Of a stretch of DNA of 64,000 nt, positions 1-64,000 are shown piece after piece. The notes beneath the pieces are model-generated. The model had not been told where the DNA came from and made no database searches. It worked only from the letters and a program-made list of their open reading frames with translations. Position 1 is the first letter of the stretch, and each line of letters opens with the position of its first letter. This DNA comes from Melghirimyces profundicolus. Its GTDB lineage: Bacteria; Bacillota; Bacilli; Thermoactinomycetales; DSM-45169. The position numbers were made by a program, and so were the translations under genes. The stretch lies in assembly GCF_003054245.1 (NCBI RefSeq), contig NZ_QBKR01000008.1, forward strand, positions 1 through 64,000, in the 5' to 3' direction.

Positions 1-100
1 ACGTCACCCCGAAGGGATCCGTCGGCTTCCTCCGCTCGACTTGCATGTATTAGGCACGCCGCCAGCGTTCGTCCTGAGCCAGGATCAAACTCTCCGATGA
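1..100 (-). rRNA. rrs: 16S ribosomal RNA, 5' end (partial)
   Basis: The reverse complement carries the universal start of bacterial 16S rRNA: AGAGTTTGATCCTGGCTCAG, then GACGAACGCTGGCGGCGTGC and CTAATACATGCAAGTCGAGC. Only about the first 100 bases are present and the gene runs off the left edge. The mature 5' end is placed near base 100 from the conserved distance to the AGAGTTTGATC motif, so it may be a few bases off. Confidence 0.97.
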
Positions 101-238
101 AGTCCGGCGGTGGCCGGGCCACCTCCGGACCGAGCTTGAAACGCTCATTGACAGGGTCATGTCTGCGCTCTTCAGTTTTCAAGGAACGCTCTCGTCGCGG
201 CTTCCCGCGACCGCCGCTCCCTCGCGGCGACAAGTAAT

Positions 239-267
239 ACTATAACACCGTCCAAAAGTGCAGTCAA
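239..267 (-). promoter_or_regulatory. rRNA operon promoter
   Basis: On the minus strand a TTGACT -35 box (262-267) and a TATAGT -10 box (239-244) are separated by exactly 17 bases, about 140 bases upstream of the 16S start. An A/T-rich stretch upstream of the -35 box could act as an UP element. Between promoter and 16S lies an untranslated leader. This is the only good sigma-A promoter in the gap before the 16S gene. Confidence 0.75.
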
Positions 268-300
268 CACTTTTTTTCGTTTTTTTCTCCGCCCTTTTTT

Positions 301-1182
301 TCATTTCAGTGAGCGCCCGGAGGGCAGACGGTAATGTTGTTCCGCCACGCCTTTTCCGTTGATGATCACTTCTTCCACCAAGGCTCGGCGTACCAACTCT
401 TCCATGATTAAAGACAAATCCAAACGGATTCTTTCCAGGCGAAGACGGTCATGGATCTGACTCAAGGTCCAGCAGCCGTCTTCGGAGGAAAGCAAATCCA
501 AGAGGTAGCTGCAGTAAAACTCCAGCTTGTTCAAAATGGCATACTCCTCGGCCAACAATACGAGATGGATCCGCTGTTCCATCGACTCTTCTCCGCGAAC
601 CAGCTCTCTCATCAGTTTCACAATCCCCGGACTGATCGTTTTCACTTGGCTCCAAAGCTGCCCCCGGGGATACTGGCCCTTTTCGATCAGGGCTAGTCTG
701 ACCCAGTGTTGCAGACTTTTCTGCAAAGAACAAAAGGCGTCCAGCACATCCTTTTCTTTCATATAGTATTTGCTCTCCGAGTGGCCTCTTAACAACCCGG
801 AAAATTCCACGCACATTTTTTTCCGTCTCAGTTCGTTTGGAAAACGGCGCAAATGGTCACAGAGATCCCGGAGGGTCTGCCGGGGGTCATACAGGACCTC
901 CCCATCGAGCAAACAGTCGATCACCTCCTGCCGGTCACCGTTCACCACCTCCGCGGTTAATTCCTCCAGCCCGACCCAGAGCTCTTTTACTTTCCAAACA
1001 CCCGCCATATAAGTAAGGTTCCAACCACTGAATTCCGGGTTTCCGGTCACAACCAGCACCAAGAGATCAGCCGGGCCTGAAACCACCGGGGGCTTCCGGT
1101 CGGCCGACAGGACCATGGCCCCCGCAGCATGGCGATTCTCATTCAATTGTTGGATCAGCTTCGGGTAGAGCGTTTGGATCAT
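301..1182 (-). CDS. ygxA: YgxA-like nucleotidyltransferase-fold protein
   Basis: A 293-residue soluble protein with an N-terminal nucleotidyltransferase-like region and a helical C-terminal half ending in a winged-helix-like stretch. I recognise it as YgxA mainly from position: in Bacillus subtilis ygxA lies next to ygzB, perR and an rrn operon, and the same neighbours occur here. The ATG at 1182 opens MIQTLYPKLIQQLNE; a longer TTG start at 1206 is possible. The stop lies about 35 bases upstream of the rrn -35 box. The biochemical role is unknown. Confidence 0.75.
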   Translation of the reverse strand: MIQTLYPKLIQQLNENRHAAGAMVLSADRKPPVVSGPADLLVLVVTGNPEFSGWNLTYMAGVWKVKELWVGLEELTAEVVNGDRQEVIDCLLDGEVLYDPRQTLRDLCDHLRRFPNELRRKKMCVEFSGLLRGHSESKYYMKEKDVLDAFCSLQKSLQHWVRLALIEKGQYPRGQLWSQVKTISPGIVKLMRELVRGEESMEQRIHLVLLAEEYAILNKLEFYCSYLLDLLSSEDGCWTLSQIHDRLRLERIRLDLSLIMEELVRRALVEEVIINGKGVAEQHYRLPSGRSLK

Positions 1183-1378
1183 GGCCCGTTCCCCCATCTC
1201 CGGCAAGTTCGAAATGCGCTGTGGTATTCAACGTTTTCGACGATTCCGTGAAAACTCCTTCCCTTCGTCCGTTTTCGATTCTTCTTTTGAAAATGCTCCA
1301 TTTTTCTCCTCTGCCGTCCCATGGTATACTGATACACAGCACAAGCATGAAATCATGCACCCGAGAGGGGGGACCCGG

Positions 1379-1705
1379 ATGCTGTTCGCAAGCAAAATCA
1401 ATAAATTCCGCACCATCGCTCTCCTGATGATTTTTGCGGGCATGGGTATCATGTATTTCGGTTTTCTCTGGCGGGAAGCGATGGTGTTTTTCTTCATACT
1501 TGGTTTGCTCGGAATCGGCTCCAGCGTCGCCATTTACTTCTGGGTGGGGGTTCTTTCCACCCAGGCGGTTCAGGTGGAATGCCCCGAGTGTGGAAGGATC
1601 ACCAAGATCCTCGGCAAGAGCGATCAATGCATGTATTGCGAAGCCCATCTGACCCTGGATCCCCAACATGCAACAAAGGAAAACCCGTTGCAGGAAGATG
1701 AGTGA
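1379..1705 (+). CDS. ygzB: YgzB family (UPF0295) membrane protein
   Basis: A 108-residue protein with two hydrophobic helices (roughly residues 10-30 and 38-58) followed by a small soluble domain with a paired-cysteine motif (CPECG, then CMYC about 15 residues later) that looks like a zinc ribbon. This is the architecture of the YgzB family found next to perR. The ATG follows GAGGGGGG at good spacing, and a hairpin terminator follows directly. Function unknown. It is transcribed divergently from ygxA. Confidence 0.8.
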   Translation: MLFASKINKFRTIALLMIFAGMGIMYFGFLWREAMVFFFILGLLGIGSSVAIYFWVGVLSTQAVQVECPECGRITKILGKSDQCMYCEAHLTLDPQHATKENPLQEDE

Positions 1706-1711
1706 ATCTCC

Positions 1712-1733
1712 GCCCCCGTGAAGGGGGTTTTTC
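1712..1733 (+). terminator. Rho-independent terminator after ygzB
   Basis: A CCCCC/GGGGG stem with a short loop is followed by TTTTT, starting six bases after the ygzB stop codon. Confidence 0.8.
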
Positions 1734-1827
1734 AATGGACAAATAATTCAGCATCACCCCACATATTTTTTAAGGAAAATATCCAGAAAGTTCTATTGTT
1801 TTTGTCGTTGATTTTGGTATCATATGT

Positions 1828-1841
1828 GTACGCTGACGTAC
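1828..1841. promoter_or_regulatory. Candidate operator palindrome upstream of the tetR gene
   Basis: GTACGCTGACGTAC is an inverted repeat (GTACG/CGTAC around CTGA) about 25 bases before the tetR start. It lies just downstream of a possible -10 element (TATCAT). TetR-family repressors often bind such palindromes in their own promoters, so this is a plausible autoregulatory site. The assignment is inferred from position and symmetry only. Confidence 0.4.
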
Positions 1842-1864
1842 TGCCGGGAGGGTGTAAATAAAAT

Positions 1865-2509
1865 ATGACAACCGACACAAAACAGCGGGAATATCTCCAT
1901 TCCCTCGATCAACTGCTCGGAGACAACCACCATGTCCCGGATCAGGAAAAGCGGCTCATTTCAGCCTCATTGGAAGCGCTTACGGAAAAAGGGTACATGG
2001 ATACCACGGTGGATGACATCGTTGCATGCGCCCGGGCATCCAAAAGCACCTTTTACAAGTACTTCCGCAACAAAGAAGCCGTCCTGATCCGGACCCTCCA
2101 CTTGCTGGTCGATGTCCTCATCAACAAAGTGGAAGAGGCGATCCGATCCCACCCCCCGACGACCAAACGTACATACCATGCGATCCGGACCTATATCGAA
2201 ACCTGTTTTATGCACCGGGAAGTCACGAAGTTGTTGATGGTGGATACCGTCGGCGTCGCGCCCTCGTTGGAAACCACCCGCCTGATGTTCCATCGGTACT
2301 TTTTCAATATCTTCCACCGGGAAATCAGCGAAGCGGTGCGGAAAAAGAACCTGTCGAACTGCGACCCCTGGGTACTGTCTTATGCCATGGTGGGCGCCGT
2401 TCAGGAGGTGATCATCCAGTCCATCATTCTGGAAACTCCCCCCGCTCCCCGTCATCTGGCGGAGGTATTGGAGGGGATGATGAGCCGTTCTCTGCGGCCG
2501 GAGGGTTAA
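1865..2509 (+). CDS. TetR/AcrR family transcriptional regulator
   Basis: A 214-residue regulator with a TetR-type helix-turn-helix at about residues 29-75, including the typical DDIVACARASKSTFYKYF pattern, followed by an all-helical ligand-binding and dimerisation region. It is the first gene of a co-directional cluster of six small membrane proteins whose first member starts 65 bases downstream. It probably controls that cluster, by analogy with other TetR genes next to envelope operons. Inverted repeats flank it on both sides (1828-1841 and 2513-2549). The ligand is unknown. Confidence 0.9.
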   Translation: MTTDTKQREYLHSLDQLLGDNHHVPDQEKRLISASLEALTEKGYMDTTVDDIVACARASKSTFYKYFRNKEAVLIRTLHLLVDVLINKVEEAIRSHPPTTKRTYHAIRTYIETCFMHREVTKLLMVDTVGVAPSLETTRLMFHRYFFNIFHREISEAVRKKNLSNCDPWVLSYAMVGAVQEVIIQSIILETPPAPRHLAEVLEGMMSRSLRPEG

Positions 2510-2512
2510 CCC

Positions 2513-2549
2513 ATACTCCTTATGGTGTATCTTCTTTCATAAGGCGTAT
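2513..2549. promoter_or_regulatory. Inverted repeat between tetR and the membrane-protein operon
   Basis: ATACTCCTTATG (2513-2524) and CATAAGGCGTAT (2538-2549) pair at 11 of 12 positions around a 13-base spacer. There is no T-tract, so it does not look like a terminator. It could be a split operator for the adjacent TetR protein or an mRNA hairpin ahead of the ribosome binding site at about 2559-2566. Confidence 0.4.
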
Positions 2550-2574
2550 ACCCGTGTAAAGGAGGGAGACCCCA

Positions 2575-3129
2575 TTGACCAAACCTGTCCGCGTCTTTTT
2601 GTTACTGGGCATCGTCGGCTTACTGGGTGTAGGAACTTGGGCGGCTGCCGGTCACAGCTCCTGGGCCGAAGAGCTTGAGGAGGTTCACCATAAGGCGGAT
2701 CTGAACGGAATGCTGGAGAAGATCGGTAAAAACAACGACCGTCTGGGAGCCAGCAACCAATCGATCCTCGGGAACCTTCAAGCCATTAATCAAAAGTCCC
2801 TGGTCACCAAAGACATCCACGGGAAGCTCAACAACGTCCGGTCCGGGCTCGGGGGCCAGAACTCCACCTTGACCGACATCGAAAAGGTGACGGGGCAACA
2901 GGTGGGACTGAGTAAGAACCTGAACAGCCTCAGTATTTTCCTGGAAGGGAAAATGAGCGTGATCAACGGGAGCACCGAATCCCAGATCAGCCAGGTGGGA
3001 AATCTCCGTTCCATCACGCTGGATACCCGTAAGAAAATGAAGTCGGTTCTCAATGAAAATGTGACGCTGGAGAAAAAACTGCGCTCTGCAGCGGAGAAAA
3101 GCAAACGGGCGGAACAATCGATGCCCTAA
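2575..3129 (+). CDS. Membrane-anchored helical protein 1 of the TetR-linked operon
   Basis: A 184-residue protein starting at TTG after a strong AAGGAGGG site. Residues 5-25 are a hydrophobic segment (signal anchor or signal peptide, with AAAG near its end). The rest is polar and rich in Asn, Gln, Lys and Leu, with heptad-like spacing suggesting an extended coiled coil. There are no cysteines. I recognise no named domain. It opens a run of five such proteins with the same layout, so it probably contributes one subunit to a shared envelope structure. That role is inference. Confidence 0.8.
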   Translation: MTKPVRVFLLLGIVGLLGVGTWAAAGHSSWAEELEEVHHKADLNGMLEKIGKNNDRLGASNQSILGNLQAINQKSLVTKDIHGKLNNVRSGLGGQNSTLTDIEKVTGQQVGLSKNLNSLSIFLEGKMSVINGSTESQISQVGNLRSITLDTRKKMKSVLNENVTLEKKLRSAAEKSKRAEQSMP

Positions 3130-3146
3130 AAAGGAGGGGAGCCACG

Positions 3147-3656
3147 ATGATCCGTAAAGTGCTTTCCATCCTTGGAATCCTCGTACTCGCCGGGTTCCTG
3201 ATCAACGGGGTGACCATGACCCAGAACATGAAAAAATTGCATGCGGGGTTGGAAGACAACCTGGAATCGACCGAAAAGCTGAATGACGTTCAGGCGGCGG
3301 TCATCGATAAAAACGAAGAGCTGAAGGGCATGTTGGTCACCGTCGACAAGGTCAACGGCAGCCTGGATGAGACCACGGACAAGACGGACCAAACCTTAGA
3401 ACTGCTCTCCCAGGTGGTGGATTACAACGCGGATACCCTGCGACTCAACAATCAGATGTTGAAATATTCCACCACTTCAGGCGAGAACATCAAAGCAGTC
3501 GGCCAATCCCTGAAGGAACTGTCTCCGTACATGGACCAACTGGATGCCATGTTGAAGGACCTGGACAAAACAGCGGCCAAGGATGAAAAACACCTCCGTG
3601 AAATCCTGAAGGCCACCAGAAGCCTCAATAACAAGACCCCGGGAGGGACGCCCTGA
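3147..3656 (+). CDS. Membrane-anchored helical protein 2 of the TetR-linked operon
   Basis: A 169-residue protein with a short positive N-terminus (MIRK), one transmembrane helix at about residues 5-23, then a long polar helical region with repeated leucines and Asp/Asn/Lys. It has no cysteines and no recognisable enzymatic motif. The start follows AAGGAGGGG. The stop codon overlaps the next start (ATGA at 3653-3656 region), so the two are translationally coupled. Predicted topology is N-in with the helical part outside. Function unknown. Confidence 0.8.
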   Translation: MIRKVLSILGILVLAGFLINGVTMTQNMKKLHAGLEDNLESTEKLNDVQAAVIDKNEELKGMLVTVDKVNGSLDETTDKTDQTLELLSQVVDYNADTLRLNNQMLKYSTTSGENIKAVGQSLKELSPYMDQLDAMLKDLDKTAAKDEKHLREILKATRSLNNKTPGGTP

Positions 3657-4192
3657 TGAAAGCCGCAATTGCCAAAATCAAGGTCGTCCCCGTCCTGATC
3701 ACCCTCCTGTTGGGGGCGGCTGCCGGAAACACCTGGCTCCAGGTTTGGATTCAACAGGACATCGCAAAAAAATCGGAAGTCTTGGAAACCAAACTGGGAG
3801 AATCCGCCGAGAAGTCGAAAAAAATGAACACTCAGCTGGCGGATGTGCAGAAGCTGAAACAGCAAACGGACAACCTGAACAAAAAAGTCACCGGGATTGA
3901 AAAAAACACCGCCGGTCTTGACAGAGAGCTGAAGGAGCTGGATCGGGTGGTCGCCACCATCGCCAAACGGGTCCACGCCATCAGCGGCAATACGGCCGTG
4001 ACGGAAAAAGACCTGAAATCGATCCAGGCGACCGTGGACAACAGCACCAAAGTGCTCCGTTCGATCCAGAACTCCAACGCCAATATCGTCAACACCCTGA
4101 ACACGATGGAGAAAATCCAGCTTGAGATCAACGCCAACCTGAAGGAGATCAACCGGAAGACCCGGGCTGTCCCGGAGAAGCCGAGGGGGTGA
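3656..4192 (+). CDS. Membrane-anchored helical protein 3 of the TetR-linked operon
   Basis: A 178-residue protein with an N-terminal hydrophobic segment (about residues 9-26), then a continuous charged helical region with regular leucine, isoleucine and valine spacing (NLNKKVTGIEKN is typical) predicting a coiled coil. No cysteines. It overlaps the preceding gene by one base and is followed four bases later by the next, so it is firmly inside the operon. No known domain is visible; MCE-type beta-barrel features are absent. Confidence 0.8.
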   Translation: MKAAIAKIKVVPVLITLLLGAAAGNTWLQVWIQQDIAKKSEVLETKLGESAEKSKKMNTQLADVQKLKQQTDNLNKKVTGIEKNTAGLDRELKELDRVVATIAKRVHAISGNTAVTEKDLKSIQATVDNSTKVLRSIQNSNANIVNTLNTMEKIQLEINANLKEINRKTRAVPEKPRG

Positions 4193-4196
4193 GCTT

Positions 4197-4979
4197 ATGT
4201 TAAAAAGGATTTGGGACCTGGCGATTTTCCATAAGAAAAAGGTGATCGCCGGGGCGGCCGCCATCACCCTTCTCTCCGTCTCCCCCGCTCTCGCCCGCTT
4301 CAGCGACGAAAAGGTTTTGCCGGCACTGTCGGAAAACAACATCTTCGGCCTCTTATCCGACCTCCAGGGCATGACGGGTGAGATGGTGGAGGACACCAAG
4401 GAGCTGGAAGACCAAGTCACCCAAGCGGAAAACGCCATGCAAGGCCTGGACCGGCAGGAAGCGCTGCTGAAAAAGCAGATTAACACTAACGAGGCCATCA
4501 AGGACGAACTGGATAAACAGCTCTCCGGCAACGTGGAGGCCCGGGGATTGATGGAAGCCATCCTGAAACGTGAGAAACAGACAGCCAAACTGACCGACAC
4601 CGCAGCTGCAAAAGGAAATGAAGTGACCGCCCAAATGACCGACACCGTGGCCAGCCTCGGGGTTACGGCGGATTATACCGGCAAGGTGGGGAATGCCACC
4701 GCCAAGACGAACAGCCGGATGGACCTGTTGCTCGCCGAGCTGGACCGGTCCGTGGAAAACTTCCGATACGTCGCCCTCGTTCCGCAGTTTTTAAGCAGTC
4801 TGAACAACCTCCCGGGACTGGACTCACCGGATACGGGCGATGATAAAAACCCTCCGACTCCATCCTCAAGGGAGGTGATTGACGACACCGTCAACTCCCT
4901 GACAGGAAAAGAAAGCGAAGGCCAACAGGATGAAGAGGATGGGGAAAGCAACGGATTGCTTTCCGACCTTCTACCCTGA
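4197..4979 (+). CDS. Exported helical protein 4 of the TetR-linked operon, with acidic tail
   Basis: The largest member, 260 residues. Residues 1-35 form a signal sequence: a positive start, a hydrophobic core, and SPALARF resembling an AxA signal peptidase I site. It may therefore be released or held by partners, unlike its neighbours. Residues 40-200 are helical, and the last 50 are rich in Asp, Glu, Ser and Pro, likely disordered. No cysteines. It sits tightly between two other helical membrane proteins. Function unknown. Confidence 0.8.
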   Translation: MLKRIWDLAIFHKKKVIAGAAAITLLSVSPALARFSDEKVLPALSENNIFGLLSDLQGMTGEMVEDTKELEDQVTQAENAMQGLDRQEALLKKQINTNEAIKDELDKQLSGNVEARGLMEAILKREKQTAKLTDTAAAKGNEVTAQMTDTVASLGVTADYTGKVGNATAKTNSRMDLLLAELDRSVENFRYVALVPQFLSSLNNLPGLDSPDTGDDKNPPTPSSREVIDDTVNSLTGKESEGQQDEEDGESNGLLSDLLP

Positions 4980-4999
4980 ATGAAAGGGGGTTTTGACCC

Positions 5000-5518
5000 A
5001 TGTGGGGTCGTACCCTGATCATCCTCATCAATCTCGTCTTCCTGGTGCTGATTGGAGTGGGAACCGCGAAACAGATCGAAACGCAGAAGGAGAACAACCA
5101 GGTGATGGCCGGTGTTCACGACAACATCAAAAAGGCCAAGGAACTGACCACGGAAACCAATGAAAAGCTGAAACCCCTCCGGGCCACCGCCGACACCATC
5201 GAAGAGATGAACGGCAAACTGGTCCGCACCAAGACGATGCTGACCGGCATGAATCAAAACCTTGCCGGTGTGATCAACAGTGAAACGAAGATCGTCCATG
5301 GTCTGGACGAATTGAACCGAAACACCACCCAAGTCATTCAACAGCTGGATGGGGTGAAGCAGAAGAACGCGGCCTTGCTCGGTCCGGCCAAAACCGTGGC
5401 GAAGCAGACGGGCACGGAATACGGAACCATCGAACGGCTGTATAGCCTGACCGGGATTTCGATTCGTGAGCTGGCGGAGATCAACAATAAATTCGGTTGG
5501 CTGAATGTCAACTATTAG
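5000..5518 (+). CDS. Membrane-anchored helical protein 5 of the TetR-linked operon
   Basis: A 172-residue protein with a clear transmembrane helix at residues 5-22 and a polar helical region up to about residue 130. The C-terminus (about 135-172) looks more globular, ending FGWLNVNY. No cysteines. Start follows AAAGGGGG. Overall layout repeats that of proteins 1-3, suggesting ancient duplication followed by strong divergence; the similarity is in architecture rather than obvious sequence identity. Confidence 0.8.
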   Translation: MWGRTLIILINLVFLVLIGVGTAKQIETQKENNQVMAGVHDNIKKAKELTTETNEKLKPLRATADTIEEMNGKLVRTKTMLTGMNQNLAGVINSETKIVHGLDELNRNTTQVIQQLDGVKQKNAALLGPAKTVAKQTGTEYGTIERLYSLTGISIRELAEINNKFGWLNVNY

Positions 5519-5526
5519 GAGAAGCC

Positions 5527-5694
5527 ATGTTTTTCAGCGTACTTTACCTGATCACCATCGTCGGCATCCTCGTCTTTTCCGGCCTTGCCATCGCCGCCAT
5601 TATCCGGAACCGGGCCGTTACCCGTTGGCTGGCCGGCCTCGCCGGGGTGACATTGTTCTACATCCTTGCGGTTTGGATCACGGCCATGACCTAA
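5527..5694 (+). CDS. Small two-helix membrane protein closing the TetR-linked operon
   Basis: A 55-residue protein made almost wholly of two transmembrane helices (about residues 3-24 and 34-53) joined by a short positive loop (RNRAVTR). The ATG at 5527 follows AGGAGA that overlaps the preceding stop codon, which argues for coupled translation. A longer upstream start lacks a ribosome site. It may be a membrane scaffold or assembly factor for the anchored proteins encoded before it. That is inference from size and context. Confidence 0.75.
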   Translation: MFFSVLYLITIVGILVFSGLAIAAIIRNRAVTRWLAGLAGVTLFYILAVWITAMT

Positions 5695-5696
5695 AA

Positions 5697-5743
5697 ACAT
5701 CAAGGAAAGACCCGCCCGTATGATGGGCGGGTCTTTCCTTGAT
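5697..5743. terminator. Bidirectional terminator between the operon and perR
   Basis: Near-perfect inverted repeat with arms CATCAAGGAAAGACCCGCCC and its complement around a 7-base loop, between two convergent genes. It can serve both the plus-strand operon and the minus-strand perR gene. Confidence 0.85.
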
Positions 5744-5749
5744 GGTGGA

Positions 5750-6187
5750 TCAAACCGCTTTTTCGTTCTGACATTCGGCACAAACCCCGTAAATCTCCAT
5801 CCGGTGGTTTTCCACCCGGAAACCGGTTTTGCGCGCCGCTTCCTTTTCCACATCGACCAGGGAAGGGTAGTCGAAATCCACAATCCTGCCGCATTCCCGG
5901 CAGATGATGTGGTAATGTTCTTCCATATTGGCATCAAACCGGCTGGAGGCATCCCCGTAGGTGAGCTCACGGACCAGCCCCGCCTCCTTGAAGACGCGCA
6001 GGTTGTTGTACACCGTCGCCACACTCATATTGGGGAATTTGTCCTCCAACGCACGGTAGATTTCATCGGCGGTGGGGTGGCCCATCGAGGTCAACAAAAA
6101 TTCCAATATGGCGTACCGCTGCGGTGTCATGCGGACACCTGTCGATTTCAGTTTATCAATCGCTTGGTTGAGGCGGTTCTTTTCCAT
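5750..6187 (-). CDS. perR: Peroxide-responsive repressor PerR (Fur family)
   Basis: A 145-residue Fur-family metalloregulator. Counting from the ATG at 6187, the five PerR regulatory metal ligands known from Bacillus subtilis are all in place: His37, Asp85, His91, His93 and Asp104. The Asp at 104 favours PerR over Fur. Two CxxC pairs (96/99 and near the C-terminus) form the structural zinc site. The winged helix spans about residues 10-75. It senses peroxide by iron-catalysed histidine oxidation and represses oxidative-stress genes. The start is chosen from GGGGTG six bases upstream; GTG at 6196 and ATG at 6193 are alternatives. Confidence 0.93.
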
Positions 6188-6221
6188 TGCCATCACCCCG
6201 TTGTCACCGCCAATAATGATC

Positions 6222-6236
6222 AGAAATGATTCTCTC
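6222..6236. promoter_or_regulatory. Possible PerR/Fur-type box upstream of perR
   Basis: CAGAAATGATTCTCT, 35 bases upstream of perR, preserves the central AAT-N-ATT core of PerR boxes but matches the outer positions poorly. Autoregulation of perR is known in Bacillus, so the site is plausible but weak. Confidence 0.3.
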
Positions 6237-6257
6237 TTAATAATTTCTACAATCAGT

Positions 6258-6938
6258 CTACTGCCCTTTCCGGGATTTTGTCAACGGTTCTTCCTGATTC
6301 CGGTTCTTTCCGTACCAGCAACAGGGGAAAAGGTCGCACCGTTCACACTTGGGATTGCGGGCTGTACAGATCCTGCGTCCGTGCCAGATGAGCCGGTGAT
6401 GAGTGATGGTCCATTCCTTCCGCGGGATCCTCTTGGTCAGCTGTTTTTCCGTTTCCAGCGGGTTACTGCTGTCCGCCAAGGCCAGTCGGTTGGAAACCCG
6501 TTGGACATGGGTGTCCACTGCCAGGGCCGGCACACCGAAGGCGTTTGACAGCACCACGTTGGCCGTTTTTCTCCCCACCCCGGGAAGTTCTTCCAGCGCT
6601 TCTCTTTGAGCCGGCACTTTTCCGTTGTATTTTTCCACAAGTATTTGACAGGTTGCTAAGATATTGCGGCTTTTATTCCGGTACAGGCCCAACCCACGAA
6701 TTTCCTCCGCCAGCTCCTCTTCGGTCAGTTGCAGGATCTCTTCGGGGCCGGGATATTTGGCAAACAGCTTGTCTGTCACGATGTTCACCTGGCGGTCGGT
6801 GGACTGGGCAGACAGAATGGTGGCAATCAACAATTCGAAGGGGTTCCGGTAATTCAGTTCACAATGGGCGTCGGGATACATATCGGCCAATGTGTCCAAG
6901 ATTTTTCTGGTGGGTACGCGTTTGGGTTTTTCTTTCAT
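6258..6938 (-). CDS. nth: Endonuclease III
   Basis: A 226-residue bifunctional DNA glycosylase/AP lyase for oxidised pyrimidines. The helix-hairpin-helix [12 protein letters not shown] carries the catalytic Lys124, and Asp142 lies in [10 protein letters not shown]. Four cysteines at 191, 198, 201 and 207 fit the C-x6-C-x2-C-x5-C iron-sulphur motif. Length is normal for the family. It begins 15 bases after the upstream dehydrogenase gene, so it is probably the last gene of a three-gene unit. Confidence 0.96.
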
Positions 6939-6953
6939 CGTCTTCCTCCCCCT

Positions 6954-7907
6954 TCAGTATCCCCGGTCCGGGTCGAGAAGATTGACAACCTTCCCCTCCC
7001 CCGAAAGATACACGACGAGATTGCGATGAAACAGTTCCAGTGCCCGGGTCATGTACATCGGAGAGCGGCCCGATACGTGGGGGGTAATCAACAGGTTGTC
7101 CAAATTCCAAAAAGGATGTTCCTTCGGCAGGGGTTCTTGTTCAAACACATCCAAAACCGCGCCGCCGATCCGGCGGTGGGTGAGTGCGTTCAGGAGTGCT
7201 TCTTCGTCCACCACCGCTCCTCGGGCCATATTGATCAGGCAGGCGGTCGGCTTCATCCAGCCAAGCTCTTCCTCGCCGATCAACCCACGGGTTTGATGCG
7301 TGAGGGGCAGCGTGACCACCACGAAGTCCGAACGTTTCAGGATGGATTTCAGTTCTTCGGGACCGGCCATCTCATCAAACCCGTCCATAGGAGTTCCGGA
7401 CGTGTTCATACCCAGTACCGTGACGTCAAAAGCTTTCAGCCGCTTGGCAATTCCTCTGCCGATCGCTCCCGCACCCAGGATGGCGACGGTTTTTCCCGCC
7501 AGTTCCGACACTCTGAGACTCCGGTCCCATTTTCGTTCCCTCTGACGGTCCACGAATTGATGAAGACGGCGGGTCCACTGGAGGATGACGGCCAGTGCGT
7601 ACTCCCCCATCGGAATGGCATGGATGCCCCGGGAGTTGGTGACCATCACCTTCCTTTTTTTGAGTGCATCAAAGGGAAGCAGTTCCACCCCCGCGCTGAT
7701 CACATGGACCCAACGAAGATTGGAAAGACGGGGAATATTGTCGGGCGTTAAGTCTTCCCCGTAGGTAATCAGGACTTCGGCTTCGGGTGCAGCGTCCAGC
7801 ACCTCCCCGATCTCTTCAAAAAAGGAAAACCGGACTTGTGGAAACGCCTCCCTCAATCGCCTTTGGTGCTTTTCACTGATCCTGGCGGAAGAAGTGACAT
7901 GAGTCAT
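6954..7907 (-). CDS. D-isomer-specific 2-hydroxyacid dehydrogenase
   Basis: A 317-residue NAD(P)-dependent oxidoreductase. The Rossmann motif is GAGAIGRG at about residues 145-152. The catalytic triad of the family is visible as Arg229 (NMARGAVVD), Glu258 (FEQEPLP) and His277 (TPHVSG). The substrate cannot be read from sequence; family members act on 2-oxo and 2-hydroxy acids such as glyoxylate, hydroxypyruvate or phosphoglycerate. The start overlaps the stop of the upstream methyltransferase by four bases, implying translational coupling. Confidence 0.9.
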   Translation of the reverse strand: MTHVTSSARISEKHQRRLREAFPQVRFSFFEEIGEVLDAAPEAEVLITYGEDLTPDNIPRLSNLRWVHVISAGVELLPFDALKKRKVMVTNSRGIHAIPMGEYALAVILQWTRRLHQFVDRQRERKWDRSLRVSELAGKTVAILGAGAIGRGIAKRLKAFDVTVLGMNTSGTPMDGFDEMAGPEELKSILKRSDFVVVTLPLTHQTRGLIGEEELGWMKPTACLINMARGAVVDEEALLNALTHRRIGGAVLDVFEQEPLPKEHPFWNLDNLLITPHVSGRSPMYMTRALELFHRNLVVYLSGEGKVVNLLDPDRGY

Positions 7908-8686
7908 CTCCCATCCTCTCCTTTCTCCGGTCCCTGCGATCTCGCTTCCACCACCAACTCGCCGCTTTCCGGTCCGAAAGGCTCCCGGCGGAACCCTCCG
8001 AAACAGTGGACCACTTCAAACCCGGCGAGATTCAACAGGTGAAACAACTCGGTTGGAAAAACGTAACGGATGGAAAAACGGGTCCGCAATCGTTCAAGAG
8101 AGACTCCGTCAGGTGCGAACCGTTCATAGTAGCGGGTAACATTCGCCCGTTGGTAAAAATGTTCGTATTCCGTGTAATCGAAGACTTCTATCGTCTCTTT
8201 CGTACCGGGGACGGGAAAGTGCCCCCGGTGGACATAGCGTTCCTCCTCTTCCGCCATTTGGGAAAGATCGGGAACAAAAACATTGAAAGCCAAGATCCCC
8301 CCCTCCGTCAAGTGCTCCTTCACTTTGCGGAGGGTGGCCATTTGGTCCTTGACTCGAAGGAGATGAAGAAAGGAACGGTACGGAATCAACACCAAGGGAA
8401 ACTCCCGCTTCAGTTCCAGTTCCCTCATATCCCCACACACCCATTGGCAACGGTCGGACAATCCCATCGCTTTCGCTTTTTTCTCGGCCATTCGGATCAT
8501 CTCGGGTTGAAGATCCACTCCCACCACCTCCATCCCGTGACGGGCGATGCCGAGAGTGCAACGTCCGGTTCCGCAACCCAGTTCCAAAACGGGGCCACCC
8601 GACTCCATGGAAAGATGGGCATAATAGGCCACGTCCCCGTCCAACCCCTCGGAAGTCCAGTCGTAATAATCCGGCCAGCGGTACAT
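7904..8686 (-). CDS. Class I SAM-dependent methyltransferase
   Basis: A 260-residue protein with the SAM-binding motif I VLELGCGTGRCTLGIA near residue 35, the acidic motif II VVGVDLQ and a motif resembling IV/V (CGDMRELEL, then LVLIPYRSFLHLL). The substrate is unknown. The ATG at 8686 (MYRWPDYYDW) has GGGAGA at good spacing; the reading frame extends further upstream but crosses the terminator of bcp, so the longer start is unlikely. It overlaps the downstream dehydrogenase by four bases. Confidence 0.85.
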   Translation of the reverse strand: MYRWPDYYDWTSEGLDGDVAYYAHLSMESGGPVLELGCGTGRCTLGIARHGMEVVGVDLQPEMIRMAEKKAKAMGLSDRCQWVCGDMRELELKREFPLVLIPYRSFLHLLRVKDQMATLRKVKEHLTEGGILAFNVFVPDLSQMAEEEERYVHRGHFPVPGTKETIEVFDYTEYEHFYQRANVTRYYERFAPDGVSLERLRTRFSIRYVFPTELFHLLNLAGFEVVHCFGGFRREPFGPESGELVVEARSQGPEKGEDGR

Positions 8687-8725
8687 ATTGTCTCCCGTCA
8701 AAGGCAACCCTCCCGTCATCCAGCA

Positions 8726-8757
8726 AAGAAGGGTTGAAGATCCACCTCCTTCAACCC
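8726..8757 (-). terminator. Terminator after bcp
   Basis: On the minus strand GGGTTGAAG pairs with CTTCAACCC and is followed by TTCTTT, about 25 bases after the bcp stop codon. Its position also sets the upstream limit for the methyltransferase gene start. Confidence 0.7.
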
Positions 8758-8781
8758 CTCCCGCAGATGCGAATGATTTAC

Positions 8782-9252
8782 TTATTTCAGGTTCTCCCGA
8801 ATCCACTTCAGGGCTTCGTCCACATGACCGTCGACTTTGACTTTCCTCCATACTTTGGCGATGGTGCCTTTTTGATCGATGATGAAAGTGGATCTTTCAA
8901 TCCCGAGTTTCTTTTTACCGAACACGTTTTTCTCCTTGTACACCCCGTATTTTTTCGAAATCTCCGCCTCCGTGTCGCTGAGGAGGAGAAACGGCAGGTT
9001 ATATTTTTGAATGAATTTTTCGTGGGATTCAAGATCGTCCAGGCTGACACCGAGAATCACCGTGTTCAGGTCCGAAAAATCCTTCTCTCGATCCCGAAAG
9101 TCACAGGATTCGGCGGTGCATCCCGGTGTGTTGTCCTTCGGGTAAAAGTAAAGGACCACGTTTTTGTCACCCCGGTAGTCGGACAGGGACACATTCTCTC
9201 CGTTGGATGCAGGCAAAGTGAAATCGGGTGCCTGATCGCCTTCCTTGATCAT
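8782..9252 (-). CDS. bcp: Thioredoxin-dependent thiol peroxidase (Bcp/PrxQ peroxiredoxin)
   Basis: A 156-residue atypical two-cysteine peroxiredoxin. The peroxidatic Cys45 lies in [10 protein letters not shown] and the resolving Cys50 is five residues later, the Bcp/PrxQ arrangement. It reduces hydroperoxides in the cytoplasm with thioredoxin. GGAGGTG precedes the ATG. It has its own terminator. PerR control would be reasonable because perR lies nearby, but no clear PerR box is visible in front of it. Confidence 0.95.
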
Positions 9253-9324
9253 GTGCAGCCACCTCCATAGATTGTTTCTCTTTTATTTTATCATTTCACC
9301 GATGAAGGAGGGAAAACGGCAAAT

Positions 9325-9353
9325 CAAAAAAAGCCGGAAAAACCCGACTTTTT
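9325..9353 (-). terminator. Terminator after the GerPB-like gene
   Basis: On the minus strand AAAGTCGGG pairs (one G-U) with CCGGCTTT across a TTTTT loop and is followed by a T7 run, about 90 bases after the stop codon. Confidence 0.6.
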
Positions 9354-9439
9354 GAAGGAAATGAGGGTGGAAAGGGAAGCTTCCATGGTTCATTACAGAG
9401 AATCTTTGAAAAACGGAGGACCGAACAACGGATCCGGTC

Positions 9440-9826
9440 TCATTTGCCGAACAGATGTTCAGGAACCATCGGAACCGGCGGGATGACGGGGCGCGGGATG
9501 ACATAGAAGGGTTCCGTTGACGGAAAAGAACCTCCGCCCTTTGCGGCCTGCCCTGCGTCAGTCCGGCGTGAGGCTCTGGAGGTGGTTCCGGAAGAGCCGG
9601 GAGGAGTCGCCGGACCGGGAGGTGAGGGCGGGCCGGGAGGAAGGGGAGGCTCGGCAGGTTCTTCCGGAGGAGGTTCCGGTTCCCGGTCCGGAGGCCTTGG
9701 AACCGGTTCCCTCTCCGGCGGAACGTCTCTTTTCAAACAAACATTGAGCGTACTCCCGATATTGACGGAACCGTAATTGCTCACGGCGTTCACGTTTAAC
9801 TTGTAAGTCTTGATACAAAGATTCAT
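9440..9826 (-). CDS. GerPB-like spore protein with a proline-rich C-terminal tail
   Basis: The first 35 residues (including KLNVNAVSNYGSVNIGSTLN) resemble the core of small GerP spore-germination proteins, with the 'sGsvniGst' pattern. From about residue 40 to 85 the protein becomes a Pro/Glu/Arg-rich low-complexity stretch (EPEPPPEEPAEPPLPPG). A short tail follows, ending VPEHLFGK. The ATG at 9826 has GGTGGAAG upstream; a GTG at 9847 overlapping the previous stop is the alternative. GerP proteins help germinants pass the spore coat; the proline-rich extension is not usual in the family. Confidence 0.65.
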   Translation of the reverse strand: MNLCIKTYKLNVNAVSNYGSVNIGSTLNVCLKRDVPPEREPVPRPPDREPEPPPEEPAEPPLPPGPPSPPGPATPPGSSGTTSRASRRTDAGQAAKGGGSFPSTEPFYVIPRPVIPPVPMVPEHLFGK

Positions 9827-9843
9827 GCCAACTTCCACCCGCC

Positions 9844-10047
9844 TCACACTTGGTCGATGACATCGGGGTCGATGGCCTGGTTGCGTTCGAGGTCAATGTT
9901 TTTCGCAAAGTCCCCGATGGGTGAGGAACCGCCGAGAGATTTGGAATTGCTTTCCGCACCGATGTTGACGGTATTTCCGAAATTGACAGACCCGGCGCTG
10001 GAAACGCTGTGAATTTTCAGGTTGAAGATATTGTTGATGGTTCCCAT
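9844..10047 (-). CDS. GerPA/GerPF family spore germination protein
   Basis: A 67-residue protein with the family pattern: a short amphipathic N-terminus, SAGSVNFGNTVNIG, a central GDF motif and the acidic ending AIDPDVIDQV that closely recalls GerPF-type C-termini (DPDVxDQ). GGGGAGG lies ahead of the ATG. Members are made in the mother cell and affect coat permeability to germinants. It is followed immediately by the GerPB-like gene. Which of GerPA or GerPF it corresponds to cannot be decided here. Confidence 0.85.
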   Translation of the reverse strand: MGTINNIFNLKIHSVSSAGSVNFGNTVNIGAESNSKSLGGSSPIGDFAKNIDLERNQAIDPDVIDQV

Positions 10048-10116
10048 GAATCGAGCCTCCCCGCTGGGGTCTAAGGCATCGTATGTCCCGGTTTTGGGCG
10101 ATGTGCCTGTTTCCAG

Positions 10117-10536
10117 TCAGTCCCGGATGCGTATGGACGGAGAATCGGATTCAACCTCCCCCCTGGGAAGCCGGACTTCCAGCACCCCCTTCCGATAACG
10201 GGCGCTGCTGTTTTTCCGGTTTACGGAGGCCCCGAGCTGGATTCGCCGTTCAAAATCGCCCGTATACCGTTCCTGCAGGACGGGCTCGTAATGCGTTTGT
10301 CGGGGGCTCATCCTCCCCTTGACCAGCAGGGCATCCCCTTCGACACTCAACCGGATCTGATTGACATTTTCCAATCCGGGAAGGTCCACCAAAACCAGTA
10401 ATTCATGATCACCGTGATACACGTCGGCTTTCGGGACGGTGGCCGGCAGGTGTTCGATCACATCGGACCAGAAATCATCCCCCAAAAATTTCTTTGCCAA
10501 CTGACTCCATTTCATGAAATTCTGGTGCGGATCCAC
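10117..10536 (-). CDS. Hsp20/alpha-crystallin small heat-shock protein
   Basis: A 139-residue chaperone-like protein. The alpha-crystallin domain covers roughly residues 35-125 (ADVYHGDHELLVLVDLPGLE to the GVLEVRLPRG motif). The C-terminal IxI-like motif is SIRIRD. Residues 1-34 form the variable N-terminal arm. Its place between GerP-like genes suggests a spore role like the Hsp20-type coat proteins CotM/CotP, but this is inference from context. It is divergent from the GerPC-like gene. Confidence 0.9.
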   Translation of the reverse strand: MDPHQNFMKWSQLAKKFLGDDFWSDVIEHLPATVPKADVYHGDHELLVLVDLPGLENVNQIRLSVEGDALLVKGRMSPRQTHYEPVLQERYTGDFERRIQLGASVNRKNSSARYRKGVLEVRLPRGEVESDSPSIRIRD

Positions 10537-10683
10537 TCTTCTCTCCTCCCCGTTCGCCGGAATATTCCCTCGATATCAACCTATTCAGCTGACGCCCAGC
10601 CTGACACACCTCGTGAAAAGGTCATGATTTGTCGGGGAAAAGCCATATAATGAAGCAAGGCCGGGGAGGGGAGGAAAGAAAAC

Positions 10684-11064
10684 GTGTATGCCTATTTGTG
10701 GGACCGGATCAACCGCATGGAGCAGGAGCTCGAAGACCTGAGGAAAGAAAACCAGGAATTGCGGAAAAAGATTGATTCCATCCAGCCGGTTTCCATCGAA
10801 CAGTTGGTGTACAAGATCCAGGAATTGAACGTGCAAACCCTGAGCGGAACCCTGAACGTGGGCTTGACCGCTCAGGGAGACGGGGAAAACGTCACCCAGC
10901 TGATCGAAAAGCTTCACCGGGAAGGAAAGACCCAGTTTGAAATCGGGGACCCGGAGGAAACCCATACCGTTCCCCTCCGGGAGGATGAAAGCTCCTCCGC
11001 CTCCGTCGATCCTCCCGGAGAACCCTCTCCCGAAACCCAACCGGACGCCGATGATGACAGATAA
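10684..11064 (+). CDS. gerPC: GerPC-like spore germination protein
   Basis: A 126-residue protein that starts with GTG after GGGGAGGAAAG. Residues 5-37 form a coiled coil (RMEQELEDLRKENQELRKKI). Residues 45-70 contain IEQLVYKIQELNVQTLSGTL with the 'L-GTLNVGL' ending that is typical of GerPC. The C-terminal 40 residues are acidic and Pro/Ser-rich. It is shorter than Bacillus GerPC. Together with the GerPF- and GerPB-like genes across the divergent Hsp20 gene it forms a scattered GerP locus. Confidence 0.75.
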   Translation: MYAYLWDRINRMEQELEDLRKENQELRKKIDSIQPVSIEQLVYKIQELNVQTLSGTLNVGLTAQGDGENVTQLIEKLHREGKTQFEIGDPEETHTVPLREDESSSASVDPPGEPSPETQPDADDDR

Positions 11065-11086
11065 AAAGCCGCCGAGCTTTCAGCAT

Positions 11087-11872
11087 TCAGTTTCCGGCTC
11101 CCCGATAGTTTCGGATCCCCCGGTTCCACACGGCGACCCCCAACATCAGCCAAACCGCTCCAACCAGCGGCGTCAGCAAGGCAAAGGTCATCCAACGTTC
11201 CTTGTCCAAAAGGAAGCTGGCCGGATAGAAGCCGACAAAAGCAAAGGGGATCACCCAGGTCAGCACCAGCTGGATCACCCGATTGTAAACGTTGATGGGA
11301 TACCGACCATAGTTTCCGACATTGTACATAATCGGCTGGATATCCGTCTTGGAATCGGAGTACAGACTGATACTGGTCAGCAAAATGTAGATCCCGGCAT
11401 AGATCGCCGCCCCTCCCGCCACGAACAAAATGAACAGGAACGGGTCGTACCAGGAAAAATCCACTTCCATCTCCTTCACGGCCCACCCCATCACCATAAA
11501 ACCGGTGACCGCGCCGGTCAGAGACTCGGGAGTCATCGTTTCCAGAATGACCTGATAGAGGCTGTGGGCGGGGCGGGTCAACACCCGGTCCAATTCCCCT
11601 TTGATGATATAGCGTTCATTGAAGTCCCACAGGTTGAAAAAAGCGGAGAAAAAGGAGAAAGGAACGAGAAAGTATCCATAGATGAAGATGACTTCTTCCC
11701 GGGTCCACCCGCTCAGTTCGGTTGTGTGGGAGAAGACCACCAGGATAAAGACCAGGTTGACCGCCTGAAACAGAAGATCGGTGGCCAACTGAACCAGAAA
11801 ATCGCTCCGGTACGCCATCCGGATCTTCAGATACTGCATGAAATAATGAAAAAACAATTTCACATGGAACAA
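11087..11872 (-). CDS. ABC-2 type permease (second permease of exporter)
   Basis: A 261-residue membrane protein with about six transmembrane helices, matching the ABC-2 (DUF990-like) permease layout. It begins at TTG after a strong GGGGGGG site four bases beyond the preceding permease gene. With 11876-12670 and the ATPase 12663-13664 it makes a complete heteromeric ABC exporter. Substrate unknown; family members export peptides or other small compounds. Confidence 0.85.
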   Translation of the reverse strand: MFHVKLFFHYFMQYLKIRMAYRSDFLVQLATDLLFQAVNLVFILVVFSHTTELSGWTREEVIFIYGYFLVPFSFFSAFFNLWDFNERYIIKGELDRVLTRPAHSLYQVILETMTPESLTGAVTGFMVMGWAVKEMEVDFSWYDPFLFILFVAGGAAIYAGIYILLTSISLYSDSKTDIQPIMYNVGNYGRYPINVYNRVIQLVLTWVIPFAFVGFYPASFLLDKERWMTFALLTPLVGAVWLMLGVAVWNRGIRNYRGAGN

Positions 11873-11875
11873 CGT

Positions 11876-12670
11876 TTACCCCCCCTGTACGATCAGACGG
11901 CGCCGAGCCGTCATCCACAGGAGCTGGATGGGGATCCACAGAAGGATCCCCCAGAGGAGTTGGATCCCCAGATACCGGAACAGCTCCTCCATAGGCAGCC
12001 CTCGGGAAAGAATGGTACTCGGGACGTAACTGATCCCTTGGAATGGAAGGTAAGACAGCACCCGTCCGGCCCATTCCGGAAAAAAGTGGATCGGGATGAT
12101 CAATCCGGACAGAAGGTCCACCAACACCCTTTTCGCCCGGATCAAACCGGTGTTATTCAGGATGAAGAAAGCCATCAGCCCGGTGAGAACATTGATCTGG
12201 GAGTTGATCACAAAAGCGAATATGAGGCTGATCACAAACCCGAGCCAGCGTCCCGCATCCGTCGGCAGGTGAATGGGGAAGACCAGGGAAACGATCACAA
12301 GCCCCGGCACACTGAACAGGAGGAGACGGAACAATCCCTCCCCCAGGCCTTGGAAGCACTTGACCAGCAGATAATGATAGGGGCGGATCAGCTGCACCGC
12401 CACGGTCCCGTCCCGGATCTCTTCCGCAATTTCCCGGTCCAGGTTGTTGAAATAAAAAGCCCGGGACATCCAGGCCACCGCCACATAGGTGGCCATCTGG
12501 ACCGCCGTGGTGCCGTTGACCGTTGAATTTTCCCCGTAAATCGCCATCCAGAGGAAATAGTACACCCCGATATTCAGGCTGTAGATGATCATTCCGCTGT
12601 AATAATTGACCCGGTAGGCCAGCATCATCAAAAAGCGAATGCGGATCAGCTCCAGGTAGGTGTTAAGCAT
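11876..12670 (-). CDS. ABC-2 type permease (first permease of exporter)
   Basis: A 264-residue protein with six predicted transmembrane helices and an N-terminal amphipathic segment (MLNTYLELIRIRFLM). The ATG at 12670 lies inside the end of the ATPase gene (overlap 8 bases), consistent with translational coupling; longer forms run into the ATPase. It pairs with the following permease. Confidence 0.87.
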   Translation of the reverse strand: MLNTYLELIRIRFLMMLAYRVNYYSGMIIYSLNIGVYYFLWMAIYGENSTVNGTTAVQMATYVAVAWMSRAFYFNNLDREIAEEIRDGTVAVQLIRPYHYLLVKCFQGLGEGLFRLLLFSVPGLVIVSLVFPIHLPTDAGRWLGFVISLIFAFVINSQINVLTGLMAFFILNNTGLIRAKRVLVDLLSGLIIPIHFFPEWAGRVLSYLPFQGISYVPSTILSRGLPMEELFRYLGIQLLWGILLWIPIQLLWMTARRRLIVQGG

Positions 12671-13664
12671 GGGCCGCTCCCTCCCGGTAGATCCGCCGGA
12701 CGATGTCCTCCGTGGTCGCCTCCTCAATCTTCAATTCCTGTACAGCCACGGCGGGCACCAGACGGGAGAGAACGTCGGACACCGTCGTTCCCTTCTCCAG
12801 ACGCGCCGTGTAACGGGTGCCTTCCCCTTCCCATTTCACGGAAAGACCCCGGGTTTTTTCATTGAGGACAAAGGACGGAACCTCCTCCTTCAGTTCCAGG
12901 ATCAAACGCCGCCCGTCGCCCCATTGGGTCCGGAGTCGTTCCAGGTCCCCGTCGTAGATGATATTCCCCTTGTCCAACATCACCACCCGGGAACAAAGCG
13001 CCTCAATATCGGACAGATCGTGAGTCGTCAAAAGAATCGTGGTTCCGTATTCGGCGTTGACCTGTTTGAGAAATCGGCGGATATTCTCCTTAACCAACAC
13101 ATCCAGACCGATGGTGGGTTCGTCCAGGAAGAGCAACCGCGGCTGATGCAAAAGGGCGGCCGCCAGCTCACACCGCATCCGCTGCCCCAGGCTCAACTTG
13201 CGCACCGGCTGATCGAGGAATGGACCGATCTCCAGAACTTCCACCAGCCGATCCAAATGCTGCCGGTATCCTTCCCCGGAAAGCCGGTAGAGCTTTTTCA
13301 GGAGACGGAAGGACTCCTTCACCGCAATGTCCCACCACAACTGGCTTCTCTGCCCGAACACCACACCGATGGTTCGGACAAATTCTTCCCTTTCCCGGTG
13401 GGGGTCGTACCCGTTCACCCGAAGGCAGCCTCCCGTGGGTTCCAGAATGCCGGTCAGCATCTTGATGGTGGTGGATTTGCCGGCTCCGTTCTCCCCGATG
13501 TATCCGACGATTTCACCCGGTTCGATGGTCAGGTCGATCCCGTTTACCGCACGGATCGTGCGGTATTGCCGGTTGAAAAGATCCCGAAAGGCGCCCGTCA
13601 AACCGGACCGGCTCTGATAAACCTTGAATTCCTTTGTCAGCCCGCGGGCTTCAATACTCCGCAT
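12663..13664 (-). CDS. ABC transporter ATP-binding protein
   Basis: A 333-residue ATPase with Walker A GENGAGKST (about residues 56-64), signature LSLGQRMR, Walker B LLFLDEPTIGLD and a switch histidine in LLTTHDLSD. The C-terminal 90 residues form an extra domain seen in ABC-2 exporter ATPases of the NatA/CcmA-like type. It is the first gene of a three-gene operon with two permeases. Confidence 0.93.
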   Translation of the reverse strand: MRSIEARGLTKEFKVYQSRSGLTGAFRDLFNRQYRTIRAVNGIDLTIEPGEIVGYIGENGAGKSTTIKMLTGILEPTGGCLRVNGYDPHREREEFVRTIGVVFGQRSQLWWDIAVKESFRLLKKLYRLSGEGYRQHLDRLVEVLEIGPFLDQPVRKLSLGQRMRCELAAALLHQPRLLFLDEPTIGLDVLVKENIRRFLKQVNAEYGTTILLTTHDLSDIEALCSRVVMLDKGNIIYDGDLERLRTQWGDGRRLILELKEEVPSFVLNEKTRGLSVKWEGEGTRYTARLEKGTTVSDVLSRLVPAVAVQELKIEEATTEDIVRRIYREGAAHA

Positions 13665-13855
13665 CTTCTACCACTCCCCGGTGCTCCCGCCCACAAAAAG
13701 GCACCCCAAAACCTGGGATGCCCGTTCCGCGGTGTGGGCGAACTCCGATTTATACCGAATCGTTCCTACGAAATGGAAACCGTTCTTCAACCGCTTTATA
13801 TGTTAACACACTTCCGGTAAACCGGCGAGGCTCCTGACATGGGCCATCCGCCCAT

Positions 13856-13891
13856 CAAAAAGACGGCAGGAAATATTCCTGCCGCCAACGG
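13856..13891 (-). terminator. Terminator after the tandem Spo0M gene
   Basis: GGCAGGAATATTTCCTGCC hairpin followed on the minus strand by GTCTTTTTG, about 25 bases after the stop codon. Confidence 0.8.
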
Positions 13892-13914
13892 AATCCCGAA
13901 CCCCTGAGTCCTCG

Positions 13915-15363
13915 TCAATGGGAATGCTGGTAAATCAGGTCAGCCAGCTTACGTTCCAGTTCCTGATCCCCGCCTTTCACTTCCTCGGCGGTGACCGACA
14001 CCCGGAATGTCTTGCGATCCAGCTCCAGGGCTTCCTCCAACGAAGTCATCAGGTCGGTTGCCCTTCGATCCACTTGGAAAATCGCCTCCAGCCGCTCCTC
14101 ACCCACGTAAAACATCAGATCCAGTTCATCCAGTGACCCTCTCAGGTCGCCGGTGGGTTTAAACTCAAATTCCTGAATGAAGGGATGACGGGAATAGAAG
14201 TTTTCAAACTCAAAATCGATGTCCACCAACTGGAAGCCGATCCGTTCCACCACTTGAAGCACTTTCTCCACCAAGGGGTGGGGGAGGACTTCGATGCCAT
14301 CGGTGTCATCGGGATCGACCGCCATCTGGATGTCGAGACCGGTTTTCAGAAATACCGGGCATCCTCCCGTGGTGACGGGAGTGTCGTGGGGCAACTGAAA
14401 TTCGAAGGGAATCACTTTGGTCTCCCGAGGACCGATGGTAAACACCTCCGAAAGTCGGTGCTCTTCCATCACATATTCGTGCTGAGAATTCTCCCGGTGG
14501 TAGAGGATAACCAGGTAAAGGTAGATTTCATCGATTTTCTGTTCCACTTGTCCTCCCTGGATGAAAACTTCCCCCTCCACCATTTCTCCCTGACGGTATT
14601 GGGCCTGTTTCAGCCGGGTGTCCACTTTGGCGTTACCGATTCCGGGGCTGGCCACCGGCTCGTGACGACCGCTGTGGTCATTGGTGAGCGAACCGTCCGG
14701 ATCGTTCAATTGCCAGCTGAAGGAAGTGTTCAGCGTGCGGGTCCCCCGGCTGATTTCCACATCCATATGAACTTCATGCGCCGAAACATCGAAAAAGAGA
14801 TTCATTTCGTCCAGATAACCGTGATACCGCTCCGCCGGCCGGAACTGGAAGATCTGAATGAAGGGCAACGTCTTGGACTGGGGAACATGTTCATTAAACA
14901 GGCGGTACATCAGAAACCCGGATTGTTCGATCTCTCCGAGCACTTTCTCGACGGTGGCGTGAGGAAAAACCTCAATCCGGTCCAGGTCGGTCGGATCCTT
15001 GGCCATTTTGATGTCGAGACCCGTTTTCAGATAGATGGGGAAACGGCCGCAGGACATGGGGGTCTGGTAGGGAAGCCGAAATTGGAACGGTATGATCTGA
15101 TAGCCCTTTTCCTGAATTTCAAAGGATTCACTCAGGTGAAATTTTTCCATGACAAAGGGAACTTTCCTATCATTTTTTAAATAATGAATGATTAAGTACA
15201 GGTAGATGTCATCCACCACCTGACGGGCACCCCCGCCTCGGATCATCACTTCCCCCCGGACAAGATCCCCCGGTTGGTACTGGGTCTTCTCCAGCCGGGT
15301 ATCCACTTTGGCGCTCCCCACCCCGAGGCTGGCCAGGGCTTTTGTAAACATGGGCTGTTTCAC
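13915..15363 (-). CDS. Tandem double-domain Spo0M-like sporulation control protein
   Basis: A 482-residue protein containing two consecutive Spo0M (arrestin-fold) modules. Both begin with a GxGxAKVDTRL motif (VGSAKVDTRLEKTQYQPGD near residue 15 and IGNAKVDTRLKQAQYRQGE near 245). Both repeat the features VxDxIYLYL, ETKVIPFEFQLP-type strands and FLKTGLDI(Q/K)MA. Bacillus Spo0M is a single module of about 258 residues, so this is a duplication-fusion. Spo0M affects entry into sporulation and cell-shape control. Start overlaps the fumarase stop by four bases. Confidence 0.9.
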   Translation of the reverse strand: MKQPMFTKALASLGVGSAKVDTRLEKTQYQPGDLVRGEVMIRGGGARQVVDDIYLYLIIHYLKNDRKVPFVMEKFHLSESFEIQEKGYQIIPFQFRLPYQTPMSCGRFPIYLKTGLDIKMAKDPTDLDRIEVFPHATVEKVLGEIEQSGFLMYRLFNEHVPQSKTLPFIQIFQFRPAERYHGYLDEMNLFFDVSAHEVHMDVEISRGTRTLNTSFSWQLNDPDGSLTNDHSGRHEPVASPGIGNAKVDTRLKQAQYRQGEMVEGEVFIQGGQVEQKIDEIYLYLVILYHRENSQHEYVMEEHRLSEVFTIGPRETKVIPFEFQLPHDTPVTTGGCPVFLKTGLDIQMAVDPDDTDGIEVLPHPLVEKVLQVVERIGFQLVDIDFEFENFYSRHPFIQEFEFKPTGDLRGSLDELDLMFYVGEERLEAIFQVDRRATDLMTSLEEALELDRKTFRVSVTAEEVKGGDQELERKLADLIYQHSH

Positions 15364-16787
15364 CTCCTGAAGGGGTTTCGTTCGGCCGGTCCATCATCCT
15401 CCGGGATCAGGTTATCGGGGTCGAGGACCCGCTCGGCTTCCTCCTTCGTCAGGATCTTCTCCTCCAGGATCACCTGCCGGACGGTTTTCCCTTCCCGGAA
15501 CGCTTTTTTGGCCACTTCCGCCGCTTTGTCGTATCCGATGACCGGGTTGAGGGCGGTGGCCAGAGCCAGGGACTGTTCCATCAGGCTGCGGCAACGCTCC
15601 TCGTCCACTTCCAAACCCTCAATGCAACGTTCCCGTAAAGCGTCCATCCCGTTGGTCAGGATGTTGATGGAGTGAAGCAAATTATGGGCGATCACGGGCA
15701 TCAACACATTCAGCTCCAATTGGGCGTGCTCTCCTGCGGCGGTAATGGCGGCATCGTTACCGATCACCTGCACGGAGATCATGTTCATCATTTCGGCCAT
15801 CACGGGATTGACTTTCCCCGGCATGATGGAAGAGCCGGGCTGAACGGCGGGGAGCCGGTACTCGGCCAGACCCGTCCTCGGGCCGGAGCTGAGCAGGCGA
15901 AGATCGCTTGCCAGCTTGCCGAGGTGAACAGCCAGAACTTTGAGCGCGGAACTCGCTTTGATCGCCGCACCCGTATTTTGCATAAAAGCATACCGATATT
16001 TGGGTTGACGGAAGGGAAGACCGGTCCTCCGGGCGATTTCCTTCACCGCCTCATCCGCATAACCGGCGGGAGTATTGATCCCGGTGCCTACCGCGTTGCC
16101 GCCCAGACCGATTTGACAGAGAAGGTCCAGGGTTTCCTTCACTCCATCCCGCGCTTGTTCCAAAGCCCCGATGTAGCCGGACAATTCCTGCCCCACACGC
16201 AGCGGAACCGCATCCTGCAGGTGGGTGCGGCCTGATTTGACGATTCGGCCGAATTCTTCTTCCTTTTTCCGAAGGGATTCAATCAAGGATTCGAGAGAGG
16301 GGACCAAGCGATGGACCAGCTCTTCCGCCGCAGAAATGTTGATGGCTGCGTGGATGGTGTCATTGGTCGATTGTCCCCGGTTCACATGGTCATTGGGGTG
16401 AACGAGGGAAGTGTCCCCCACTTCCCCGCCCAGAATCCGGGCCGCACGGTTGGCGATCACTTCATTGGCGTTCATGTTTTGGGAAGTTCCCGCTCCCGCC
16501 TGATACACATCGACCACGAAGTGTTCATCCCACCGGCCCTCGATCACTTCTTCCGCCGCTTGGATGATGGCGGCGGCAACCTTCTCTTCCAGATCCCCGC
16601 ATACCCCATTGGCATGGGCGGCGGCCGCCTTGATCAATCCCTGGGCCCGGATAAACCGGCGGGGCAGCCGCCAGCCGCTGATCGGAAAATTTTTCACGGC
16701 CCGCTGTGTCTGGGCCCCGTAATACCGGTCCGAAGGGACACGCACTTCCCCGAGCGAATCCCGTTGAATCCGAAAATCTTTCGACAT
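15360..16787 (-). CDS. fumC: Class II fumarate hydratase (fumarase/aspartase superfamily)
   Basis: A 475-residue protein with the superfamily signature GSSIMPGKVNP and the substrate-loop serine within it. Further conserved blocks are SGRTHLQDAVPLRVGQE and VGTGINTPAGYADEAV. N-terminal RIQRDSLGEVRVPSDRYYGA and RTHLQDA favour fumarase over aspartase (usually RTQLQDAVPM). The product would interconvert fumarate and malate. The A at AVQPGSS...NPVMAEM is aspartase-like, so the call is not certain. It is the first gene of a pair with the Spo0M-like gene. Confidence 0.78.
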   Translation of the reverse strand: MSKDFRIQRDSLGEVRVPSDRYYGAQTQRAVKNFPISGWRLPRRFIRAQGLIKAAAAHANGVCGDLEEKVAAAIIQAAEEVIEGRWDEHFVVDVYQAGAGTSQNMNANEVIANRAARILGGEVGDTSLVHPNDHVNRGQSTNDTIHAAINISAAEELVHRLVPSLESLIESLRKKEEEFGRIVKSGRTHLQDAVPLRVGQELSGYIGALEQARDGVKETLDLLCQIGLGGNAVGTGINTPAGYADEAVKEIARRTGLPFRQPKYRYAFMQNTGAAIKASSALKVLAVHLGKLASDLRLLSSGPRTGLAEYRLPAVQPGSSIMPGKVNPVMAEMMNMISVQVIGNDAAITAAGEHAQLELNVLMPVIAHNLLHSINILTNGMDALRERCIEGLEVDEERCRSLMEQSLALATALNPVIGYDKAAEVAKKAFREGKTVRQVILEEKILTKEEAERVLDPDNLIPEDDGPAERNPFRR

Positions 16788-16839
16788 GCTGGTTCCACCC
16801 CCGGAAAATTTTTGGTTCCTCCGTTACTTTTCCCGGGGA

Positions 16840-18177
16840 CTATCGATTAAACACGTGCTGCACGTATTCCTCCATCTGGGCGGCGATCCGGTCGTGCTGC
16901 TCACGTTCCAATTTGGCACGGGACAGCCGTTCCCTCTCCAGCCGTTTCGCCTCTTCCGCTTTTCGTCTGGCCGCTTCCCGTTCCCGGCGTTCTTTTTCGA
17001 GGCGTCCCGCCTGGAGAAGGATCTGACGGGCCCGTTCCAGGTGGGCTTCTTGTTCCGCTTTCCGCCTCGTCTCTTCCGCTTTTCGGTCTTCTTCCTTTGC
17101 CTGTTCCTCTTCCGGGAGGGCTTTTTCTTCCGTTTTCCGCTCTGCTTCTTCCTGTTCGAGGCGTTCCCGCTCCAGGCGCTCCCTCTCCTCAGGGGCCCGC
17201 CGTTCTGCTTCCAGATGGTCCTTTTCTTCTGCTTTTCGCTCCGCTTCTTCCTCTACCCTTTGCTCCCGTTCCTGACGCTCCGCCTCCTCACGGGCCTGTC
17301 GTGCCTGTTCTTCTTTCATTCGCCGGGCTTCTTCCAGTCGTTGCTGAAGCACCTGGGATGGTGGCGTGCCCGGTTCCTTCCCGACCTCCCGGGATTCCGT
17401 CTCCTCCTCCTTTCCGGAGGGCTGGGGCCGCTTAAAAAGCTGGTCCAAGAGGCCTTTGGATTCCCGCTTTTTAAGATAGGCATCCATTCGTGAAGCGACA
17501 TAGCCGGCGGGTCGGTTGAAGCTTTTTTGAATCAGTTTGGCCAACGGTTTAGGAAAATCGGCATCGGCAGGGAGCTTTTTGATCGGTTCATCCACCAGAT
17601 TTCCGGAGAACAACATATAGAGAAGGTTTCCCCAATCCATCTCCGGATTCGGAAGCGTCCGTCCCTCCACCCCGCAGTAGAGGACCTGAAGTTCTCCCGA
17701 AGCAGTGATGGCGATATTCGCCGGGTGAAGGAGGGTATACATGCGAAGGGGTTTTTCCTTCAGGATGTTCTCCACGGGAAACAGACTTCTCACCCAGGAG
17801 AGGATTCTTTCCTCTTCCAACCCGCCCCGGGCCATACGTTCGTGGAGGCGATCCTCAAAGGGGACATAGGGACGGATCATGACCAATGACCGCTCTTCCG
17901 AGTAAACCTGAAGGTACGGTACAATGGAGCGATGTTTCAGAGACAGATACTGCTGAATCGCCCGGGGCGGTGCCGGCCGTTGCAGACGGGTGTATTGAAG
18001 ATAGAAGCGTTTTCCGCCCGCGGCTGCCACCGCCAGTTCCCCCTGAAAAAACGGTTCCACATGTTCAATTTGATATGTATCCCGGTAGATCTCTCCAACG
18101 TTGAAAAACGACAATATCCTCCCCCCACTCCATGATTTCAAGGGCTGGATCAAGGCGAAAATCATAGAAAATGCCAT
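16840..18177 (-). CDS. Pseudokinase-like domain protein with long charged coiled coil; start likely frameshifted
   Basis: Residues up to about 230 resemble a degenerate protein-kinase fold: LLHPANIAITASGELQVLYC replaces the catalytic HRD...N loop without the Asp, and WGNLLYMLFSGN resembles the kinase helix F region. The remainder is Glu/Arg/Lys/Ala-rich coiled coil (about 250-445). No transmembrane helix. The order of features recalls the cytoplasmic pseudokinase part of EssB/YukC, but no ESX genes are near. The ATG at 18177 has no ribosome site. A better N-terminus exists in another frame (18109-18256), so a one-base indel near 18104-18108 is suspected. Confidence 0.65.
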   Translation of the reverse strand: MAFSMIFALIQPLKSWSGGRILSFFNVGEIYRDTYQIEHVEPFFQGELAVAAAGGKRFYLQYTRLQRPAPPRAIQQYLSLKHRSIVPYLQVYSEERSLVMIRPYVPFEDRLHERMARGGLEEERILSWVRSLFPVENILKEKPLRMYTLLHPANIAITASGELQVLYCGVEGRTLPNPEMDWGNLLYMLFSGNLVDEPIKKLPADADFPKPLAKLIQKSFNRPAGYVASRMDAYLKKRESKGLLDQLFKRPQPSGKEEETESREVGKEPGTPPSQVLQQRLEEARRMKEEQARQAREEAERQEREQRVEEEAERKAEEKDHLEAERRAPEERERLERERLEQEEAERKTEEKALPEEEQAKEEDRKAEETRRKAEQEAHLERARQILLQAGRLEKERREREAARRKAEEAKRLERERLSRAKLEREQHDRIAAQMEEYVQHVFNR

Positions 18178-18256
18178 TTTCAGAATACCACAGCCCCTTT
18201 CGATCGTACAGTCGGTTTCCGACAAAGAGTTCCATCCGCCGACACATTCCGATCAT
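18109..18256 (-). pseudogene. Out-of-frame N-terminal part of the pseudokinase-like gene
   Basis: In this frame the minus strand encodes MELFVGNRLYDRKGLWYSEN and continues in plausible protein until about base 18109, then degenerates to a stop at 18065. Dropping one base from the A5 run at 18104-18108 joins it smoothly to the downstream frame, giving DIVVFNVGEIYRDTYQIEH. Either the gene is mutated, the run is phase-variable, or the base is a sequencing error. Possible starts are 18256, 18247 and 18235. Confidence 0.5.
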
Positions 18257-18291
18257 TCAATACCGTCCGCTTTCCGGACGATGGGGCGCCT

Positions 18292-18354
18292 ACAAAAAAA
18301 ACGGCCGCCTGAAAAAGCCTGCGAATTGCATCGCGGACTTTTCAGGCGGCGTTG
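18292..18354 (-). terminator. Terminator after the DUF1835 gene
   Basis: AACGCCGCCTGAAAAG pairs with CTTTTTCAGGCGGCCGTT on the minus strand and is followed by a T8 run. Confidence 0.8.
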
Positions 18355-18359
18355 TTCTC

Positions 18360-19307
18360 TCAACTCTCCGTATCCAGATACAGGTTCCCCCGATCATCCC
18401 GGCGCCAGCAATGACCCCGCGTGAGCCGTGCTCCTCCCAGCCACCAGTCAATGCCGGAGGCCCGGACGCGATCCTCGCTGCCTGACAGCACCTCTTCTCC
18501 CAGGGGGGTCAGGAATATCCGGCCCTCCAGCCCGTCCGCTTCCCCATCCCCCTTCTCGGTCCGGATCAGGGGAAACGGGCCGTCTCCGAGTTCGTTCAGC
18601 AAAGCCGCGAAATGAACGTCGCTCAGTCCGTCACCCTCCCGGGCCCGGCTCACTTCCCGGAAGAGCTCTCCGAATGTCGGGGCTTGCTCCCGGATCCGAT
18701 TCATCGCGAGTTCCTCCACCCGGTTCAACCCGTTTTCCGCCGACGGGAAATAGTCGAGATGCCGGCGAAAGCTTGCGAAAAGGTATGGCAGGTGATTGTC
18801 CTCCGTCTCCAACCAGCGTTCCACGTCCCGGGGATCGGTGGAGATGTAAGCGTTCCAGGCGGAGACGGCTTGTTCCATGTGGCGCTTCTCCAGCGGAAGC
18901 CGATCTTCGTACAACCGGACGAGATCTTCATTGGACAGGGATTTGCCTTCGGGAAGGTCGACCCAATCCACGTTCTCCAACCCCAGCCGGTCCATCCGTT
19001 TCAAAAGATAGATCAGCATCATCTGGTCATAGCGGTCGGGTTCAAACCAGAGCACCACCCTGGAGGACTCCGGGATCCTTTCCAGGCGCTGCTCCTGGTA
19101 GCGGGTCACCATTTCCAGCTGTTCCGCCGGAATGCCGATCCGGTCTTCGAAAAAAGCCGCCCGGTCCTCCAGACTGACTCCTTCTTCCCATTGGGGGGAA
19201 AACGGGCCGAAATCGTACATTTCCCGCCAGACGAACACTTCTCCTTTCAGGGGGGCGCAATCCCGCAGGCGTTCCCCCGGAACATCCCCGTTCACAATGT
19301 GGATCAA
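18360..19307 (-). CDS. DUF1835 domain-containing protein
   Basis: A 315-residue soluble protein. The N-terminal motif MIHIVNGDVPGERLR and the later FEPDRYDQMMLIYLL block match the DUF1835 pattern. A second region (about 200-315, ending GGARLTRGHCWRRDDRGNLY) resembles the accompanying DUF3658-type C-terminal region. Function is unknown. It stands alone between two intergenic gaps with its own terminator. Confidence 0.82.
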   Translation of the reverse strand: MIHIVNGDVPGERLRDCAPLKGEVFVWREMYDFGPFSPQWEEGVSLEDRAAFFEDRIGIPAEQLEMVTRYQEQRLERIPESSRVVLWFEPDRYDQMMLIYLLKRMDRLGLENVDWVDLPEGKSLSNEDLVRLYEDRLPLEKRHMEQAVSAWNAYISTDPRDVERWLETEDNHLPYLFASFRRHLDYFPSAENGLNRVEELAMNRIREQAPTFGELFREVSRAREGDGLSDVHFAALLNELGDGPFPLIRTEKGDGEADGLEGRIFLTPLGEEVLSGSEDRVRASGIDWWLGGARLTRGHCWRRDDRGNLYLDTES

Positions 19308-19533
19308 TGGCCTCTCCCCTTTCTGTCTCAGCGGCTTCCTCCATCACGAATCTCTTCTTTTCCAGCATGACATAACCACCCGCCTGTTTCCAAGCGTAAA
19401 AAACCCGGGCGGCAGCCGGATTTAATGACCAAGTTTGTCAGAAGATCCTTCCGCTTTGAAGATGCCCCATCGTCCCCCTCTCCCCCAGCCCCAATCAACC
19501 CCATGTTTTTGTTTTGGGTTTCTCTTCAGATGT

Positions 19534-19914
19534 CTACTTTTGTGTGTCACAAAGGAACCGCGAATAAAGCTCGCAAAAATAGTTGGGCCTGAATAAATTG
19601 GCAGCATGACCGGCCAACGGAATCTCTTCATAAACAACATGGGGAAGAATGGTGTTCAGATCATAGAGACACGACTGATACAGTTCATCATGTTTTCCCA
19701 TCACCCAAAAAGTCGGTTGACTCAGTTTCCGTAAACGGGACTTAAGATCGAACTCCAGACGATGTCGCAGAGATTCCGGAAGAATGGATGGATGCAATTC
19801 CATTCCCAGACGATAGTAAATTTTTCTGGAAATCAAAGCGCTCGATGATTGCCGATTAATCCATGGATAAATACGATCGTTTCCTTCCCCGGATCCTTTC
19901 TTGTTTGCAAGGAT
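19534..19914 (-). pseudogene. 5'-truncated alpha/beta hydrolase remnant
   Basis: An uninterrupted frame of about 125 codons reads like the C-terminal third of an alpha/beta hydrolase: LSQPTFWVMGKHDELYQSC carries the acid residue after strand 7 and EEIPLAGHAANLFRP has the catalytic His. Upstream the same frame continues with GSGEGNDRIYPWINR before a TGA near 19915. No nucleophile elbow (GxSxG) or start is present, so it is a fragment. Base composition is lower in G+C than in neighbouring genes. Confidence 0.65.
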
Positions 19915-20247
19915 AATCCCCTTTCAAAGGATGAATGATTGGATTACCGCGTCAAACGATTCATCAGGGATATCTTAACCTCTCACTATGTAGCTTATAT
20001 AAAGATCGGATTGAATGTGGAGCAGGAATCGGCGGAAACCCAGGCACACCCAAGAGACCCCGCAGGATCAGACCCGTCGTCATTTTTCCCTCCCTCGTGT
20101 ACACAGTTGGGAGCCTCTCCGTTTAACCTCCTGATTCACTCTTCCCCTCCTTTTCCAAACATATCTTTCCACGCATCCGGGGCTGTCTTGCCGCTTTCCG
20201 GTTTCACCCCGTACAATGGGAGAGAACCCGAAAAGGAGGCAGCCATC
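19915..20247. other. Intergenic region before gsaB
   Basis: A 333-base stretch without a credible gene. The gsaB frame stays open upstream of its start but has no ribosome site there and poor protein character. Its left part is A/T-rich and contains the 5' scar of the hydrolase remnant. No repeat element was recognised. Confidence 0.5.
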
Positions 20248-21537
20248 ATGACATACCCGAAATCCCAATCCTTACATAAAGAAGCGACGGATGTGATCGT
20301 GGGCGGCGTAAACAGCCCCTCGAGGTCCTTTGCTCCCGTCGGCCTGGATCATCCGGTGTATATGAAGAAAGCCGCGGGTCCTTACTTCTGGGACGAAGAC
20401 GGCAACCGGTACATCGATTATCTGGCCGCATTCGGCCCCATCATCCTGGGCCACGCCCACCCGGGAGTCACCGAGGCGATTCAACGCACGGCCGAAGAAG
20501 GAGTCCTGTATGGCACCCCGACGGAAAAAGAGATCCGTTTCGGAAAAATGCTCCGGGAGGCCATTCCCTCCTGCGAACAGCTTCGTTTCGTCAACAGCGG
20601 AACCGAAGCGGTGATGAGTACCATTCGACTCGCCCGGGCCTTTACAGGAAAAGATAAGATTATCAAATTTGCGGGCTGTTACCACGGGCATTCCGATCTG
20701 GTTCTGGTGGCGGCCGGCTCCGGCCCCTCCACCCTGGGAACGCCGGACAGTGCCGGTATTCCCCAAAGCATCGCCAACGAGGTGGTCACCGTCCCCTTCA
20801 ACGACACGGCAGCTCTGGAAGAAGCGCTCACCCGCTGGAAAGATCAGGTCGCAGCGGTGCTCGTGGAACCCTTGGTCGGCAATTTCGGCATTGTCGAACC
20901 GGCTCCCGGGTTTTTGGAGTCGGTGAACGAACAAGCCCATGCTGCGGGAGCATTGGTCATCTATGACGAAGTGATCACCGCGTTCCGTTTTCATTACGGA
21001 GGCGTTCAGACCCTTTACGGGGTGGAGCCGGACCTGACCGCCCTGGGCAAAATCATCGGGGGCGGACTGCCGATCGGCGCCTATGGCGGCCGCCGGGAGA
21101 TCATGGATAAAGTGGCGCCCACGGGCCCCACTTACCAAGCGGGCACCATGGCGGGGAACCCCCTGTCGATCTCAGCCGGCATCGCCTGCCTTGAAGCCCT
21201 GTCCGTGCCCGGAACCTACGAGGAACTGGACCGGAAAGGGGCCACACTGGAAAAAGGACTTCTCTCCGGAGCCGAAAAAGCCGGCGTCCCCGTCCGGATC
21301 AACCGGAAAGGCGGGGCCCTGACCGTCTATTTCACCGAGCATCCGGTGACGGATTACGAGGGAGCCCAACAGGCGGACGGCCGGCGCTTTGCCCGCTTCT
21401 TCCGGAGCATGCTGCGGGAAGGGGTCTACCTCGCCCCTTCCAAGTACGAGGCCTGGTTTTTGACCACCGCCCATTCCGACACGGATATCGAAGACACGGT
21501 CGCAGCCGCGGAAAAAGCTTTTCAGGAATGTGTCTGA
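20248..21537 (+). CDS. gsaB: Glutamate-1-semialdehyde 2,1-aminomutase
   Basis: A 429-residue PLP enzyme that converts glutamate-1-semialdehyde to 5-aminolevulinate in the C5 haem pathway. Typical blocks are [11 protein letters not shown] at the N-terminus, [23 protein letters not shown], the Asp in [12 protein letters not shown] and the PLP lysine in [28 protein letters not shown] precedes the ATG at 20248. It stands alone rather than in a hem operon, so it may be the second copy (gsaB/hemL2 type) seen in bacilli. A haem-binding globin gene follows 28 bases later. Confidence 0.93.
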
Positions 21538-21565
21538 TCCGATTTCACGGAGAGGAGGCAACCGA

Positions 21566-21961
21566 TTGTCACAGGAACCCTTGACGATTTATGAACGCAT
21601 CGGCGGCGACGATGCCGTCACCCGGATTGTGGAGGCCTTTTATCCACGGGTTCAGAAAGATCCGCTGCTGGCCCCGCTCTTTCCCGAAGACATCCGGCCG
21701 GTGATGGAAAAACAACGGCGGTTTCTCACCCAGTTTTTCGGGGGACCGCCTCTGTACAGTCAACAGTATGGACACCCCCGGCTCCGGGCCCGCCACCTTC
21801 CCTTCCCCATCACCCCCCGCCGGGCCGAAGCCTGGCTTCGCTGCATGGCGGAAGCATTGGACGAAGCCGGAATCGAAGGCGACGTCCGGGAAGAGATGTG
21901 GAGCCGCCTCTACTTCACCGCCGGTCACATGGTGAACACCCCGGAAGGAGAAGAAACGTAA
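21566..21961 (+). CDS. Truncated haemoglobin, group II (YjbI-like)
   Basis: A 131-residue globin that begins at TTG after AGAGGAGG. It keeps the truncated-globin patterns TIYERIGGDDAVTRIVEAFY and FFGGPPLYSQQYGHPRLRAR, with the proximal His in RARHLPFPIT and a conserved Trp in WLRCM. Group II proteins bind oxygen or NO and partner redox stress systems. It is probably transcribed with gsaB, linking haem synthesis to a haem protein. Confidence 0.92.
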   Translation: MSQEPLTIYERIGGDDAVTRIVEAFYPRVQKDPLLAPLFPEDIRPVMEKQRRFLTQFFGGPPLYSQQYGHPRLRARHLPFPITPRRAEAWLRCMAEALDEAGIEGDVREEMWSRLYFTAGHMVNTPEGEET

Positions 21962-21990
21962 AACCGGCTTTGGGATTCGAAACGGTCTCC

Positions 21991-22029
21991 GCAGCCGGAG
22001 CGGCATTGAGTAAATGCTGCCGCTCACAT
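21991..22029. repeat. Dispersed palindromic repeat, copy A (partial)
   Basis: GCAGCCGGAGCGGCATTGAG then TAAATGCTGCCGCTCACA matches the core of the elements at 46855, 50984, 59208 and 61995. The outer GAAGCGTT/AACGCTTC ends are missing. It lies just after the globin gene. Confidence 0.7.
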
Positions 22030-22138
22030 TACGCGTAACCACATCGGTCCCTCCGCCCCATGCTGACCCTCAACCGCCGAATGGGATTTCAAATCGGCGA
22101 AAAACGGGGATACAATGACCCTTCCCCTTTCTGAATAT

Positions 22139-22173
22139 TAACCCCCACCCGCGGTACAAGCGGGTGGGGGTTT
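22139..22173. terminator. Bidirectional terminator between the globin and a membrane-protein gene
   Basis: CCCCCACCCGC pairs with GCGGGTGGGGG around a 6-7 base loop between convergent genes, with TTTGATTTG on the plus side. Confidence 0.75.
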
Positions 22174-22182
22174 GATTTGTGA

Positions 22183-22653
22183 TCACAGGGACCCGGTCAG
22201 GATCAGAAGACATAACGCCAGGGAGATCAACGGAAACGCGCTGAGCATTCCGCCGATGATCACTGCATGGGCGGTGATTCTCTTTTTCAGGACCTCGTTG
22301 GAGCGGGGGTCCTGAACCACCTGCATTCGGGTCAGGAAAACGTTCACCCATCCGAAGATGAGGAGCAAAAAGATCAGAATCAGGGGCACTTCCACTTCGA
22401 CGGCCCCTCTCCCCTCCAGGACTTGAATGAAAAAGAATATCACGAGAAGGAGGGGGAGACTTTCAATGACAAGCATTTTGATGAAGAAGCGTGTAAACTC
22501 CCGTTGAACCAGGGATGGAACCCCTTCTTCAGCCCCCTCCATTTGGCCCGCCGAGAGGACGTTGGAAACCGTCTGTCGAAAAGCAATCACGATGCCCACC
22601 ACGACGATTGCTGAGGCTGCAAACAACAGCCAGGCCGGATTTTCCACCAACAT
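22183..22653 (-). CDS. Small integral membrane protein of unknown function
   Basis: A 156-residue protein with four predicted transmembrane helices: residues 6-24, 60-78, about 88-107 and 134-154. The loop QVVQDPRSNEVLKKRITAHA between the last two is conserved-looking and positively charged. The start at 22653 has GGGGG seven bases upstream. No family is recognised. It is followed only by a terminator. Confidence 0.7.
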   Translation of the reverse strand: MLVENPAWLLFAASAIVVVGIVIAFRQTVSNVLSAGQMEGAEEGVPSLVQREFTRFFIKMLVIESLPLLLVIFFFIQVLEGRGAVEVEVPLILIFLLLIFGWVNVFLTRMQVVQDPRSNEVLKKRITAHAVIIGGMLSAFPLISLALCLLILTGSL

Positions 22654-23059
22654 ACGCATTCCCCCTTTCCGATGTTTGGGAAGATCGGCGTTCCCCCCTA
22701 TTACCATACCGTATTTGATTGGAATGAAAAGTGCAATTTTTCCGCCCCCGAATCCCCACACTGTTCCCGCCACAAAAAAAGGTGGCCCGAAGGCCACGAA
22801 TTAACCACCATTTCAGCAGAGAGTACCAGCTACTCTTATTATAGAAGATTCGTTCCGGAAGTACAAGAACATTCGTTCCTCTTTTCATGGGAAACTTGAG
22901 CTGTGTACGTGGAAAACGGGTCCAAGAATTGACGGATCTATCTGCCGGAGCGGGGAGATCGGGTGCTTGAGTCCCCGGAAATGATGTTCCGTCCGGAGGG
23001 TTTGAAGGCGGAACCCATCGGTCAGACTTCCTTTGAGTCCGTCGAACCCGGGGGGAGAG
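22654..23059. other. Intergenic region with no intact gene
   Basis: Holds the promoter side of the small membrane-protein gene and a small hairpin (GGTGGCC/GGCCACC at about 22781-22798), then sequence continuing the decayed 3' part of the glycosyltransferase remnant to its right. No intact reading frame is convincing on either strand. Confidence 0.5.
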
Positions 23060-23239
23060 CGAAAACGACCTGGCGTGTTCTCCGCGGATGAAGTCGTAGT
23101 CCGGGTTGTAGTTGAACGTGACGATCGATACGGGGTGTCCCTTTTTTTCATAAAGAAGGTTGGCCCGCTGGATGAGGTTCCGGGTCAGCCCCCCTCGAAT
23201 GTGACTGACCGAGTTCAATAGATAATAGAGGGGTACCAT
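23060..23239 (-). pseudogene. Glycosyltransferase N-terminal remnant
   Basis: The minus strand encodes a credible start (ATG at 23239 after AGGTGGTG) followed by LYYLLNSVSHIRGGLTRNLI and KGHPVSIVTFNYNPDYDF. This matches the N-terminal pattern of TagE/poly(glycerol-phosphate) glucosyltransferase-type enzymes. After about 60 codons the sequence loses protein character (Arg/Pro/Ser-rich), so the gene is truncated or frameshifted. Confidence 0.6.
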
Positions 23240-23620
23240 TAACACACCACCTACAAATTTCAGACTTAAAAACAAAGGAAAAATTCATTTGATATCAAAA
23301 TTATGGCTTATAATCGATTGTTTGATCTTTCTCTTTTTACTCTTTTATCTGGTTATTCGAAACCAGATCCCTGTGTTTTGGTGTTATTTTGTCGATTATC
23401 GACCAAAATCATTTCTGAAGAAAATTTATTTTCGATTATCTCCAAGACCGGCAGGTCATGACCGTTCATGTCATGGTAACGATACCCGAACGGGCAGCCG
23501 GGGGGTTGATTGAATGGCCCCTCATGAAAAACATCCATCCAAGGTTCTTGTCCGGTCTGAAACGGTGATTCCACCGTTCATCCCCCCCTGTCAAACCATT
23601 CACTTTCCGGAGGAAGCAAT
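23240..23620. other. A/T-rich intergenic stretch
   Basis: Markedly more A/T-rich than its surroundings from 23240 to 23450. A 74-codon frame at 23289-23513 begins with a hydrophobic segment but has no ribosome site and ends in low-quality sequence, so it is not called. It separates two gene remnants. Confidence 0.5.
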
Positions 23621-23760
23621 ATGAACCTGAATGATCCCTTATACGGCTGTTTTGAAGTGGATGAGGTCCTGGCAAACTTGATCCGTTCCCGGCCGGTTCA
23701 ACGGTTGAAGCGGATCCATCAGACCGGAACGGTTCCATTGCAGGATATATCCGTTACAAG
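23621..23760 (+). pseudogene. HD-domain phosphohydrolase N-terminal remnant
   Basis: GGAGGAAGC precedes ATG and the first 36 codons read NDPLYGCFEVDEVLANLIRS then VQRLKRIHQTG. This is the usual beginning of HD-domain dNTPase-like proteins (YwfO type), where the frame would continue to the first His. Here it runs instead into the antisense 3' end of ctaG, so only the start survives. Confidence 0.55.
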
Positions 23761-23777
23761 ACGCCACCGGACATCGT

Positions 23778-24671
23778 TCAATTCCGGGAGGCCCCGGTCC
23801 CTTCCGGAGACGGGGCGATCCAGTCCGTGGTCTCTCCCTTTTTTTCGGTGACTGCTTCATCGTCCGGGATCCCATATCGGTCTTTCTCCCCCTCCCGGCG
23901 GACCCATTGCAGGAAGGTGTGGCCGAGCGCCACGGCGTAAGTGATCTCTTGGAGGATTTTCATGGTCACCCCACCCAGTTGCTGATCGTTCTCCGGGGAA
24001 AGGACCGAAAAAATCGCCGATCCCGAATAGGAAGCGAACAGCAGGTGATCGGCGAAGATGATCAGTGCGCAGGCGGGAGTCAACAGCCAACCGGCCGCGG
24101 CGATATAAACCATCTTTTTCAGGGGGGAGAGTACCTCCGCCTCACTCAGGGGTGTCATCACCGGCCACCACATCAGCGTTGCGGTGAGGACCAACAGGCC
24201 ATGGGAAAGCAGATGGTATCCTTCATTCCCCATTAAAAAATCGAGTACCCGCGGCACGTGATAGAGGGAAAAGAGACCGTTAAACATCAGCAGGGCCACC
24301 ACCGGCCTTTTTCCCCATGACGCCCATTTCTTGCCCGGTGCCGTTTGCAGGATTCTCTTCCACATCCAGGGGGCGATTCCCCGGATCAAGAGCGGAGGCA
24401 TGATCAGGTAGAGGATCGACTGTTGCAACATATGCACGCTGAATAGTTCATGGCCGATCGGATGGATGGGACTGCCCAGCGCAAGGTAAAAGAGCGCCAA
24501 GCCGGTCAGAAAGAGCATTTTTTTGCCAATGGGGACCGGAGTGGAACCCGGGAATTGTCCCCTCCATCTCCCGGTGGCTGACAGATACAGCCCACCGATG
24601 CTCACCACGACCCAGTTGAACCCCACATTCCACAATCCGGGGGTGAAAAACGCCCCGATCAAGGCTTCCAT
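23778..24671 (-). CDS. ctaG: Cytochrome c oxidase assembly factor CtaG (cluster 1)
   Basis: A 297-residue membrane protein with about seven helices, matching CtaG of caa3 oxidases, which is needed for the CuA/CuB assembly of the enzyme. Family blocks are HPIGHELFSVHMLQQSILYL, GLFSLYHVPRV and LMWWPVMTPL, with conserved His residues likely handling copper. It closes cluster 1 and follows ctaE by 25 bases, leaving no room for ctaF. The last 40 residues are a polar tail absent from the cluster 2 copy. Confidence 0.92.
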   Translation of the reverse strand: MEALIGAFFTPGLWNVGFNWVVVSIGGLYLSATGRWRGQFPGSTPVPIGKKMLFLTGLALFYLALGSPIHPIGHELFSVHMLQQSILYLIMPPLLIRGIAPWMWKRILQTAPGKKWASWGKRPVVALLMFNGLFSLYHVPRVLDFLMGNEGYHLLSHGLLVLTATLMWWPVMTPLSEAEVLSPLKKMVYIAAAGWLLTPACALIIFADHLLFASYSGSAIFSVLSPENDQQLGGVTMKILQEITYAVALGHTFLQWVRREGEKDRYGIPDDEAVTEKKGETTDWIAPSPEGTGASRN

Positions 24672-24696
24672 ATCCTTCCCTCCCCGTCCTCGCGAT

Positions 24697-25320
24697 TCAG
24701 GGGATCATCCCCATCAGGTAGACCACTGTGAAAATAAAAATCCAGACCACATCGACAAAGTGCCAATACAGGCTGGCCACATAAAACTTGGGGGCCGTAT
24801 GAACGGTAATCCCTTTGTTTCTCCCCTGGATCATCAACCCCAGAATCCACAGCACTCCGAACAGCACGTGGCTCCCGTGGGTCCCCAAGAGCAGGTAAAA
24901 AGAGGAGCCGAAGGCGCTGCTGGTGATGGTGTGCCCCTCGTGGATATACTCCACGAACTCATATACCTCCAACCCCAGGAACACCGCCCCCAACAGGATG
25001 GTGATCCCAAACCAGCGCAGCATTTTTTGAAGATCATTTTCGTGCATGCCCATAATCGCCAGCACGCTGGTCAGGCTGCTGGTCAGGAGCACCAGCGTGG
25101 AAGCCGCGACCACCGGCATCTGGAACAGTTCATATGGAGTCGGCCCGTTCAGGCTGGACCCCTTCAACGCCAGGTAAGTGCCAAACTCCGTGGCGAAAAG
25201 GGTGGTCTCCGCGGCGATAAATAACCAAAACCCAAGGATTTTGTTTTTTCCTTCCAGGGTCGCCCGTTCCGGCTCGGCGGGGAGACCTGCCACCGAAGCA
25301 TTCTCCTCGATTTTCATCAA
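24697..25320 (-). CDS. ctaE: Cytochrome c oxidase subunit III (cluster 1)
   Basis: A 207-residue protein with five transmembrane helices, the short form of subunit III typical for caa3 oxidases. Conserved blocks include LGLEVYEFVEYIHEGHTITS and LLGTHGSHVLFGVLWI. Start overlaps the ctaD stop by four bases. Subunit III stabilises proton pumping by subunit I. Confidence 0.94.
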   Translation of the reverse strand: MMKIEENASVAGLPAEPERATLEGKNKILGFWLFIAAETTLFATEFGTYLALKGSSLNGPTPYELFQMPVVAASTLVLLTSSLTSVLAIMGMHENDLQKMLRWFGITILLGAVFLGLEVYEFVEYIHEGHTITSSAFGSSFYLLLGTHGSHVLFGVLWILGLMIQGRNKGITVHTAPKFYVASLYWHFVDVVWIFIFTVVYLMGMIP

Positions 25321-27221
25321 TGTTCCACTCCTTTCAACTCATCCGGCTGAATGTGGTAGCCCGGATCCTCCTGGAAGGAACGGACATACATCGTGACCAC
25401 CACGACGATCAACCCCAGAACCCCCACCTGCCAACTGTGAAAGACAAAGCCGAACCCCGAGATGAAGAAGCCGAGGGACATCACAAAGGGCAGGTGCGAC
25501 GGAGAAGGCATGTGGATGGGGCCGAGGGGCTCGGCCGGTTTCAGTTTGCCGTCCCCCTCGTGTTTCTCCAGCCACCAGGGATCCAGTCCCCGGACCCGGG
25601 GAGTTTGGGCGAAGTTATAAGCCGGGGGCGGGGAGGAAATCGCCCATTCCAGCGTCCGGCCGTCCCAGGGATCCGGGCCGGCCGCCTCCCCGTGACGGAA
25701 CGTCTGAACGACATTGTACAGGAGAAAAAGAAGCCCGGCCGTCATCAGGATCGCTCCGAGGGAACTCAAGAGATTGCCCAACTCCAGATTGTAACCGGCT
25801 TCATAAGTGAAGACCCGCCGCGGCATCCCCCACAGCCCGAGGAAGTGCTGCGGAAAAAACGTGAGGTGAAAGCCGAAATAAAAGAGCCAGAAATTCCATC
25901 TCCCCCATCTTTCATCCAGCTTGATGCCGAACATCTTGGGCCACCAATAATAAACACCGGCCAGGATCCCCATGATCGTTCCCCCGATAATCACATAATG
26001 GAAGTGGGCCACCACAAAATAGGTGTCGTGAAACTGGTGGTCGGCCGGCACCACCGCCAACATCACCCCCGTGACCCCGCCCATGACGAAGTTGACGATG
26101 AACCCCGCGGCGTACAGCATGGCCGTGGTAAACCGGATCCGTCCCCCCCACATGGTGAACAGCCAGTTGAAGACCTTGATCCCGGTGGGAACGGCGATGG
26201 CCATGGTGGAGACGGCGAAGATGCTGTTGGCGATCGGCCCCAGTCCGACGGTGAACATATGGTGAACCCAGACCATGAAACCCAGGAAACCGATCAGAAC
26301 CACGGCAAAAACCATGGAATTGTACCCGAACAGACGCTTGCGGGAAAAGGTGCTGATCACATCCGAGAAGACGCCGAATGCGGGAAGAACCAGGATATAA
26401 ACTTCCGGGTGTCCGAAAATCCAGAAGATGTGTTGCCAAACGACGACGTTTCCCCCGCCGGCGGTGACGAAGAAGCTGGTTTCAAACAGCCGGTCGAACA
26501 TCATCATAAATAACCCCGCTGTCAACGGCGGAAAGGCGAACAGGATCAGGGCGGAAGTGACAAAGGTAGTCCAGGTGAACAGCGGCATCCGGAGATAGGT
26601 CATTCCGGGTGCCCGCATGTTAATGATGGTCACCAGGAAGTTGATCCCGCTGATCAATGTCCCGATCCCGGCGATCTGCAACCCGAGCACATAGTAGTTG
26701 ACTCCCGGACCCGGACTGAAATCGTTCAGGGCCAGGGTCGGGTAATTGAACCAACCGGAATCGGGGGCACCGCCGAAGAGCCAGCTCAGGTTGAGAAGGA
26801 GTCCTCCGGAGAAATACAGCCAAAAACCCAGGGAATTGAGAAAGGGAAAGGCCACGTCCCGTGCCCCGATCTGCAGGGGAACGATGAAGTTCATCAAACC
26901 GAACAGGAGTGGCAGCGCCACCAAAAAGATCATCGTCGTTCCGTGCATGGTCATCAGCTGATTATAAACGTCCCCGACAATGAATTTGCTGTTGGGGAAC
27001 ATGAGCTGGATCCGGATCAGAAGCGCCTCCAGCCCTCCCATAAGAAAGAAAAACCCGCCGGCAATCAGATACAGGATCCCAATCCGCTTATGGTCGACGG
27101 TGGTAATCCAGTTCCAAAGCCAGTTTTCCTGAAGAAGATCCAAGTATCTGCGGTTGTAACCACCGGTCAGGATGGCTGCGAGAAACAGGATGAACACGAT
27201 CAATACGACAAGGGTGGCCAA
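25317..27221 (-). CDS. ctaD: Cytochrome c oxidase subunit I (cluster 1)
   Basis: A 634-residue haem-copper oxidase catalytic subunit. It has the CuB/Tyr motif FGHPEVYILVLPAFG, the His pair region QHIFWIFG, the haem-ligand block VVAHFHYVIIGG and the D-channel pattern IGARDVAFPFLN. Length matches bacillar CtaD with its extra C-terminal helices. It begins with TTG after AAAGGAGGGAG, exactly as the cluster 2 copy does. It reduces oxygen to water at the haem a3-CuB centre while pumping protons. Confidence 0.97.
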   Translation of the reverse strand: MATLVVLIVFILFLAAILTGGYNRRYLDLLQENWLWNWITTVDHKRIGILYLIAGGFFFLMGGLEALLIRIQLMFPNSKFIVGDVYNQLMTMHGTTMIFLVALPLLFGLMNFIVPLQIGARDVAFPFLNSLGFWLYFSGGLLLNLSWLFGGAPDSGWFNYPTLALNDFSPGPGVNYYVLGLQIAGIGTLISGINFLVTIINMRAPGMTYLRMPLFTWTTFVTSALILFAFPPLTAGLFMMMFDRLFETSFFVTAGGGNVVVWQHIFWIFGHPEVYILVLPAFGVFSDVISTFSRKRLFGYNSMVFAVVLIGFLGFMVWVHHMFTVGLGPIANSIFAVSTMAIAVPTGIKVFNWLFTMWGGRIRFTTAMLYAAGFIVNFVMGGVTGVMLAVVPADHQFHDTYFVVAHFHYVIIGGTIMGILAGVYYWWPKMFGIKLDERWGRWNFWLFYFGFHLTFFPQHFLGLWGMPRRVFTYEAGYNLELGNLLSSLGAILMTAGLLFLLYNVVQTFRHGEAAGPDPWDGRTLEWAISSPPPAYNFAQTPRVRGLDPWWLEKHEGDGKLKPAEPLGPIHMPSPSHLPFVMSLGFFISGFGFVFHSWQVGVLGLIVVVVTMYVRSFQEDPGYHIQPDELKGVEH

Positions 27222-27257
27222 GAAACTCCCTCCTTTACGGATATGGTGCTCCTGAAC

Positions 27258-28280
27258 TCATTTGAGCTCTTGCAGATAGTTCACGATGGCGTCCAGATCT
27301 TTTTCGCTCAGATGGTCAAATGCCGGCATCCGGTTACCCGGTTTGATGTCCTGGGGATTTTTCAGCCAGGCTTTCAGATTGTCCCGGTTGTTGTCCAGCA
27401 CACCGGCAATGCGGGTCCTCTCTCCGAAGGCGGTCAGCTCGGGGCCGGTGCGGCCCAGGACTCGGTAGCCGGCTCCGCGCACCGCATGGCAACCGATACA
27501 GTTTTGTTCCACCCATCGCCGACCCTCTTCCGCCCTTCCGACTGTCGGTCGGGACTTTGGATTCTGTTGGGAAGAAATCCATTGATCAAAGTCTTTCGGC
27601 TCGTGGGCGATCACCCGGAAATTCATCAATGAGTGGGACGCCCCGCAAAGCTCCGCACACTTCCCCTCATAGATTCCGGGTTTGTCCGCCTGAAGGACCA
27701 ACCGGTCGGTCTTTCCCGGGCTCAGATCCTGTTTCCCTCCCAGGCTGGGCACCCAGAAAGCGTGAATCACATCATGGGCCGTCATGATCAAGTCCACTTT
27801 TTTCCCGGTCGGGATATGGACTTCATTGGCGGTGGTCACTTTCTGTTCGGGATACTCAAACCCCCACCAGTATTGGTATCCGGTAACGTTAATCCGGAGA
27901 GAGTCGGCGGGATCGGGTTTTTCTTTGAGGCTAAAGGTGGTGGCAATGGTGGGCACCGCGAGAACGATCAGCAGCATGATCGGAATGACGGTCCACAGGA
28001 CCTCCAGCTTTTTGCTCCCGGCCACCTGCTCCGGAATCCCTTTCTCTTCATCTCCCGGACGCTCCCTGTATCGCCACACGACATAGATGTAAATAACGGT
28101 GACAACGACCACAACGAAGGTCATGATGCCGGTGCTCAGATAGATCAGATTTAACTCTGACTTTCCGACGGGACCCTGGGGATCCAGAGCAGACATATTA
28201 TGGTTGCCGCACCCGGTCAGCAGGCTGAAGGCGGTAAGGATTCCCATCGCGGCCCCACTTGCGGGCAGACATCGTTTCAT
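27258..28280 (-). CDS. ctaC: Cytochrome c oxidase subunit II with fused cytochrome c (cluster 1)
   Basis: A 340-residue lipoprotein-type subunit. It has a signal sequence with lipobox LLTGCG, two transmembrane helices, the CuA cupredoxin domain with the CAELCGASHSLM ligand set, and a C-terminal cytochrome c domain with haem motif CIGCH and a Met-containing NRMPAFDHL segment. The fused cytochrome marks the enzyme as caa3 type, taking electrons from cytochrome c outside the membrane. Confidence 0.96.
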   Translation of the reverse strand: MKRCLPASGAAMGILTAFSLLTGCGNHNMSALDPQGPVGKSELNLIYLSTGIMTFVVVVVTVIYIYVVWRYRERPGDEEKGIPEQVAGSKKLEVLWTVIPIMLLIVLAVPTIATTFSLKEKPDPADSLRINVTGYQYWWGFEYPEQKVTTANEVHIPTGKKVDLIMTAHDVIHAFWVPSLGGKQDLSPGKTDRLVLQADKPGIYEGKCAELCGASHSLMNFRVIAHEPKDFDQWISSQQNPKSRPTVGRAEEGRRWVEQNCIGCHAVRGAGYRVLGRTGPELTAFGERTRIAGVLDNNRDNLKAWLKNPQDIKPGNRMPAFDHLSEKDLDAIVNYLQELK

Positions 28281-28337
28281 CCTGGCTCACTCCCTTTCTT
28301 CACCTCGTGATGATATTCCCGACAGGCTGGAAGGACC

Positions 28338-29282
28338 TCATGGCAGAGCTGTGTCGGCAAATACGGCCAATGCCGTCAGGATGACGGTCAGATATGCCAG
28401 GGAAAACCGGAACATCCTCCGGGCCCACTTTTTTTCCTCGGTCGCAAACATCCCCCGAACCGAAAGACAGAAATAGATCCCCCCCAACACCGATGCAATC
28501 AACAAATACCCCCCTCCCACCGTCCCGGACAAGACCGGCAGCAAGGAAACGGGTATCAGAAGAGCCACGAATGCGGTCATTTGAATCCAGGTGGCACGGC
28601 TTCCTTTCACCACAGGCAACATCGGAATATCAGCCTTCCGGTAGTCTTCCTTTTTTAAAATGGCCAAGGCAAAAAAATGGGGGGGCTGCCAAAGGAAGAG
28701 AATTCCAAAGAGCACCCAAGCGGGCCAGTCCAGCGTATCCCGGACCGCCGTCCAGCCGACCAAGGGCGGCACGGCTCCGGAGAGACTGCCGACAATGGTG
28801 TTGGAAACGGAAACCCGCTTCAGCCACAAGGAATAGATGACGACGTACAGAAAAGCTCCACAAGCCGCCAAAAACGCCGTGAGAGGATTTACACCCAGAA
28901 AGAGGAGGGCTTCACCAACCGCCGTCAGGAGGGCTCCCAGGGCAAAGGCGGTTTCCCGATGAATTCTTCCAGCGGGGACCGGGCGGTTCTTCGTTCGCTC
29001 CATGAAACGGTCAATATCTCCGTCCATGCTGTTGTTCAGCGCACAACTGCCTCCCACCACCAGCAAAATTCCCGCCAGGGTCAGAGACAGATTCCCCCAA
29101 TCCCATGCTCCGTTTGAAGCCAGCCAGAGCCCGGTCAGACAAGCCCAGGCGTTGGAAAGATTGATTCCGGGCTTCGTCAGGGAAAGAACATCCTTCCAAC
29201 CGACGACGGACACGGACACGCCCTCTTGAAGAGAAGCCCGATCCGAGGGGGTTCCCTGACCGGAAACGGAAGTTTGATCCAT
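28338..29282 (-). CDS. ctaB: Protohaem IX farnesyltransferase (haem O synthase, cluster 1)
   Basis: A 314-residue UbiA-family membrane prenyltransferase with nine helices. The two Asp-rich motifs are NNSMDGDIDRFMERTKNRP and the DYRKADIPMLPVVKG region. It farnesylates haem B to haem O, the precursor of haem A for the oxidase encoded downstream. The ATG at 29282 has AAAGGAAG upstream. An N-terminal polar extension of about 30 residues precedes the first helix. Confidence 0.94.
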   Translation of the reverse strand: MDQTSVSGQGTPSDRASLQEGVSVSVVGWKDVLSLTKPGINLSNAWACLTGLWLASNGAWDWGNLSLTLAGILLVVGGSCALNNSMDGDIDRFMERTKNRPVPAGRIHRETAFALGALLTAVGEALLFLGVNPLTAFLAACGAFLYVVIYSLWLKRVSVSNTIVGSLSGAVPPLVGWTAVRDTLDWPAWVLFGILFLWQPPHFFALAILKKEDYRKADIPMLPVVKGSRATWIQMTAFVALLIPVSLLPVLSGTVGGGYLLIASVLGGIYFCLSVRGMFATEEKKWARRMFRFSLAYLTVILTALAVFADTALP

Positions 29283-29462
29283 GCGATTTCTTCCTTTCTG
29301 ACTGTTGACTGACATCACCATTCAGGGGAGATGTTTCATCAAGCATTAAGGTTCCTAAAACCGGTGAGGATTATGTAAAAAGTTGGATCGGATGGTTTTT
29401 CTTCATGGGTTTTTATTTCTTCAGAGGATTCATTTGGAAAGGTCGTTGGCCTGTATCTCGAG

Positions 29463-29520
29463 AAAAAACCGGTGCCACGTTCCCGCCTATCCAGACTCGG
29501 AAACGTTCAGCACCGGTTTT
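29463..29520 (-). terminator. Terminator overlapping the end of the Rrf2 gene
   Basis: AAAACCGGTGC at the end of the coding region pairs with GCACCGGTTTTTT downstream on the minus strand, closing a 30-base loop, followed by a T run. The left arm includes the last codons and stop of the Rrf2 gene. Confidence 0.65.
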
Positions 29521-29935
29521 CAGGCAACTTCCCCGTCAACAAATCCTCCAAAGTGGTCCGGTCCAGGACATGGGCGACGGTGTCGCGAACCAACGCCCAC
29601 AGGGGCTTTAACAGGCACCCTTCTTCCAACGGGCAAGCCTCGTACGCCGTCAGACTGACACACCCCATGGGAGCCAGCGGTCCCTCCAACTGCCGCACCA
29701 CTTCTCCGATCACCACATCCTTCGGCCGGACCCGGAGAGTGTACCCCCCGTTGGAGCCCCGCTTGCTTTTCACGTATCCGTGTTGTTTCAACCGCAGAAG
29801 AATTTGTTCCAGATAGGGAGCGGGTACCAAAATTTGTTCCGATATCCCTGACAGCGGCATCATCTCTTCTCCCCTGTTTCGGGCCAATACCAACAATGCC
29901 CGGAGAGCGTATTCCCCTCGACTGGATACCTTCAT
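29507..29935 (-). CDS. Rrf2 family transcriptional regulator with three conserved cysteines
   Basis: A 142-residue winged-helix regulator. The helix-turn-helix spans about residues 10-60 (ISEQILVPAPYLEQILLRLK), with the GSNGGYTL wing of the family. Cys92, Cys101 and Cys107 match the three-cysteine pattern of members holding an iron-sulphur cluster such as IscR and NsrR, so it may sense NO, iron or oxygen. It lies 25 bases downstream of a TSUP permease gene and between the two oxidase clusters. Confidence 0.88.
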   Translation of the reverse strand: MKVSSRGEYALRALLVLARNRGEEMMPLSGISEQILVPAPYLEQILLRLKQHGYVKSKRGSNGGYTLRVRPKDVVIGEVVRQLEGPLAPMGCVSLTAYEACPLEEGCLLKPLWALVRDTVAHVLDRTTLEDLLTGKLPENRC

Positions 29936-29960
29936 GTTTCTTCACAATCCCTTGAATGAA

Positions 29961-30851
29961 TTAAAGGTGAGGTCTTGAATCCTGTGGTTTTTCCCTTTCT
30001 TTTTTTCGTTTCCACACGGCCAACGCCAAACAGGTGACCCAAAAAACAGACAAAATGCCGTAGATTGCGGTGTGCCAAGAGCTCGGCACGGACAAAGATT
30101 CGAGCAGCGTCCGGGCATTGATGGTGATGATGAGTCCCCCCACCAACACTCCGAGCAGATAGGAAGGGATCATTCGGACAAACCACGCCGCAATCGGGGC
30201 AGCCACGACTCCCCCTGCCATCAGCATCCCCACCCAGATCCAATCCACTTCCCCGAGGCCGAGGGATAATAAAAAACCGGCGGAGGCGGATACGGCTATG
30301 GCAAATTCGCTGGTATCGACGGACCCGATCACTTTTCTCGGTTCCATTCCTTTGTGGGACATGAGAACCGGGGTGGTCAGCGGCCCCCACCCGCCCCCGC
30401 CGGTGGAATCAAAGAATCCGGCGAACAATCCCAATGGAACGGTCCAACGCCCGGGCTTACCGGATCGTTTGTTTTGCTTGGAAGACTTCATGAACAAAAA
30501 ACGGTAAATCACGTAAAATCCGAGCAAAAACAAGAATACGGCGATAAAGGGTTTGACCGTGTCCCCCGGCAGGCTGCTGAGAAAGCAGGCCCCGATGAAA
30601 GCTCCGATGGAGCCGGGGATCATCAGACGCCGGACCACGGTTTTGTCGATGTTTCCTAACTTCCAGTGGGAAACGCCGGCCGCCGCCGTGGTCACCACTT
30701 CAGCCATGTGGACGGATGCCGAGGCGACTGCCGGAGCGATCCCGTACATCAAGAGCAGCGAAGTGGAGGTGACCCCGTAGGCCATTCCGAGAGAACCGTC
30801 GATCAGTTGGGCAACAAATCCGATAAAAGCGAGGACGATCAGCCTTTGCAT
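29961..30851 (-). CDS. TauE/SafE (TSUP) family membrane permease
   Basis: A 296-residue membrane protein with eight or so helices. The start IGFVAQLIDGSLGMAYGVTS and the block GFFDSTGGGGWGPLTTPVLM are typical of the TSUP family, which exports sulphite, sulphoacetate or related anions. The ATG at 30851 has GGAGGAAAGG upstream; the longer frame crosses the ctaG terminator and is unlikely. It appears co-transcribed with the Rrf2 gene. Confidence 0.88.
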   Translation of the reverse strand: MQRLIVLAFIGFVAQLIDGSLGMAYGVTSTSLLLMYGIAPAVASASVHMAEVVTTAAAGVSHWKLGNIDKTVVRRLMIPGSIGAFIGACFLSSLPGDTVKPFIAVFLFLLGFYVIYRFLFMKSSKQNKRSGKPGRWTVPLGLFAGFFDSTGGGGWGPLTTPVLMSHKGMEPRKVIGSVDTSEFAIAVSASAGFLLSLGLGEVDWIWVGMLMAGGVVAAPIAAWFVRMIPSYLLGVLVGGLIITINARTLLESLSVPSSWHTAIYGILSVFWVTCLALAVWKRKKEREKPQDSRPHL

Positions 30852-31016
30852 GAACCCTTTCCTCCCCAAAGCGCAATTCTGCCGGTTTCCCAGGCCGGAA
30901 GTGGACCCGGGGCCAAACACGACCTTTCCGAGTATTTTGGTCGGGTTCGGAACGATACGGCATCTTATGCGCCGGAAAGTCGTCCGGTTCCAGATCGATT
31001 GCCCGGGAAATGAATC

Positions 31017-31053
31017 CAATAAAAAAAGCGTGCGCAGATGCACACGCCTTGTT
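31017..31053 (-). terminator. Terminator after ctaG of cluster 2
   Basis: GGCGTGTGCATCTGCGCACGC forms a hairpin followed on the minus strand by TTTTTTTATT. It ends the second oxidase operon. Confidence 0.8.
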
Positions 31054-31060
31054 CCTTCAG

Positions 31061-31918
31061 TCAATTCCCACAGGCCGGAGAGGAAGAGTTCCGCCCCTTT
31101 GCCGTTTCCTCCTGTTCCGCTTTGTCTGCTTCCCGCTGCTTTCGCACCCATTGGAAGAAAGTGAAGCCCAAAACACTTCCATAAGCGATCTCCTGAATGA
31201 TCTTCATGACGACTCCGCCCAGGGACTGATCATCCAGGGGCCCCAGGAATGCAAACACCTGAGGCGCATCCCGGTACATTTCGTACATCAGGGTATCGGA
31301 GAATGCGATGATCGCACAGGCGGGGGTGAGAAGCACACCGTCCGCAAAGATATACGCCATTTTTTTCAACGGACTGAGACGATCCCGTTCCGGCAACGGA
31401 CAGACGATCGGCCACCACATCATAAAGGCCACCACCGTCAGTACCAGGTGGGACACCCCCATCCACCACGCACTTGCCATAATGGTGTCAAATACCATCG
31501 GAATATGATAGAGCGAGATCAACCCGTTAAAGGAAAAAAGGGTGATCAAAGGGTGTGTCAGGAAGGAAAAGACCTTCCGCCGGAGTGTTCCCCCGAACAG
31601 CGGACGGAACACCCAGGAAGGCAGCCCCGCCAGTACCAGGGGTGGAACCAGCAAATATTGCAGGGACATTTCCGTCATGTGGGCGCTGAACAGCAGTTGA
31701 CCGAAAGAATGGACCGGGCCACCGGCCACGTAATACAGGATCAGACCCAACAGGAACAGAAACTTTTGCTTGGTCGTCGGTGCCTTCAGATCCTCCCGAC
31801 GCATCGGTCCCGTCAGGATGAAATACAATGCACCGATCGCCAGGACAAACAGCAAGAAGGGGGGATGAACCAGGTTCCAAACATCAAAGGGATCGTGGGA
31901 AGCATGGTGATGATGCAT
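31061..31918 (-). CDS. ctaG: Cytochrome c oxidase assembly factor CtaG (cluster 2)
   Basis: A 285-residue membrane protein of the CtaG family, paralogous to 23778-24671. Shared blocks include SFGQLLFSAHMTEMSLQYLL, NGLISLYHIPMVFD, MMWWPIVCPLPE and the C-terminal QEIAYGSVLGFTFFQWVRK. The N-terminus (MHHHHASHDPFD) is His-rich, which the other copy lacks and which could bind copper. It is the last gene of cluster 2. Confidence 0.92.
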   Translation of the reverse strand: MHHHHASHDPFDVWNLVHPPFLLFVLAIGALYFILTGPMRREDLKAPTTKQKFLFLLGLILYYVAGGPVHSFGQLLFSAHMTEMSLQYLLVPPLVLAGLPSWVFRPLFGGTLRRKVFSFLTHPLITLFSFNGLISLYHIPMVFDTIMASAWWMGVSHLVLTVVAFMMWWPIVCPLPERDRLSPLKKMAYIFADGVLLTPACAIIAFSDTLMYEMYRDAPQVFAFLGPLDDQSLGGVVMKIIQEIAYGSVLGFTFFQWVRKQREADKAEQEETAKGRNSSSPACGN

Positions 31919-31967
31919 ACCGACTCCTCCTTCCCAGCCGGGATTGCGGGAAAAACCGCCGTATACG

Positions 31968-31999
31968 GATCCCCCCTCGCACCGCGGCGAGGGGGGAAT
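31968..31999. other. Intercistronic hairpin between ctaF and ctaG
   Basis: CCCCCCTCGC and GCGAGGGGGG pair around CACCGCG-like loop sequence. There is no T-tract, so it more likely stabilises or processes mRNA than terminates it. Confidence 0.5.
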
Positions 32000-32014
32000 T
32001 CATCCGTTTTTGGG

Positions 32015-32326
32015 TTAAACGAGAATCCAGAGGGCAACGGCGCAGATCACGCCGATCCCGATCCCGGTGAACATGAACATGACGGTCAGCCGGTGTTTCT
32101 TGAAGTCCAGGTGCATGAAGGTGAAGAGTTGCAGGAACACCTGAACCACCGCAAGAGCCAGAATCAAGGGGATGACCAGATTCTGCGGCACGATGTTCAG
32201 GGCTACGGCGGCAAAGGCGACCGCTGTCAAAAGGATCATCCACCCAAATGAGATCAGGTGCTTCAGGCTGCTTTCGGAAGACTGTTTTTTTATCTGAGTT
32301 TGGTTTTGTTGAACCTTGGCTTCCAT
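32015..32326 (-). CDS. ctaF: Cytochrome c oxidase subunit IV (cluster 2)
   Basis: A 103-residue protein with three transmembrane helices, matching CtaF/CyoD-type subunit IV (QVFLQLFTFMHLDFKKHRLT is the family block). It starts two bases after the ctaE stop. Cluster 1 has no equivalent gene. Confidence 0.9.
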   Translation of the reverse strand: MEAKVQQNQTQIKKQSSESSLKHLISFGWMILLTAVAFAAVALNIVPQNLVIPLILALAVVQVFLQLFTFMHLDFKKHRLTVMFMFTGIGIGVICAVALWILV

Positions 32327-32328
32327 CT

Positions 32329-32958
32329 TTAACCCACCTTCCCCATCAGGTAGACGACAGTAAAGATGAAGACCCACACGACGTCCACAAAGTGCCAGTA
32401 GAGACTGGCCACGAAGAATTTCGGCGCGGTGTCCAGGTTGATTCCCCGACGGCGGGCCTGGATCATCAGAGCGGTAATCCAGGTGATTCCGAAGAGCACG
32501 TGGGCCCCGTGGGTCCCGACCAGCGTGTAGAAGGCGGAGCCGAAGGCGCTGCTGGTGAAAGTATGTCCTTCATGCACATACTCCACGAACTCATAGATTT
32601 CAAGCCCGAGGAAAGCGGCACCCAACAGAACGGTGACTCCGAACCAGAACATCAGCTTCTTGTAGTTGTTCTGATGCAGTCCCAGAACCCCCAGGACGCT
32701 GGTCAGACTGCTGGTCAACAGAATGATCGTGGCAGCCGCCACCATCGGGATCTTGTAGAGTTCCTGGGTGGTCGGTCCATCCAGGGTCGATCCTTTCAGA
32801 GCCAGATAGGTTCCGAAAAGACAGGCAAACAACACGGTCTCGGCCCCGAGGAAGAGCCAGAATCCGAGAACTTTGTTCCGACCTTCCATGGTGGCCCGCT
32901 CGGGATGGGGGGGCAGCCCGGCCGAAGTTTTTGCGTGCTCCAGTTCGGCTGTGCTCAT
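32329..32958 (-). CDS. ctaE: Cytochrome c oxidase subunit III (cluster 2)
   Basis: A 209-residue five-helix subunit III, clearly paralogous to 24697-25320: same N-terminal pattern (GLPPHPERATMEGRNKVLGF), same EIYEFVEYVHEGHTFTSSAF block and same C-terminus (VDVVWVFIFTVVYLMG). Start and ctaD stop share one base (TAATG). Confidence 0.94.
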   Translation of the reverse strand: MSTAELEHAKTSAGLPPHPERATMEGRNKVLGFWLFLGAETVLFACLFGTYLALKGSTLDGPTTQELYKIPMVAAATIILLTSSLTSVLGVLGLHQNNYKKLMFWFGVTVLLGAAFLGLEIYEFVEYVHEGHTFTSSAFGSAFYTLVGTHGAHVLFGITWITALMIQARRRGINLDTAPKFFVASLYWHFVDVVWVFIFTVVYLMGKVG

Positions 32959-34874
32959 TATGCGTTCGCCCCTTTCTCCGTTTTTTCAATCTCATCCGTT
33001 TCCACGTGATAGCCGTGGTCTTTTTCGAAGGAGCGGACAAACATTGTCAGGATCACGATGATCAACCCGAGGACCCCCACTTCGTTGGAACGGAAGACGA
33101 AGCCCAGACCGGAGACGAAAAATCCGAGGGTCATGACGAAGGGCAGGTGAGTATCGTTCGGCATGTGGATCGGACCCAGCGGTTCCGCCGGTTCCATCTC
33201 TTTTCGGCCGTTCATTTTCTCGTGCCAGAAGGCGTCCAGAGCCCGTACCCGCGGCAGTTGGGCAAAGTTATAGAAGGGCGCCGGGGACGAAATCGTCCAC
33301 TCCAAGGTCCGGCCGTCCCAGGGATCGTTGCCTGCAGGAACGCGGTGACGGTAGCTGTAGACGATGTTAACCACCAACAGAATCGAGGCCACCGCCATCA
33401 GGAAGGCGCCATAAGTACTGATTTGGTTGATCAGGGTGAGGCCGTCCTCCGGCTGATAAGTGAACACCCGGCGCGGCATCCCGAACAGACCGATGAAGTG
33501 CTGAATGAAGAAAGTCATATGGAAACCGATGAAAAACAGCCAGAAATTCCATTTCCCGATCTTCTCATTGAGGGTATAGCCGAACATCTTGGGCCACCAG
33601 TAGTAGAGACCCGCCAGGACCCCGAACACGGTCCCTCCGATCAGCACATAGTGGAAGTGAGCCACCACGAAGTAGCTGTCGTGGTACTGGTAGTCCGCCG
33701 GCGGGGAAGCCAGCATGACCCCGGTCACTCCCCCCATCACAAAGGTCGGAATGAACCCGACGGCATACAGCATGGCGGTGGTGAAGCGGATCTTGCCGCC
33801 CCACATGGTGAACAGCCAGTTAAAGACTTTGATCCCCGTGGGGACGGCAATGGCCATGGTTGCAATCGCGAAGATCGAGTTGGCGACCGGTCCCATGCCC
33901 ACCGTGAACATGTGGTGGGCCCACACCATAAACCCGAGGAATCCGATCAGGATGGTGGCGAACACCATGGAAGTGTAACCGAACAGACGCTTCTTGGAGA
34001 AGGTGGAAATCACTTCGGACATCACGCCGAAGGCGGGCAAAATCACGATGTACACTTCCGGGTGACCGAAAATCCAGAACAGATGCTGCCAGATGATGGG
34101 GTTTCCGCCTGCGGCCACATCGAAGAAGTTGGCTCCGAAGAGACGTTCAAACATGATCAGAAAGAGGCCGGCGGTCAACGGCGGAAAACCGAACAGGATC
34201 AGTGCGGAAGCGACGAAAGACGTCCAGGTGAACAGCGGCATCCGCAGGAAAGACATCCCCGGAGCCCGCATGTTGATGATGGTGACGAGGAAGTTGATGC
34301 CCCCGATCAGAGTCCCGATTCCGGAGATCTGAAGACCGAGCACGTAATAATCGATCCCCGTACCCGCACTGTATTCGTTTGCGGCGATCGGTACATAGTT
34401 GGTCCAGCCCGCGTCCGGAGCGTTCCCGAACAACCAACTCAGGTTCATCAGCAGCCCGCCGGCGAAAAACAACCAGAAACCCAGAGCGTTCAGGAAAGGA
34501 AAGGCAACGTCCCGCGCACCGATCTGAAGCGGAACGGCCACGTTCATCAGGGCGAACAACAGGGGCATGGCCACAAAAAAGATCATCGTCGTGCCGTGCA
34601 TGGACAAAAGTTCGTTAAACGTCCGTCCCACAATGAAATCATTGTTGGGATAAAAAAGCTGCATTCGCATGAGCAGGGCTTCGATCCCGCCGAAGATGAA
34701 GAAAAAGCCGCCGCCCAACGCATAGAGGATCCCGATTTTTTTATGGTCCACGGTGGTGATCCAGTCCCAGAGCCAGTGGGACCTGAACCGCGCCATCAGT
34801 TCCTTGTTGTAACCACCGGTCAGGATGGCGCCGAGGAACAGGATGAATACGATGATGGTAACGATCGTAGCCAA
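32958..34874 (-). CDS. ctaD: Cytochrome c oxidase subunit I (cluster 2)
   Basis: A 638-residue catalytic subunit, paralogous to the cluster 1 copy across its full length. The motifs WIFGHPEVYIVILPAFG, VVAHFHYVLIGG and IGARDVAFPFLN are all retained, so both copies look catalytically competent. TTG start after GGAGGG. The two copies diverge mainly at the termini and in the loops. Confidence 0.97.
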   Translation of the reverse strand: MATIVTIIVFILFLGAILTGGYNKELMARFRSHWLWDWITTVDHKKIGILYALGGGFFFIFGGIEALLMRMQLFYPNNDFIVGRTFNELLSMHGTTMIFFVAMPLLFALMNVAVPLQIGARDVAFPFLNALGFWLFFAGGLLMNLSWLFGNAPDAGWTNYVPIAANEYSAGTGIDYYVLGLQISGIGTLIGGINFLVTIINMRAPGMSFLRMPLFTWTSFVASALILFGFPPLTAGLFLIMFERLFGANFFDVAAGGNPIIWQHLFWIFGHPEVYIVILPAFGVMSEVISTFSKKRLFGYTSMVFATILIGFLGFMVWAHHMFTVGMGPVANSIFAIATMAIAVPTGIKVFNWLFTMWGGKIRFTTAMLYAVGFIPTFVMGGVTGVMLASPPADYQYHDSYFVVAHFHYVLIGGTVFGVLAGLYYWWPKMFGYTLNEKIGKWNFWLFFIGFHMTFFIQHFIGLFGMPRRVFTYQPEDGLTLINQISTYGAFLMAVASILLVVNIVYSYRHRVPAGNDPWDGRTLEWTISSPAPFYNFAQLPRVRALDAFWHEKMNGRKEMEPAEPLGPIHMPNDTHLPFVMTLGFFVSGLGFVFRSNEVGVLGLIIVILTMFVRSFEKDHGYHVETDEIEKTEKGANA

Positions 34875-34902
34875 AGGTTTTCCCTCCTCCAGTCACTGCC
34901 GA

Positions 34903-34925
34903 CCCGCCCCGCAGCCAGGGGCGGG
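34903..34925. other. Intercistronic hairpin between ctaC and ctaD (cluster 2)
   Basis: CCCGCCCC pairs with GGGGCGGG around a 7-base loop in the 61-base gap. No T run follows, so complete termination is unlikely; it may tune stoichiometry or mRNA decay. Confidence 0.5.
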
Positions 34926-34935
34926 AGGGCCCGGA

Positions 34936-35955
34936 TTACTCCAGGCTCCGCAGATATTCTTTCAGGTTGTTCATGTCTTTTTTGTTCAGGTAATCGAAAG
35001 ACGGCATGTAGGTCCCGGGTTTGATCTGATCGGGGTGCTTCAACCATTTCTCCAGGTTCTCATCGTTGTTTTCCATCAGACCCGCCACTTTGTTCCGCTT
35101 GGCGAATCCCGTCAGGTTGGGACCTTTGTCTCCCTTGGTTTTCATTTTGGTGCCATCGATCGCGTGACAGCTCATGCAGTTTTGGGTGAATACTTCTTTA
35201 CCCGCTTTCTGCTCGGCTGTCTGCGGTTCAGAGGAAGGGTTCTTCCTTTCGGCTACCCATTGGTCGAAGTCGCTCCTGTCTTCGGCCACGACTTCAAAGT
35301 TCATCAGGGCGTGGCTCGCACCGCAAAGCTCCGCGCAGCGCCCTGCGTAAGTACCGGGTTCCTTCGCGTCCAGCCACATCGTGTTGGTTTTTCCCGGATT
35401 CAGGTCCTGTTTACCTGCGAGCTCCGGCACCCAGAAGGAGTGAATCACATCATCCGAAGTCAGTTCCAGGTACACCTTTTCGTTCGTGGGAATATGCAGT
35501 TCCTGGGCGGTTTTGATCCCTAAGTCCGGATACTCGAACTCCCACCAATATTGGTGTGCCGTCACCTTCACCCGGAGGGCGTCCCCGTTGTCGGGGGCTT
35601 CCTCCGCCAGGGAGAAAGTGGTGGACAACGTGGGTACCGCCAGGATCGCAAGCAGAATGATCGGGATCACGATCCAGAGCAATTCCAGCTTCATGCTTCC
35701 TTCAATCTGCTTGGGAATGCTGTTATCCCCCGGTTTCTGACGGTAACGGATCAGGACATAGAAAAAGATGGCCATAACGACGACGAACACGAAGATCATG
35801 ATGTAAATGCTCAACATGATCAGGTCAAGCTGGCTTTCACCGGCGCTCCCCTTGGGGTCGAACACCGTTTTGGCCGGTTCTTCGCATCCGGTCATCAAAA
35901 GGGTCAATATAGCGAAAATGGATAAAAGACGCGCTGAATGTTTCCCTCGACTCAT
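34936..35955 (-). CDS. ctaC: Cytochrome c oxidase subunit II with fused cytochrome c (cluster 2)
   Basis: A 339-residue caa3-type subunit II: lipobox-like LLMTGCEEP, two helices, CuA ligands in CAELCGASHALM and a cytochrome c domain with CMSCH and the TYMPSFDYL Met-ligand region. The haem-domain insert differs from cluster 1 (CIGCH, Arg-rich), suggesting different cytochrome c partners or expression conditions. Confidence 0.96.
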   Translation of the reverse strand: MSRGKHSARLLSIFAILTLLMTGCEEPAKTVFDPKGSAGESQLDLIMLSIYIMIFVFVVVMAIFFYVLIRYRQKPGDNSIPKQIEGSMKLELLWIVIPIILLAILAVPTLSTTFSLAEEAPDNGDALRVKVTAHQYWWEFEYPDLGIKTAQELHIPTNEKVYLELTSDDVIHSFWVPELAGKQDLNPGKTNTMWLDAKEPGTYAGRCAELCGASHALMNFEVVAEDRSDFDQWVAERKNPSSEPQTAEQKAGKEVFTQNCMSCHAIDGTKMKTKGDKGPNLTGFAKRNKVAGLMENNDENLEKWLKHPDQIKPGTYMPSFDYLNKKDMNNLKEYLRSLE

Positions 35956-36091
35956 ACCCGTTTAACCCCGCTTTCTCTCTTCAAATCGATCAGACCGAAC
36001 CCTATTTTATATCAAACAACGTCGCCGGACATTTGGGAATTGGAGCCAGGCGACCGTTGAATGCGTAGGTGGGACACCCGTATGGGCGACA

Positions 36092-37030
36092 TCAACCGAA
36101 AAGCACCGGATCAATAAACATGGCCACCTGCATCAGGGTAAGATAGAGAAGTGAATAGAGGAACATCTTTCGTGCCCATCCTTCATCGTCTTCAGAAGAC
36201 CAACCCGCCACGGCAAGGTAAATCCAGGCGCCGCCCAGAACCAGGGCCATCGTCAGATAAAGCCAGCTGACCACACCCGTCCCGAAGAGAAAGATCGAAA
36301 CAGGCAACATCAGGGCGACGAAGAACAGCATTTGACGCCTGGTTTCGGCGAACCCTTTCACGACCGGAAGCATGGGAACACCGGCCGCCCGGTAATCTTC
36401 CACTTTCATCATCGCGAGAGCGAAGAAGTGGGGAGGCTGCCAGACAAACATAAACAGGAACAACATCCACGCGGGAAGATCCAAAGTCCCTTCCACCGCA
36501 ACCCAGCCGATCATCGGAGGGACGGCTCCGGAAACACTTCCCACCACCGTGTTCCAGACCGTCGTCCGTTTCGTCCATGCAGTATAAACAAATACATAGA
36601 CGAAAAAGCCGATCGCCGCCAAAAGCGCCGAAAGAGGATTCACAAGGGCCAGCAACACAGTGACGCCTGCCAGGCCCAGGAGGATTCCCATCCACAGGGC
36701 GGTCGGCGGCCGAATCCGTCCGGCAGCGACGGGACGGTTTTGCGTTCGTGCCATGAGGGGATCGATATCGCGGTCGATGAAGTTGTTGACTGTGCATCCA
36801 CCGGCGATCACCAAGGCGGTTCCCAATAAGGTCGCCAGCAGGAGAGCCATGTTAAAGCTGTCATAACCGGCCAACCAGAACCCGGTGAATGCCGCCATCA
36901 GGTTGGACGCGTTGATCCCGGGTTTGGTCAGGGTCCAAAAATCTCTCCAAGTGGCTCTTTCCGCCATTTCCGAAGGAGATCCGCCGGTAAGGAGCCTGCC
37001 CGAGGATTCTTGAGTAATCGGTCGTTTCAC
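36092..37030 (-). CDS. ctaB: Protohaem IX farnesyltransferase (haem O synthase, cluster 2)
   Basis: A 312-residue UbiA-family enzyme with NNFIDRDIDPLMARTQNRP and DYRAAGVPMLPVVKG motifs. The GTG start at 37030 is chosen for the strong AAAGGAGG seven bases upstream; the frame stays open for a further 89 codons without protein-like sequence. It heads cluster 2, giving the order ctaB-C-D-E-F-G. Confidence 0.93.
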   Translation of the reverse strand: MKRPITQESSGRLLTGGSPSEMAERATWRDFWTLTKPGINASNLMAAFTGFWLAGYDSFNMALLLATLLGTALVIAGGCTVNNFIDRDIDPLMARTQNRPVAAGRIRPPTALWMGILLGLAGVTVLLALVNPLSALLAAIGFFVYVFVYTAWTKRTTVWNTVVGSVSGAVPPMIGWVAVEGTLDLPAWMLFLFMFVWQPPHFFALAMMKVEDYRAAGVPMLPVVKGFAETRRQMLFFVALMLPVSIFLFGTGVVSWLYLTMALVLGGAWIYLAVAGWSSEDDEGWARKMFLYSLLYLTLMQVAMFIDPVLFG

Positions 37031-37460
37031 GGTACCCCTCCTTTCTATGGACCGGGCCCACCGAGTTTGTATACTGCCCCGCTCCGCAGGCAACTTCACA
37101 GGATTCGCGGCCTCGTTGCCGGAGGGAAGAACGCCATTCTCAAACCCGGCAGGTTTGTTGCGATGGACAAAAAACTGCGCTGGAAATCCCCCGTCGCAAC
37201 CCATGTGCTCCTCAAAGGGGATCCAGCGTTGTTTCCCCGGCGATTCAGGGCGCCAGCCCTTTGGGCACCGGAGATCTTCCCTGTTTCCTTCTTTCATTAC
37301 CCGAGAAAAAAATATGGAAGTCTAGCAACGGGACAACGCATACAATGAATGGCAGCATAGTTCATTAACATTGTAGATGAGCCCAAATAACAACGTCAAG
37401 CAATCCGAAAAAGGTTCAAAATATGGATACATTAGTGGTGGGAGCGCTTTCGGAATACAT
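37031..37460. other. Intergenic region upstream of the second oxidase operon
   Basis: Holds the ribosome site and presumably the promoter of cluster 2 ctaB. No complete gene, repeat-family copy or riboswitch was recognised. The 37300-37440 part is A/T-richer, as expected for a promoter, but I could not settle on a -35/-10 pair. Confidence 0.5.
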
Positions 37461-37487
37461 AAAAAGAAGATCCGGTCCGCCGGATCA
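37461..37487 (-). terminator. Terminator after the RsbT-like gene
   Basis: GATCCGGCGGACCGGATC hairpin followed on the minus strand by TTCTTTTT, nine bases after the stop codon. Confidence 0.75.
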
Positions 37488-37495
37488 CCTTTACG

Positions 37496-37915
37496 CTACT
37501 CCTCCGATTCCACCGTGGAGACATCGAGCCACTTGCGGACTTCCACACAAGTCCCTTTCCCCTCCACCGCCCGGATGGTGAAATCGTCCATCAGTTCCCG
37601 GACCTGACGCAACCCGTAGCCTTCCGTCGACGCCGGCGACTCCGACCGTTTGATCACCTGGTCCAGATCCTCAATCCCCGGTCCGAAGTCCTGAACCACA
37701 ATCCGGATCCCTTTCTGATCCCCTTCGTGGACCTCCTCCACGAGGACCACCCCTTCTTCCGCATGATGCACCACATTCCGGGCCAGTTCGGATACCGACT
37801 GGACGATCCGGCTCTGTTCCAGTTCGTCGAACCCCAGGTCTTTGGTCACTTCCCGAACCTTGCTGCGGATTTTGACCACATCCCATTCATATTTAATGGG
37901 GATGATCTTACTCAA
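37496..37915 (-). CDS. RsbT/anti-sigma-type histidine-kinase-like ATPase
   Basis: A 139-residue GHKL ATPase resembling RsbT and related anti-sigma serine kinases. The N box is SELARNVVHHA, the G1 box DFGPGI and the G2 box GYGLRQVRELMDDF. The TTG start follows GGGAGGAG. Partners such as RsbS, RsbR or a sigma factor are not next to it; it lies 22 bases after an ABC exporter gene on the same strand. Whether it switches a sigma factor or another target cannot be told. Confidence 0.82.
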   Translation of the reverse strand: MSKIIPIKYEWDVVKIRSKVREVTKDLGFDELEQSRIVQSVSELARNVVHHAEEGVVLVEEVHEGDQKGIRIVVQDFGPGIEDLDQVIKRSESPASTEGYGLRQVRELMDDFTIRAVEGKGTCVEVRKWLDVSTVESEE

Positions 37916-37937
37916 CAAAGATCTCCTCCCGATCGGT

Positions 37938-39716
37938 TCACGGTGCACCGGTACGGATCGCCGGCGCATCGGACCTGTCCAAATGTTGTACGTTAAACAG
38001 CCGGGCGTACTTCCCTTCGAGCGCCATCAACTCCTCATGGGTCCCGCTTTCGACAATCCGCCCTTCTTCGATCAGACAGATCCGGTCCGCATGGGTGATC
38101 GTCGATAAGCGATGAGCGACCATCAGTGTGGTGCGCTGAACGGTCAACCGTTTGAGCGATTCCTGAATCAACCGTTCCGATTTGAGATCCAGGGCGGAAG
38201 TGGCTTCGTCCAAGATCAGGATCGCCGGATCCTTCAAAAACACCCGGGCAATCGCGACCCGCTGTTTTTGCCCACCGGAGAGCTTCACTCCCCGTTCCCC
38301 GATTTCCGTGTCATACCCATGAGGAAGCTCCATGATGAATTCATGGGCGTTGGCCGCTTTGGCGGCGGCAATCACTTCATCCATGGAAGCCCGGGGGTTT
38401 CCCATCCGTATGTTCTCTTGCACGCTTCCACTGAACAAAATATGATCCTGCAACACCATCCCGATTTGGGCCCGAAGGCTTTTCACCTTCCAATCCCGGA
38501 CGTCGACCCCGTCCACCTCCACACGGCCCTTCTTCACATCGTAAAAACGGGGAACCAAGGAGACCAGGGAGGATTTCCCCCCTCCGCTCATCCCGACCAG
38601 CGCCACCGTCTGTCCCGGTGAAATCTCCAGGTCGATGCCTTTCAGCACTTCCTCTCCGCCTTCCTGGTAAGCAAAATGCACGTCCCGGAAGGCAATCTCC
38701 CCCCGTGCACGTTCGAGAGGACGGGCCCCGGGCCGGTCCACAATATCGTAGGACTCATCCATCAATTCAAACACCCGGTCCATCGAAGCGAGGGCCTGGG
38801 TCAGGGTGGTGGACGCATTCACCAGCCGGCGGATCGGGGAATAGATCAGCTGCAGATAACCGTAAAAGGCAGTCATCTCACCGATGGAAAGATCCCCCTG
38901 GATCACCTGGAACCCGGCGAAGGCAATCACCAGGATCGGCGCAATGTCCGTAATCGTGTTAACCGCGGCGAAAGTCCGGGCATTCCAACGGGCATGTGCC
39001 AGCGCCTTCCCCAAAAAATGCCGGTTCCTCTGTTCAAATTGTCCCTGTTCATGCTCTTCCAAATTGAAGGCTCGGATCACGGAAATGCCCTGAATGCGTT
39101 CATGGAGGTGACCCTGCATCTCAGCCAGTGCCTGAGAGCGTTCTCGGGTCAACCTCCTCAAACCCTGATAAAAATATTTGACAGCCAGCCCATAGAGGGG
39201 GAACACCGAAAGGGAAACCAAAGTCATCCAAGGATCCATCCACAGCATGATCCCGACGGCGATCGACAACGTGGTAAGATCCAGCCAGATGTTCATCATT
39301 CCGGTGACGACGAATTCCTTGGTCTGTTCCACGTCGTGGATGACGCGGGATATCACTTGTCCCACCCGTTGGTTATTGTAAAAACGAAGTGACAGTTTCT
39401 GCAGGTGGTCCATCAGACGATCCCGCACATCGAACAACACGCGACTGGCTGTCCATTGAGCAAAATACTGTCGGTAATATTCAATCGGCAGACGTAACAC
39501 CGTAAAGATAAATAACGCACCGGCTACCACCCAGGTCAGGTCCGTCACCTTTTCCCGTGCGGGCAAATCCGCCAGCAGGATATCATCAACCGCGTATTTG
39601 AGGATCAGAGGCAACAGCAACGGAATGCCGAATTTGAGGACGCCCACTCCCATGGTGGCGGCAATCTGCTTCCGGTAAGGGCGGATAAACCGTAGATATC
39701 TACGAATACTCCCCAA
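37938..39716 (-). CDS. ABC exporter, fused membrane and ATP-binding domains (MsbA/LmrA type)
   Basis: A 592-residue half transporter. Six transmembrane helices fill residues 1-310, followed by Walker A GMSGGGKSS, signature LSGGQKQRVAIAR, Walker B ILILDEATSALD and the H loop MVAHRLST. It works as a homodimer; substrate unknown, likely lipids or drugs. Bacillus homologues of the YfiC/YknU type are comparable. It is followed by the RsbT-like gene in the same direction. Confidence 0.93.
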   Translation of the reverse strand: MGSIRRYLRFIRPYRKQIAATMGVGVLKFGIPLLLPLILKYAVDDILLADLPAREKVTDLTWVVAGALFIFTVLRLPIEYYRQYFAQWTASRVLFDVRDRLMDHLQKLSLRFYNNQRVGQVISRVIHDVEQTKEFVVTGMMNIWLDLTTLSIAVGIMLWMDPWMTLVSLSVFPLYGLAVKYFYQGLRRLTRERSQALAEMQGHLHERIQGISVIRAFNLEEHEQGQFEQRNRHFLGKALAHARWNARTFAAVNTITDIAPILVIAFAGFQVIQGDLSIGEMTAFYGYLQLIYSPIRRLVNASTTLTQALASMDRVFELMDESYDIVDRPGARPLERARGEIAFRDVHFAYQEGGEEVLKGIDLEISPGQTVALVGMSGGGKSSLVSLVPRFYDVKKGRVEVDGVDVRDWKVKSLRAQIGMVLQDHILFSGSVQENIRMGNPRASMDEVIAAAKAANAHEFIMELPHGYDTEIGERGVKLSGGQKQRVAIARVFLKDPAILILDEATSALDLKSERLIQESLKRLTVQRTTLMVAHRLSTITHADRICLIEEGRIVESGTHEELMALEGKYARLFNVQHLDRSDAPAIRTGAP

Positions 39717-39919
39717 CCGATTTCAACTCCAGACTTATGAAATCTCAATCACGTTCTTCTCAATTATATCAGAGGCAGGATACGCGTTCGGAGTAAAAAG
39801 AAGGATGTAACAAGAATGTACGATGTTGTTCATCCCTTTTACTCCGAATAACGGTTTCGAAGTCGCTTAAGTTTTTATGTAAATCCGTCTTCGGAAATAT
39901 TTCTCCAATTTTTCGATAT

Positions 39920-40285
39920 CTATCCCCTGATCACCTCTTCGTCAAGCTCCTTGTACGGCCTGCGACTTCCTTTCCCGTTATGAATCGCTCGGGGATCTGC
40001 TTGGAGGTGCTTTTGAACCCCTTCATAATGGGCTCTGTTCAGATATTGCCAAATCACCGTCATCTCTGTGCCGCTTCCATTGATCCACTGTCCCACAAGT
40101 CTGGCACCGTACTTGGCTTCGTTGGGATAAAGGACCCGGTGAAAGTAACGGCGGAACGCTTCCTTCTGCTCGGGACTGATTTGGTAAACCCGTTTCCGAT
40201 AAAACACGAATATCCCTCCATCTTCCATCAAAGTCAATCGATACACCATCCGGTATCCCGTCATCCAACACCGCTCATCATTCAT
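39920..40285 (-). CDS. NIPSNAP-like conserved hypothetical protein
   Basis: A 121-residue protein with the pattern EMTVIWQYLNRAHYEGVQKH, reminiscent of NIPSNAP-type dimeric alpha/beta-barrel proteins, but the similarity is weak. Three starts are possible (40285, 40264, 40249); none has a perfect ribosome site. It is isolated between the ABC exporter and codY, with no obvious partner. Confidence 0.55.
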   Translation of the reverse strand: MNDERCWMTGYRMVYRLTLMEDGGIFVFYRKRVYQISPEQKEAFRRYFHRVLYPNEAKYGARLVGQWINGSGTEMTVIWQYLNRAHYEGVQKHLQADPRAIHNGKGSRRPYKELDEEVIRG

Positions 40286-40317
40286 GTTATTCCCGATGCA
40301 AACCGTTTTTTCATTCC

Positions 40318-40352
40318 CTGAAAAGAAAAAAAACCGCCTGTTGGCGGCTTTT
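40318..40352. terminator. Terminator after codY
   Basis: GCCGCCAACAGGCGG hairpin followed by TTTTTTTTCTTTTC on the minus strand; TTTT also follows on the plus side. Confidence 0.8.
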
Positions 40353-40367
40353 CTTGAGGCTGCTGTT

Positions 40368-41147
40368 TCAGCTCCGGGCTTTTTCCAGAGCGGGAAGCAG
40401 CTTGTTGTTCAGGATTTTGATATAGGTGCCTTTCATCCCGAGAGAGCGGGATTCCACCACACCCGCGCTTTCCAGTTTGCGGAGAGCGTTCACGATCACC
40501 GATCGGGTAATGCCCACACGGTCGGCGATTTTGCTGGCGACCAACAGGCCTTCGTTCCCGTCCAGCTCATTGAAGATGTGTTCCGCGGCCTCCAGTTCAC
40601 TGAAGGAAAGCGAGTTGATGGCCAGTTGAACCACGGCCCGGCTGCGCGCTTCCTCTTCAATTTTGCCGGCCCGTTCCCGGAGAATTTCCATACCGACAAC
40701 GGTCGCGCCGTACTCGGCGAGGACCAGGTCATCATCCACAAACTTTTCGTTGATCCGGGACAGAACGAGGGTGCCGAGATGATCCCCACCGCCCACGATC
40801 GGTACCAGCGTGGTATACCCGTGTTTGAACATGTCTTTCATTTCCACCGGATAAGCCGTCAGTGGATCATCGACACTGATGTTGGAAGAGGTTTTTTCCA
40901 CATCCATCAGCATGGTCGCATACTCTTCGGGAAATTGCCGCTCTTTGAGATACTTCTGCATGCGTTCGTTTTCGATTTCATGGTTGATGGCCAGTCCGAG
41001 GATGTCCCCTTCGGGGCTCACCACATAAATGTTGGCACCGATCACGTCACACAACGCTTCGGCCACCTGGTCAAAATCCACCAGATGGTGACCCACATTT
41101 TTTTGCAGGATCTTGGAGATCCGTCGGGTTTTGTTCAACAGATCCAT
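40368..41147 (-). CDS. codY: GTP-sensing global regulator CodY
   Basis: A 259-residue protein, the exact usual length for CodY. The N-terminal GAF domain (1-155) binds branched-chain amino acids, a linker helix follows, and the C-terminal winged helix holds [19 protein letters not shown], the highly conserved CodY recognition helix. It represses nitrogen, amino acid and sporulation genes when GTP and isoleucine are plentiful. It is monocistronic here rather than in the codY-hslVU-xerC operon usual in Bacillus. Confidence 0.97.
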
Positions 41148-41404
41148 GATACTGTTCCCCCCTAAAATCAATTCAAATTCAAAGGTTTGTTTTTCTATTC
41201 ACAAATTGCACCGGGATCGTGTAAAATATTTCTGCACTCGACACGCTTTGTATGATCCGATGCTTAGATCATTGTCAATTATGTGAAGCGGTGGGCAAAC
41301 CCCACACTTTTCCCATTATGCAACGACCTTTTCCCGCGCGCATCCGGTATTTGTGAACAGTTTTTGACTTTTTGCGTATTATTTGAAATCGCTTCCTCTT
41401 TCCG

Positions 41405-41932
41405 TCAGAGAAAAGCAGCCAGGGACGGTCTCCAGAGGATGAACTCCACCTTCCCTTCGATCAGATCGTCGGGCACCTGACCTACGCTGGGATACCTCGA
41501 ATCCCTGCTGGCATAGCGGTGACGGTTATCCCCCATGACAAACACATTCCCCTTTTTCACAATCATCGGACCGAATTTCCCGTCTTCGATTTCGCTGTCG
41601 ATATAAGGTTCACGGACCCTTTTACCGTTCCGGTAAAGTTCACCTCCCTTGATTTCGATGCGGTCTCCGGGAATGCCGACCACACGCTTGACCAGGTATT
41701 TCCCGCTGTGTGAAGGATCTTCGAAAGTGATCACGTCCCCCCGCTGGGGCTTTTCAAACATAAAATGGAACTTGTTGATTAACAGACGATCTCCGTCCTG
41801 CAGGGTCGGCTCCATGGAAGTCCCGTTCACTATGGAAAACGCCATCCCGAATTGGTTGATGACCAGAGCGGCGGAAACAGCCAGGAGCAAGGTTCGAACC
41901 CACGATACAAAACGGGGTTTACGACTTTTCAT
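41405..41932 (-). CDS. Type I signal peptidase
   Basis: A 175-residue SipS-type membrane peptidase with one N-terminal transmembrane helix (about 11-28). The catalytic Ser39 is in NGTSMEPTL and Lys82 in VKRVVGIPGD; box E is MGDNRHRYASRDSR. It removes signal peptides on the outer face of the membrane. Starts seven bases after the DUF402 gene, so they are likely co-transcribed. Confidence 0.95.
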   Translation of the reverse strand: MKSRKPRFVSWVRTLLLAVSAALVINQFGMAFSIVNGTSMEPTLQDGDRLLINKFHFMFEKPQRGDVITFEDPSHSGKYLVKRVVGIPGDRIEIKGGELYRNGKRVREPYIDSEIEDGKFGPMIVKKGNVFVMGDNRHRYASRDSRYPSVGQVPDDLIEGKVEFILWRPSLAAFL

Positions 41933-41939
41933 CTTTACA

Positions 41940-42482
41940 TCACTTCACCCCATTAACTTGGTTTGCATACGAAAGATAGAGATAATAACTGTTTTCCACA
42001 AACCCGGGGGTGAACGGTTCTTTCCCGTTTTCCGCACGATATTCCAACTCGGAAGCCGCATCCAGCACTTTTTTCACCACATCGGACGGATAGCCGTATA
42101 AACGCCGGTTTTTCAAGAACTCGTCCCAATCGAGCCAGCGGAAGTTCCCTCCGGGTTCCACCAGAAGATCCAGGTCATAATCGATGTAAACCAAGTTTCC
42201 ATCCTCCATCTCAAAGGGGGAAGCCAGGTTGCAGTAAAATCGGTGGGATCCCTCGGGGGAAAACAATAATATCGTATTAAACCACTTGTTTCTATGAAAC
42301 TGGCAAACGGCCAACCCTTCGGAAATCCACGTTCTCCCGTCGGATTCCGTCACCTTCACATCCCGGTTGGCCACCCGGAGGGATGATCCGACAGTCAGGA
42401 CAACGGATCGTTCCCAGGAGCGGTGAAAGCTGCCGTCGTGTTTTCGGCTGATAATCCGGATGTGGTCTTTCGGTTGAACCAT
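41940..42482 (-). CDS. DUF402 protein (nucleoside tri-/diphosphatase family)
   Basis: A 180-residue protein with the DUF402 pattern FSPEGSHRFYCNLASPFEM, VYIDYDLDLLVEP and LDWDEF. This is the group of B. subtilis YgaC and the S. aureus nucleoside phosphatase of the same family, with acidic residues for metal binding. It precedes the signal peptidase gene. Confidence 0.85.
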   Translation of the reverse strand: MVQPKDHIRIISRKHDGSFHRSWERSVVLTVGSSLRVANRDVKVTESDGRTWISEGLAVCQFHRNKWFNTILLFSPEGSHRFYCNLASPFEMEDGNLVYIDYDLDLLVEPGGNFRWLDWDEFLKNRRLYGYPSDVVKKVLDAASELEYRAENGKEPFTPGFVENSYYLYLSYANQVNGVK

Positions 42483-42702
42483 TCGGATCGAATCCTTTCT
42501 CTCTACCCATTTTCCTGTATTGCCAAAAAGAAGGATTTATAAACAAAAAATCAGAATTGATACGAAGCGCTCTTTCTCCCACCTGGTTCCGTCGCTTATT
42601 TACCACCCAAAGCTTCGAGGTTCAAAACCCGGTTCCAAAGGCGAAAAGGTGTCATCAAAGGACTCCTTTCGGGCACGATTCCTCGATTTTAACAGTCCTG
42701 AC

Positions 42703-42731
42703 TTGACATGGTTTCCGGCGGTATGCATAAT
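42703..42731 (+). promoter_or_regulatory. Promoter of the T-box-proC transcript
   Basis: TTGACA (42703-42708), a 17-base spacer and CATAAT (42726-42731), placed correctly ahead of the T-box leader. Confidence 0.75.
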
Positions 42732-42739
42732 AATAAAAA

Positions 42740-43014
42740 CCACAATTAAGCATGAACGTAACAAACGCAATGAAGGGGCCAGTAAGGCCGGGCGTCCGTT
42801 CAGAGAGCGAACCCCGCAGGCTGAAAGGGATCGCCGGCAACGCCCGCCCCAACCCACCCCGGATGCGGACGGCGAAGAGCCGGAACGGAACATCCCCGTT
42901 ATCGAAGGAGGAGGCTGATCCAGCCTCCCGCAAAGCTGGACACATCTGTGTCAACTAAGGTGGTACCGCGGAAGAAAACCCCTCTTTCGTCCTTGAGGCG
43001 AAGAGGGGTTTTGT
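42740..43014 (+). promoter_or_regulatory. T-box riboswitch leader of proC
   Basis: Leader with a stem I AGTA motif and CAGAGAG, the invariant T-box AAGGTGGTACCGCGG (42957-42971) and a hairpin terminator CCCCTCTTTCG...CGAAGAGGGG followed by TTTTG (42976-43013). It senses uncharged tRNA. Because the downstream gene is proC, tRNA-Pro is the expected ligand, but I could not place the specifier codon with confidence. Confidence 0.9.
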
Positions 43015-43047
43015 GTTTGGAAAAAGAGGGCGAAGGAGGAGTAAGAA

Positions 43048-43887
43048 ATGGAAGATCAAAAGCAAATTCTCTTTCTCGGAGCGGGTTCCATGGCGGAAGC
43101 GATTCTGTCCGGCCTTTTATCCAACACCCAAACCACAGCGGACCGTATTCATGTCATCAACCTTAAAAACACGGAGCGGATTCGGAGACTGGAGGAAAAA
43201 TACCGTGTCCTTTCTCCAAGGAACAAGAGAGAAGCCATTCATAACGCGGACACGGTCATTCTTGCGATGAAACCGAACGATATGGGATCAGCCCTTCAGC
43301 AGTGGGGATCCTGCTTTTCTTCCGGACAATGCGTCATTTCTGTCGCCGCCGGGATTTCCACCCGTTTCATCGAAGAGCGGATCCCCGCCCGTACGGCAGT
43401 GATCCGGGCGATGCCCAACACTTCCAGCATGGTGGGGGCGTCGGCCACGGCCCTGTGCAGAGGGCAAGATGCGGATGATTCGGACCTGCAGGAAGCCATC
43501 CGTATCTTTTCCTCCATCGGAACCACGGTGGTGGTTGAGGAGAAGGATATGGATGCGGTTACCGGACTGTCCGGGAGCGGGCCCGCTTACATTTATTATT
43601 TGGTGGAAGCCCTGGAACAGGCGGGCATCTCCGCCGGGCTCACCCCTCCCGTCGCCCGGAGGCTCACGCTGCAGACATTGATGGGGGCCGCACGGATGCT
43701 GGCGGAAACCGGTGAGGAGCCTGCGGAACTTCGACGCAAAGTCACCTCTCCCGGAGGGACGACCATGGCCGGCCTGGAAACGCTGGCACAGCACCACTTT
43801 CAGGAATCTCTGATCCTGGCGGTACAGCGGGCACGACAACGCTCCAAAGAACTGGGAAGCACCTTCGCCTCCCCCGCCGCCCGTTAA
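43048..43887 (+). CDS. proC: Pyrroline-5-carboxylate reductase
   Basis: A 279-residue NAD(P)H-dependent enzyme making proline. The N-terminal Rossmann motif is FLGAGSMAEAIL, and the C-terminal signature MDAVTGLSGSGPAYIYYLVE with VTSPGGTTMAGLE is diagnostic for ProC. GAAGGAGG precedes the ATG. It is the only gene of the T-box transcript, being closed by a terminator. Confidence 0.96.
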   Translation: MEDQKQILFLGAGSMAEAILSGLLSNTQTTADRIHVINLKNTERIRRLEEKYRVLSPRNKREAIHNADTVILAMKPNDMGSALQQWGSCFSSGQCVISVAAGISTRFIEERIPARTAVIRAMPNTSSMVGASATALCRGQDADDSDLQEAIRIFSSIGTTVVVEEKDMDAVTGLSGSGPAYIYYLVEALEQAGISAGLTPPVARRLTLQTLMGAARMLAETGEEPAELRRKVTSPGGTTMAGLETLAQHHFQESLILAVQRARQRSKELGSTFASPAAR

Positions 43888-43917
43888 AAAAACCACCCCT
43901 CATGGGTGGTTTTTCAT
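43886..43917. terminator. Bidirectional terminator between proC and the subtilisin gene
   Basis: AAAAAACCACCC TCAT GGGTGGTTTTT-type hairpin between the convergent genes, with A run on the left and T run on the right. Confidence 0.85.
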
Positions 43918-43919
43918 TT

Positions 43920-45224
43920 TCAGCTTTTCATTCCCAAGGTAGCCTCTTGGACGTTGCGGTATTCTTTCGCCAGTGAGACCGCTGGACGAACGTCCAGATA
44001 ACCTGCCTGATCTCCTTCCATCTCCTGGGCGGTATGCATCAGGATGGCTTTGACGTCATTGGGGCTGAGCCGCGGGTTGGCTTCCAACAGGAGTGCTGCC
44101 ACGCCGGCGCAGAAAGGGGTCGCCATGGACGTTCCCGACAGGCTGATGTAATGTTCATTCACCATGTTTTCAGGAAGTTGCTCTTCAATGGGCGAACCGG
44201 GAACCGACAGGGAAATGATATGGGTGCCGGGGGCATAGACATCCGGCTTCACCAACAGGTCAATGGTCGGGCCACGGCTGGAATAAGGGGCTTTTACATC
44301 GTCTGCCCGATCCACGGTATTGCGGTCATCGGCGGCTCCAACCGTGATGATCACAGGGTCAAACCCGGGCGTACTGATGGTTCCCGGATAGGGACCTTCG
44401 TTGCCGGCAGCGGCACAGACCACGATGCCGTGATGCCAGGCCACTTCCGCCGCCTGAGCCAGGGGGTCGTCCCTGTAGGACTCATAGGCGGGAGCCCCGA
44501 GGGAAAGGGAAAGGATTCGGATCCCGTATTTCTCCCGATTCTCCACACACCACTCCACCCCTTTGATTACGGTGGACAGTTGACCGCTTCCGTTCGCATC
44601 CAACACTTTGACACCGACGATGTTGGCTTCGGCGGCCGGTCCTGCGTATAACCCTTCCGACCGGTAGCCGTTCCCTGCAGCATCCCCCGCGCAATGGGTG
44701 CCGTGGCCCTGATCGTCGTACGGTTCTTCTCTTCCGTTTACCAGATCCGCGAAAGCGATGATCCGGGAATCGGGTTTCATCAGGTCATCATGAGGATAAA
44801 CGCCCGTATCGATGACCGCAATGGTCACGTTCTTGCCCGTCAGACCCTCTTGGGCCTGCACATCCGCCACACCGCTCGATTTCCGTGCCACGTCAAGAAA
44901 AGCCCGGACTTCCCGGTCGTAGTAAATGCGACGGACTTCTTCCCTTTCGGACAGTTCCCGGAGGGTGCCGGGCCGGACCTTCCCGTGGAAACCGCCCAAC
45001 AGCTTCAATTCCCCATCCACCGTGTTGCACGACCCGTCCCGGCAGAGGTTGAGCACTTCCTCCCGCTTGGAGTCTTCCGCTTCGCGGTGGAAGCTGACGA
45101 TGACCGGAACCGCTTCATTCTCCTCATCCGCTCCGATCTCCCTCAGCCGCTTCAGTTCCCGGACCAAACCGGGATCGAGAAAGCGACCGGGTTGTTCAAA
45201 CCATGCTCCCTGTTCTTTAGCCAT
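43920..45224 (-). CDS. Subtilisin-family serine protease without signal peptide (AprX-like)
   Basis: A 434-residue S8 peptidase with Asp139 (VIDTGVYPHDD), His176 (GHGTHCAG), oxyanion Asn275 (AAGNEG) and Ser366 (SGTSMATPFCAG). Residues 1-115 look like an inhibitory propeptide-like domain, but there is no signal sequence, so it is probably cytoplasmic, like AprX or the intracellular subtilisin ISP. The C-terminus after the Ser motif is short. It stands alone. Confidence 0.93.
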   Translation of the reverse strand: MAKEQGAWFEQPGRFLDPGLVRELKRLREIGADEENEAVPVIVSFHREAEDSKREEVLNLCRDGSCNTVDGELKLLGGFHGKVRPGTLRELSEREEVRRIYYDREVRAFLDVARKSSGVADVQAQEGLTGKNVTIAVIDTGVYPHDDLMKPDSRIIAFADLVNGREEPYDDQGHGTHCAGDAAGNGYRSEGLYAGPAAEANIVGVKVLDANGSGQLSTVIKGVEWCVENREKYGIRILSLSLGAPAYESYRDDPLAQAAEVAWHHGIVVCAAAGNEGPYPGTISTPGFDPVIITVGAADDRNTVDRADDVKAPYSSRGPTIDLLVKPDVYAPGTHIISLSVPGSPIEEQLPENMVNEHYISLSGTSMATPFCAGVAALLLEANPRLSPNDVKAILMHTAQEMEGDQAGYLDVRPAVSLAKEYRNVQEATLGMKS

Positions 45225-45433
45225 GCCACCACCTCCTGCCGTTACATTTGGACATCCACAGGATAATCCCCTTCTTTAAAATGTATATTTTTAGAATCTT
45301 TTTCCCTATGAATGAACAACAAAAAAATCCGTACCCGTTTGGAAGTACGGAAGTCGACTGCATATACAAAAGGTTTTGTCAATTGACTCCAAAATAAGAT
45401 CAAAAAGATACAAATGCATGATACCCATGGAAG

Positions 45434-45871
45434 TCAAACCGATCCCGATACCCGAAAATGATGCAGTCCGTTCTTCTCCGACTGTGAAGACCGGATCCCC
45501 TGGTATCCCAGATGCTGATAAAAAGGGTAGAGTTTCTCCGTTCCTTCGTCCACCATCACCTGAATCTGACGAACCCCTTTGCTACGAAAACGGTCTTCCA
45601 GCATTTCAGCAAGACTGCGCCCCACCCCGCGCCCCTGATATTCGGGATGAACCGCCAAACAGTAAAAATAACCCGTATCTTTCTCCATCGTTCCCACAAT
45701 CGCACCGACAACCCGATCATCGATTTCCGCCACCAAGACCAGGTCCCGGTCATAGGCCAACTGCTTGGACAAGACCTTCAGCGTCTCCTGTTCCTTTTCC
45801 ATGGAAGCCGTCAGCTGCCAGATGGAAGTGACCGCATGAATGTCGGAGAGCTGGAAAGAACGCAGCATCAT
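45434..45871 (-). CDS. GNAT family N-acetyltransferase
   Basis: A 145-residue acetyltransferase with the acetyl-CoA motif A VHPEYQGRGVGRSLAEMLE and motif B FYQHLGYQG. Resembles the YpeA group. Substrate unknown. Alone between subtilisin and a membrane-protein gene. Confidence 0.9.
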   Translation of the reverse strand: MMLRSFQLSDIHAVTSIWQLTASMEKEQETLKVLSKQLAYDRDLVLVAEIDDRVVGAIVGTMEKDTGYFYCLAVHPEYQGRGVGRSLAEMLEDRFRSKGVRQIQVMVDEGTEKLYPFYQHLGYQGIRSSQSEKNGLHHFRVSGSV

Positions 45872-46034
45872 AAGGCAAATCCTCCTGTGATGATGGTGCC
45901 ATTAGTGTACTAGATCAGATGAAGCCTGTGCAATTGTGATCATTGTGTAAAGAAAACGCTTACTCCGACCTGTACAATCTTCGTTCGCCCGTTTTTTGCT
46001 TTTTTCTTCAAACTGATCCCGGCACTCAGGGAAA

Positions 46035-46727
46035 TTATCCCTTTTCGGTTGCCACAGGGGATTCCTTCCGGTTGCGGATGATCTCCTTCGCTAAAAACCA
46101 GGACCAGGGGACCGTCAGCAGAAGGGAACATGCGGTCAACCAAGGCAACAGGTTTTCAGACCAACGGAAAGCGAGGGAGGAAAGCAGTACAAAACTCCAC
46201 ACCGCCAGGGAATAAAGGGCGACGCGATTGGAAAAGTGATCTGTCCGGTACATGACCGCCGTATATATGTAACCACTGACCGCAAAGCAGGAGCAGCTGA
46301 ACACCCCCAACAACTTTCCCAACAACGCCTCCCATTGGATGATGTAACCCGCCATACGCTCAGTAGGCACCTCCAGAAACATTTGGGAGAGCGCCGGCAT
46401 GAAGGTCATCTGGATGATGTCGTGCAACATCCACGCCATCGCGCCGATGATCCAGATCAACAGAGCCATCTGAAGAACCGGCCGGTAACCGGAATCCAAG
46501 ACGCGAGTCAGAACCGCAAACACTCCCGTCAACGCCAGCACCGCCAGCAGATTGCTCCCCCAGGACCAAAACACGACTGTCTTGTTCGCGTGGATATACA
46601 TCATCCGTTCGCCCAGGGAACCCGTCCCCTTCCCCGTCAAGAACATCAGCGTCAAAATCACCGCCGCCAGATTTACCGCCGCCGTTGCCCGCATCCACCA
46701 CGGGGCCCAGATCCTGTAGCCTTTCAT
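46035..46727 (-). CDS. Polytopic membrane protein of unknown function
   Basis: A 230-residue protein with about seven hydrophobic helices. It contains HANKTVVFWSWGSNLL, WMLHDIIQMTFMPALSQMF and several conserved-looking Trp, His and Asp residues inside the membrane region; the His residues could bind a metal or haem. The start at 46727 (MKGYRIWAPWW) follows GGGGGG. I recognise no family. To the right lies a long repeat-rich gap. Confidence 0.7.
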   Translation of the reverse strand: MKGYRIWAPWWMRATAAVNLAAVILTLMFLTGKGTGSLGERMMYIHANKTVVFWSWGSNLLAVLALTGVFAVLTRVLDSGYRPVLQMALLIWIIGAMAWMLHDIIQMTFMPALSQMFLEVPTERMAGYIIQWEALLGKLLGVFSCSCFAVSGYIYTAVMYRTDHFSNRVALYSLAVWSFVLLSSLAFRWSENLLPWLTACSLLLTVPWSWFLAKEIIRNRKESPVATEKG

Positions 46728-46854
46728 CCTGCCCCCCCTTTTTATTGCCGCCTTTCGGACTCTTCCCATCCATGAATCGGGTATGTGACCCCAAAGGAAT
46801 ACTCAAAAAAGAGTACCCGTCCGTGTGGGTGCTTTGCTCCCGGTCTCCCTGAAA

Positions 46855-46903
46855 ACATTGTGAAAAAGGGAGCGGCGGCATTCACCCGAAGACGCTCCGG
46901 TTG
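46855..46903. repeat. Dispersed palindromic repeat, copy B (diverged)
   Basis: TTGTGAAAAAGGGAGCGGCG then GCATTCACCCGAAGACGCTC matches the element family. Its right side runs directly into the 52-bp tandem array. Confidence 0.6.
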
Positions 46904-47097
46904 TACTCACAGAGTACAAGTCTCGCCGGGGTCGCTCACTCCCGGTCTCGCTATGCACTCACAGAGCACAAGTCTCGCCGGGGGTCGCTCACTACCGGTC
47001 TCGCTATGTACTCACAGAGTACAAGTCTCGCCGGGGTCGCTCACTCCCGGTCTCGCTATGTACTCACAGAGCACAAGTCTCGCCGGGGGTCGCTATG
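46902..47097. repeat. Tandem repeat, about 3.7 copies of a 52-53 bp unit
   Basis: Units start near 46902, 46954, 47007 and 47059. Each contains TACTCACAGAGTACAAG (or CACTC/GAGCAC variant), then CTCGCCGGGGTCGCTCACTC and CGGTCTCGCTA. The first half is itself a palindrome in some units (GTACTC...GAGTAC). Copies differ by a few substitutions and one inserted G, so the array is recent but drifting. Spacer-like unique sequence between the units is absent. Confidence 0.9.
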
Positions 47098-47230
47098 CTT
47101 CCTTAAGGGATGCAGGCACGGTCCGCTCCGAATCATCCTGCTTCGGGCAGGGCAAAACGCCTGCGGATGCAACACAGAGAAGCTTTTGCCCCTGAACGCC
47201 CTTGCCGGCTGATTCTCCGCCGGGCAGGAC

Positions 47231-47262
47231 AGCAAAGGCGCTGTTTCGGGTAAACGCTTCCC
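47231..47262. repeat. Dispersed palindromic repeat, fragment F
   Basis: Carries the GGGTAAACGCTTCCC end of the element family (compare 51040-51052) but not the rest. Confidence 0.4.
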
Positions 47263-47444
47263 TTCTTCTGAGCCTGACAATATATACAACGCTTCTGAGA
47301 GAGAATGGTGTCTTTCAGCATCAAGGTACTGGATTCAACTGTTCTTCCTATATTTATATGGTGGGGCAACCCCTCTCTTGACTTTCGTTGTCACCATTTT
47401 TTCCTCCACAAACGGGTTTTAAACGGTATGGGTTGCGTGCAGCG

Positions 47445-48404
47445 TCATACCCGGACAGCAGCCTGGTTGACTTTTTCCACCCCGGGGATCCCGTCCAGTT
47501 CTTTCATCAGTTCAAACAGGGCGTCATCTTTCTTTTTTGCCTCGATCATAATATCCAACCGGTCACAGTGCTTCCGGGCCATTTTCATAAACGGGAGGAG
47601 ATCGTCCGGATCCACGTAGTCAGCGTGACTCCGGAAGTCTTCTTCACTTTTGGGAGTCGATACATGAATTTTGGGTGGAAAGGTTTCCTTCTCCCATGTG
47701 TTGACGATTTCAGGCCACAGCTCCTCCAGGCTTTCCCCGTCATGATTGCAACGATGATGATGAATATCCAACACCATGGGCACGCCGCAGCTTTTGGCAA
47801 TTCCCAGAGTCTCCCCCGCCGTAAAGGCTTTATCGTCGTTTTCCAGACAGAGATATTGCTGAAGCTCCGGTTTCAGACGGGCAAAATTTTTCTTAAAGGT
47901 CTCCCCGGAGGCTTTTTTGTCTCCGTAAACCCCGCCCACATGGATATTGCATTTGTAAGCGGAATCCAACCCCATCGCCTTCAACATGTTGACATGACGT
48001 CTGAGATCGGCCACCGAGGTCTGGAGCACCTGCTTTCGGGGGGTGTTGAGCACGGTGAAATGATCGGGATGAAACCCGCTTCGAATTCCGTTTTCCCGGA
48101 CGAATTGTCCCAGGGGCTGAAAATCCTTCGCCAGGACTTTGACGAAATCGATCTTTCGCACCGACTCCAAACCCGCCAATGGAATCAGTCTGGAGGAAAA
48201 ACGGTAGAAGTGGATATCATGGGCTATGCAATGATAGAGGATCCGCTGGGTATTATGCAGGTTTTCCCTCGCGATCCGCACAATTTTTTGGAGGGCCGCT
48301 TTCCGGTCCGCAATCTGTTCGAAGGTTTTCTTCGTCATCGTTTTGGAAGGAGAGGCGTTTTTCACGTGGAGACTCATGGCGACGAAGCCGAAACGAACCA
48401 ACAT
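47445..48404 (-). CDS. uvsE: UV DNA damage endonuclease
   Basis: A 319-residue UvsE/UVDE enzyme that nicks 5' to UV photoproducts in a light-independent repair path. Conserved blocks are VRFGFVAMSLHV at the start, LYHCIAHDIHFYRFSSRLIP, HPDHFTVLNTP, CLENDDKAFTAGETL and PMVLDIHHHRCNHDG (metal-binding His cluster). The ATG at 48404 has GGAGGG nine bases upstream. It would protect germinating spores from UV damage. Confidence 0.95.
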   Translation of the reverse strand: MLVRFGFVAMSLHVKNASPSKTMTKKTFEQIADRKAALQKIVRIARENLHNTQRILYHCIAHDIHFYRFSSRLIPLAGLESVRKIDFVKVLAKDFQPLGQFVRENGIRSGFHPDHFTVLNTPRKQVLQTSVADLRRHVNMLKAMGLDSAYKCNIHVGGVYGDKKASGETFKKNFARLKPELQQYLCLENDDKAFTAGETLGIAKSCGVPMVLDIHHHRCNHDGESLEELWPEIVNTWEKETFPPKIHVSTPKSEEDFRSHADYVDPDDLLPFMKMARKHCDRLDIMIEAKKKDDALFELMKELDGIPGVEKVNQAAVRV

Positions 48405-48489
48405 CCTGATCACCCTCCGTAGGTTGCCCTCAAGAAGCCCGATGTATGAAAACCCGGGGATCAACCATACTGTGGGTGAGGTGATCCGT

Positions 48490-48735
48490 ATGTACATGGG
48501 AAGAACGCTGGACGAATTGACCGGTGTGCCGGTGTCGGAGTGGGAGATGGAGGAGCTTTCCTATCATCACTTCGCCATGTCCCAGTTATCCCCGCTGATG
48601 AATGCCCAGGGTATCAGCCTCCACCATCAGGTGATCAAAGAAATTGAACGGAGGGGCGGCCTTCATGACTCGAAGGATGAAAACCACCCCGGAACCGACA
48701 GGGAGAGTTACAACGAACACCGGTTCACGTTTTGA
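48490..48735 (+). CDS. Small conserved cytosolic protein
   Basis: An 81-residue protein starting MYMGRTLDELTGVPVSEWEM after GAGGTG. Residues 20-55 form an amphipathic helical region with YHHFAMSQLSPLMNAQGISL and KEIERRGGL, giving the look of a conserved Bacillales small protein, though I cannot name it. It starts divergently from uvsE with a shared promoter region and ends in a bidirectional terminator. Confidence 0.7.
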   Translation: MYMGRTLDELTGVPVSEWEMEELSYHHFAMSQLSPLMNAQGISLHHQVIKEIERRGGLHDSKDENHPGTDRESYNEHRFTF

Positions 48736-48781
48736 AAACCCCAAATCACCCGCGGATTCAGCGGGTGATTTGGGGTTTCAA
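48735..48781. terminator. Bidirectional terminator
   Basis: AACCCCAAATCACCCGC and its perfect complement around a 7-base loop between convergent genes, with TTTTC and TTTC flanks. Confidence 0.9.
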
Positions 48782-50877
48782 CGAATCTGTTCCACCGCTT
48801 TCTGATAACGCATATTGCCGGGATCGAGATCCAACGCCTTTCTGTAATGGTCCGCCGCTTCCTGTTTCCGGCCGAGCCGTTGCAACACCACACCGAATTG
48901 ATAGTGGTAAGCGGCTGTTTTTGGTTTCAGTTCCATGGCTCTTTGGGCACTCTCCCCGGCTTTTTGGTATTCGCCTCGGTAGTACAGGGCGATGGAAAGA
49001 AAATAATGGGCTTTCGCGTTGTCGCCATTCAGCTCGATGGCGTCTCTCAAGGTCCGGACGGCGGCATCCACCGACTTCGCCGCCTTCTTTTCCTGTCCCT
49101 TTTCCTTTGAGTGCCTTTCTCTTTCCGCCAGATGGGCCTGTCCCAAACGGATCCGGTATTCCGGTTCATTCGGCTCAGATTCAACGGCCTTGCGGGCATG
49201 TTCCACCGCTTTTTTTGAATTCCCTTCTTTCAACAAATATTCGGCAAGGGAAAAATGATAAACGGGTTCTGCCGGAGACAGACGAATCGCCGATTCGACG
49301 GATTGAACGGCCGCGCCGTAATCCTGCCGGGCGGCTTCGATTTTACTCTGGTGAAAATAATATTCCGCGTTTTTTGCGTCGAGAGAAACCGCTTTGCGAA
49401 CCGATCTCTCTGCGAGGTCCAGATCATTGGAATAAAGGGCGTACACCGCCAGCGCATCATACATCTCCGCTTCGGGCACACTCTTCACGCCCCGGAGCAT
49501 GACCTTTTTTGCCTGCTCGTATTCCGCTTTCTCTCCGTACAGCCGGGCGAGGTAAAGCCAGTATTCCTTCCCGGAAGGATCCGCCTCCACCGCCTGTTTG
49601 GCTTTAGCCAAGGCCTGTGCGCGCTCCCCGCTCTGCATGAACCTCACGGATTCCCCGTAATACCGGGCGGCGTCTTCCGCATGATCGGCAAACAAGCTCC
49701 CTTCAGTGAAAAAATAACCACTCGCTCCCAACCCCAAAGCCAACAGCACACCCGCCGTCCAGAGAAACCGCTTGGTCCGGCGCGGCGGGAAAAATCCCCG
49801 GGGCTCTCCCTCTGTGTTCTTTACCGGAGCAAGGGGACGATCCGACGAAACATCTCCGCCCTTGCCCGGCACTTTGCTCCAAACCTTTAACCCAGGGGAA
49901 AGTTCCCGGGATTTGTCATGACCTTTTTCATCCGATCCCTCTGCCGGGCTCGATCCCTTTTCCCCATTGGCCGGGAAAGGACGACCCGCTGTCCACCCCT
50001 CCCAGCTCCCGGGAGTCAGGGGATGGGCCGGCAGGGACGGCTTCCCGTGCAGCCACGATGCGAAGGGATCGTTCCGGATCCCTTTCGGACCGTTTTCTGC
50101 CGGGGCAGCCTCCGGCTCGTCCGTCTCTGGGACAGGCGCATCCAGAGATTGAATCAACGCAGCCAAACCGGGACGTTCCCGGGGATCGGGACTCAGGCTC
50201 CGCTCGATCCATTCCTCGATTTCAAGGGGCACATTCTTCCGGTGCCTGCAAAGAGGTCCGCCTTCGGCCGAGGAAGGCCCGGTCCCCGTCAACATGAAAT
50301 AGGCCAAGGTGCCCAGGGCGTGAACCTCCCGGGCTTCATCCGAACCCCTCATCTCCCCCGGATTCAGCGCCCCGGAGTTCGCAACCGCCCGTTCGGGCAA
50401 ACACCCCTCCGGCCCCCCCAGGAGGAAGCGGGCCCCGTCTCCGGTGAGAAAGATATTCTGAGGATGAATCACCGTCACACCGTCTTCCATCTTCATCTCC
50501 GCCAAACCGGCGGCGACGGCTTTCAATATGCGAACACTCCCGGACAGGGACAAGGGAGCCGAACGGTAGAGGTGATGGGCCAACAAGGTCCCTTCCAGAT
50601 TTTCGAAGACTTGATACAGAACCCCGTCTTCCACGAACAGGGACTCCACCGGGAAAAAGGGGGAGGGGTCCCGGTGGAGAAACGATTCCGGCCGGGTATG
50701 CCGATCCAGCCAACGGAGATCCATGGCATGAATGAAACGGGTGGACGCTTTTTCCTCCCCGTTACCTGCTTTCCCGGGATCGAGCCGAACATAGTACAGC
50801 GTTCCCACCACGAAAGGATATACCTTTAACACCCGAAAGACTCCCCGGATCCATTCATCCTTTCTCTTTTTGATCAT
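48778..50877 (-). CDS. Pseudokinase-transmembrane-TPR protein
   Basis: A 699-residue protein with three parts. Residues about 15-250 have a protein-kinase-like fold, but the catalytic loop reads VTVIHPQNIFLTGDGARFLL, without the HRD Asp, and LGGPEG stands where DFG should be, so it is most likely inactive. A disordered Pro/Ser-rich linker follows, then one transmembrane helix (about 371-390, WTAGVLLALGLGASGYFF). The rest holds about seven TPR repeats (AKAKQAVEADPSGKEYW to YRKALDLDPGN), predicted extracytoplasmic. AAGGAG precedes the ATG at 50877. No known role. Confidence 0.83.
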   Translation of the reverse strand: MIKKRKDEWIRGVFRVLKVYPFVVGTLYYVRLDPGKAGNGEEKASTRFIHAMDLRWLDRHTRPESFLHRDPSPFFPVESLFVEDGVLYQVFENLEGTLLAHHLYRSAPLSLSGSVRILKAVAAGLAEMKMEDGVTVIHPQNIFLTGDGARFLLGGPEGCLPERAVANSGALNPGEMRGSDEAREVHALGTLAYFMLTGTGPSSAEGGPLCRHRKNVPLEIEEWIERSLSPDPRERPGLAALIQSLDAPVPETDEPEAAPAENGPKGIRNDPFASWLHGKPSLPAHPLTPGSWEGWTAGRPFPANGEKGSSPAEGSDEKGHDKSRELSPGLKVWSKVPGKGGDVSSDRPLAPVKNTEGEPRGFFPPRRTKRFLWTAGVLLALGLGASGYFFTEGSLFADHAEDAARYYGESVRFMQSGERAQALAKAKQAVEADPSGKEYWLYLARLYGEKAEYEQAKKVMLRGVKSVPEAEMYDALAVYALYSNDLDLAERSVRKAVSLDAKNAEYYFHQSKIEAARQDYGAAVQSVESAIRLSPAEPVYHFSLAEYLLKEGNSKKAVEHARKAVESEPNEPEYRIRLGQAHLAERERHSKEKGQEKKAAKSVDAAVRTLRDAIELNGDNAKAHYFLSIALYYRGEYQKAGESAQRAMELKPKTAAYHYQFGVVLQRLGRKQEAADHYRKALDLDPGNMRYQKAVEQIR

Positions 50878-50983
50878 CCGCACCTTCTCCTTATCCCCTA
50901 TCAACTGAATTCACTGAAATTATGACTCGGAAAACGTTTTTTCCACAGGCTCGGGTCTTTTTCATCTTACCACGGACCACCGG

Positions 50984-51052
50984 GAAGCGTTGTGGAAAGT
51001 GAGCGGCAGCATCCACCCAAAGCCGCTCCGGCTATTTTGGGTAAACGCTTCC
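50984..51052. repeat. Dispersed palindromic repeat, copy C (full length, 69 bp)
   Basis: Begins GAAGCGTTGTGGAAAGTGAG and ends GGGTAAACGCTTC, so the ends form an inverted repeat. The core CAGCATCCACCCAAAGCCGC is shared with D and E. Confidence 0.85.
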
Positions 51053-51173
51053 CCTTTCCTTGAAAACCGATCATTTTATTATTATGACTAAATTAAAACT
51101 TATGGCGGATACCACTTTACGGGCCGGAAGGCCATAATGGACAGGAATATGTTGTAAGGGAGGAATCAAGGCC

Positions 51174-51866
51174 TTGCCCAGCAAAAAAGCCAAATTTGCC
51201 GCCATCACCTCCATGTCGTTGATGGGCCTGCTGGTGGCCAGCCCCGTTTACGCCAACCCGTCCGATTCGTTGCAAGATCCGGAATTATCCGTTGAAGTCG
51301 ATCCCGGCTCCGGGGACGGGACCCCGGTATCGGTTCAAAGCCCGTTGGATCCGATCCTCAATCCCTCCCCCAATCAACCCGGCAACCCTTCCAAAAATCC
51401 GGAAGAACCCGAACCGGGAGAGCCGGCCCCGGAACTCCCTGGTAAGGGTGACGATGGGGATGAGCTCCCCGGTGGGGACGATAACATCGGCCTTCCCGGC
51501 GGCGATCTTTCGGGGGAGGGGGATGACAACAACGGCCGTGATGACAAAAACGGCGGCGACCACAGTGGTAACAACGACGGTTCCGATGACAACGGAACGG
51601 ACGGTTCCGCACCGGAAGAAGATGAGGACCTGGTAACCCCGCCGGATCCGACCGATCCCCCCGAAGACAAAAAACCGGAATCGGTCAGCTACCTCCATCA
51701 TGCCAAAGAACAACAAAAAATGACGGACAAATCCTCCGGGGAAGAGGGTGGCAAAATTCCCGACACCTCCACCTCCCACCCGGCTCAAATGCTCGCCGGG
51801 CTGATGGCCGCGTTGACCGGTGCCGCCCTTCTGTGCTTCCGCCGCTTCCGCTCCCAACAGAGTTGA
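51174..51866 (+). CDS. Secreted Asp/Gly/Pro-rich protein with sortase-type C-terminus
   Basis: A 230-residue protein starting with TTG after GGGAGGAA. Residues 1-27 are a signal peptide ending PVYANP. The middle (30-170) is low-complexity and acidic: Pro-rich, then GDDNNGRDDKNGGDHSGN-type Asp/Asn/Gly. The C-terminus IPDTSTSHPAQ, hydrophobic helix and RRFRSQQS tail form a cell-wall sorting signal; LPDTS/A-like motifs are used by sortase D in Bacillus. It is probably anchored to peptidoglycan, perhaps late in growth or sporulation, and may bind calcium through its acidic region. Confidence 0.75.
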   Translation: MPSKKAKFAAITSMSLMGLLVASPVYANPSDSLQDPELSVEVDPGSGDGTPVSVQSPLDPILNPSPNQPGNPSKNPEEPEPGEPAPELPGKGDDGDELPGGDDNIGLPGGDLSGEGDDNNGRDDKNGGDHSGNNDGSDDNGTDGSAPEEDEDLVTPPDPTDPPEDKKPESVSYLHHAKEQQKMTDKSSGEEGGKIPDTSTSHPAQMLAGLMAALTGAALLCFRRFRSQQS

Positions 51867-51887
51867 AGCCATCCCCTGGACCGTTTC

Positions 51888-51917
51888 CCGAATCCCCCTT
51901 GAAAGGGGGATTTTTTT
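51888..51917 (+). terminator. Terminator after the surface-protein gene
   Basis: AATCCCCC TTGAAA GGGGGATTTTTTT hairpin with T tract. Confidence 0.9.
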
Positions 51918-52056
51918 GTTGACACACGCCGGCAGATCCGGCAGGAAAAAGCGGAAGACCCGAAAGACCAATGAAAGTTCTCCCGCTTAAAATAATCCAC
52001 GGTATCATTGTCTGTTCCCGGACTCCATGGGAAGTAAGCAGGGATCGATTCAGGGA

Positions 52057-53184
52057 TTAAAAAAGGCGTCCCTGGATCCCTTCCGGAGTTTCGGACGCGA
52101 TTTTCACCGCTTTCCGATAGACGTTGGGCAGTGCGTAGGCCGTTACTTCCGACTCTTCGACCCAGCGGCAATCCTCGGGAAGAGATCCTCCATCACCAAG
52201 ACACAGCGCCTCCACCAACGTCACATACCATCGTCGGTGGCTGAAGATGTGCTCCATTTCTCCGAGAATGGAGCCCAGTTCCACCGTCAGGCCCTGATCG
52301 GCAAGAGTTTGTTTTAAGGTTTCACCCGGGGAGGATTCCTCCGGCGGGTGATCCACGGTGGGCAGTCCCCACATGCCGGCCAAAAGGCCCTCTGAGGGAC
52401 GGCGGTGAAGAAGCACCCGGTCTCCCTTCCGGATCCAACCGAAGGTGACGCGGGCAGGGACCGGAGGTTTCCCCTTTTTCTTGACAGGCAGCTCCTCCTG
52501 AATTCCTTCCTTCCGGGCCCTGCATTCTCCGCGCACCGGACAGGTGTCACAGGTCGGGGACTGGGGAGTGCATACCAAGGCTCCCAGTTCCATCAGCGCC
52601 TGATTAAAGTCCCCCGCCCTTTCTTCGGGAATGAGCTGCCGGTCGAGTTCTTCCATCCTGCGCCGGGTCGAAACCTTGGAAATATCCTCCCCCAAGGCAA
52701 ACCACCGGGACAAAACGCGGAGCACGTTCCCATCCACGGCCGGTACCGGCCGGTCAAATGCGATACTCAAAATGGCCCCCGCAGTGTAAGGACCCACTCC
52801 TTTCAGACGGGAGATGGCATCGGGATCGGAGGGCACTTCACCCCCGTAGTGTTCCACTACTTCTTTCACCGCGGAATGAAGATTTCTCGCCCGTGAATAG
52901 TAACCCAACCCTTCCCAGGCTTTGATGACTTCCTCTTCATCCGCCTGCGCCAAGGCTTTCAGAGTCGGAAAATGGGCCATGAACCGCTCGTAATACGGAA
53001 TAACCGTATCCACGCGGGTTTGTTGCAACATGATTTCCGAAACCCAGATCCGATAGGGATCCTTGTTTTTCCGCCAAGGCAGATCCCGCCGGTTTTGATC
53101 GTACCAATCCAGGAGATGCCTGCGGATGGCCCCGATCCACTCCCCATCGGGTTTTGGAATGGAGTCGCCCGCCTTTAATGCCAT
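52057..53184 (-). CDS. mutY: A/G-specific adenine glycosylase
   Basis: A 375-residue base-excision enzyme removing A opposite 8-oxoguanine. Catalytic Glu50 (WVSEIMLQQT) and Asp151 (VDGNVLRVLSRW) are present, with helix-hairpin-helix LKGVGPYTAGAIL. The Fe-S cysteines are 205, 212, 215 and 221. A MutT-like C-terminal domain fills residues 240-375. The ATG at 53184 has GGGGAGGG upstream; longer forms lack support. Confidence 0.95.
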   Translation of the reverse strand: MALKAGDSIPKPDGEWIGAIRRHLLDWYDQNRRDLPWRKNKDPYRIWVSEIMLQQTRVDTVIPYYERFMAHFPTLKALAQADEEEVIKAWEGLGYYSRARNLHSAVKEVVEHYGGEVPSDPDAISRLKGVGPYTAGAILSIAFDRPVPAVDGNVLRVLSRWFALGEDISKVSTRRRMEELDRQLIPEERAGDFNQALMELGALVCTPQSPTCDTCPVRGECRARKEGIQEELPVKKKGKPPVPARVTFGWIRKGDRVLLHRRPSEGLLAGMWGLPTVDHPPEESSPGETLKQTLADQGLTVELGSILGEMEHIFSHRRWYVTLVEALCLGDGGSLPEDCRWVEESEVTAYALPNVYRKAVKIASETPEGIQGRLF

Positions 53185-53225
53185 GGAAACCCTCCCCGTT
53201 CCGTTCTGTGTGGTGTTGGTTGGTC

Positions 53226-54629
53226 TCATTCCGGGGCCTCCCGGCTCTGTTGGAGACGGACGAGTTTCAGGACTTCCCCGTTTTCCGTTCCTTCGCGAAG
53301 CAACAGTTTGTTCCGCTTTTCGGACAGATAAAAACCATGAATCCATCGGTCGGTTTGATAGATTTGTTTCTTTTCCATCCGCTCACTCACATAGAGGATT
53401 TCGTGTTCCCGTGCCAGCCAGACTCCATCCGGACCAAACCGGATATAGTCGGCCTCGCTCTGCACCTGATTTTCCACCTGACTGTAAACATCGTAGACAC
53501 GGGATTCCAGACTCCTCAGATCGATCAGCTTCAAAATGCCGTTGACGGTATAGGACAGGTAGTCGCTCCCGGAACTCAACGTCAGGTGATTCAACCGGGT
53601 CGGCATCAGGTTTTGCTCATTCTCCACGTAATGAAACATTTTCCCGTCGGTGACGTGAATCTTCCCGAAAAACAAATCGCCCTTCACCTTTTTTCCGGTG
53701 GGAAAGGCCAGGTACCGTCCTTCCGGGTCCCAGACGGCCGGCCCTGCAATCCACTGATCCGGTTCGGTGCGATAATAGGTGACCGATTTCCCGCTTTCCA
53801 TATCCAGCACAACCAGACGGTCGCCCAAAAGAGAAGGGCGGTCGCCGTCACTCTCCTCTTTCACCTTCCTGGATCCGGCGACATAGGCGAGCCGGGCACC
53901 CGTCGGGGACCAGACACCGGTATTTCCGGCCAGGGTCATCACCTTTTTTGCGTCTTTTGTTTCATAGACGGCACGGGCCATCAGGAAGTACTCGCCTCCC
54001 GGGGACCAGCGCACCCAGTCGGCTCCGGTGGCAGCGGTCTTGTTGACTCCTTTCCTTAGGACCCGGTCCCGTCCGTCCTCCACGGAGTACAGGTGCAGAT
54101 CCAAATCCGCCCCCGATTCCCGGGTGTAAATAAAGGCATTGCCTGCGGGGGAGACGGAGACCGGCTCCTTTGACAGGGAGAGAGAGTCGGTGATCTTGGT
54201 GGTCCCTCCGTCCCGCTCCAACACCAGGGAACGCCCCGACTGTTTGTCCAGGATCCTTACCTTGACGCCTTCCCCCAGGTGGTACACCTCTTTGCTGTCC
54301 CCGTACCGCCGGGTCCAGTCTTCCTTGACCAGGCGTCCGGTGGTCAGGTCAAAAATATAGTAATCGCTCCCCCGATCGGTCTTTCCCCTGAAATAAAACC
54401 GATCCCCCTGAAAGAGGTAGGGGACCACCTCACGAAATCCCTTTTGTTCCAATACGGTTGAAGAGGAGGGACCTTCACGGACAAGCCAGATGACCCCGAT
54501 CCATCCACCGATCAAGAACCCGAGGAGCAGGATGGAAACCCACCCCGTTCTGACGCGATCCCAACCGGTCCATCCGGCTCTTCCAACCCCCGGCATTTCA
54601 TCGTGCCACCGTCGCCCCAGATTCCACAT
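53226..54629 (-). CDS. TolB-like beta-propeller protein, membrane-anchored
   Basis: A 467-residue protein with an N-terminal transmembrane helix (about 31-50, VSILLLGFLIGGWIGVIWLV) and a WD40/PD40-type repeat region with motifs such as VWDPEGRYLAFPTG, WSPTGARLAYVAG and WSPGGEYFLMA. This gives a membrane-bound propeller facing outside. Ligand unknown. It ends 42 bases before mutY on the same strand. Confidence 0.82.
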   Translation of the reverse strand: MWNLGRRWHDEMPGVGRAGWTGWDRVRTGWVSILLLGFLIGGWIGVIWLVREGPSSSTVLEQKGFREVVPYLFQGDRFYFRGKTDRGSDYYIFDLTTGRLVKEDWTRRYGDSKEVYHLGEGVKVRILDKQSGRSLVLERDGGTTKITDSLSLSKEPVSVSPAGNAFIYTRESGADLDLHLYSVEDGRDRVLRKGVNKTAATGADWVRWSPGGEYFLMARAVYETKDAKKVMTLAGNTGVWSPTGARLAYVAGSRKVKEESDGDRPSLLGDRLVVLDMESGKSVTYYRTEPDQWIAGPAVWDPEGRYLAFPTGKKVKGDLFFGKIHVTDGKMFHYVENEQNLMPTRLNHLTLSSGSDYLSYTVNGILKLIDLRSLESRVYDVYSQVENQVQSEADYIRFGPDGVWLAREHEILYVSERMEKKQIYQTDRWIHGFYLSEKRNKLLLREGTENGEVLKLVRLQQSREAPE

Positions 54630-54947
54630 CCCCGTTACGCCCCTTAAGCGTTCAAAATCAAACCATCCTAATGTACTTCGCGCACCGTCGCGACTCCCTT
54701 TTTTTTCCGCTTCAAAGAAACTCTTCGGATTCAGTTTATCAAAAAGTTTTTGCCCTTTGAATATATTTTCGTCGCCGTTCGTCTGTTATGATGGATCGAT
54801 ACTCCGCCGAAAAGAGGGACATTCTCTCGGAAAAGGGAGAGGGTTGGATTGTGGAGGGTCCTCCGGCTCTCCCTGTGCTATAATGGAGCAGGATCAAATC
54901 CGCCACCTTCCATTCCCGAACGTCCGTCTCATATGGGGAGGAATCGG
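54630..54947. other. Intergenic region upstream of the mscS unit
   Basis: 318 bases with no gene. Contains the promoter elements described at 54876-54884 and a poly-T/A stretch near 54690. No repeat-family copy is present. Confidence 0.6.
54876..54884 (+). promoter_or_regulatory. Extended -10 promoter for the mscS unit
   Basis: TGCTATAAT is a perfect extended -10 element (TGnTATAAT) about 65 bases upstream of the small ORF at 54948. A clear -35 box is absent, which fits extended -10 promoters. Confidence 0.6.
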
Positions 54948-55037
54948 ATGTCGACCGGTCCTTCCCCGTCAAATCACCGTTTTCCCGGCTTACGGGGTAC
55001 GAACGATTCGATTGAACCACTTCTGCACGGAAGGTGA
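54948..55037 (+). CDS. Small 29-residue ORF upstream of the MscS gene
   Basis: A short ORF, MSTGPSPSNHRFPGLRGTND then SIEPLLHGR, has GGGGAGGAA upstream, a good ribosome site. Its stop codon falls within the ribosome binding region of the mscS gene, eight bases from its start, so translation is likely coupled. It may be a leader peptide or small protein. It lacks a known family. Confidence 0.5.
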   Translation: MSTGPSPSNHRFPGLRGTNDSIEPLLHGR

Positions 55038-55043
55038 GACAGA

Positions 55044-56090
55044 ATGAGCTTATTTGCAATCCAGCGGTTGGCAACCACCTGGTTCTGGACAGCCGAATGG
55101 ATGACAGACATGGAAGGAATGCAAAAAAAAGCGGAAAAGGTCGTCGAGGACCCCTCAAACGAGCTTTGGAGTCCCTTGGTCGACAAAGTTCTGATTCCGC
55201 TCGGACAGATCACCCTGATTATCCTTCTGGCCTACATCGCCCTCCGTTATGTGGACCGGGTGATCGACCGCCTGCTGAATATCAGCCGGTTTCATCAAAA
55301 AAAAGGGGCCACCCTGAACCGCCTCATTAAATCGACGGCGCGATATGCCATTTGCTTCATTGCAATCATCGCCGTTCTGGAGAAATTGGACGTTCCCGTC
55401 ACCTCCATCCTCGCGGGAGCCGGTATCGTCGGTCTCGCCGTCGGTTTCGGCGCCCAGAATCTCGTCAAAGACGTGATTTCCGGCTTTTTCATCATCTTTG
55501 ACAACCAAATGGATCTGGGCGATTACGTTCAGATCAACGGGAACATCGAAGGCACCGTGGAGGAGATCGGCCTCCGGGTCACCAAGATCCGGGAATTCAG
55601 CCAGCGCCTCCATTATGTCTCCAACGGGGAAATCACCCGGGTGACCAACTACAACCGGGATCGGATGCGGCCTCTGGTGGGTGTGACCGTCCCCTATGAA
55701 GCCGATCAGGAACTGGTTCAGCGGACCCTTCACGATATCAACGAAGACTTAAGCCGGAGGCTGGCCCCTTATGTCATCGAGCCTTTCAGTCTCTTCGGGG
55801 TCACCAACATCCAGCATGATGGTGTGGAATACACCATCATGGGGGTCGTCACTCCGGAAGAATACTGGATGGTGGAACGGGAAATGCGGAAAACCATCGT
55901 CCGCGTATTCCATGAAAAAGGAATCGAAATCGCATACCCGCGACAAATCCTAGTCCCCTCCCAGGATCTCCGGCCCATCTTCCCTGTGGTTCCGCAGAAC
56001 GAAAAGAAGCCGGAAGAACAAAAGCGGAAGGAGATCGAAACGGAACCAAGCCGGGAAAAGGGAGATGTTCCAGAAGGAGAAGACGGCTGA
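55044..56090 (+). CDS. MscS-type mechanosensitive ion channel
   Basis: A 348-residue channel with three or four N-terminal helices. The pore helix LAGAGIVGLAVGFGAQNLVKD is characteristic of MscS, followed by the beta domain YVQINGNIEGTVEEIGLRVT and the cytoplasmic cage. The C-terminal 40 residues (NEKKPEEQKRKEIETE and onward) are highly charged and unlike the family. It opens on osmotic downshock. Start follows GGAAGGTGAG. Confidence 0.93.
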   Translation: MSLFAIQRLATTWFWTAEWMTDMEGMQKKAEKVVEDPSNELWSPLVDKVLIPLGQITLIILLAYIALRYVDRVIDRLLNISRFHQKKGATLNRLIKSTARYAICFIAIIAVLEKLDVPVTSILAGAGIVGLAVGFGAQNLVKDVISGFFIIFDNQMDLGDYVQINGNIEGTVEEIGLRVTKIREFSQRLHYVSNGEITRVTNYNRDRMRPLVGVTVPYEADQELVQRTLHDINEDLSRRLAPYVIEPFSLFGVTNIQHDGVEYTIMGVVTPEEYWMVEREMRKTIVRVFHEKGIEIAYPRQILVPSQDLRPIFPVVPQNEKKPEEQKRKEIETEPSREKGDVPEGEDG

Positions 56091-56105
56091 GAAACTCCCT
56101 TGCGC

Positions 56106-56252
56106 TCAGATGGTGCGCATGATGGCGGCCAGGATCGCCGTCACTCCCAGGGAAATTCCCACCCAAAAGACCAGCCGTTTCATATCCGACGCCAGCGTTT
56201 TGGTGTGATCCACCGGCTGGCGTTTTTGCTTTTTCTTCTGCTTTTTCGACAT
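56106..56252 (-). CDS. Small single-span membrane protein
   Basis: A 48-residue protein: a basic start (MSKKQKKKQKRQPVDH), then one transmembrane helix in the second half (LVFWVGISLGVTAILAAIM) ending in RTI. AAGGAGAG lies at ideal spacing from the ATG. It converges with the mscS gene, ending 15 bases after it. Small highly charged membrane proteins of this kind are common in Bacillales; its role is unknown. Confidence 0.7.
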   Translation of the reverse strand: MSKKQKKKQKRQPVDHTKTLASDMKRLVFWVGISLGVTAILAAIMRTI

Positions 56253-56484
56253 GGTTGCCACTCTCCTTGAATCGGTTAGTACCAAGACCTGAAGCCCTTG
56301 TCATTATGATCTTCATTTTACAAAAATATCTTTTCGCTGTAACATAGATGTAAAGCTTCTGTTAAAAGGCACATTTCCCAGGTCGCTCACATATTTTTTA
56401 TCAGGGGTTTCATTCCGTCTCCAAATCATTCATTTGGCATAGGTTCTCTGCGAAAAGGGAAAAAGCAGAGTAGAGGTGAACAAG

Positions 56485-56706
56485 ATGTTTTTCAGGGAGA
56501 GTATGACCGTCATCCACCAATCCTACGGTACACCGCGAGTGATCTATTCCTTGCAGAACCGCCTGGAGCGGGCGAATATCCCCAGCGAATTGAAAGTCCG
56601 ACAAGGAAAAAGCATAACCACCTATCAACTGCTGGTGCCCCGGCGGGATGCCAAAAGAGCGTTGGAACTCCTGAACCGCTACAAATCGGAGCTGGAACAG
56701 GCCTGA
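56485..56706 (+). CDS. Small soluble protein, possible DUF2007-like
   Basis: A 73-residue protein. VIYSLQNRLERANIPSELKV followed by YQLLVPRRDAKRALELLNRY resembles the 'LLVPEEDAERA' layout of small DUF2007-type proteins. ATG at 56485 follows GAGGTG; the GTG nine bases earlier is less likely. Function unknown. Confidence 0.65.
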   Translation: MFFRESMTVIHQSYGTPRVIYSLQNRLERANIPSELKVRQGKSITTYQLLVPRRDAKRALELLNRYKSELEQA

Positions 56707-56715
56707 ATCTCCGGT

Positions 56716-57597
56716 TCACCCGCTGAGAAAGTCCCACAGATAAAAGGTGACGTAACTCCTCCAAGGTGCCCAATCTTCCCCCCATTGCCGCACCTCGGCT
56801 TCCGTCGGCTGATGGGCCAGACCGTACAGTTTTTTCAGAGCGTTTCGGAGCCCGATATCCGCCGCCGGCAACAGGTTGGGACGGCCCATGCCGAACAGCA
56901 GTAAACATTCCGCCGTCCAACGGCCCACTCCCCTCAGGGCAACCAGACGTTCCACCACCTCTTCGTCGGGCAGCCGTTCAAGTGCTTCAAGGTCCAATCT
57001 TCCATCCGCGATCATCCTGGAGAGATCGATGATGTACTCGGCTTTCCTGCGGTTAAACTGCAGCTTTTGAAGGTCCGTATATTCCAGGCGGGCCACCTGC
57101 TCCGGGGTGGGGAATACGGGAAGCCGTTCATCCCCGTACTCGAGAGTTTCCCCCGCAAGCTCCACCAGACGCCGGATCAAAGTCCCGGCGAAGGAGAGAT
57201 TCAGCTGCTGGCTGACGATGGTTTTTATCAGGCATTCATATAGGGTGGGATCCAACATGAAATGGAGTCCGGCCCTGGCTCTGATCACGGGTGCCAGGCG
57301 GGGCTCCTTTTTCATTTGTTCGTAAAATGGCTGGAGATCCACATTCAGCGAGAGCATTCGACGGACCAACCGCTCCAGGAGCTCCCGTTCCTTACGGCTC
57401 AGGTCTTCTTCCACCCGTACCCGGACACCCCCCGCTTCCCAATCCAGCTTCACCGTCACCGGGCGATGGCCCAGTCGCAGCGTCCTGTAAAAACAGCCGC
57501 CACGATAACGGTAAAACGTTTTTTCAAACAGAAGCAACCGTCGGGTGGTCCGCTCGAAAGAATAGGGTTGGGCGGGTTCCAATCTCAGTTCGGTCAT
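56716..57597 (-). CDS. DNA-3-methyladenine glycosylase II (AlkA-like)
   Basis: A 293-residue HhH-GPD glycosylase. The N-terminal beta domain (1-110) is like AlkA; LRGVGRWTAECLLLFGM is the helix-hairpin-helix, and the catalytic Asp lies in PAADIGLRNAL. It removes alkylated purines. Together with nth, mutY, uvsE and this gene the window carries four base-damage repair enzymes. Confidence 0.92.
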   Translation of the reverse strand: MTELRLEPAQPYSFERTTRRLLLFEKTFYRYRGGCFYRTLRLGHRPVTVKLDWEAGGVRVRVEEDLSRKERELLERLVRRMLSLNVDLQPFYEQMKKEPRLAPVIRARAGLHFMLDPTLYECLIKTIVSQQLNLSFAGTLIRRLVELAGETLEYGDERLPVFPTPEQVARLEYTDLQKLQFNRRKAEYIIDLSRMIADGRLDLEALERLPDEEVVERLVALRGVGRWTAECLLLFGMGRPNLLPAADIGLRNALKKLYGLAHQPTEAEVRQWGEDWAPWRSYVTFYLWDFLSG

Positions 57598-57675
57598 CCT
57601 CGGATTCTCCTTCCCCGCAAATCGTTTCTATTATATCATCCCTTTCTTTCCGTCGGAACGCGAGGACGAAGACAA

Positions 57676-57711
57676 GGCCGACGAAAGGGGCATTCCCTTC
57701 CGCCGGCCTTC
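57676..57711. other. Imperfect hairpin after the LysM-3D gene
   Basis: AAGGCCG...CGGCCTT arms enclose a further CGAAAGGG/CCCTTCCG stem with two mismatches. There is no T-tract, so the role as terminator is unsure. Confidence 0.35.
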
Positions 57712-57752
57712 CGGCATCCTCTATTCCACGAAGCCCTGACGGCTGCGGTTCA

Positions 57753-58373
57753 TCACTCCACCAGTTCCACCTGGACCCCTTTTTTCACCCCGAAACGGCG
57801 GGCTTCATCCACTTCGTCCATATAGACGTCAATCCGTTGACCCTGGATCGCACTGCCCGTATCCTGCGCCACCCGGTATCCGATCCCCTCGATATACACC
57901 AGGGAACCGATGGGGATCACGGCAGGATCCACCGCAATGGTGTATCCCTCCTCCACCCGGGCCCCGCTGGAAGTGATTCCGTAACCGGGATCACCGGGGG
58001 ATTTCCCCGTGGATTCCCGTCCCGATGTGTACGCGGTCAACGTGAATTCACCAAGGGATTTCCCCCGCGCCATGGCGGGAATCGCATTCCCTTCCTTCCC
58101 CTTCTTCCCGGAGCTCTCATTTATCGGAATACGAAGTTCCTGGCCAATCTGGATCTTCGAGGGATCCGCCAGGTGATTCAGTCGGGCGATGGCATTCACA
58201 TCCGTTCCGTGTTCACGGGCAATCCCGTAGACGGTATCCCCTTTTTCCACGGAGACGGTCTGATACTTCGTACCGGCTTCCGCCATCTCCGACAACCGGT
58301 CTCCGTTTCCCCAAATCAGGGCCCCCAATCCCGCCAGGCAGAGGGCCGCAGCCAACCACCGGTTCTCAGTCAT
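57753..58373 (-). CDS. LysM and 3D domain cell-wall protein
   Basis: A 206-residue secreted protein. A hydrophobic N-terminal segment (about 6-22) acts as signal sequence. LysM spans 38-83 ([18 protein letters not shown]). The 3D domain at the C-terminus has the catalytic Asp pattern [17 protein letters not shown] and [18 protein letters not shown]. It resembles YocH-type muramidase-like autolysins and probably trims peptidoglycan, perhaps in germination or lytic release. Confidence 0.9.
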
Positions 58374-58561
58374 CGACGATCACCTCATAGATAGATTTCA
58401 TTTCTTTTACTAGATTTGCTATCCATCATGGCCGAAACCGGAAGAGGTTATACCTGCTTCATCCCGTTGAGGTAAATGGGCAGCTTCTTCCAACTTCATC
58501 AGAGGTGAACGTTCTTCGATCCGGAAGGATCGGGACCTTCCGCCTGCGCTTTCGCAACCAA

Positions 58562-58600
58562 ATAAAAAGGGCCTTAACGGTTCTCCGTCAGGCCCTCTTC
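58562..58600 (-). terminator. Terminator overlapping the yfbR stop codon
   Basis: GGGCCTGACGG pairs with CCGTTAAGGCCC, which includes the TAA stop, and is followed by TTTTTATTT on the minus strand. Confidence 0.8.
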
Positions 58601-59179
58601 CGATAATTCATCCAGAGTTTTGGTGAAGCTGGGGGCGAAATGTTCCAGGAAATAGTCGATCTCCGGCATCTCCAACCGGTCCAACCGGGTTTTCAAATCT
58701 TCTTTGGCGATGGCAAACTCCCGGTTTCCGGCGGACATTTCCGTCAGGCACTTCAAATACCCGTCCAAAAGATCCGCCCCTTTCACCCATTTGTACAACT
58801 CCGGTTCCGTCTCCCGGATCAGAGGGGCGTAGCTTTTTTTCAACTCCCGCGGGATCAGGTCACACAGCCGGTCGGCAGCCAGATCTTCTATCTCCCGGAA
58901 TCCTTTTAATATCCTTGGGTTATGGTGTTTGACGGGACTGGGAATGTCCCCTGTGATCACTTCCGTGGCATCATGAAACAGGGCGAGGGTCACAGCCCGC
59001 TCCACAGGCACGTTTTTCCCGTAAACTTCTGCCGCGATCGTACAAAGGGCATGGGTGAGCACGGCCACGTGATAACTGTGCTCGGCGACGTTTTCCGGCA
59101 TCACGCTACGCATCAGGTTCCACCGTTGGATGAAGCGCAACCGGAACAGATTGGCAAAAAAGGAGTTCAAGTCTCCCAC
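58574..59179 (-). CDS. yfbR: 5'-deoxynucleotidase YfbR (HD domain)
   Basis: A 201-residue HD phosphohydrolase. Metal ligands are His34, His69, Asp70 and Asp136 (AEHSYHVA, LFHDATEV, KGADLLDGYL), and GDIPSPVKHHNP is the family block. It hydrolyses 5'-deoxynucleoside monophosphates. Length and motifs match YfbR. Confidence 0.92.
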   Translation of the reverse strand: MGDLNSFFANLFRLRFIQRWNLMRSVMPENVAEHSYHVAVLTHALCTIAAEVYGKNVPVERAVTLALFHDATEVITGDIPSPVKHHNPRILKGFREIEDLAADRLCDLIPRELKKSYAPLIRETEPELYKWVKGADLLDGYLKCLTEMSAGNREFAIAKEDLKTRLDRLEMPEIDYFLEHFAPSFTKTLDELSEEGLTENR

Positions 59180-59207
59180 CTCGGTTGTCTCAATGAGTCA
59201 AAACCCA

Positions 59208-59276
59208 GAAGCGTTCTGTGAGTGCAGCCGGAGCGGCTTTGGGTAAATGCTGCCGATCACTTTTTCACAACGCTTC
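59208..59276. repeat. Dispersed palindromic repeat, copy D (inverted, 69 bp)
   Basis: In reverse complement it reads GAAGCGTTGTGAAAAAGTGA and ends ACAGAACGCTTC. Its GCAGCATTTACCCAAAGCCG core matches C and E. Thus the element occurs in both orientations. Confidence 0.85.
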
Positions 59277-59279
59277 TAG

Positions 59280-60545
59280 CTAGTGTCTGTTCGCTTCCGG
59301 AACCTGCGATTCCTGCCGGGAAAACCATTCCGGGCGACGAAGGCACCGCTTTTCATATTGGTCGTGGATGACGATCACGGCCAACATGAATATCAATCCG
59401 ATCTGGGGAGCGATAATGGGATAATCGTACATCCCGTGACCGAGCAGGGCAAAAATAATCGACGTCAGTGCGCCCGCCAACCGTTTCTCCTCTTTCTGAT
59501 TGGCCGTCTTCCGCCACCGTCGGGCACGGTGAGTCGTTACTGCAATCAGGCTGAGGAAAAGCAGCAGTCCAACCCCCCCGTACTCCACTGCCATTCCCAG
59601 AAGAATGTTGTGGGCATGAAAGAGGTACTTCCCCGTCATCTGGTCAAACAGGTAACTGAAATGAAGGGGCAGCACCCCCGTCAGCCAGTTTTGTTCAAAC
59701 AACCGGAAAGAGTTTTGCCAGACAAAAATGCGGACCTCCGCCGTGGCGAATAACGTCTCCTCCCGGGGAATCAGCGTTTTGTTGGTGTAGATGATCAACC
59801 CGAGGAAGAGCAAACCTAAAAAAAGGAGCACCGTCCGCTTCCGGTTTCCGGTCATCCACACCTGAATCAACAATCCGATCACCAGTCCCACCCACGCTCC
59901 GCGGGAACCGGTACACCAAATCCCAACGCAATAAATCACGAACGAAGCCAGGGCCCCGATTCGATGCCACCGTTTTTTCAACACCGAAGAAGCGTAAATG
60001 CTGAGCAGGGCCAAGCAAATCAGCATCGCCGCCGCGAGGTTGGAGTTGGAAGCGGTTCCGATACTTCGAACCGATTCGGCCTGTTGCATCGGATAAAAGC
60101 CCAGTAAATAAAAAAGGATGGATTTCTCGGTCGGGATCCAGTCCACACGCTGAAAGACGGTGACGAAAGCCACATACAAACCGAAGAACCAAAATTGGAG
60201 ATAAAGTCTCTGAAATTTCCGCCAGTCCCAGTCCAGAACCTCTTTGACCCAGACGGAAAAGAGATAGTAAAGGCCGAAAAACAGAACGGGAACAAAGCCG
60301 ACGGGAAGCCATCCGAACAGCAGATAGGGATTAAAAAACCAACTGATTAGAGACCAAATCACGAAACCGAGAAAAATCCGTTCCGGCCATTCGAATAGAT
60401 TCCATTTTCCCCTGTTGATGAACAAAACAGCGATCCCGAGTGCCAACATCACCAAAACGGGAAAGAGGGGGGAAATCAGGATGTTGATATGTAGGAATTG
60501 CATCCATCGTTTATATATTTCATCTCTGCGCGAGTCCATATCCAC
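59280..60545 (-). CDS. O-antigen ligase family membrane protein
   Basis: A 421-residue protein with about twelve transmembrane helices. The Wzy/WaaL-type motifs are CTGSRGAWVGLVIGLL and FHAHNILLGMAVEYG, the latter His being typical for the ligase family. GTG start after GGGAG. In Gram-positives this group polymerises or ligates cell-envelope glycans; the substrate is unknown. The Asp/Arg-rich N-terminus (MDMDSRRDEIYKR) is cytoplasmic. Confidence 0.8.
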   Translation of the reverse strand: MDMDSRRDEIYKRWMQFLHINILISPLFPVLVMLALGIAVLFINRGKWNLFEWPERIFLGFVIWSLISWFFNPYLLFGWLPVGFVPVLFFGLYYLFSVWVKEVLDWDWRKFQRLYLQFWFFGLYVAFVTVFQRVDWIPTEKSILFYLLGFYPMQQAESVRSIGTASNSNLAAAMLICLALLSIYASSVLKKRWHRIGALASFVIYCVGIWCTGSRGAWVGLVIGLLIQVWMTGNRKRTVLLFLGLLFLGLIIYTNKTLIPREETLFATAEVRIFVWQNSFRLFEQNWLTGVLPLHFSYLFDQMTGKYLFHAHNILLGMAVEYGGVGLLLFLSLIAVTTHRARRWRKTANQKEEKRLAGALTSIIFALLGHGMYDYPIIAPQIGLIFMLAVIVIHDQYEKRCLRRPEWFSRQESQVPEANRH

Positions 60546-60660
60546 TGACAGACTCCCTTAACCGAAAATTACGTTGCCCTTTGCATTATATCCATGCAAT
60601 GGCAAAAGAACAAGATATAGAAAAAACACAAACTCAGGATGTGATTGGAAAAGCGGTCGG

Positions 60661-61836
60661 TCAGGAAGTCAACAGGTTCAGGACAGCATTGACGCTGTGG
60701 GAGGGATGAATGTGATGCCGCCAGTTCAACATCCGTTCACGGAGCCGGTCCAAGCAGGGATCCTTCGACAACAATCGTCGGAACCAAAGATCCAGGTCCG
60801 CATCATCCACCGCCGCTTCAGCCAATCCTTGTTCGACCATGAAGCGGCTGTTGTTTTCCTCGTGGCCGGGTATCGCCCCGTAAATCAGAAGAGGCTTTCC
60901 CTTGGCGATCGCCTCGGAACAAGTCATTCCCCCGGGTTTGGACACAATCAGGTCCGCTGCGTCCATCCAATCGGCCATCCGATGGGTGTAACCGGTGATC
61001 CGGATGTGGGGGTGATTCATTCCTTCCTCTTTTTCCAGGGTTTCTTTCAGTCGCCGGTTATGGCCCGTGCAAACCAGCACCTGCATCCGATCCTTCCATT
61101 TGGCCGCCGCCCGCACCAGCCGGTCGGTCCTCCCGATTCCCAATCCTCCCCCCAGGATCAGGACGGTGGGCATGTCCGCAAGTCCCATCCTTTTCCGGAC
61201 TTCCTCCCGGCTTTGCGATTCCCAGAACCGTGGATCCGTGGGGATGCCGGTAATGAAAATCCGGTCGCCCTCCACTCCCATCCGCTCCAGCTGGTCCTTC
61301 ACCCCGGCATGGGTCACCAGGTAACGTTCCGTTTCCGGGTGGATCCAGGAACCGTGGGCGGAAAAGTCGGTGATGAGGGTACAGAGGGAGACGGGGAAAC
61401 CCTCTCGGATCAGCCGGGCCACTCCCGAGCTGGCGAATGGATGGGTGGAAACAACCAACCGGGGCCGGTAGCGCATGAGGTAGTCAGCCAGACTGGAATA
61501 AAGAGCCTGATACAGACACCATTCCACCCACCTCGGGAACGCGCGGGAATGATGCTGGCCATAAACTTTTTTCCACAGACCCGGGACCTTCTGAATCATA
61601 CCCAGGTAAGAAGCCAACAGCGCCCGATGGACTTGAGGCCGCAACTCGCGTCCCAGCTCCACCGTATGGACACCGATTTGACCGTTTGATTCACGGATCC
61701 CTTTTTCCAGTGCTTCGGCGGCCTTGGTATGCCCCGTACCGAAATTTTCCGACACGATCAGTACGTTTTCCGTCTGCGTCCCGTCACCCGTTTCCACTGC
61801 AACGGGACCATCCGCCCAGGCAGTTTGGTTGATCAT
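60661..61836 (-). CDS. MGDG synthase-type glycosyltransferase (UgtP-like)
   Basis: A 391-residue GT28-like enzyme. The N-terminal MGDG-synthase motif is SENFGTGHTKAAEAL and the C-terminal UDP-sugar site is VSKPGGMTCSEAIAKGKPLL followed by PGHEENNSRFM. UgtP-type proteins glucosylate diacylglycerol for glycolipids and lipoteichoic acid anchors. The N-terminus has about 25 extra residues. AAAGGTGG precedes the ATG. Confidence 0.88.
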   Translation of the reverse strand: MINQTAWADGPVAVETGDGTQTENVLIVSENFGTGHTKAAEALEKGIRESNGQIGVHTVELGRELRPQVHRALLASYLGMIQKVPGLWKKVYGQHHSRAFPRWVEWCLYQALYSSLADYLMRYRPRLVVSTHPFASSGVARLIREGFPVSLCTLITDFSAHGSWIHPETERYLVTHAGVKDQLERMGVEGDRIFITGIPTDPRFWESQSREEVRKRMGLADMPTVLILGGGLGIGRTDRLVRAAAKWKDRMQVLVCTGHNRRLKETLEKEEGMNHPHIRITGYTHRMADWMDAADLIVSKPGGMTCSEAIAKGKPLLIYGAIPGHEENNSRFMVEQGLAEAAVDDADLDLWFRRLLSKDPCLDRLRERMLNWRHHIHPSHSVNAVLNLLTS

Positions 61837-62104
61837 ACCCTTTCCACCTTTCTCCGGTTCCGACCCGGCAGTCGGCGATCACCCGACAGGCTGCGGTGTA
61901 TTTCCGTTCGGCTTCACAAGTGGCCCTCATTATACCATAGACAGCTGATGGACAACTGATTCAAGCCTTTGTCCGAGTCCGGCCGGGGTCTCTTGAAGCG
62001 TTGCGAAAAAGTGAGCGGCTGCATTTACCCAAAGTCGCTATTTTGGGTAGACGCTTCCCCTTTTCTCGAAACGAACATGAAATCACAAAGGCTTCTTGTG
62101 GCAA
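61837..62104. other. Intergenic region with repeat copy E
   Basis: Upstream region of the glycosyltransferase gene, with repeat E at 61995-62057. No gene is seen. Confidence 0.55.
61995..62057. repeat. Dispersed palindromic repeat, copy E (63 bp)
   Basis: Begins GAAGCGTTGCGAAAAAGTGA and ends GGGTAGACGCTTC. Same orientation as C. Core AGCGGCTGCATTTACCCAAA is shared. Confidence 0.85.
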
Positions 62105-62138
62105 AAGAAAAAATCAGGCGCCTCTTCGCCTGATTCTT
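62105..62138 (-). terminator. Terminator after the siderophore-binding protein gene
   Basis: AATCAGGCG pairs with CGCCTGATT around a 6-base loop and is followed on the minus strand by TTTTTTCTTTT. Confidence 0.8.
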
Positions 62139-62156
62139 ACATTCGGTATATAAACG

Positions 62157-63122
62157 TCATTTTTTGGCCAGGTGTTTCTCCAGATCATCCAACATCTTAT
62201 TGGCGCCCTGGATTCCGCCGGAGAGGTTCCAGTAAACATCGTTCACTTCATAAACCTTTCCTTCCTTCACCACGTCCAGCTTCTTGAAGAGGGGTTTGTT
62301 CATCCATTCTTCCTTCAGCTTGGTGGCCTTTCCGTCCCCTTCTTCCATTGTCAGGACGAACATGACGTCCCCGTCCATCTCGGGAATCCGCTCTTCGGTC
62401 ACTTCACTGGAGTGCTCCTCTTTGATCTGGGATTTCGGGCGCTTCAACCCCGCTTCTTTCACGATGGCATCCGGGAAGCCGTTGTGGTGAATCCGGACCA
62501 GCCCCGGAAGGAACCGGATAATGGAGACCTTGGTGTCCAGTTTATCCCCCATCTTTTCCTGAAAGTCTGCGATCTTTTGGTCCCATTCCTTCAGCAGTTG
62601 GTCAGCTTTTTCTTCTTTATTCAAAGCTTTGGCGTACAATTTGAAGTTGTCCTTCCAGACATGGCCGACCGTTTCGCTGTACACGGTGGGGGCGATGGCG
62701 GACAGCTTGTCATAAATCTTTTCGTGACGGACTTTGCTGCCGAGGATCAGATCGGGCTTCAGTGCGGCGATCTTCTCCAGGTTGGGCTGGACTTCCTCGC
62801 CCACCACTTCAACGCCCTTCATATCATCCTTGATGAAATCATACCAAGGGTCCCCGATCCAGGATTTGACCGCACCCACCGGCTTGATTCCGAGGGCCAG
62901 CGCATTATCGACCCCGTCATTGGTCAACACAACGACCCGTTCGGGCGTTCCTTTGATCTTGGTTTCCCCCATCGCGTGTTGAATCACACGGGTTTTTTCG
63001 TTGTTGGCTTCCTGATCCCCGGAAGCGGATCCCCCGGTTGACGCACCGCTGCCACAACCGGCGGTAAACACCAGAAGCAACGCCAATCCGACCGCAAGCC
63101 AACTCTTCTTGGCAAAGCTCAT
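62157..63122 (-). CDS. Iron-siderophore ABC transporter substrate-binding lipoprotein
   Basis: A 321-residue lipoprotein of the FepB/BtuF-like (PBP type III) group. Lipobox LLVFTAGCGSG gives the modified Cys near residue 21. Conserved patterns include ERVVVLTNDGVDNALALGIK, KPDLILGSKVRHEKIY and the C-terminal GGIQGANKMLDDLEKHL. It captures a ferric siderophore outside the membrane. The ATG at 63122 has GGAGGG upstream. Divergent from the permease gene, with Fur boxes between them. Confidence 0.92.
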   Translation of the reverse strand: MSFAKKSWLAVGLALLLVFTAGCGSGASTGGSASGDQEANNEKTRVIQHAMGETKIKGTPERVVVLTNDGVDNALALGIKPVGAVKSWIGDPWYDFIKDDMKGVEVVGEEVQPNLEKIAALKPDLILGSKVRHEKIYDKLSAIAPTVYSETVGHVWKDNFKLYAKALNKEEKADQLLKEWDQKIADFQEKMGDKLDTKVSIIRFLPGLVRIHHNGFPDAIVKEAGLKRPKSQIKEEHSSEVTEERIPEMDGDVMFVLTMEEGDGKATKLKEEWMNKPLFKKLDVVKEGKVYEVNDVYWNLSGGIQGANKMLDDLEKHLAKK

Positions 63123-63144
63123 GGAATATACCCTCCGTTTCTCA

Positions 63145-63163
63145 TTGAAAACGATTTTCAATT
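63145..63163. promoter_or_regulatory. Fur box 3
   Basis: TTGAAAACGATTTTCAATT resembles the Fur 19-mer and lies just downstream of the minus-strand -10 element, near the transcription start of the binding-protein gene. Confidence 0.6.
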
Positions 63164-63172
63164 ACAGTCTTC

Positions 63173-63202
63173 ATCTTAATCTCACAGCCAAAAAACTGTC
63201 AA
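63173..63202 (-). promoter_or_regulatory. Promoter of the substrate-binding protein gene
   Basis: On the minus strand TTGACA (63197-63202) and TAAGAT (63173-63178) are separated by 18 bases, flanked on both sides by Fur-type boxes. Confidence 0.6.
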
Positions 63203-63210
63203 GAACAAAT

Positions 63211-63230
63211 TTGAAAATGATTATCATTTA
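63211..63230. promoter_or_regulatory. Fur box 1
   Basis: TTGAAAATGATTATCATTTA contains the classic GATTATCATT Fur core in inverted-repeat form, between the divergent promoters. Confidence 0.8.
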
Positions 63231-63259
63231 TTGACCCGTCATCTGATAATGATTATCAT
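63231..63259 (+). promoter_or_regulatory. Promoter of the siderophore permease gene
   Basis: TTGACC (63231-63236), 17 bases, then TATCAT (63254-63259). The -10 element lies inside Fur box 2, an ideal repression layout. Confidence 0.6.
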
Positions 63260-63261
63260 AC
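63245..63261. promoter_or_regulatory. Fur box 2
   Basis: GATAATGATTATCATAC matches the Fur consensus GATAATGATTATCATTATC almost throughout and overlaps the -10 region of the permease promoter. Confidence 0.85.
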
Positions 63262-63312
63262 AAGTGAGTACCTTGGTTGCAACATGAAGTTACCGATGAC
63301 AGGAGATATCCC

Positions 63313-64000
63313 ATGCGCTCTCATCCACTACATACTCCTTTCCGCCTCACCTTCGGCTTGACTGCGGGTGTTCTTCTTCTGCTGACCGCTTTTATCGGCA
63401 GTATCAAATTGGGTTTGACCCGGGTGGATTGGCAAACCTTGTTGGAAGCTTTCCGGACTCCGGACCCAACCAAAGAGCAGCTGGTCGTCCGCTCCACACG
63501 GCTTCCCCGGGCGCTGATCGCCGTGTCCGTGGGAAGCAGCCTGGCGATGGCGGGAGCGTTGATGCAGGCATTGACGAGAAACCCTCTCGCCTCCCCGGGG
63601 ATCTTCGGCATTAACGCAGGAGCCGCTTTTTTTGTTGTGGCGGCCTCCGCTTTTTTCTCGGTATCTTCCTTCCAGGCTTACACCTGGATCGCGTTTTTCG
63701 GGGCGGCGATCAGCAGCCTGGTGGTCTATGGATTGGGCTCAACGGGCCGAAGCGGGCTGACTCCGCTGAAACTCACCTTGGCTGGAGCGGCGATCACCGC
63801 TTTTTTCGCCACCCTGACCCAGGGAGTGCTCGTCACAAACGAATCCACCTTGGATGAAGTGCTCTTCTGGTTGTCCGGATCGATTGTGGGGCGGGACTTG
63901 AGCGCCCTGGCGCAGGTCCTTCCTTTCATGGCGGTCGCCTGGATCCTCACCTTGGGAATTGCCCGCCCCATCACCACGCTGATGATGGGGGATAGTGTGG
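63313..64000 (+). CDS. FecCD-type siderophore ABC permease (3' end beyond window)
   Basis: At least 229 residues are present, with no stop before the window end. AGGAGA precedes the ATG (MRSHPLHTPF). Typical FecCD/BtuC blocks are RLPRALIAVSVGSSLAMAGA and TRNPLASPGIFGINAGAAFF, with six helices seen so far. It pairs with the divergent binding protein and takes ferric siderophore across the membrane. A second permease and ATPase would be expected further right, outside the window. Confidence 0.92.
   Translation, partial: MRSHPLHTPFRLTFGLTAGVLLLLTAFIGSIKLGLTRVDWQTLLEAFRTPDPTKEQLVVRSTRLPRALIAVSVGSSLAMAGALMQALTRNPLASPGIFGINAGAAFFVVAASAFFSVSSFQAYTWIAFFGAAISSLVVYGLGSTGRSGLTPLKLTLAGAAITAFFATLTQGVLVTNESTLDEVLFWLSGSIVGRDLSALAQVLPFMAVAWILTLGIARPITTLMMGDSV

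Follow-up and report, generated by a model that had tools for sequence, protein, structure and literature searches.

A conserved set of five genes, found here in Melghirimyces profundicolus and encoding membrane-anchored coiled-coil proteins (A-E), appears from gene content and gene fusions among its relatives to be strongly tied to the long-chain acyl-CoA synthetase FadD. This tie suggests an undescribed Gram-positive machine for the uptake and activation of fatty acids. No dedicated envelope machine is known to me that brings long-chain fatty acids across the wall of Gram-positive bacteria to an acyl-CoA synthetase, and none was named in the titles and abstract openings covered by a literature search. 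Conserved, with five coiled-coil subunits and a fusion to FadD in a dozen relatives, the operon is a concrete candidate for a knock-out; if the proposal is true, it would also match the mycobacterial mce1 layout while doing without MCE.

The operon and its conservation

The window (the whole 64,000-nucleotide stretch of DNA analysed) carries the operon behind a TetR-family gene (Table 1). A sequence-only reading had described a TetR gene, five anchored helical proteins of 169-260 residues and a 55-residue protein with short or overlapping gaps between them, and all are present as claimed, the gaps from TetR to F measuring 65, 17, -1 (an overlap), 4, 20 and 8 bp. That reading also placed a terminator after the operon. 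A strong hairpin does stand there, but the strand of its T-run means that it fits the convergent perR chiefly, and on the plus strand nearby a six-pair terminator-like site alone was found. Absence of cysteine likewise holds for A-F of the window (its TetR has three), but not as a family trait, since 3-9 members of each family among the relatives carry cysteine. A palindrome scan recovered a 7-bp core of the inverted repeat between TetR and A; the gap that holds this repeat is the place of fadD in relatives.

Table 1. Features of the operon and its flanks in the window.
Feature	Position	Strand	Basis or remark
Candidate TetR operator GTACGCTGACGTAC	1828..1841		just downstream of weak -10
TetR-family regulator	1865..2509	+	Pfam TetR_N match
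Imperfect inverted repeat in TetR-A gap	2513..2549	+	read by eye
A, N-terminal TM and heptad coiled coil, 184 aa, TTG start	2575..3129	+	ORF
B, N-terminal TM and heptad coiled coil, 169 aa	3147..3656	+	ORF
C, N-terminal TM and heptad coiled coil, 178 aa, clear paralogue of E	3656..4192	+	
D, N-terminal TM, long helix, 260 aa, low-confidence tail ending LLP	4197..4979	+	AF2 model
E, N-terminal TM and one continuous helix in model, 172 aa	5000..5518	+	AF2 model
F, 55 aa, two hydrophobic segments	5527..5694	+	
Strong hairpin between operon and convergent perR	5698..5744		T-run on minus strand

The order ABCDE is kept in 34 of the 35 loci examined, with B broken in two of these 34, and the operon is conserved beyond chance. 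The gene order that was to be looked for across relatives was thus found rather than lost, and the picture of a conserved, distinct set of anchored helical proteins holds. Eight of the 42 matching genomes were left out as partial (G114, G140, G142, G147, G268, G331, G354 and G370). F was found in 14 of 15 loci of the window's taxonomic order and, outside it, as one doubtful match (L085, 4e-3). An S-layer-homology (SLH) protein precedes A in two families. Against 398 genomes of the phylum, the C profile matched in 26, at full length in the window's own genome only; this is a limited test of spread beyond the class, as 15 of the 46 genomes listed from that set, besides the window's own, belong to its class.

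The subunits

In each of A-E an N-terminal membrane anchor is followed by long heptad repeats, whose period of 3.48-3.50 residues in all five families lay above the best of 500 shuffles in each. The AF2 single-chain models of D and E are essentially single helices, spanning 49-203 in D, before its tail, and 2-171 in E; with pTM of 0.24 and 0.31, these predictions have no bearing on assembly. Hydrophobicity and charge, on which the topology call is based, suggest that the helices of A-E face outside; the charge bias is weak for the window's C, D and E. The heptads, partial paralogy and the kept five-gene set argue that A-E probably form an assembly together, as had been proposed, in which they would bind each other.

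The claim that several of these proteins are paralogous is uneven in its support. By hhalign, C and E align over 171 columns (E=1.1e-12) and are, from their profiles, clear paralogues; the relationship is good for A-B, A-C, B-C and B-E, and A and B are probable paralogues. For all ten subunit pairs, none of 30 block-shuffled controls equalled the observed score. D, however, shows only a weak relationship to B, C and E, and the true B-D comparison was outscored by its reversed control; paralogy of D to the other subunits is doubtful. The family alignments left out L101, B of L019, C of L030, and D of L031 and L032; the set for hhalign and heptad analysis was also stripped of members far from the median length, leaving 33 A, 32 B, 33 C, 30 D and 34 E sequences.

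The tie to FadD

FadD is part of the operon in 24 of 35 loci: in 12 it has its own gene ahead of A, and in the other 12 it forms a fused FadD-membrane helix-A polypeptide. Of the remaining 11 loci, 10 have none next to A-E and one has fragments of it. Ten of the 34 complete five-gene operons, that of the window among them, thus lack a neighbouring FadD. All 12 fusions have a single TM between FadD and A, and the charge before it is net positive in 11 (net zero in L091), with a modest bias in some. Ten of the 12 separate FadDs have a C-terminal TM above the threshold of 1.6, and the other two, L033 (1.42) and L088 (1.31), a weaker hydrophobic C-terminal end. The AMP-binding motif TSGT[TS]GxPK is present in 21 of the 22 operon FadDs tested, a count that excludes two cut by contig ends (the miss is L025), and the AMP-binding domain PF00501 was found in the three that were scanned (1.1e-82, 4.8e-84 and 3.6e-85). 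In a FadD tree, neither the fused nor the separate operon FadDs form one clade. In Thermoactinomyces daqus, A-F are followed by genes for TetR, acyl-CoA dehydrogenase, FadD, an SDR, thiolase and enoyl-CoA hydratase, an adjacency to a beta-oxidation cluster that would point to catabolism; neighbouring genes were annotated by family in a few loci.

Because the window's genome carries the operon without FadD, the fatty-acid link was invisible from the window. The best FadD match of this genome lies elsewhere (contig C23), is untethered, and adjoins thiolase, ECH and CoA-transferase genes. Across the 10 genomes with a FadD-less operon, the best FadD matches at E<=1e-60 have no C-terminal TM; at this threshold, no FadD match was found in G209 and G123.

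Comparison with Mce systems and other families

The earlier reading had likened the layout to mycobacterial mce operons while noting that MCE domain and YrbE permease were missing. Their absence was borne out: MCE/MlaD (PF02470) and YrbE/MlaE (PF02405) were each found in 0 of 33 operon-bearing genomes, with positive controls at 4/14 for both, and PF02470 is not among the Pfam and NCBIfam matches listed for the window's A-F. Membership in an MCE system is thereby rejected and this is not an mce operon, although the likeness in layout stands and gains a functional basis from the FadD of relatives. According to the portions of the sources available, the mce1 operon contains fadD5 and a FadR-like regulator (PMC1810536), and Mce1 has a needle of helices contributed by six subunits (PMC9882608). 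The two systems share a regulator, an acyl-CoA synthetase gene, several different anchored subunits with long helices, and a lipid acid as proposed substrate (PMC1810536, PMC9882608, as far as these excerpts go). They differ in that the present operon, from relatives within the Bacilli, has neither MCE domain nor YrbE permease, and its subunits are heptad rods of 170-260 aa. Furthermore, FadD5 is described in the available text as not found in the Mce1 complex, whereas 24 of the 35 loci studied here have a tethered or fused FadD.

No domain had been recognised in A-F, and none of the Pfam and NCBIfam matches listed (for C, the best 25) reaches a curated cut-off. Confident matches to MCE, chemotaxis or phage tail families were sought and none was found; no PHROG match to phage tail or lysis proteins was convincing, the best over A-F being 0.0013. 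Models of chemoreceptors, tape-measure proteins, SMC, syntaxin and NheC/NheB give generic coiled-coil matches under curated cut-offs where these exist, as do those of JetC/LmuB/PbeC (best 2.2e-5), and the PDB matches, topped by designed coiled coils, chemoreceptors and viral fusion proteins, indicate coiled coil only. DUF948/DivIC/FliJ-type proteins resemble the subunits in having a short N-terminal anchor and a coiled coil, with weak matches for E and B, but these fall below cut-off and involve only some family members.

Proposed function and alternatives

The proposal, to which I give roughly even odds, is that a hetero-oligomeric coiled-coil assembly on the membrane takes up fatty acids from outside and, through its coupling to FadD, activates them. 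A-E would be five subunits of one membrane-anchored, outward-facing assembly, under which FadD would be held by a membrane helix in many relatives (in 12 loci within the same polypeptide as A). The rod or tube may collect the fatty acid or guide it to the membrane, where FadD, by vectorial acylation, would capture it on the inner side as acyl-CoA and so feed beta-oxidation, and the neighbouring TetR-family repressor would control the operon through a GTACG-N4-CGTAC operator. The substrate is thus presumed to be a fatty acid and the direction of transport inward. As no permease or ATPase is encoded, acylation would be the only possible drive for import, and in the window's species, which has no operon FadD, the untethered enzyme of C23 would have to serve. 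In E. coli, FadD acts at the inner membrane on long-chain acid as it enters, activating it (PMC9329746, in the portion available), which is the likeness to FadL/FadD vectorial acylation; FadL, however, is an outer-membrane barrel, whereas the FadD of the present system carries a membrane helix of its own and is linked to coiled coils. A more specific version is tentative, at perhaps one chance in three: A-E as a heteropentameric conduit of about 20 nm, of MCE-independent origin in monoderms, that stands on the membrane and passes long-chain acids directly to a tethered FadD with acylation as sole power. The many polar residues at core positions a and d leave no obviously greasy channel, which, like the 10 operons without FadD, counts against the proposal as a whole.

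The coupling to FadD suits equally well a role in envelope lipid recycling or remodelling, in which the complex would gather fatty acids set free from membrane, lipoteichoic acid or lipoproteins of the cell itself and return them as acyl-CoA, or would move lipids outward. The accessible part of PMC9882608 considers the recycling of mycolic acids among the roles that Mce1 might have; the T. daqus cluster argues instead for catabolism, and I consider recycling unlikely. Slightly less probable still is a structural scaffold, with A-E giving the envelope its shape or spacing as rods or membrane microdomains, where FadD would merely be parked: the long heptad rods, the 10 of 34 operons without FadD and the SLH partner in two families would all fit, but 12 fusions to an enzyme with a kept active-site motif, and a dedicated TetR, would be unexpected. 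That the system descends from an MCE system, with the domain lost and the helical needle retained, is improbable. Besides the mce1-like layout, it can draw on sub-threshold matches to TIGR00996 (6.6e-4 for the window's B, 2.9e-5 for one D) and Mce4_CUP1 (0.0023 for one E), but SMC and other coiled-coil models also match, and the MlaD and MlaE counts given above speak against it. These TIGR00996 and Mce4_CUP1 matches cover helical parts of the Mce models. The least probable reading, and a very slim one, is a sensory or signalling complex with FadD as output or ligand-processing module; MCPsignal matches at E<=0.01 do occur for three of the 15 B proteins, the best at 6.1e-4, but the score of the window's B is 18 bits where the cut-off lies at 34.6, many unrelated coiled-coil models likewise match, and no HAMP, kinase or sensor domain is among the Pfam and NCBIfam matches listed for the window proteins.

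The regulator and its candidate operator

The window's TetR passes the Pfam TetR_N cut-off (3.8e-12; 46.2 bits against 24). Its best NCBIfam match, and hence its likeness to a known regulator, is the TetR-family FadR of Bacillus (NF053878), though at 48.8 bits it is far below the cut-off of 200; the candidate operator here differs from the B. subtilis FadR site. TetR relatives head the operon in L020, L027, L029, L030, L031 and L084, and L019 has a 92-aa fragment.

TetR control of the operon, as earlier suggested, is plausible given the candidate operator, through which TetR would act as a repressor. The weak -10 (TATCAT, 1818-1823) was read by eye and not found by the promoter scan. The candidate operator is the single exact copy of GTACGNNNNCGTAC in the 3.77-Mb genome, and TACGNNNNCGTA lies at the beginning of the TetR frame, or close to it, in seven of eight TetR-bearing loci; in L020, which has the TetR, no TACGNNNNCGTA-type site was found. 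TACGNNNNCGTA also turns up once each in L086, L089, L093, L101 and L102, in these cases at a distance from where the operon begins. Across eight genomes, the exact operator has a copy at the operon in five, the sole copy in four of these; G003, G014 and G018 have a single copy elsewhere, near short frames that are uninformative. With 1-5 occurrences of the backward control pattern in each genome, the motif shows no genome-wide enrichment, and its position alone is telling. Near the C23 FadD of the window's genome lies a TetR relative (7e-41), with TACG-N4-CGTA about 18 bp upstream.

Conservation and setting of the operon

The B profile matched 42 of the 398 genomes of the class, and I examined 35 loci: the window, those of 15 other E-encoding genomes and those of 19 more B-profile genomes (the 8 remaining B-profile genomes gave partial matches and lie outside this set). 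The five genes for helical anchored proteins are all recognisable, on a single strand and in the order A-B-C-D-E, in 34 of the 35 loci. B is just 66 aa in one locus (L102) and C is 155 aa in another (L030). Named carriers are Marinithermofilum, Melghirimyces, Paenactinomyces, Marininema, Thermoactinomyces, Lihuaxuella and one Bacillota bin. Every frame that the sequence-only reading had described, from TetR through F, was found where it had been placed. F is present in 14 of the 15 loci that share the window's order (the exception is L020), and outside that order it was matched, doubtfully, in L085 only among the 35 loci. Melghirimyces thermohalophilus, of the window's genus (L019/L048), has TetR as a 92-aa fragment and B split over two overlapping frames, through either decay or assembly error.

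The window is the start of contig C8 in a 3.77-Mb genome; in several carriers the operon is sited elsewhere in the genome. The perR loci of 13 relatives with neither a B nor an E match were also examined. In three of them (L132, L133 and L135, of the same family) perR and a ygzB match stand about 60-470 bp apart and none of A-F separates them; ygzB was not found in the other 10 loci, which are short.

Coordinates of features in the window and in other loci
Feature	Location	Positions	Remark
Candidate operator	window	1828-1841	GTACGCTGACGTAC
TetR	window	1865-2509	heads the operon
Inverted repeat	window	2513-2549	12-base arms, 11 pairs (by eye)
A	window	2575-3129	
B	window	3147-3656	
C	window	3656-4192	
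D	window	4197-4979	
E	window	5000-5518	
F	window	5527-5694	55 aa
ygzB (DUF2614)	window operon		one flank
perR	window operon		other flank, convergent
Operator-like TACG-N4-CGTA	L083 (contig C23, window's own genome)	9521-9532	about 18 bp before TetR
S-layer-homology protein	L084	5708-7030	
S-layer-homology protein	L085	8723-10219	
Extra C/E-like helical frame	L084	13315-13869	184 aa, 3e-8, without anchor, ~3 kb downstream of E
Decayed operon copy	L101 (genome G091)	6765-9185	carries fadD, A, B, C and E in fragments

Structure and kinship of A-E

In all five families heptads follow a hydrophobic segment at the N-terminus, and the hydrophobicity of their profiles repeats every 3.48-3.50 residues with a power of 17-24 (the best of 500 shuffles reached 8-10). 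In profile comparison, C and E align along their length (E=1.1e-12), the pairs A-B, A-C, B-C and B-E reach 95-96% probability, and protein A against protein E reaches 83%. D is weaker against B, C and E (55-80%), and its 94% match to A covers an N-terminal stretch of 52 columns only. For each of the ten pairs, 0 of 30 block-shuffled controls scored as high as the observed comparison; in an earlier comparison round, reversed-profile controls came out at 4-69%, and the true B-D comparison was outscored by its reversed counterpart.

AlphaFold2 models E as a single helix (residues 2-171, mean pLDDT 80). The model of D has a helix over residues 49-203 and a low-confidence tail. At 1.5 A per residue, helices of this kind measure at least 20 nm. 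Being single chains, these models are silent on assembly. From the retention of the five genes together, I infer that A-E form one hetero-oligomer.

A C-terminal proline ends A in 32/34, E in 32/34, D in 18/32, C in 14/33 and B in 10/32 cases, against a background of 20/350 other long frames from the same loci. A hydrophobic residue precedes it in the A and E families, whose ends are possibly a recognition tail; the E proteins of the window and of L019 end without the proline.

The sequence-only reading had likened the layout to that of mycobacterial mce operons, and it is indeed that of mce1, which, as the authors of PMC1810536 note in an excerpt of that paper, contains fadD5 and a FadR-like regulator. 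Excerpted text of PMC9882608 describes the Mce1 structure as a helical needle built from six subunits. Neither MCE nor YrbE domains were found in 33 operon-bearing genomes, and membership of the mce systems is therefore rejected. Judged by titles and abstract openings, none of the open-licence papers that the searches brought up describes the A-E operon.

The link to fatty acids

A separate gene for FadD, a long-chain acyl-CoA synthetase, lies directly upstream of A in 12 loci, and in 12 further loci FadD, one membrane helix and A make up one open frame (contig ends truncate the L095 fusion, and likewise L028's separate FadD). The separate FadDs have a C-terminal TM above threshold in 10 of 12 cases, with a weaker hydrophobic end in L033 and L088. 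Among separate and fused operon FadDs together, 21/22 retain the active-site motif. Net charge preceding the membrane helix is positive in 11 of the 12 fusions; since the enzyme is cytosolic, the predicted topology puts FadD inside and A outside. The operon of Thermoactinomyces daqus precedes genes for TetR, acyl-CoA dehydrogenase, FadD, SDR, thiolase and enoyl-CoA hydratase.

Fatty-acid uptake is the mechanism that I favour for A-E and FadD: coiled-coil rods would gather or guide fatty acids across the wall zone, and FadD would trap them as acyl-CoA, as E. coli FadD does in vectorial acylation according to an excerpt of PMC9329746. The main evidence against an obligatory FadD is the ten operons with none beside A (window, L019, L026, L030, L031, L032, L084, L085, L087, L090), in whose genomes either the best FadD matches are without a C-terminal TM or no match reaches 1e-60. 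The nearest FadD of the window's genome lies on another contig, C23, where thiolase, enoyl-CoA hydratase, CoA-transferase and a TetR relative are encoded nearby. A-E may instead recycle the cell's own lipids or serve as a scaffold. An S-layer-homology protein occupies FadD's place before A in both L084 and L085; by eye, the two resemble each other outside the SLH repeats too.

Regulation

The candidate operator is the sole exact GTACG-N4-CGTAC in the window's genome. G022, G027 and G033 likewise have a single copy of this motif each, sited at the operon; G013 has two copies, one at the operon, and G003, G014 and G018 each have a single copy away from it. The shorter TACG-N4-CGTA stands at or near the TetR frame start in 7 of 8 TetR-bearing loci (the exception is L020) and upstream of FadD in L023. 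Its occurrence on C23, before the TetR near the FadD/thiolase/ECH cluster, may point to control shared with the window operon. The window's inverted repeat lies in the gap where relatives have fadD.
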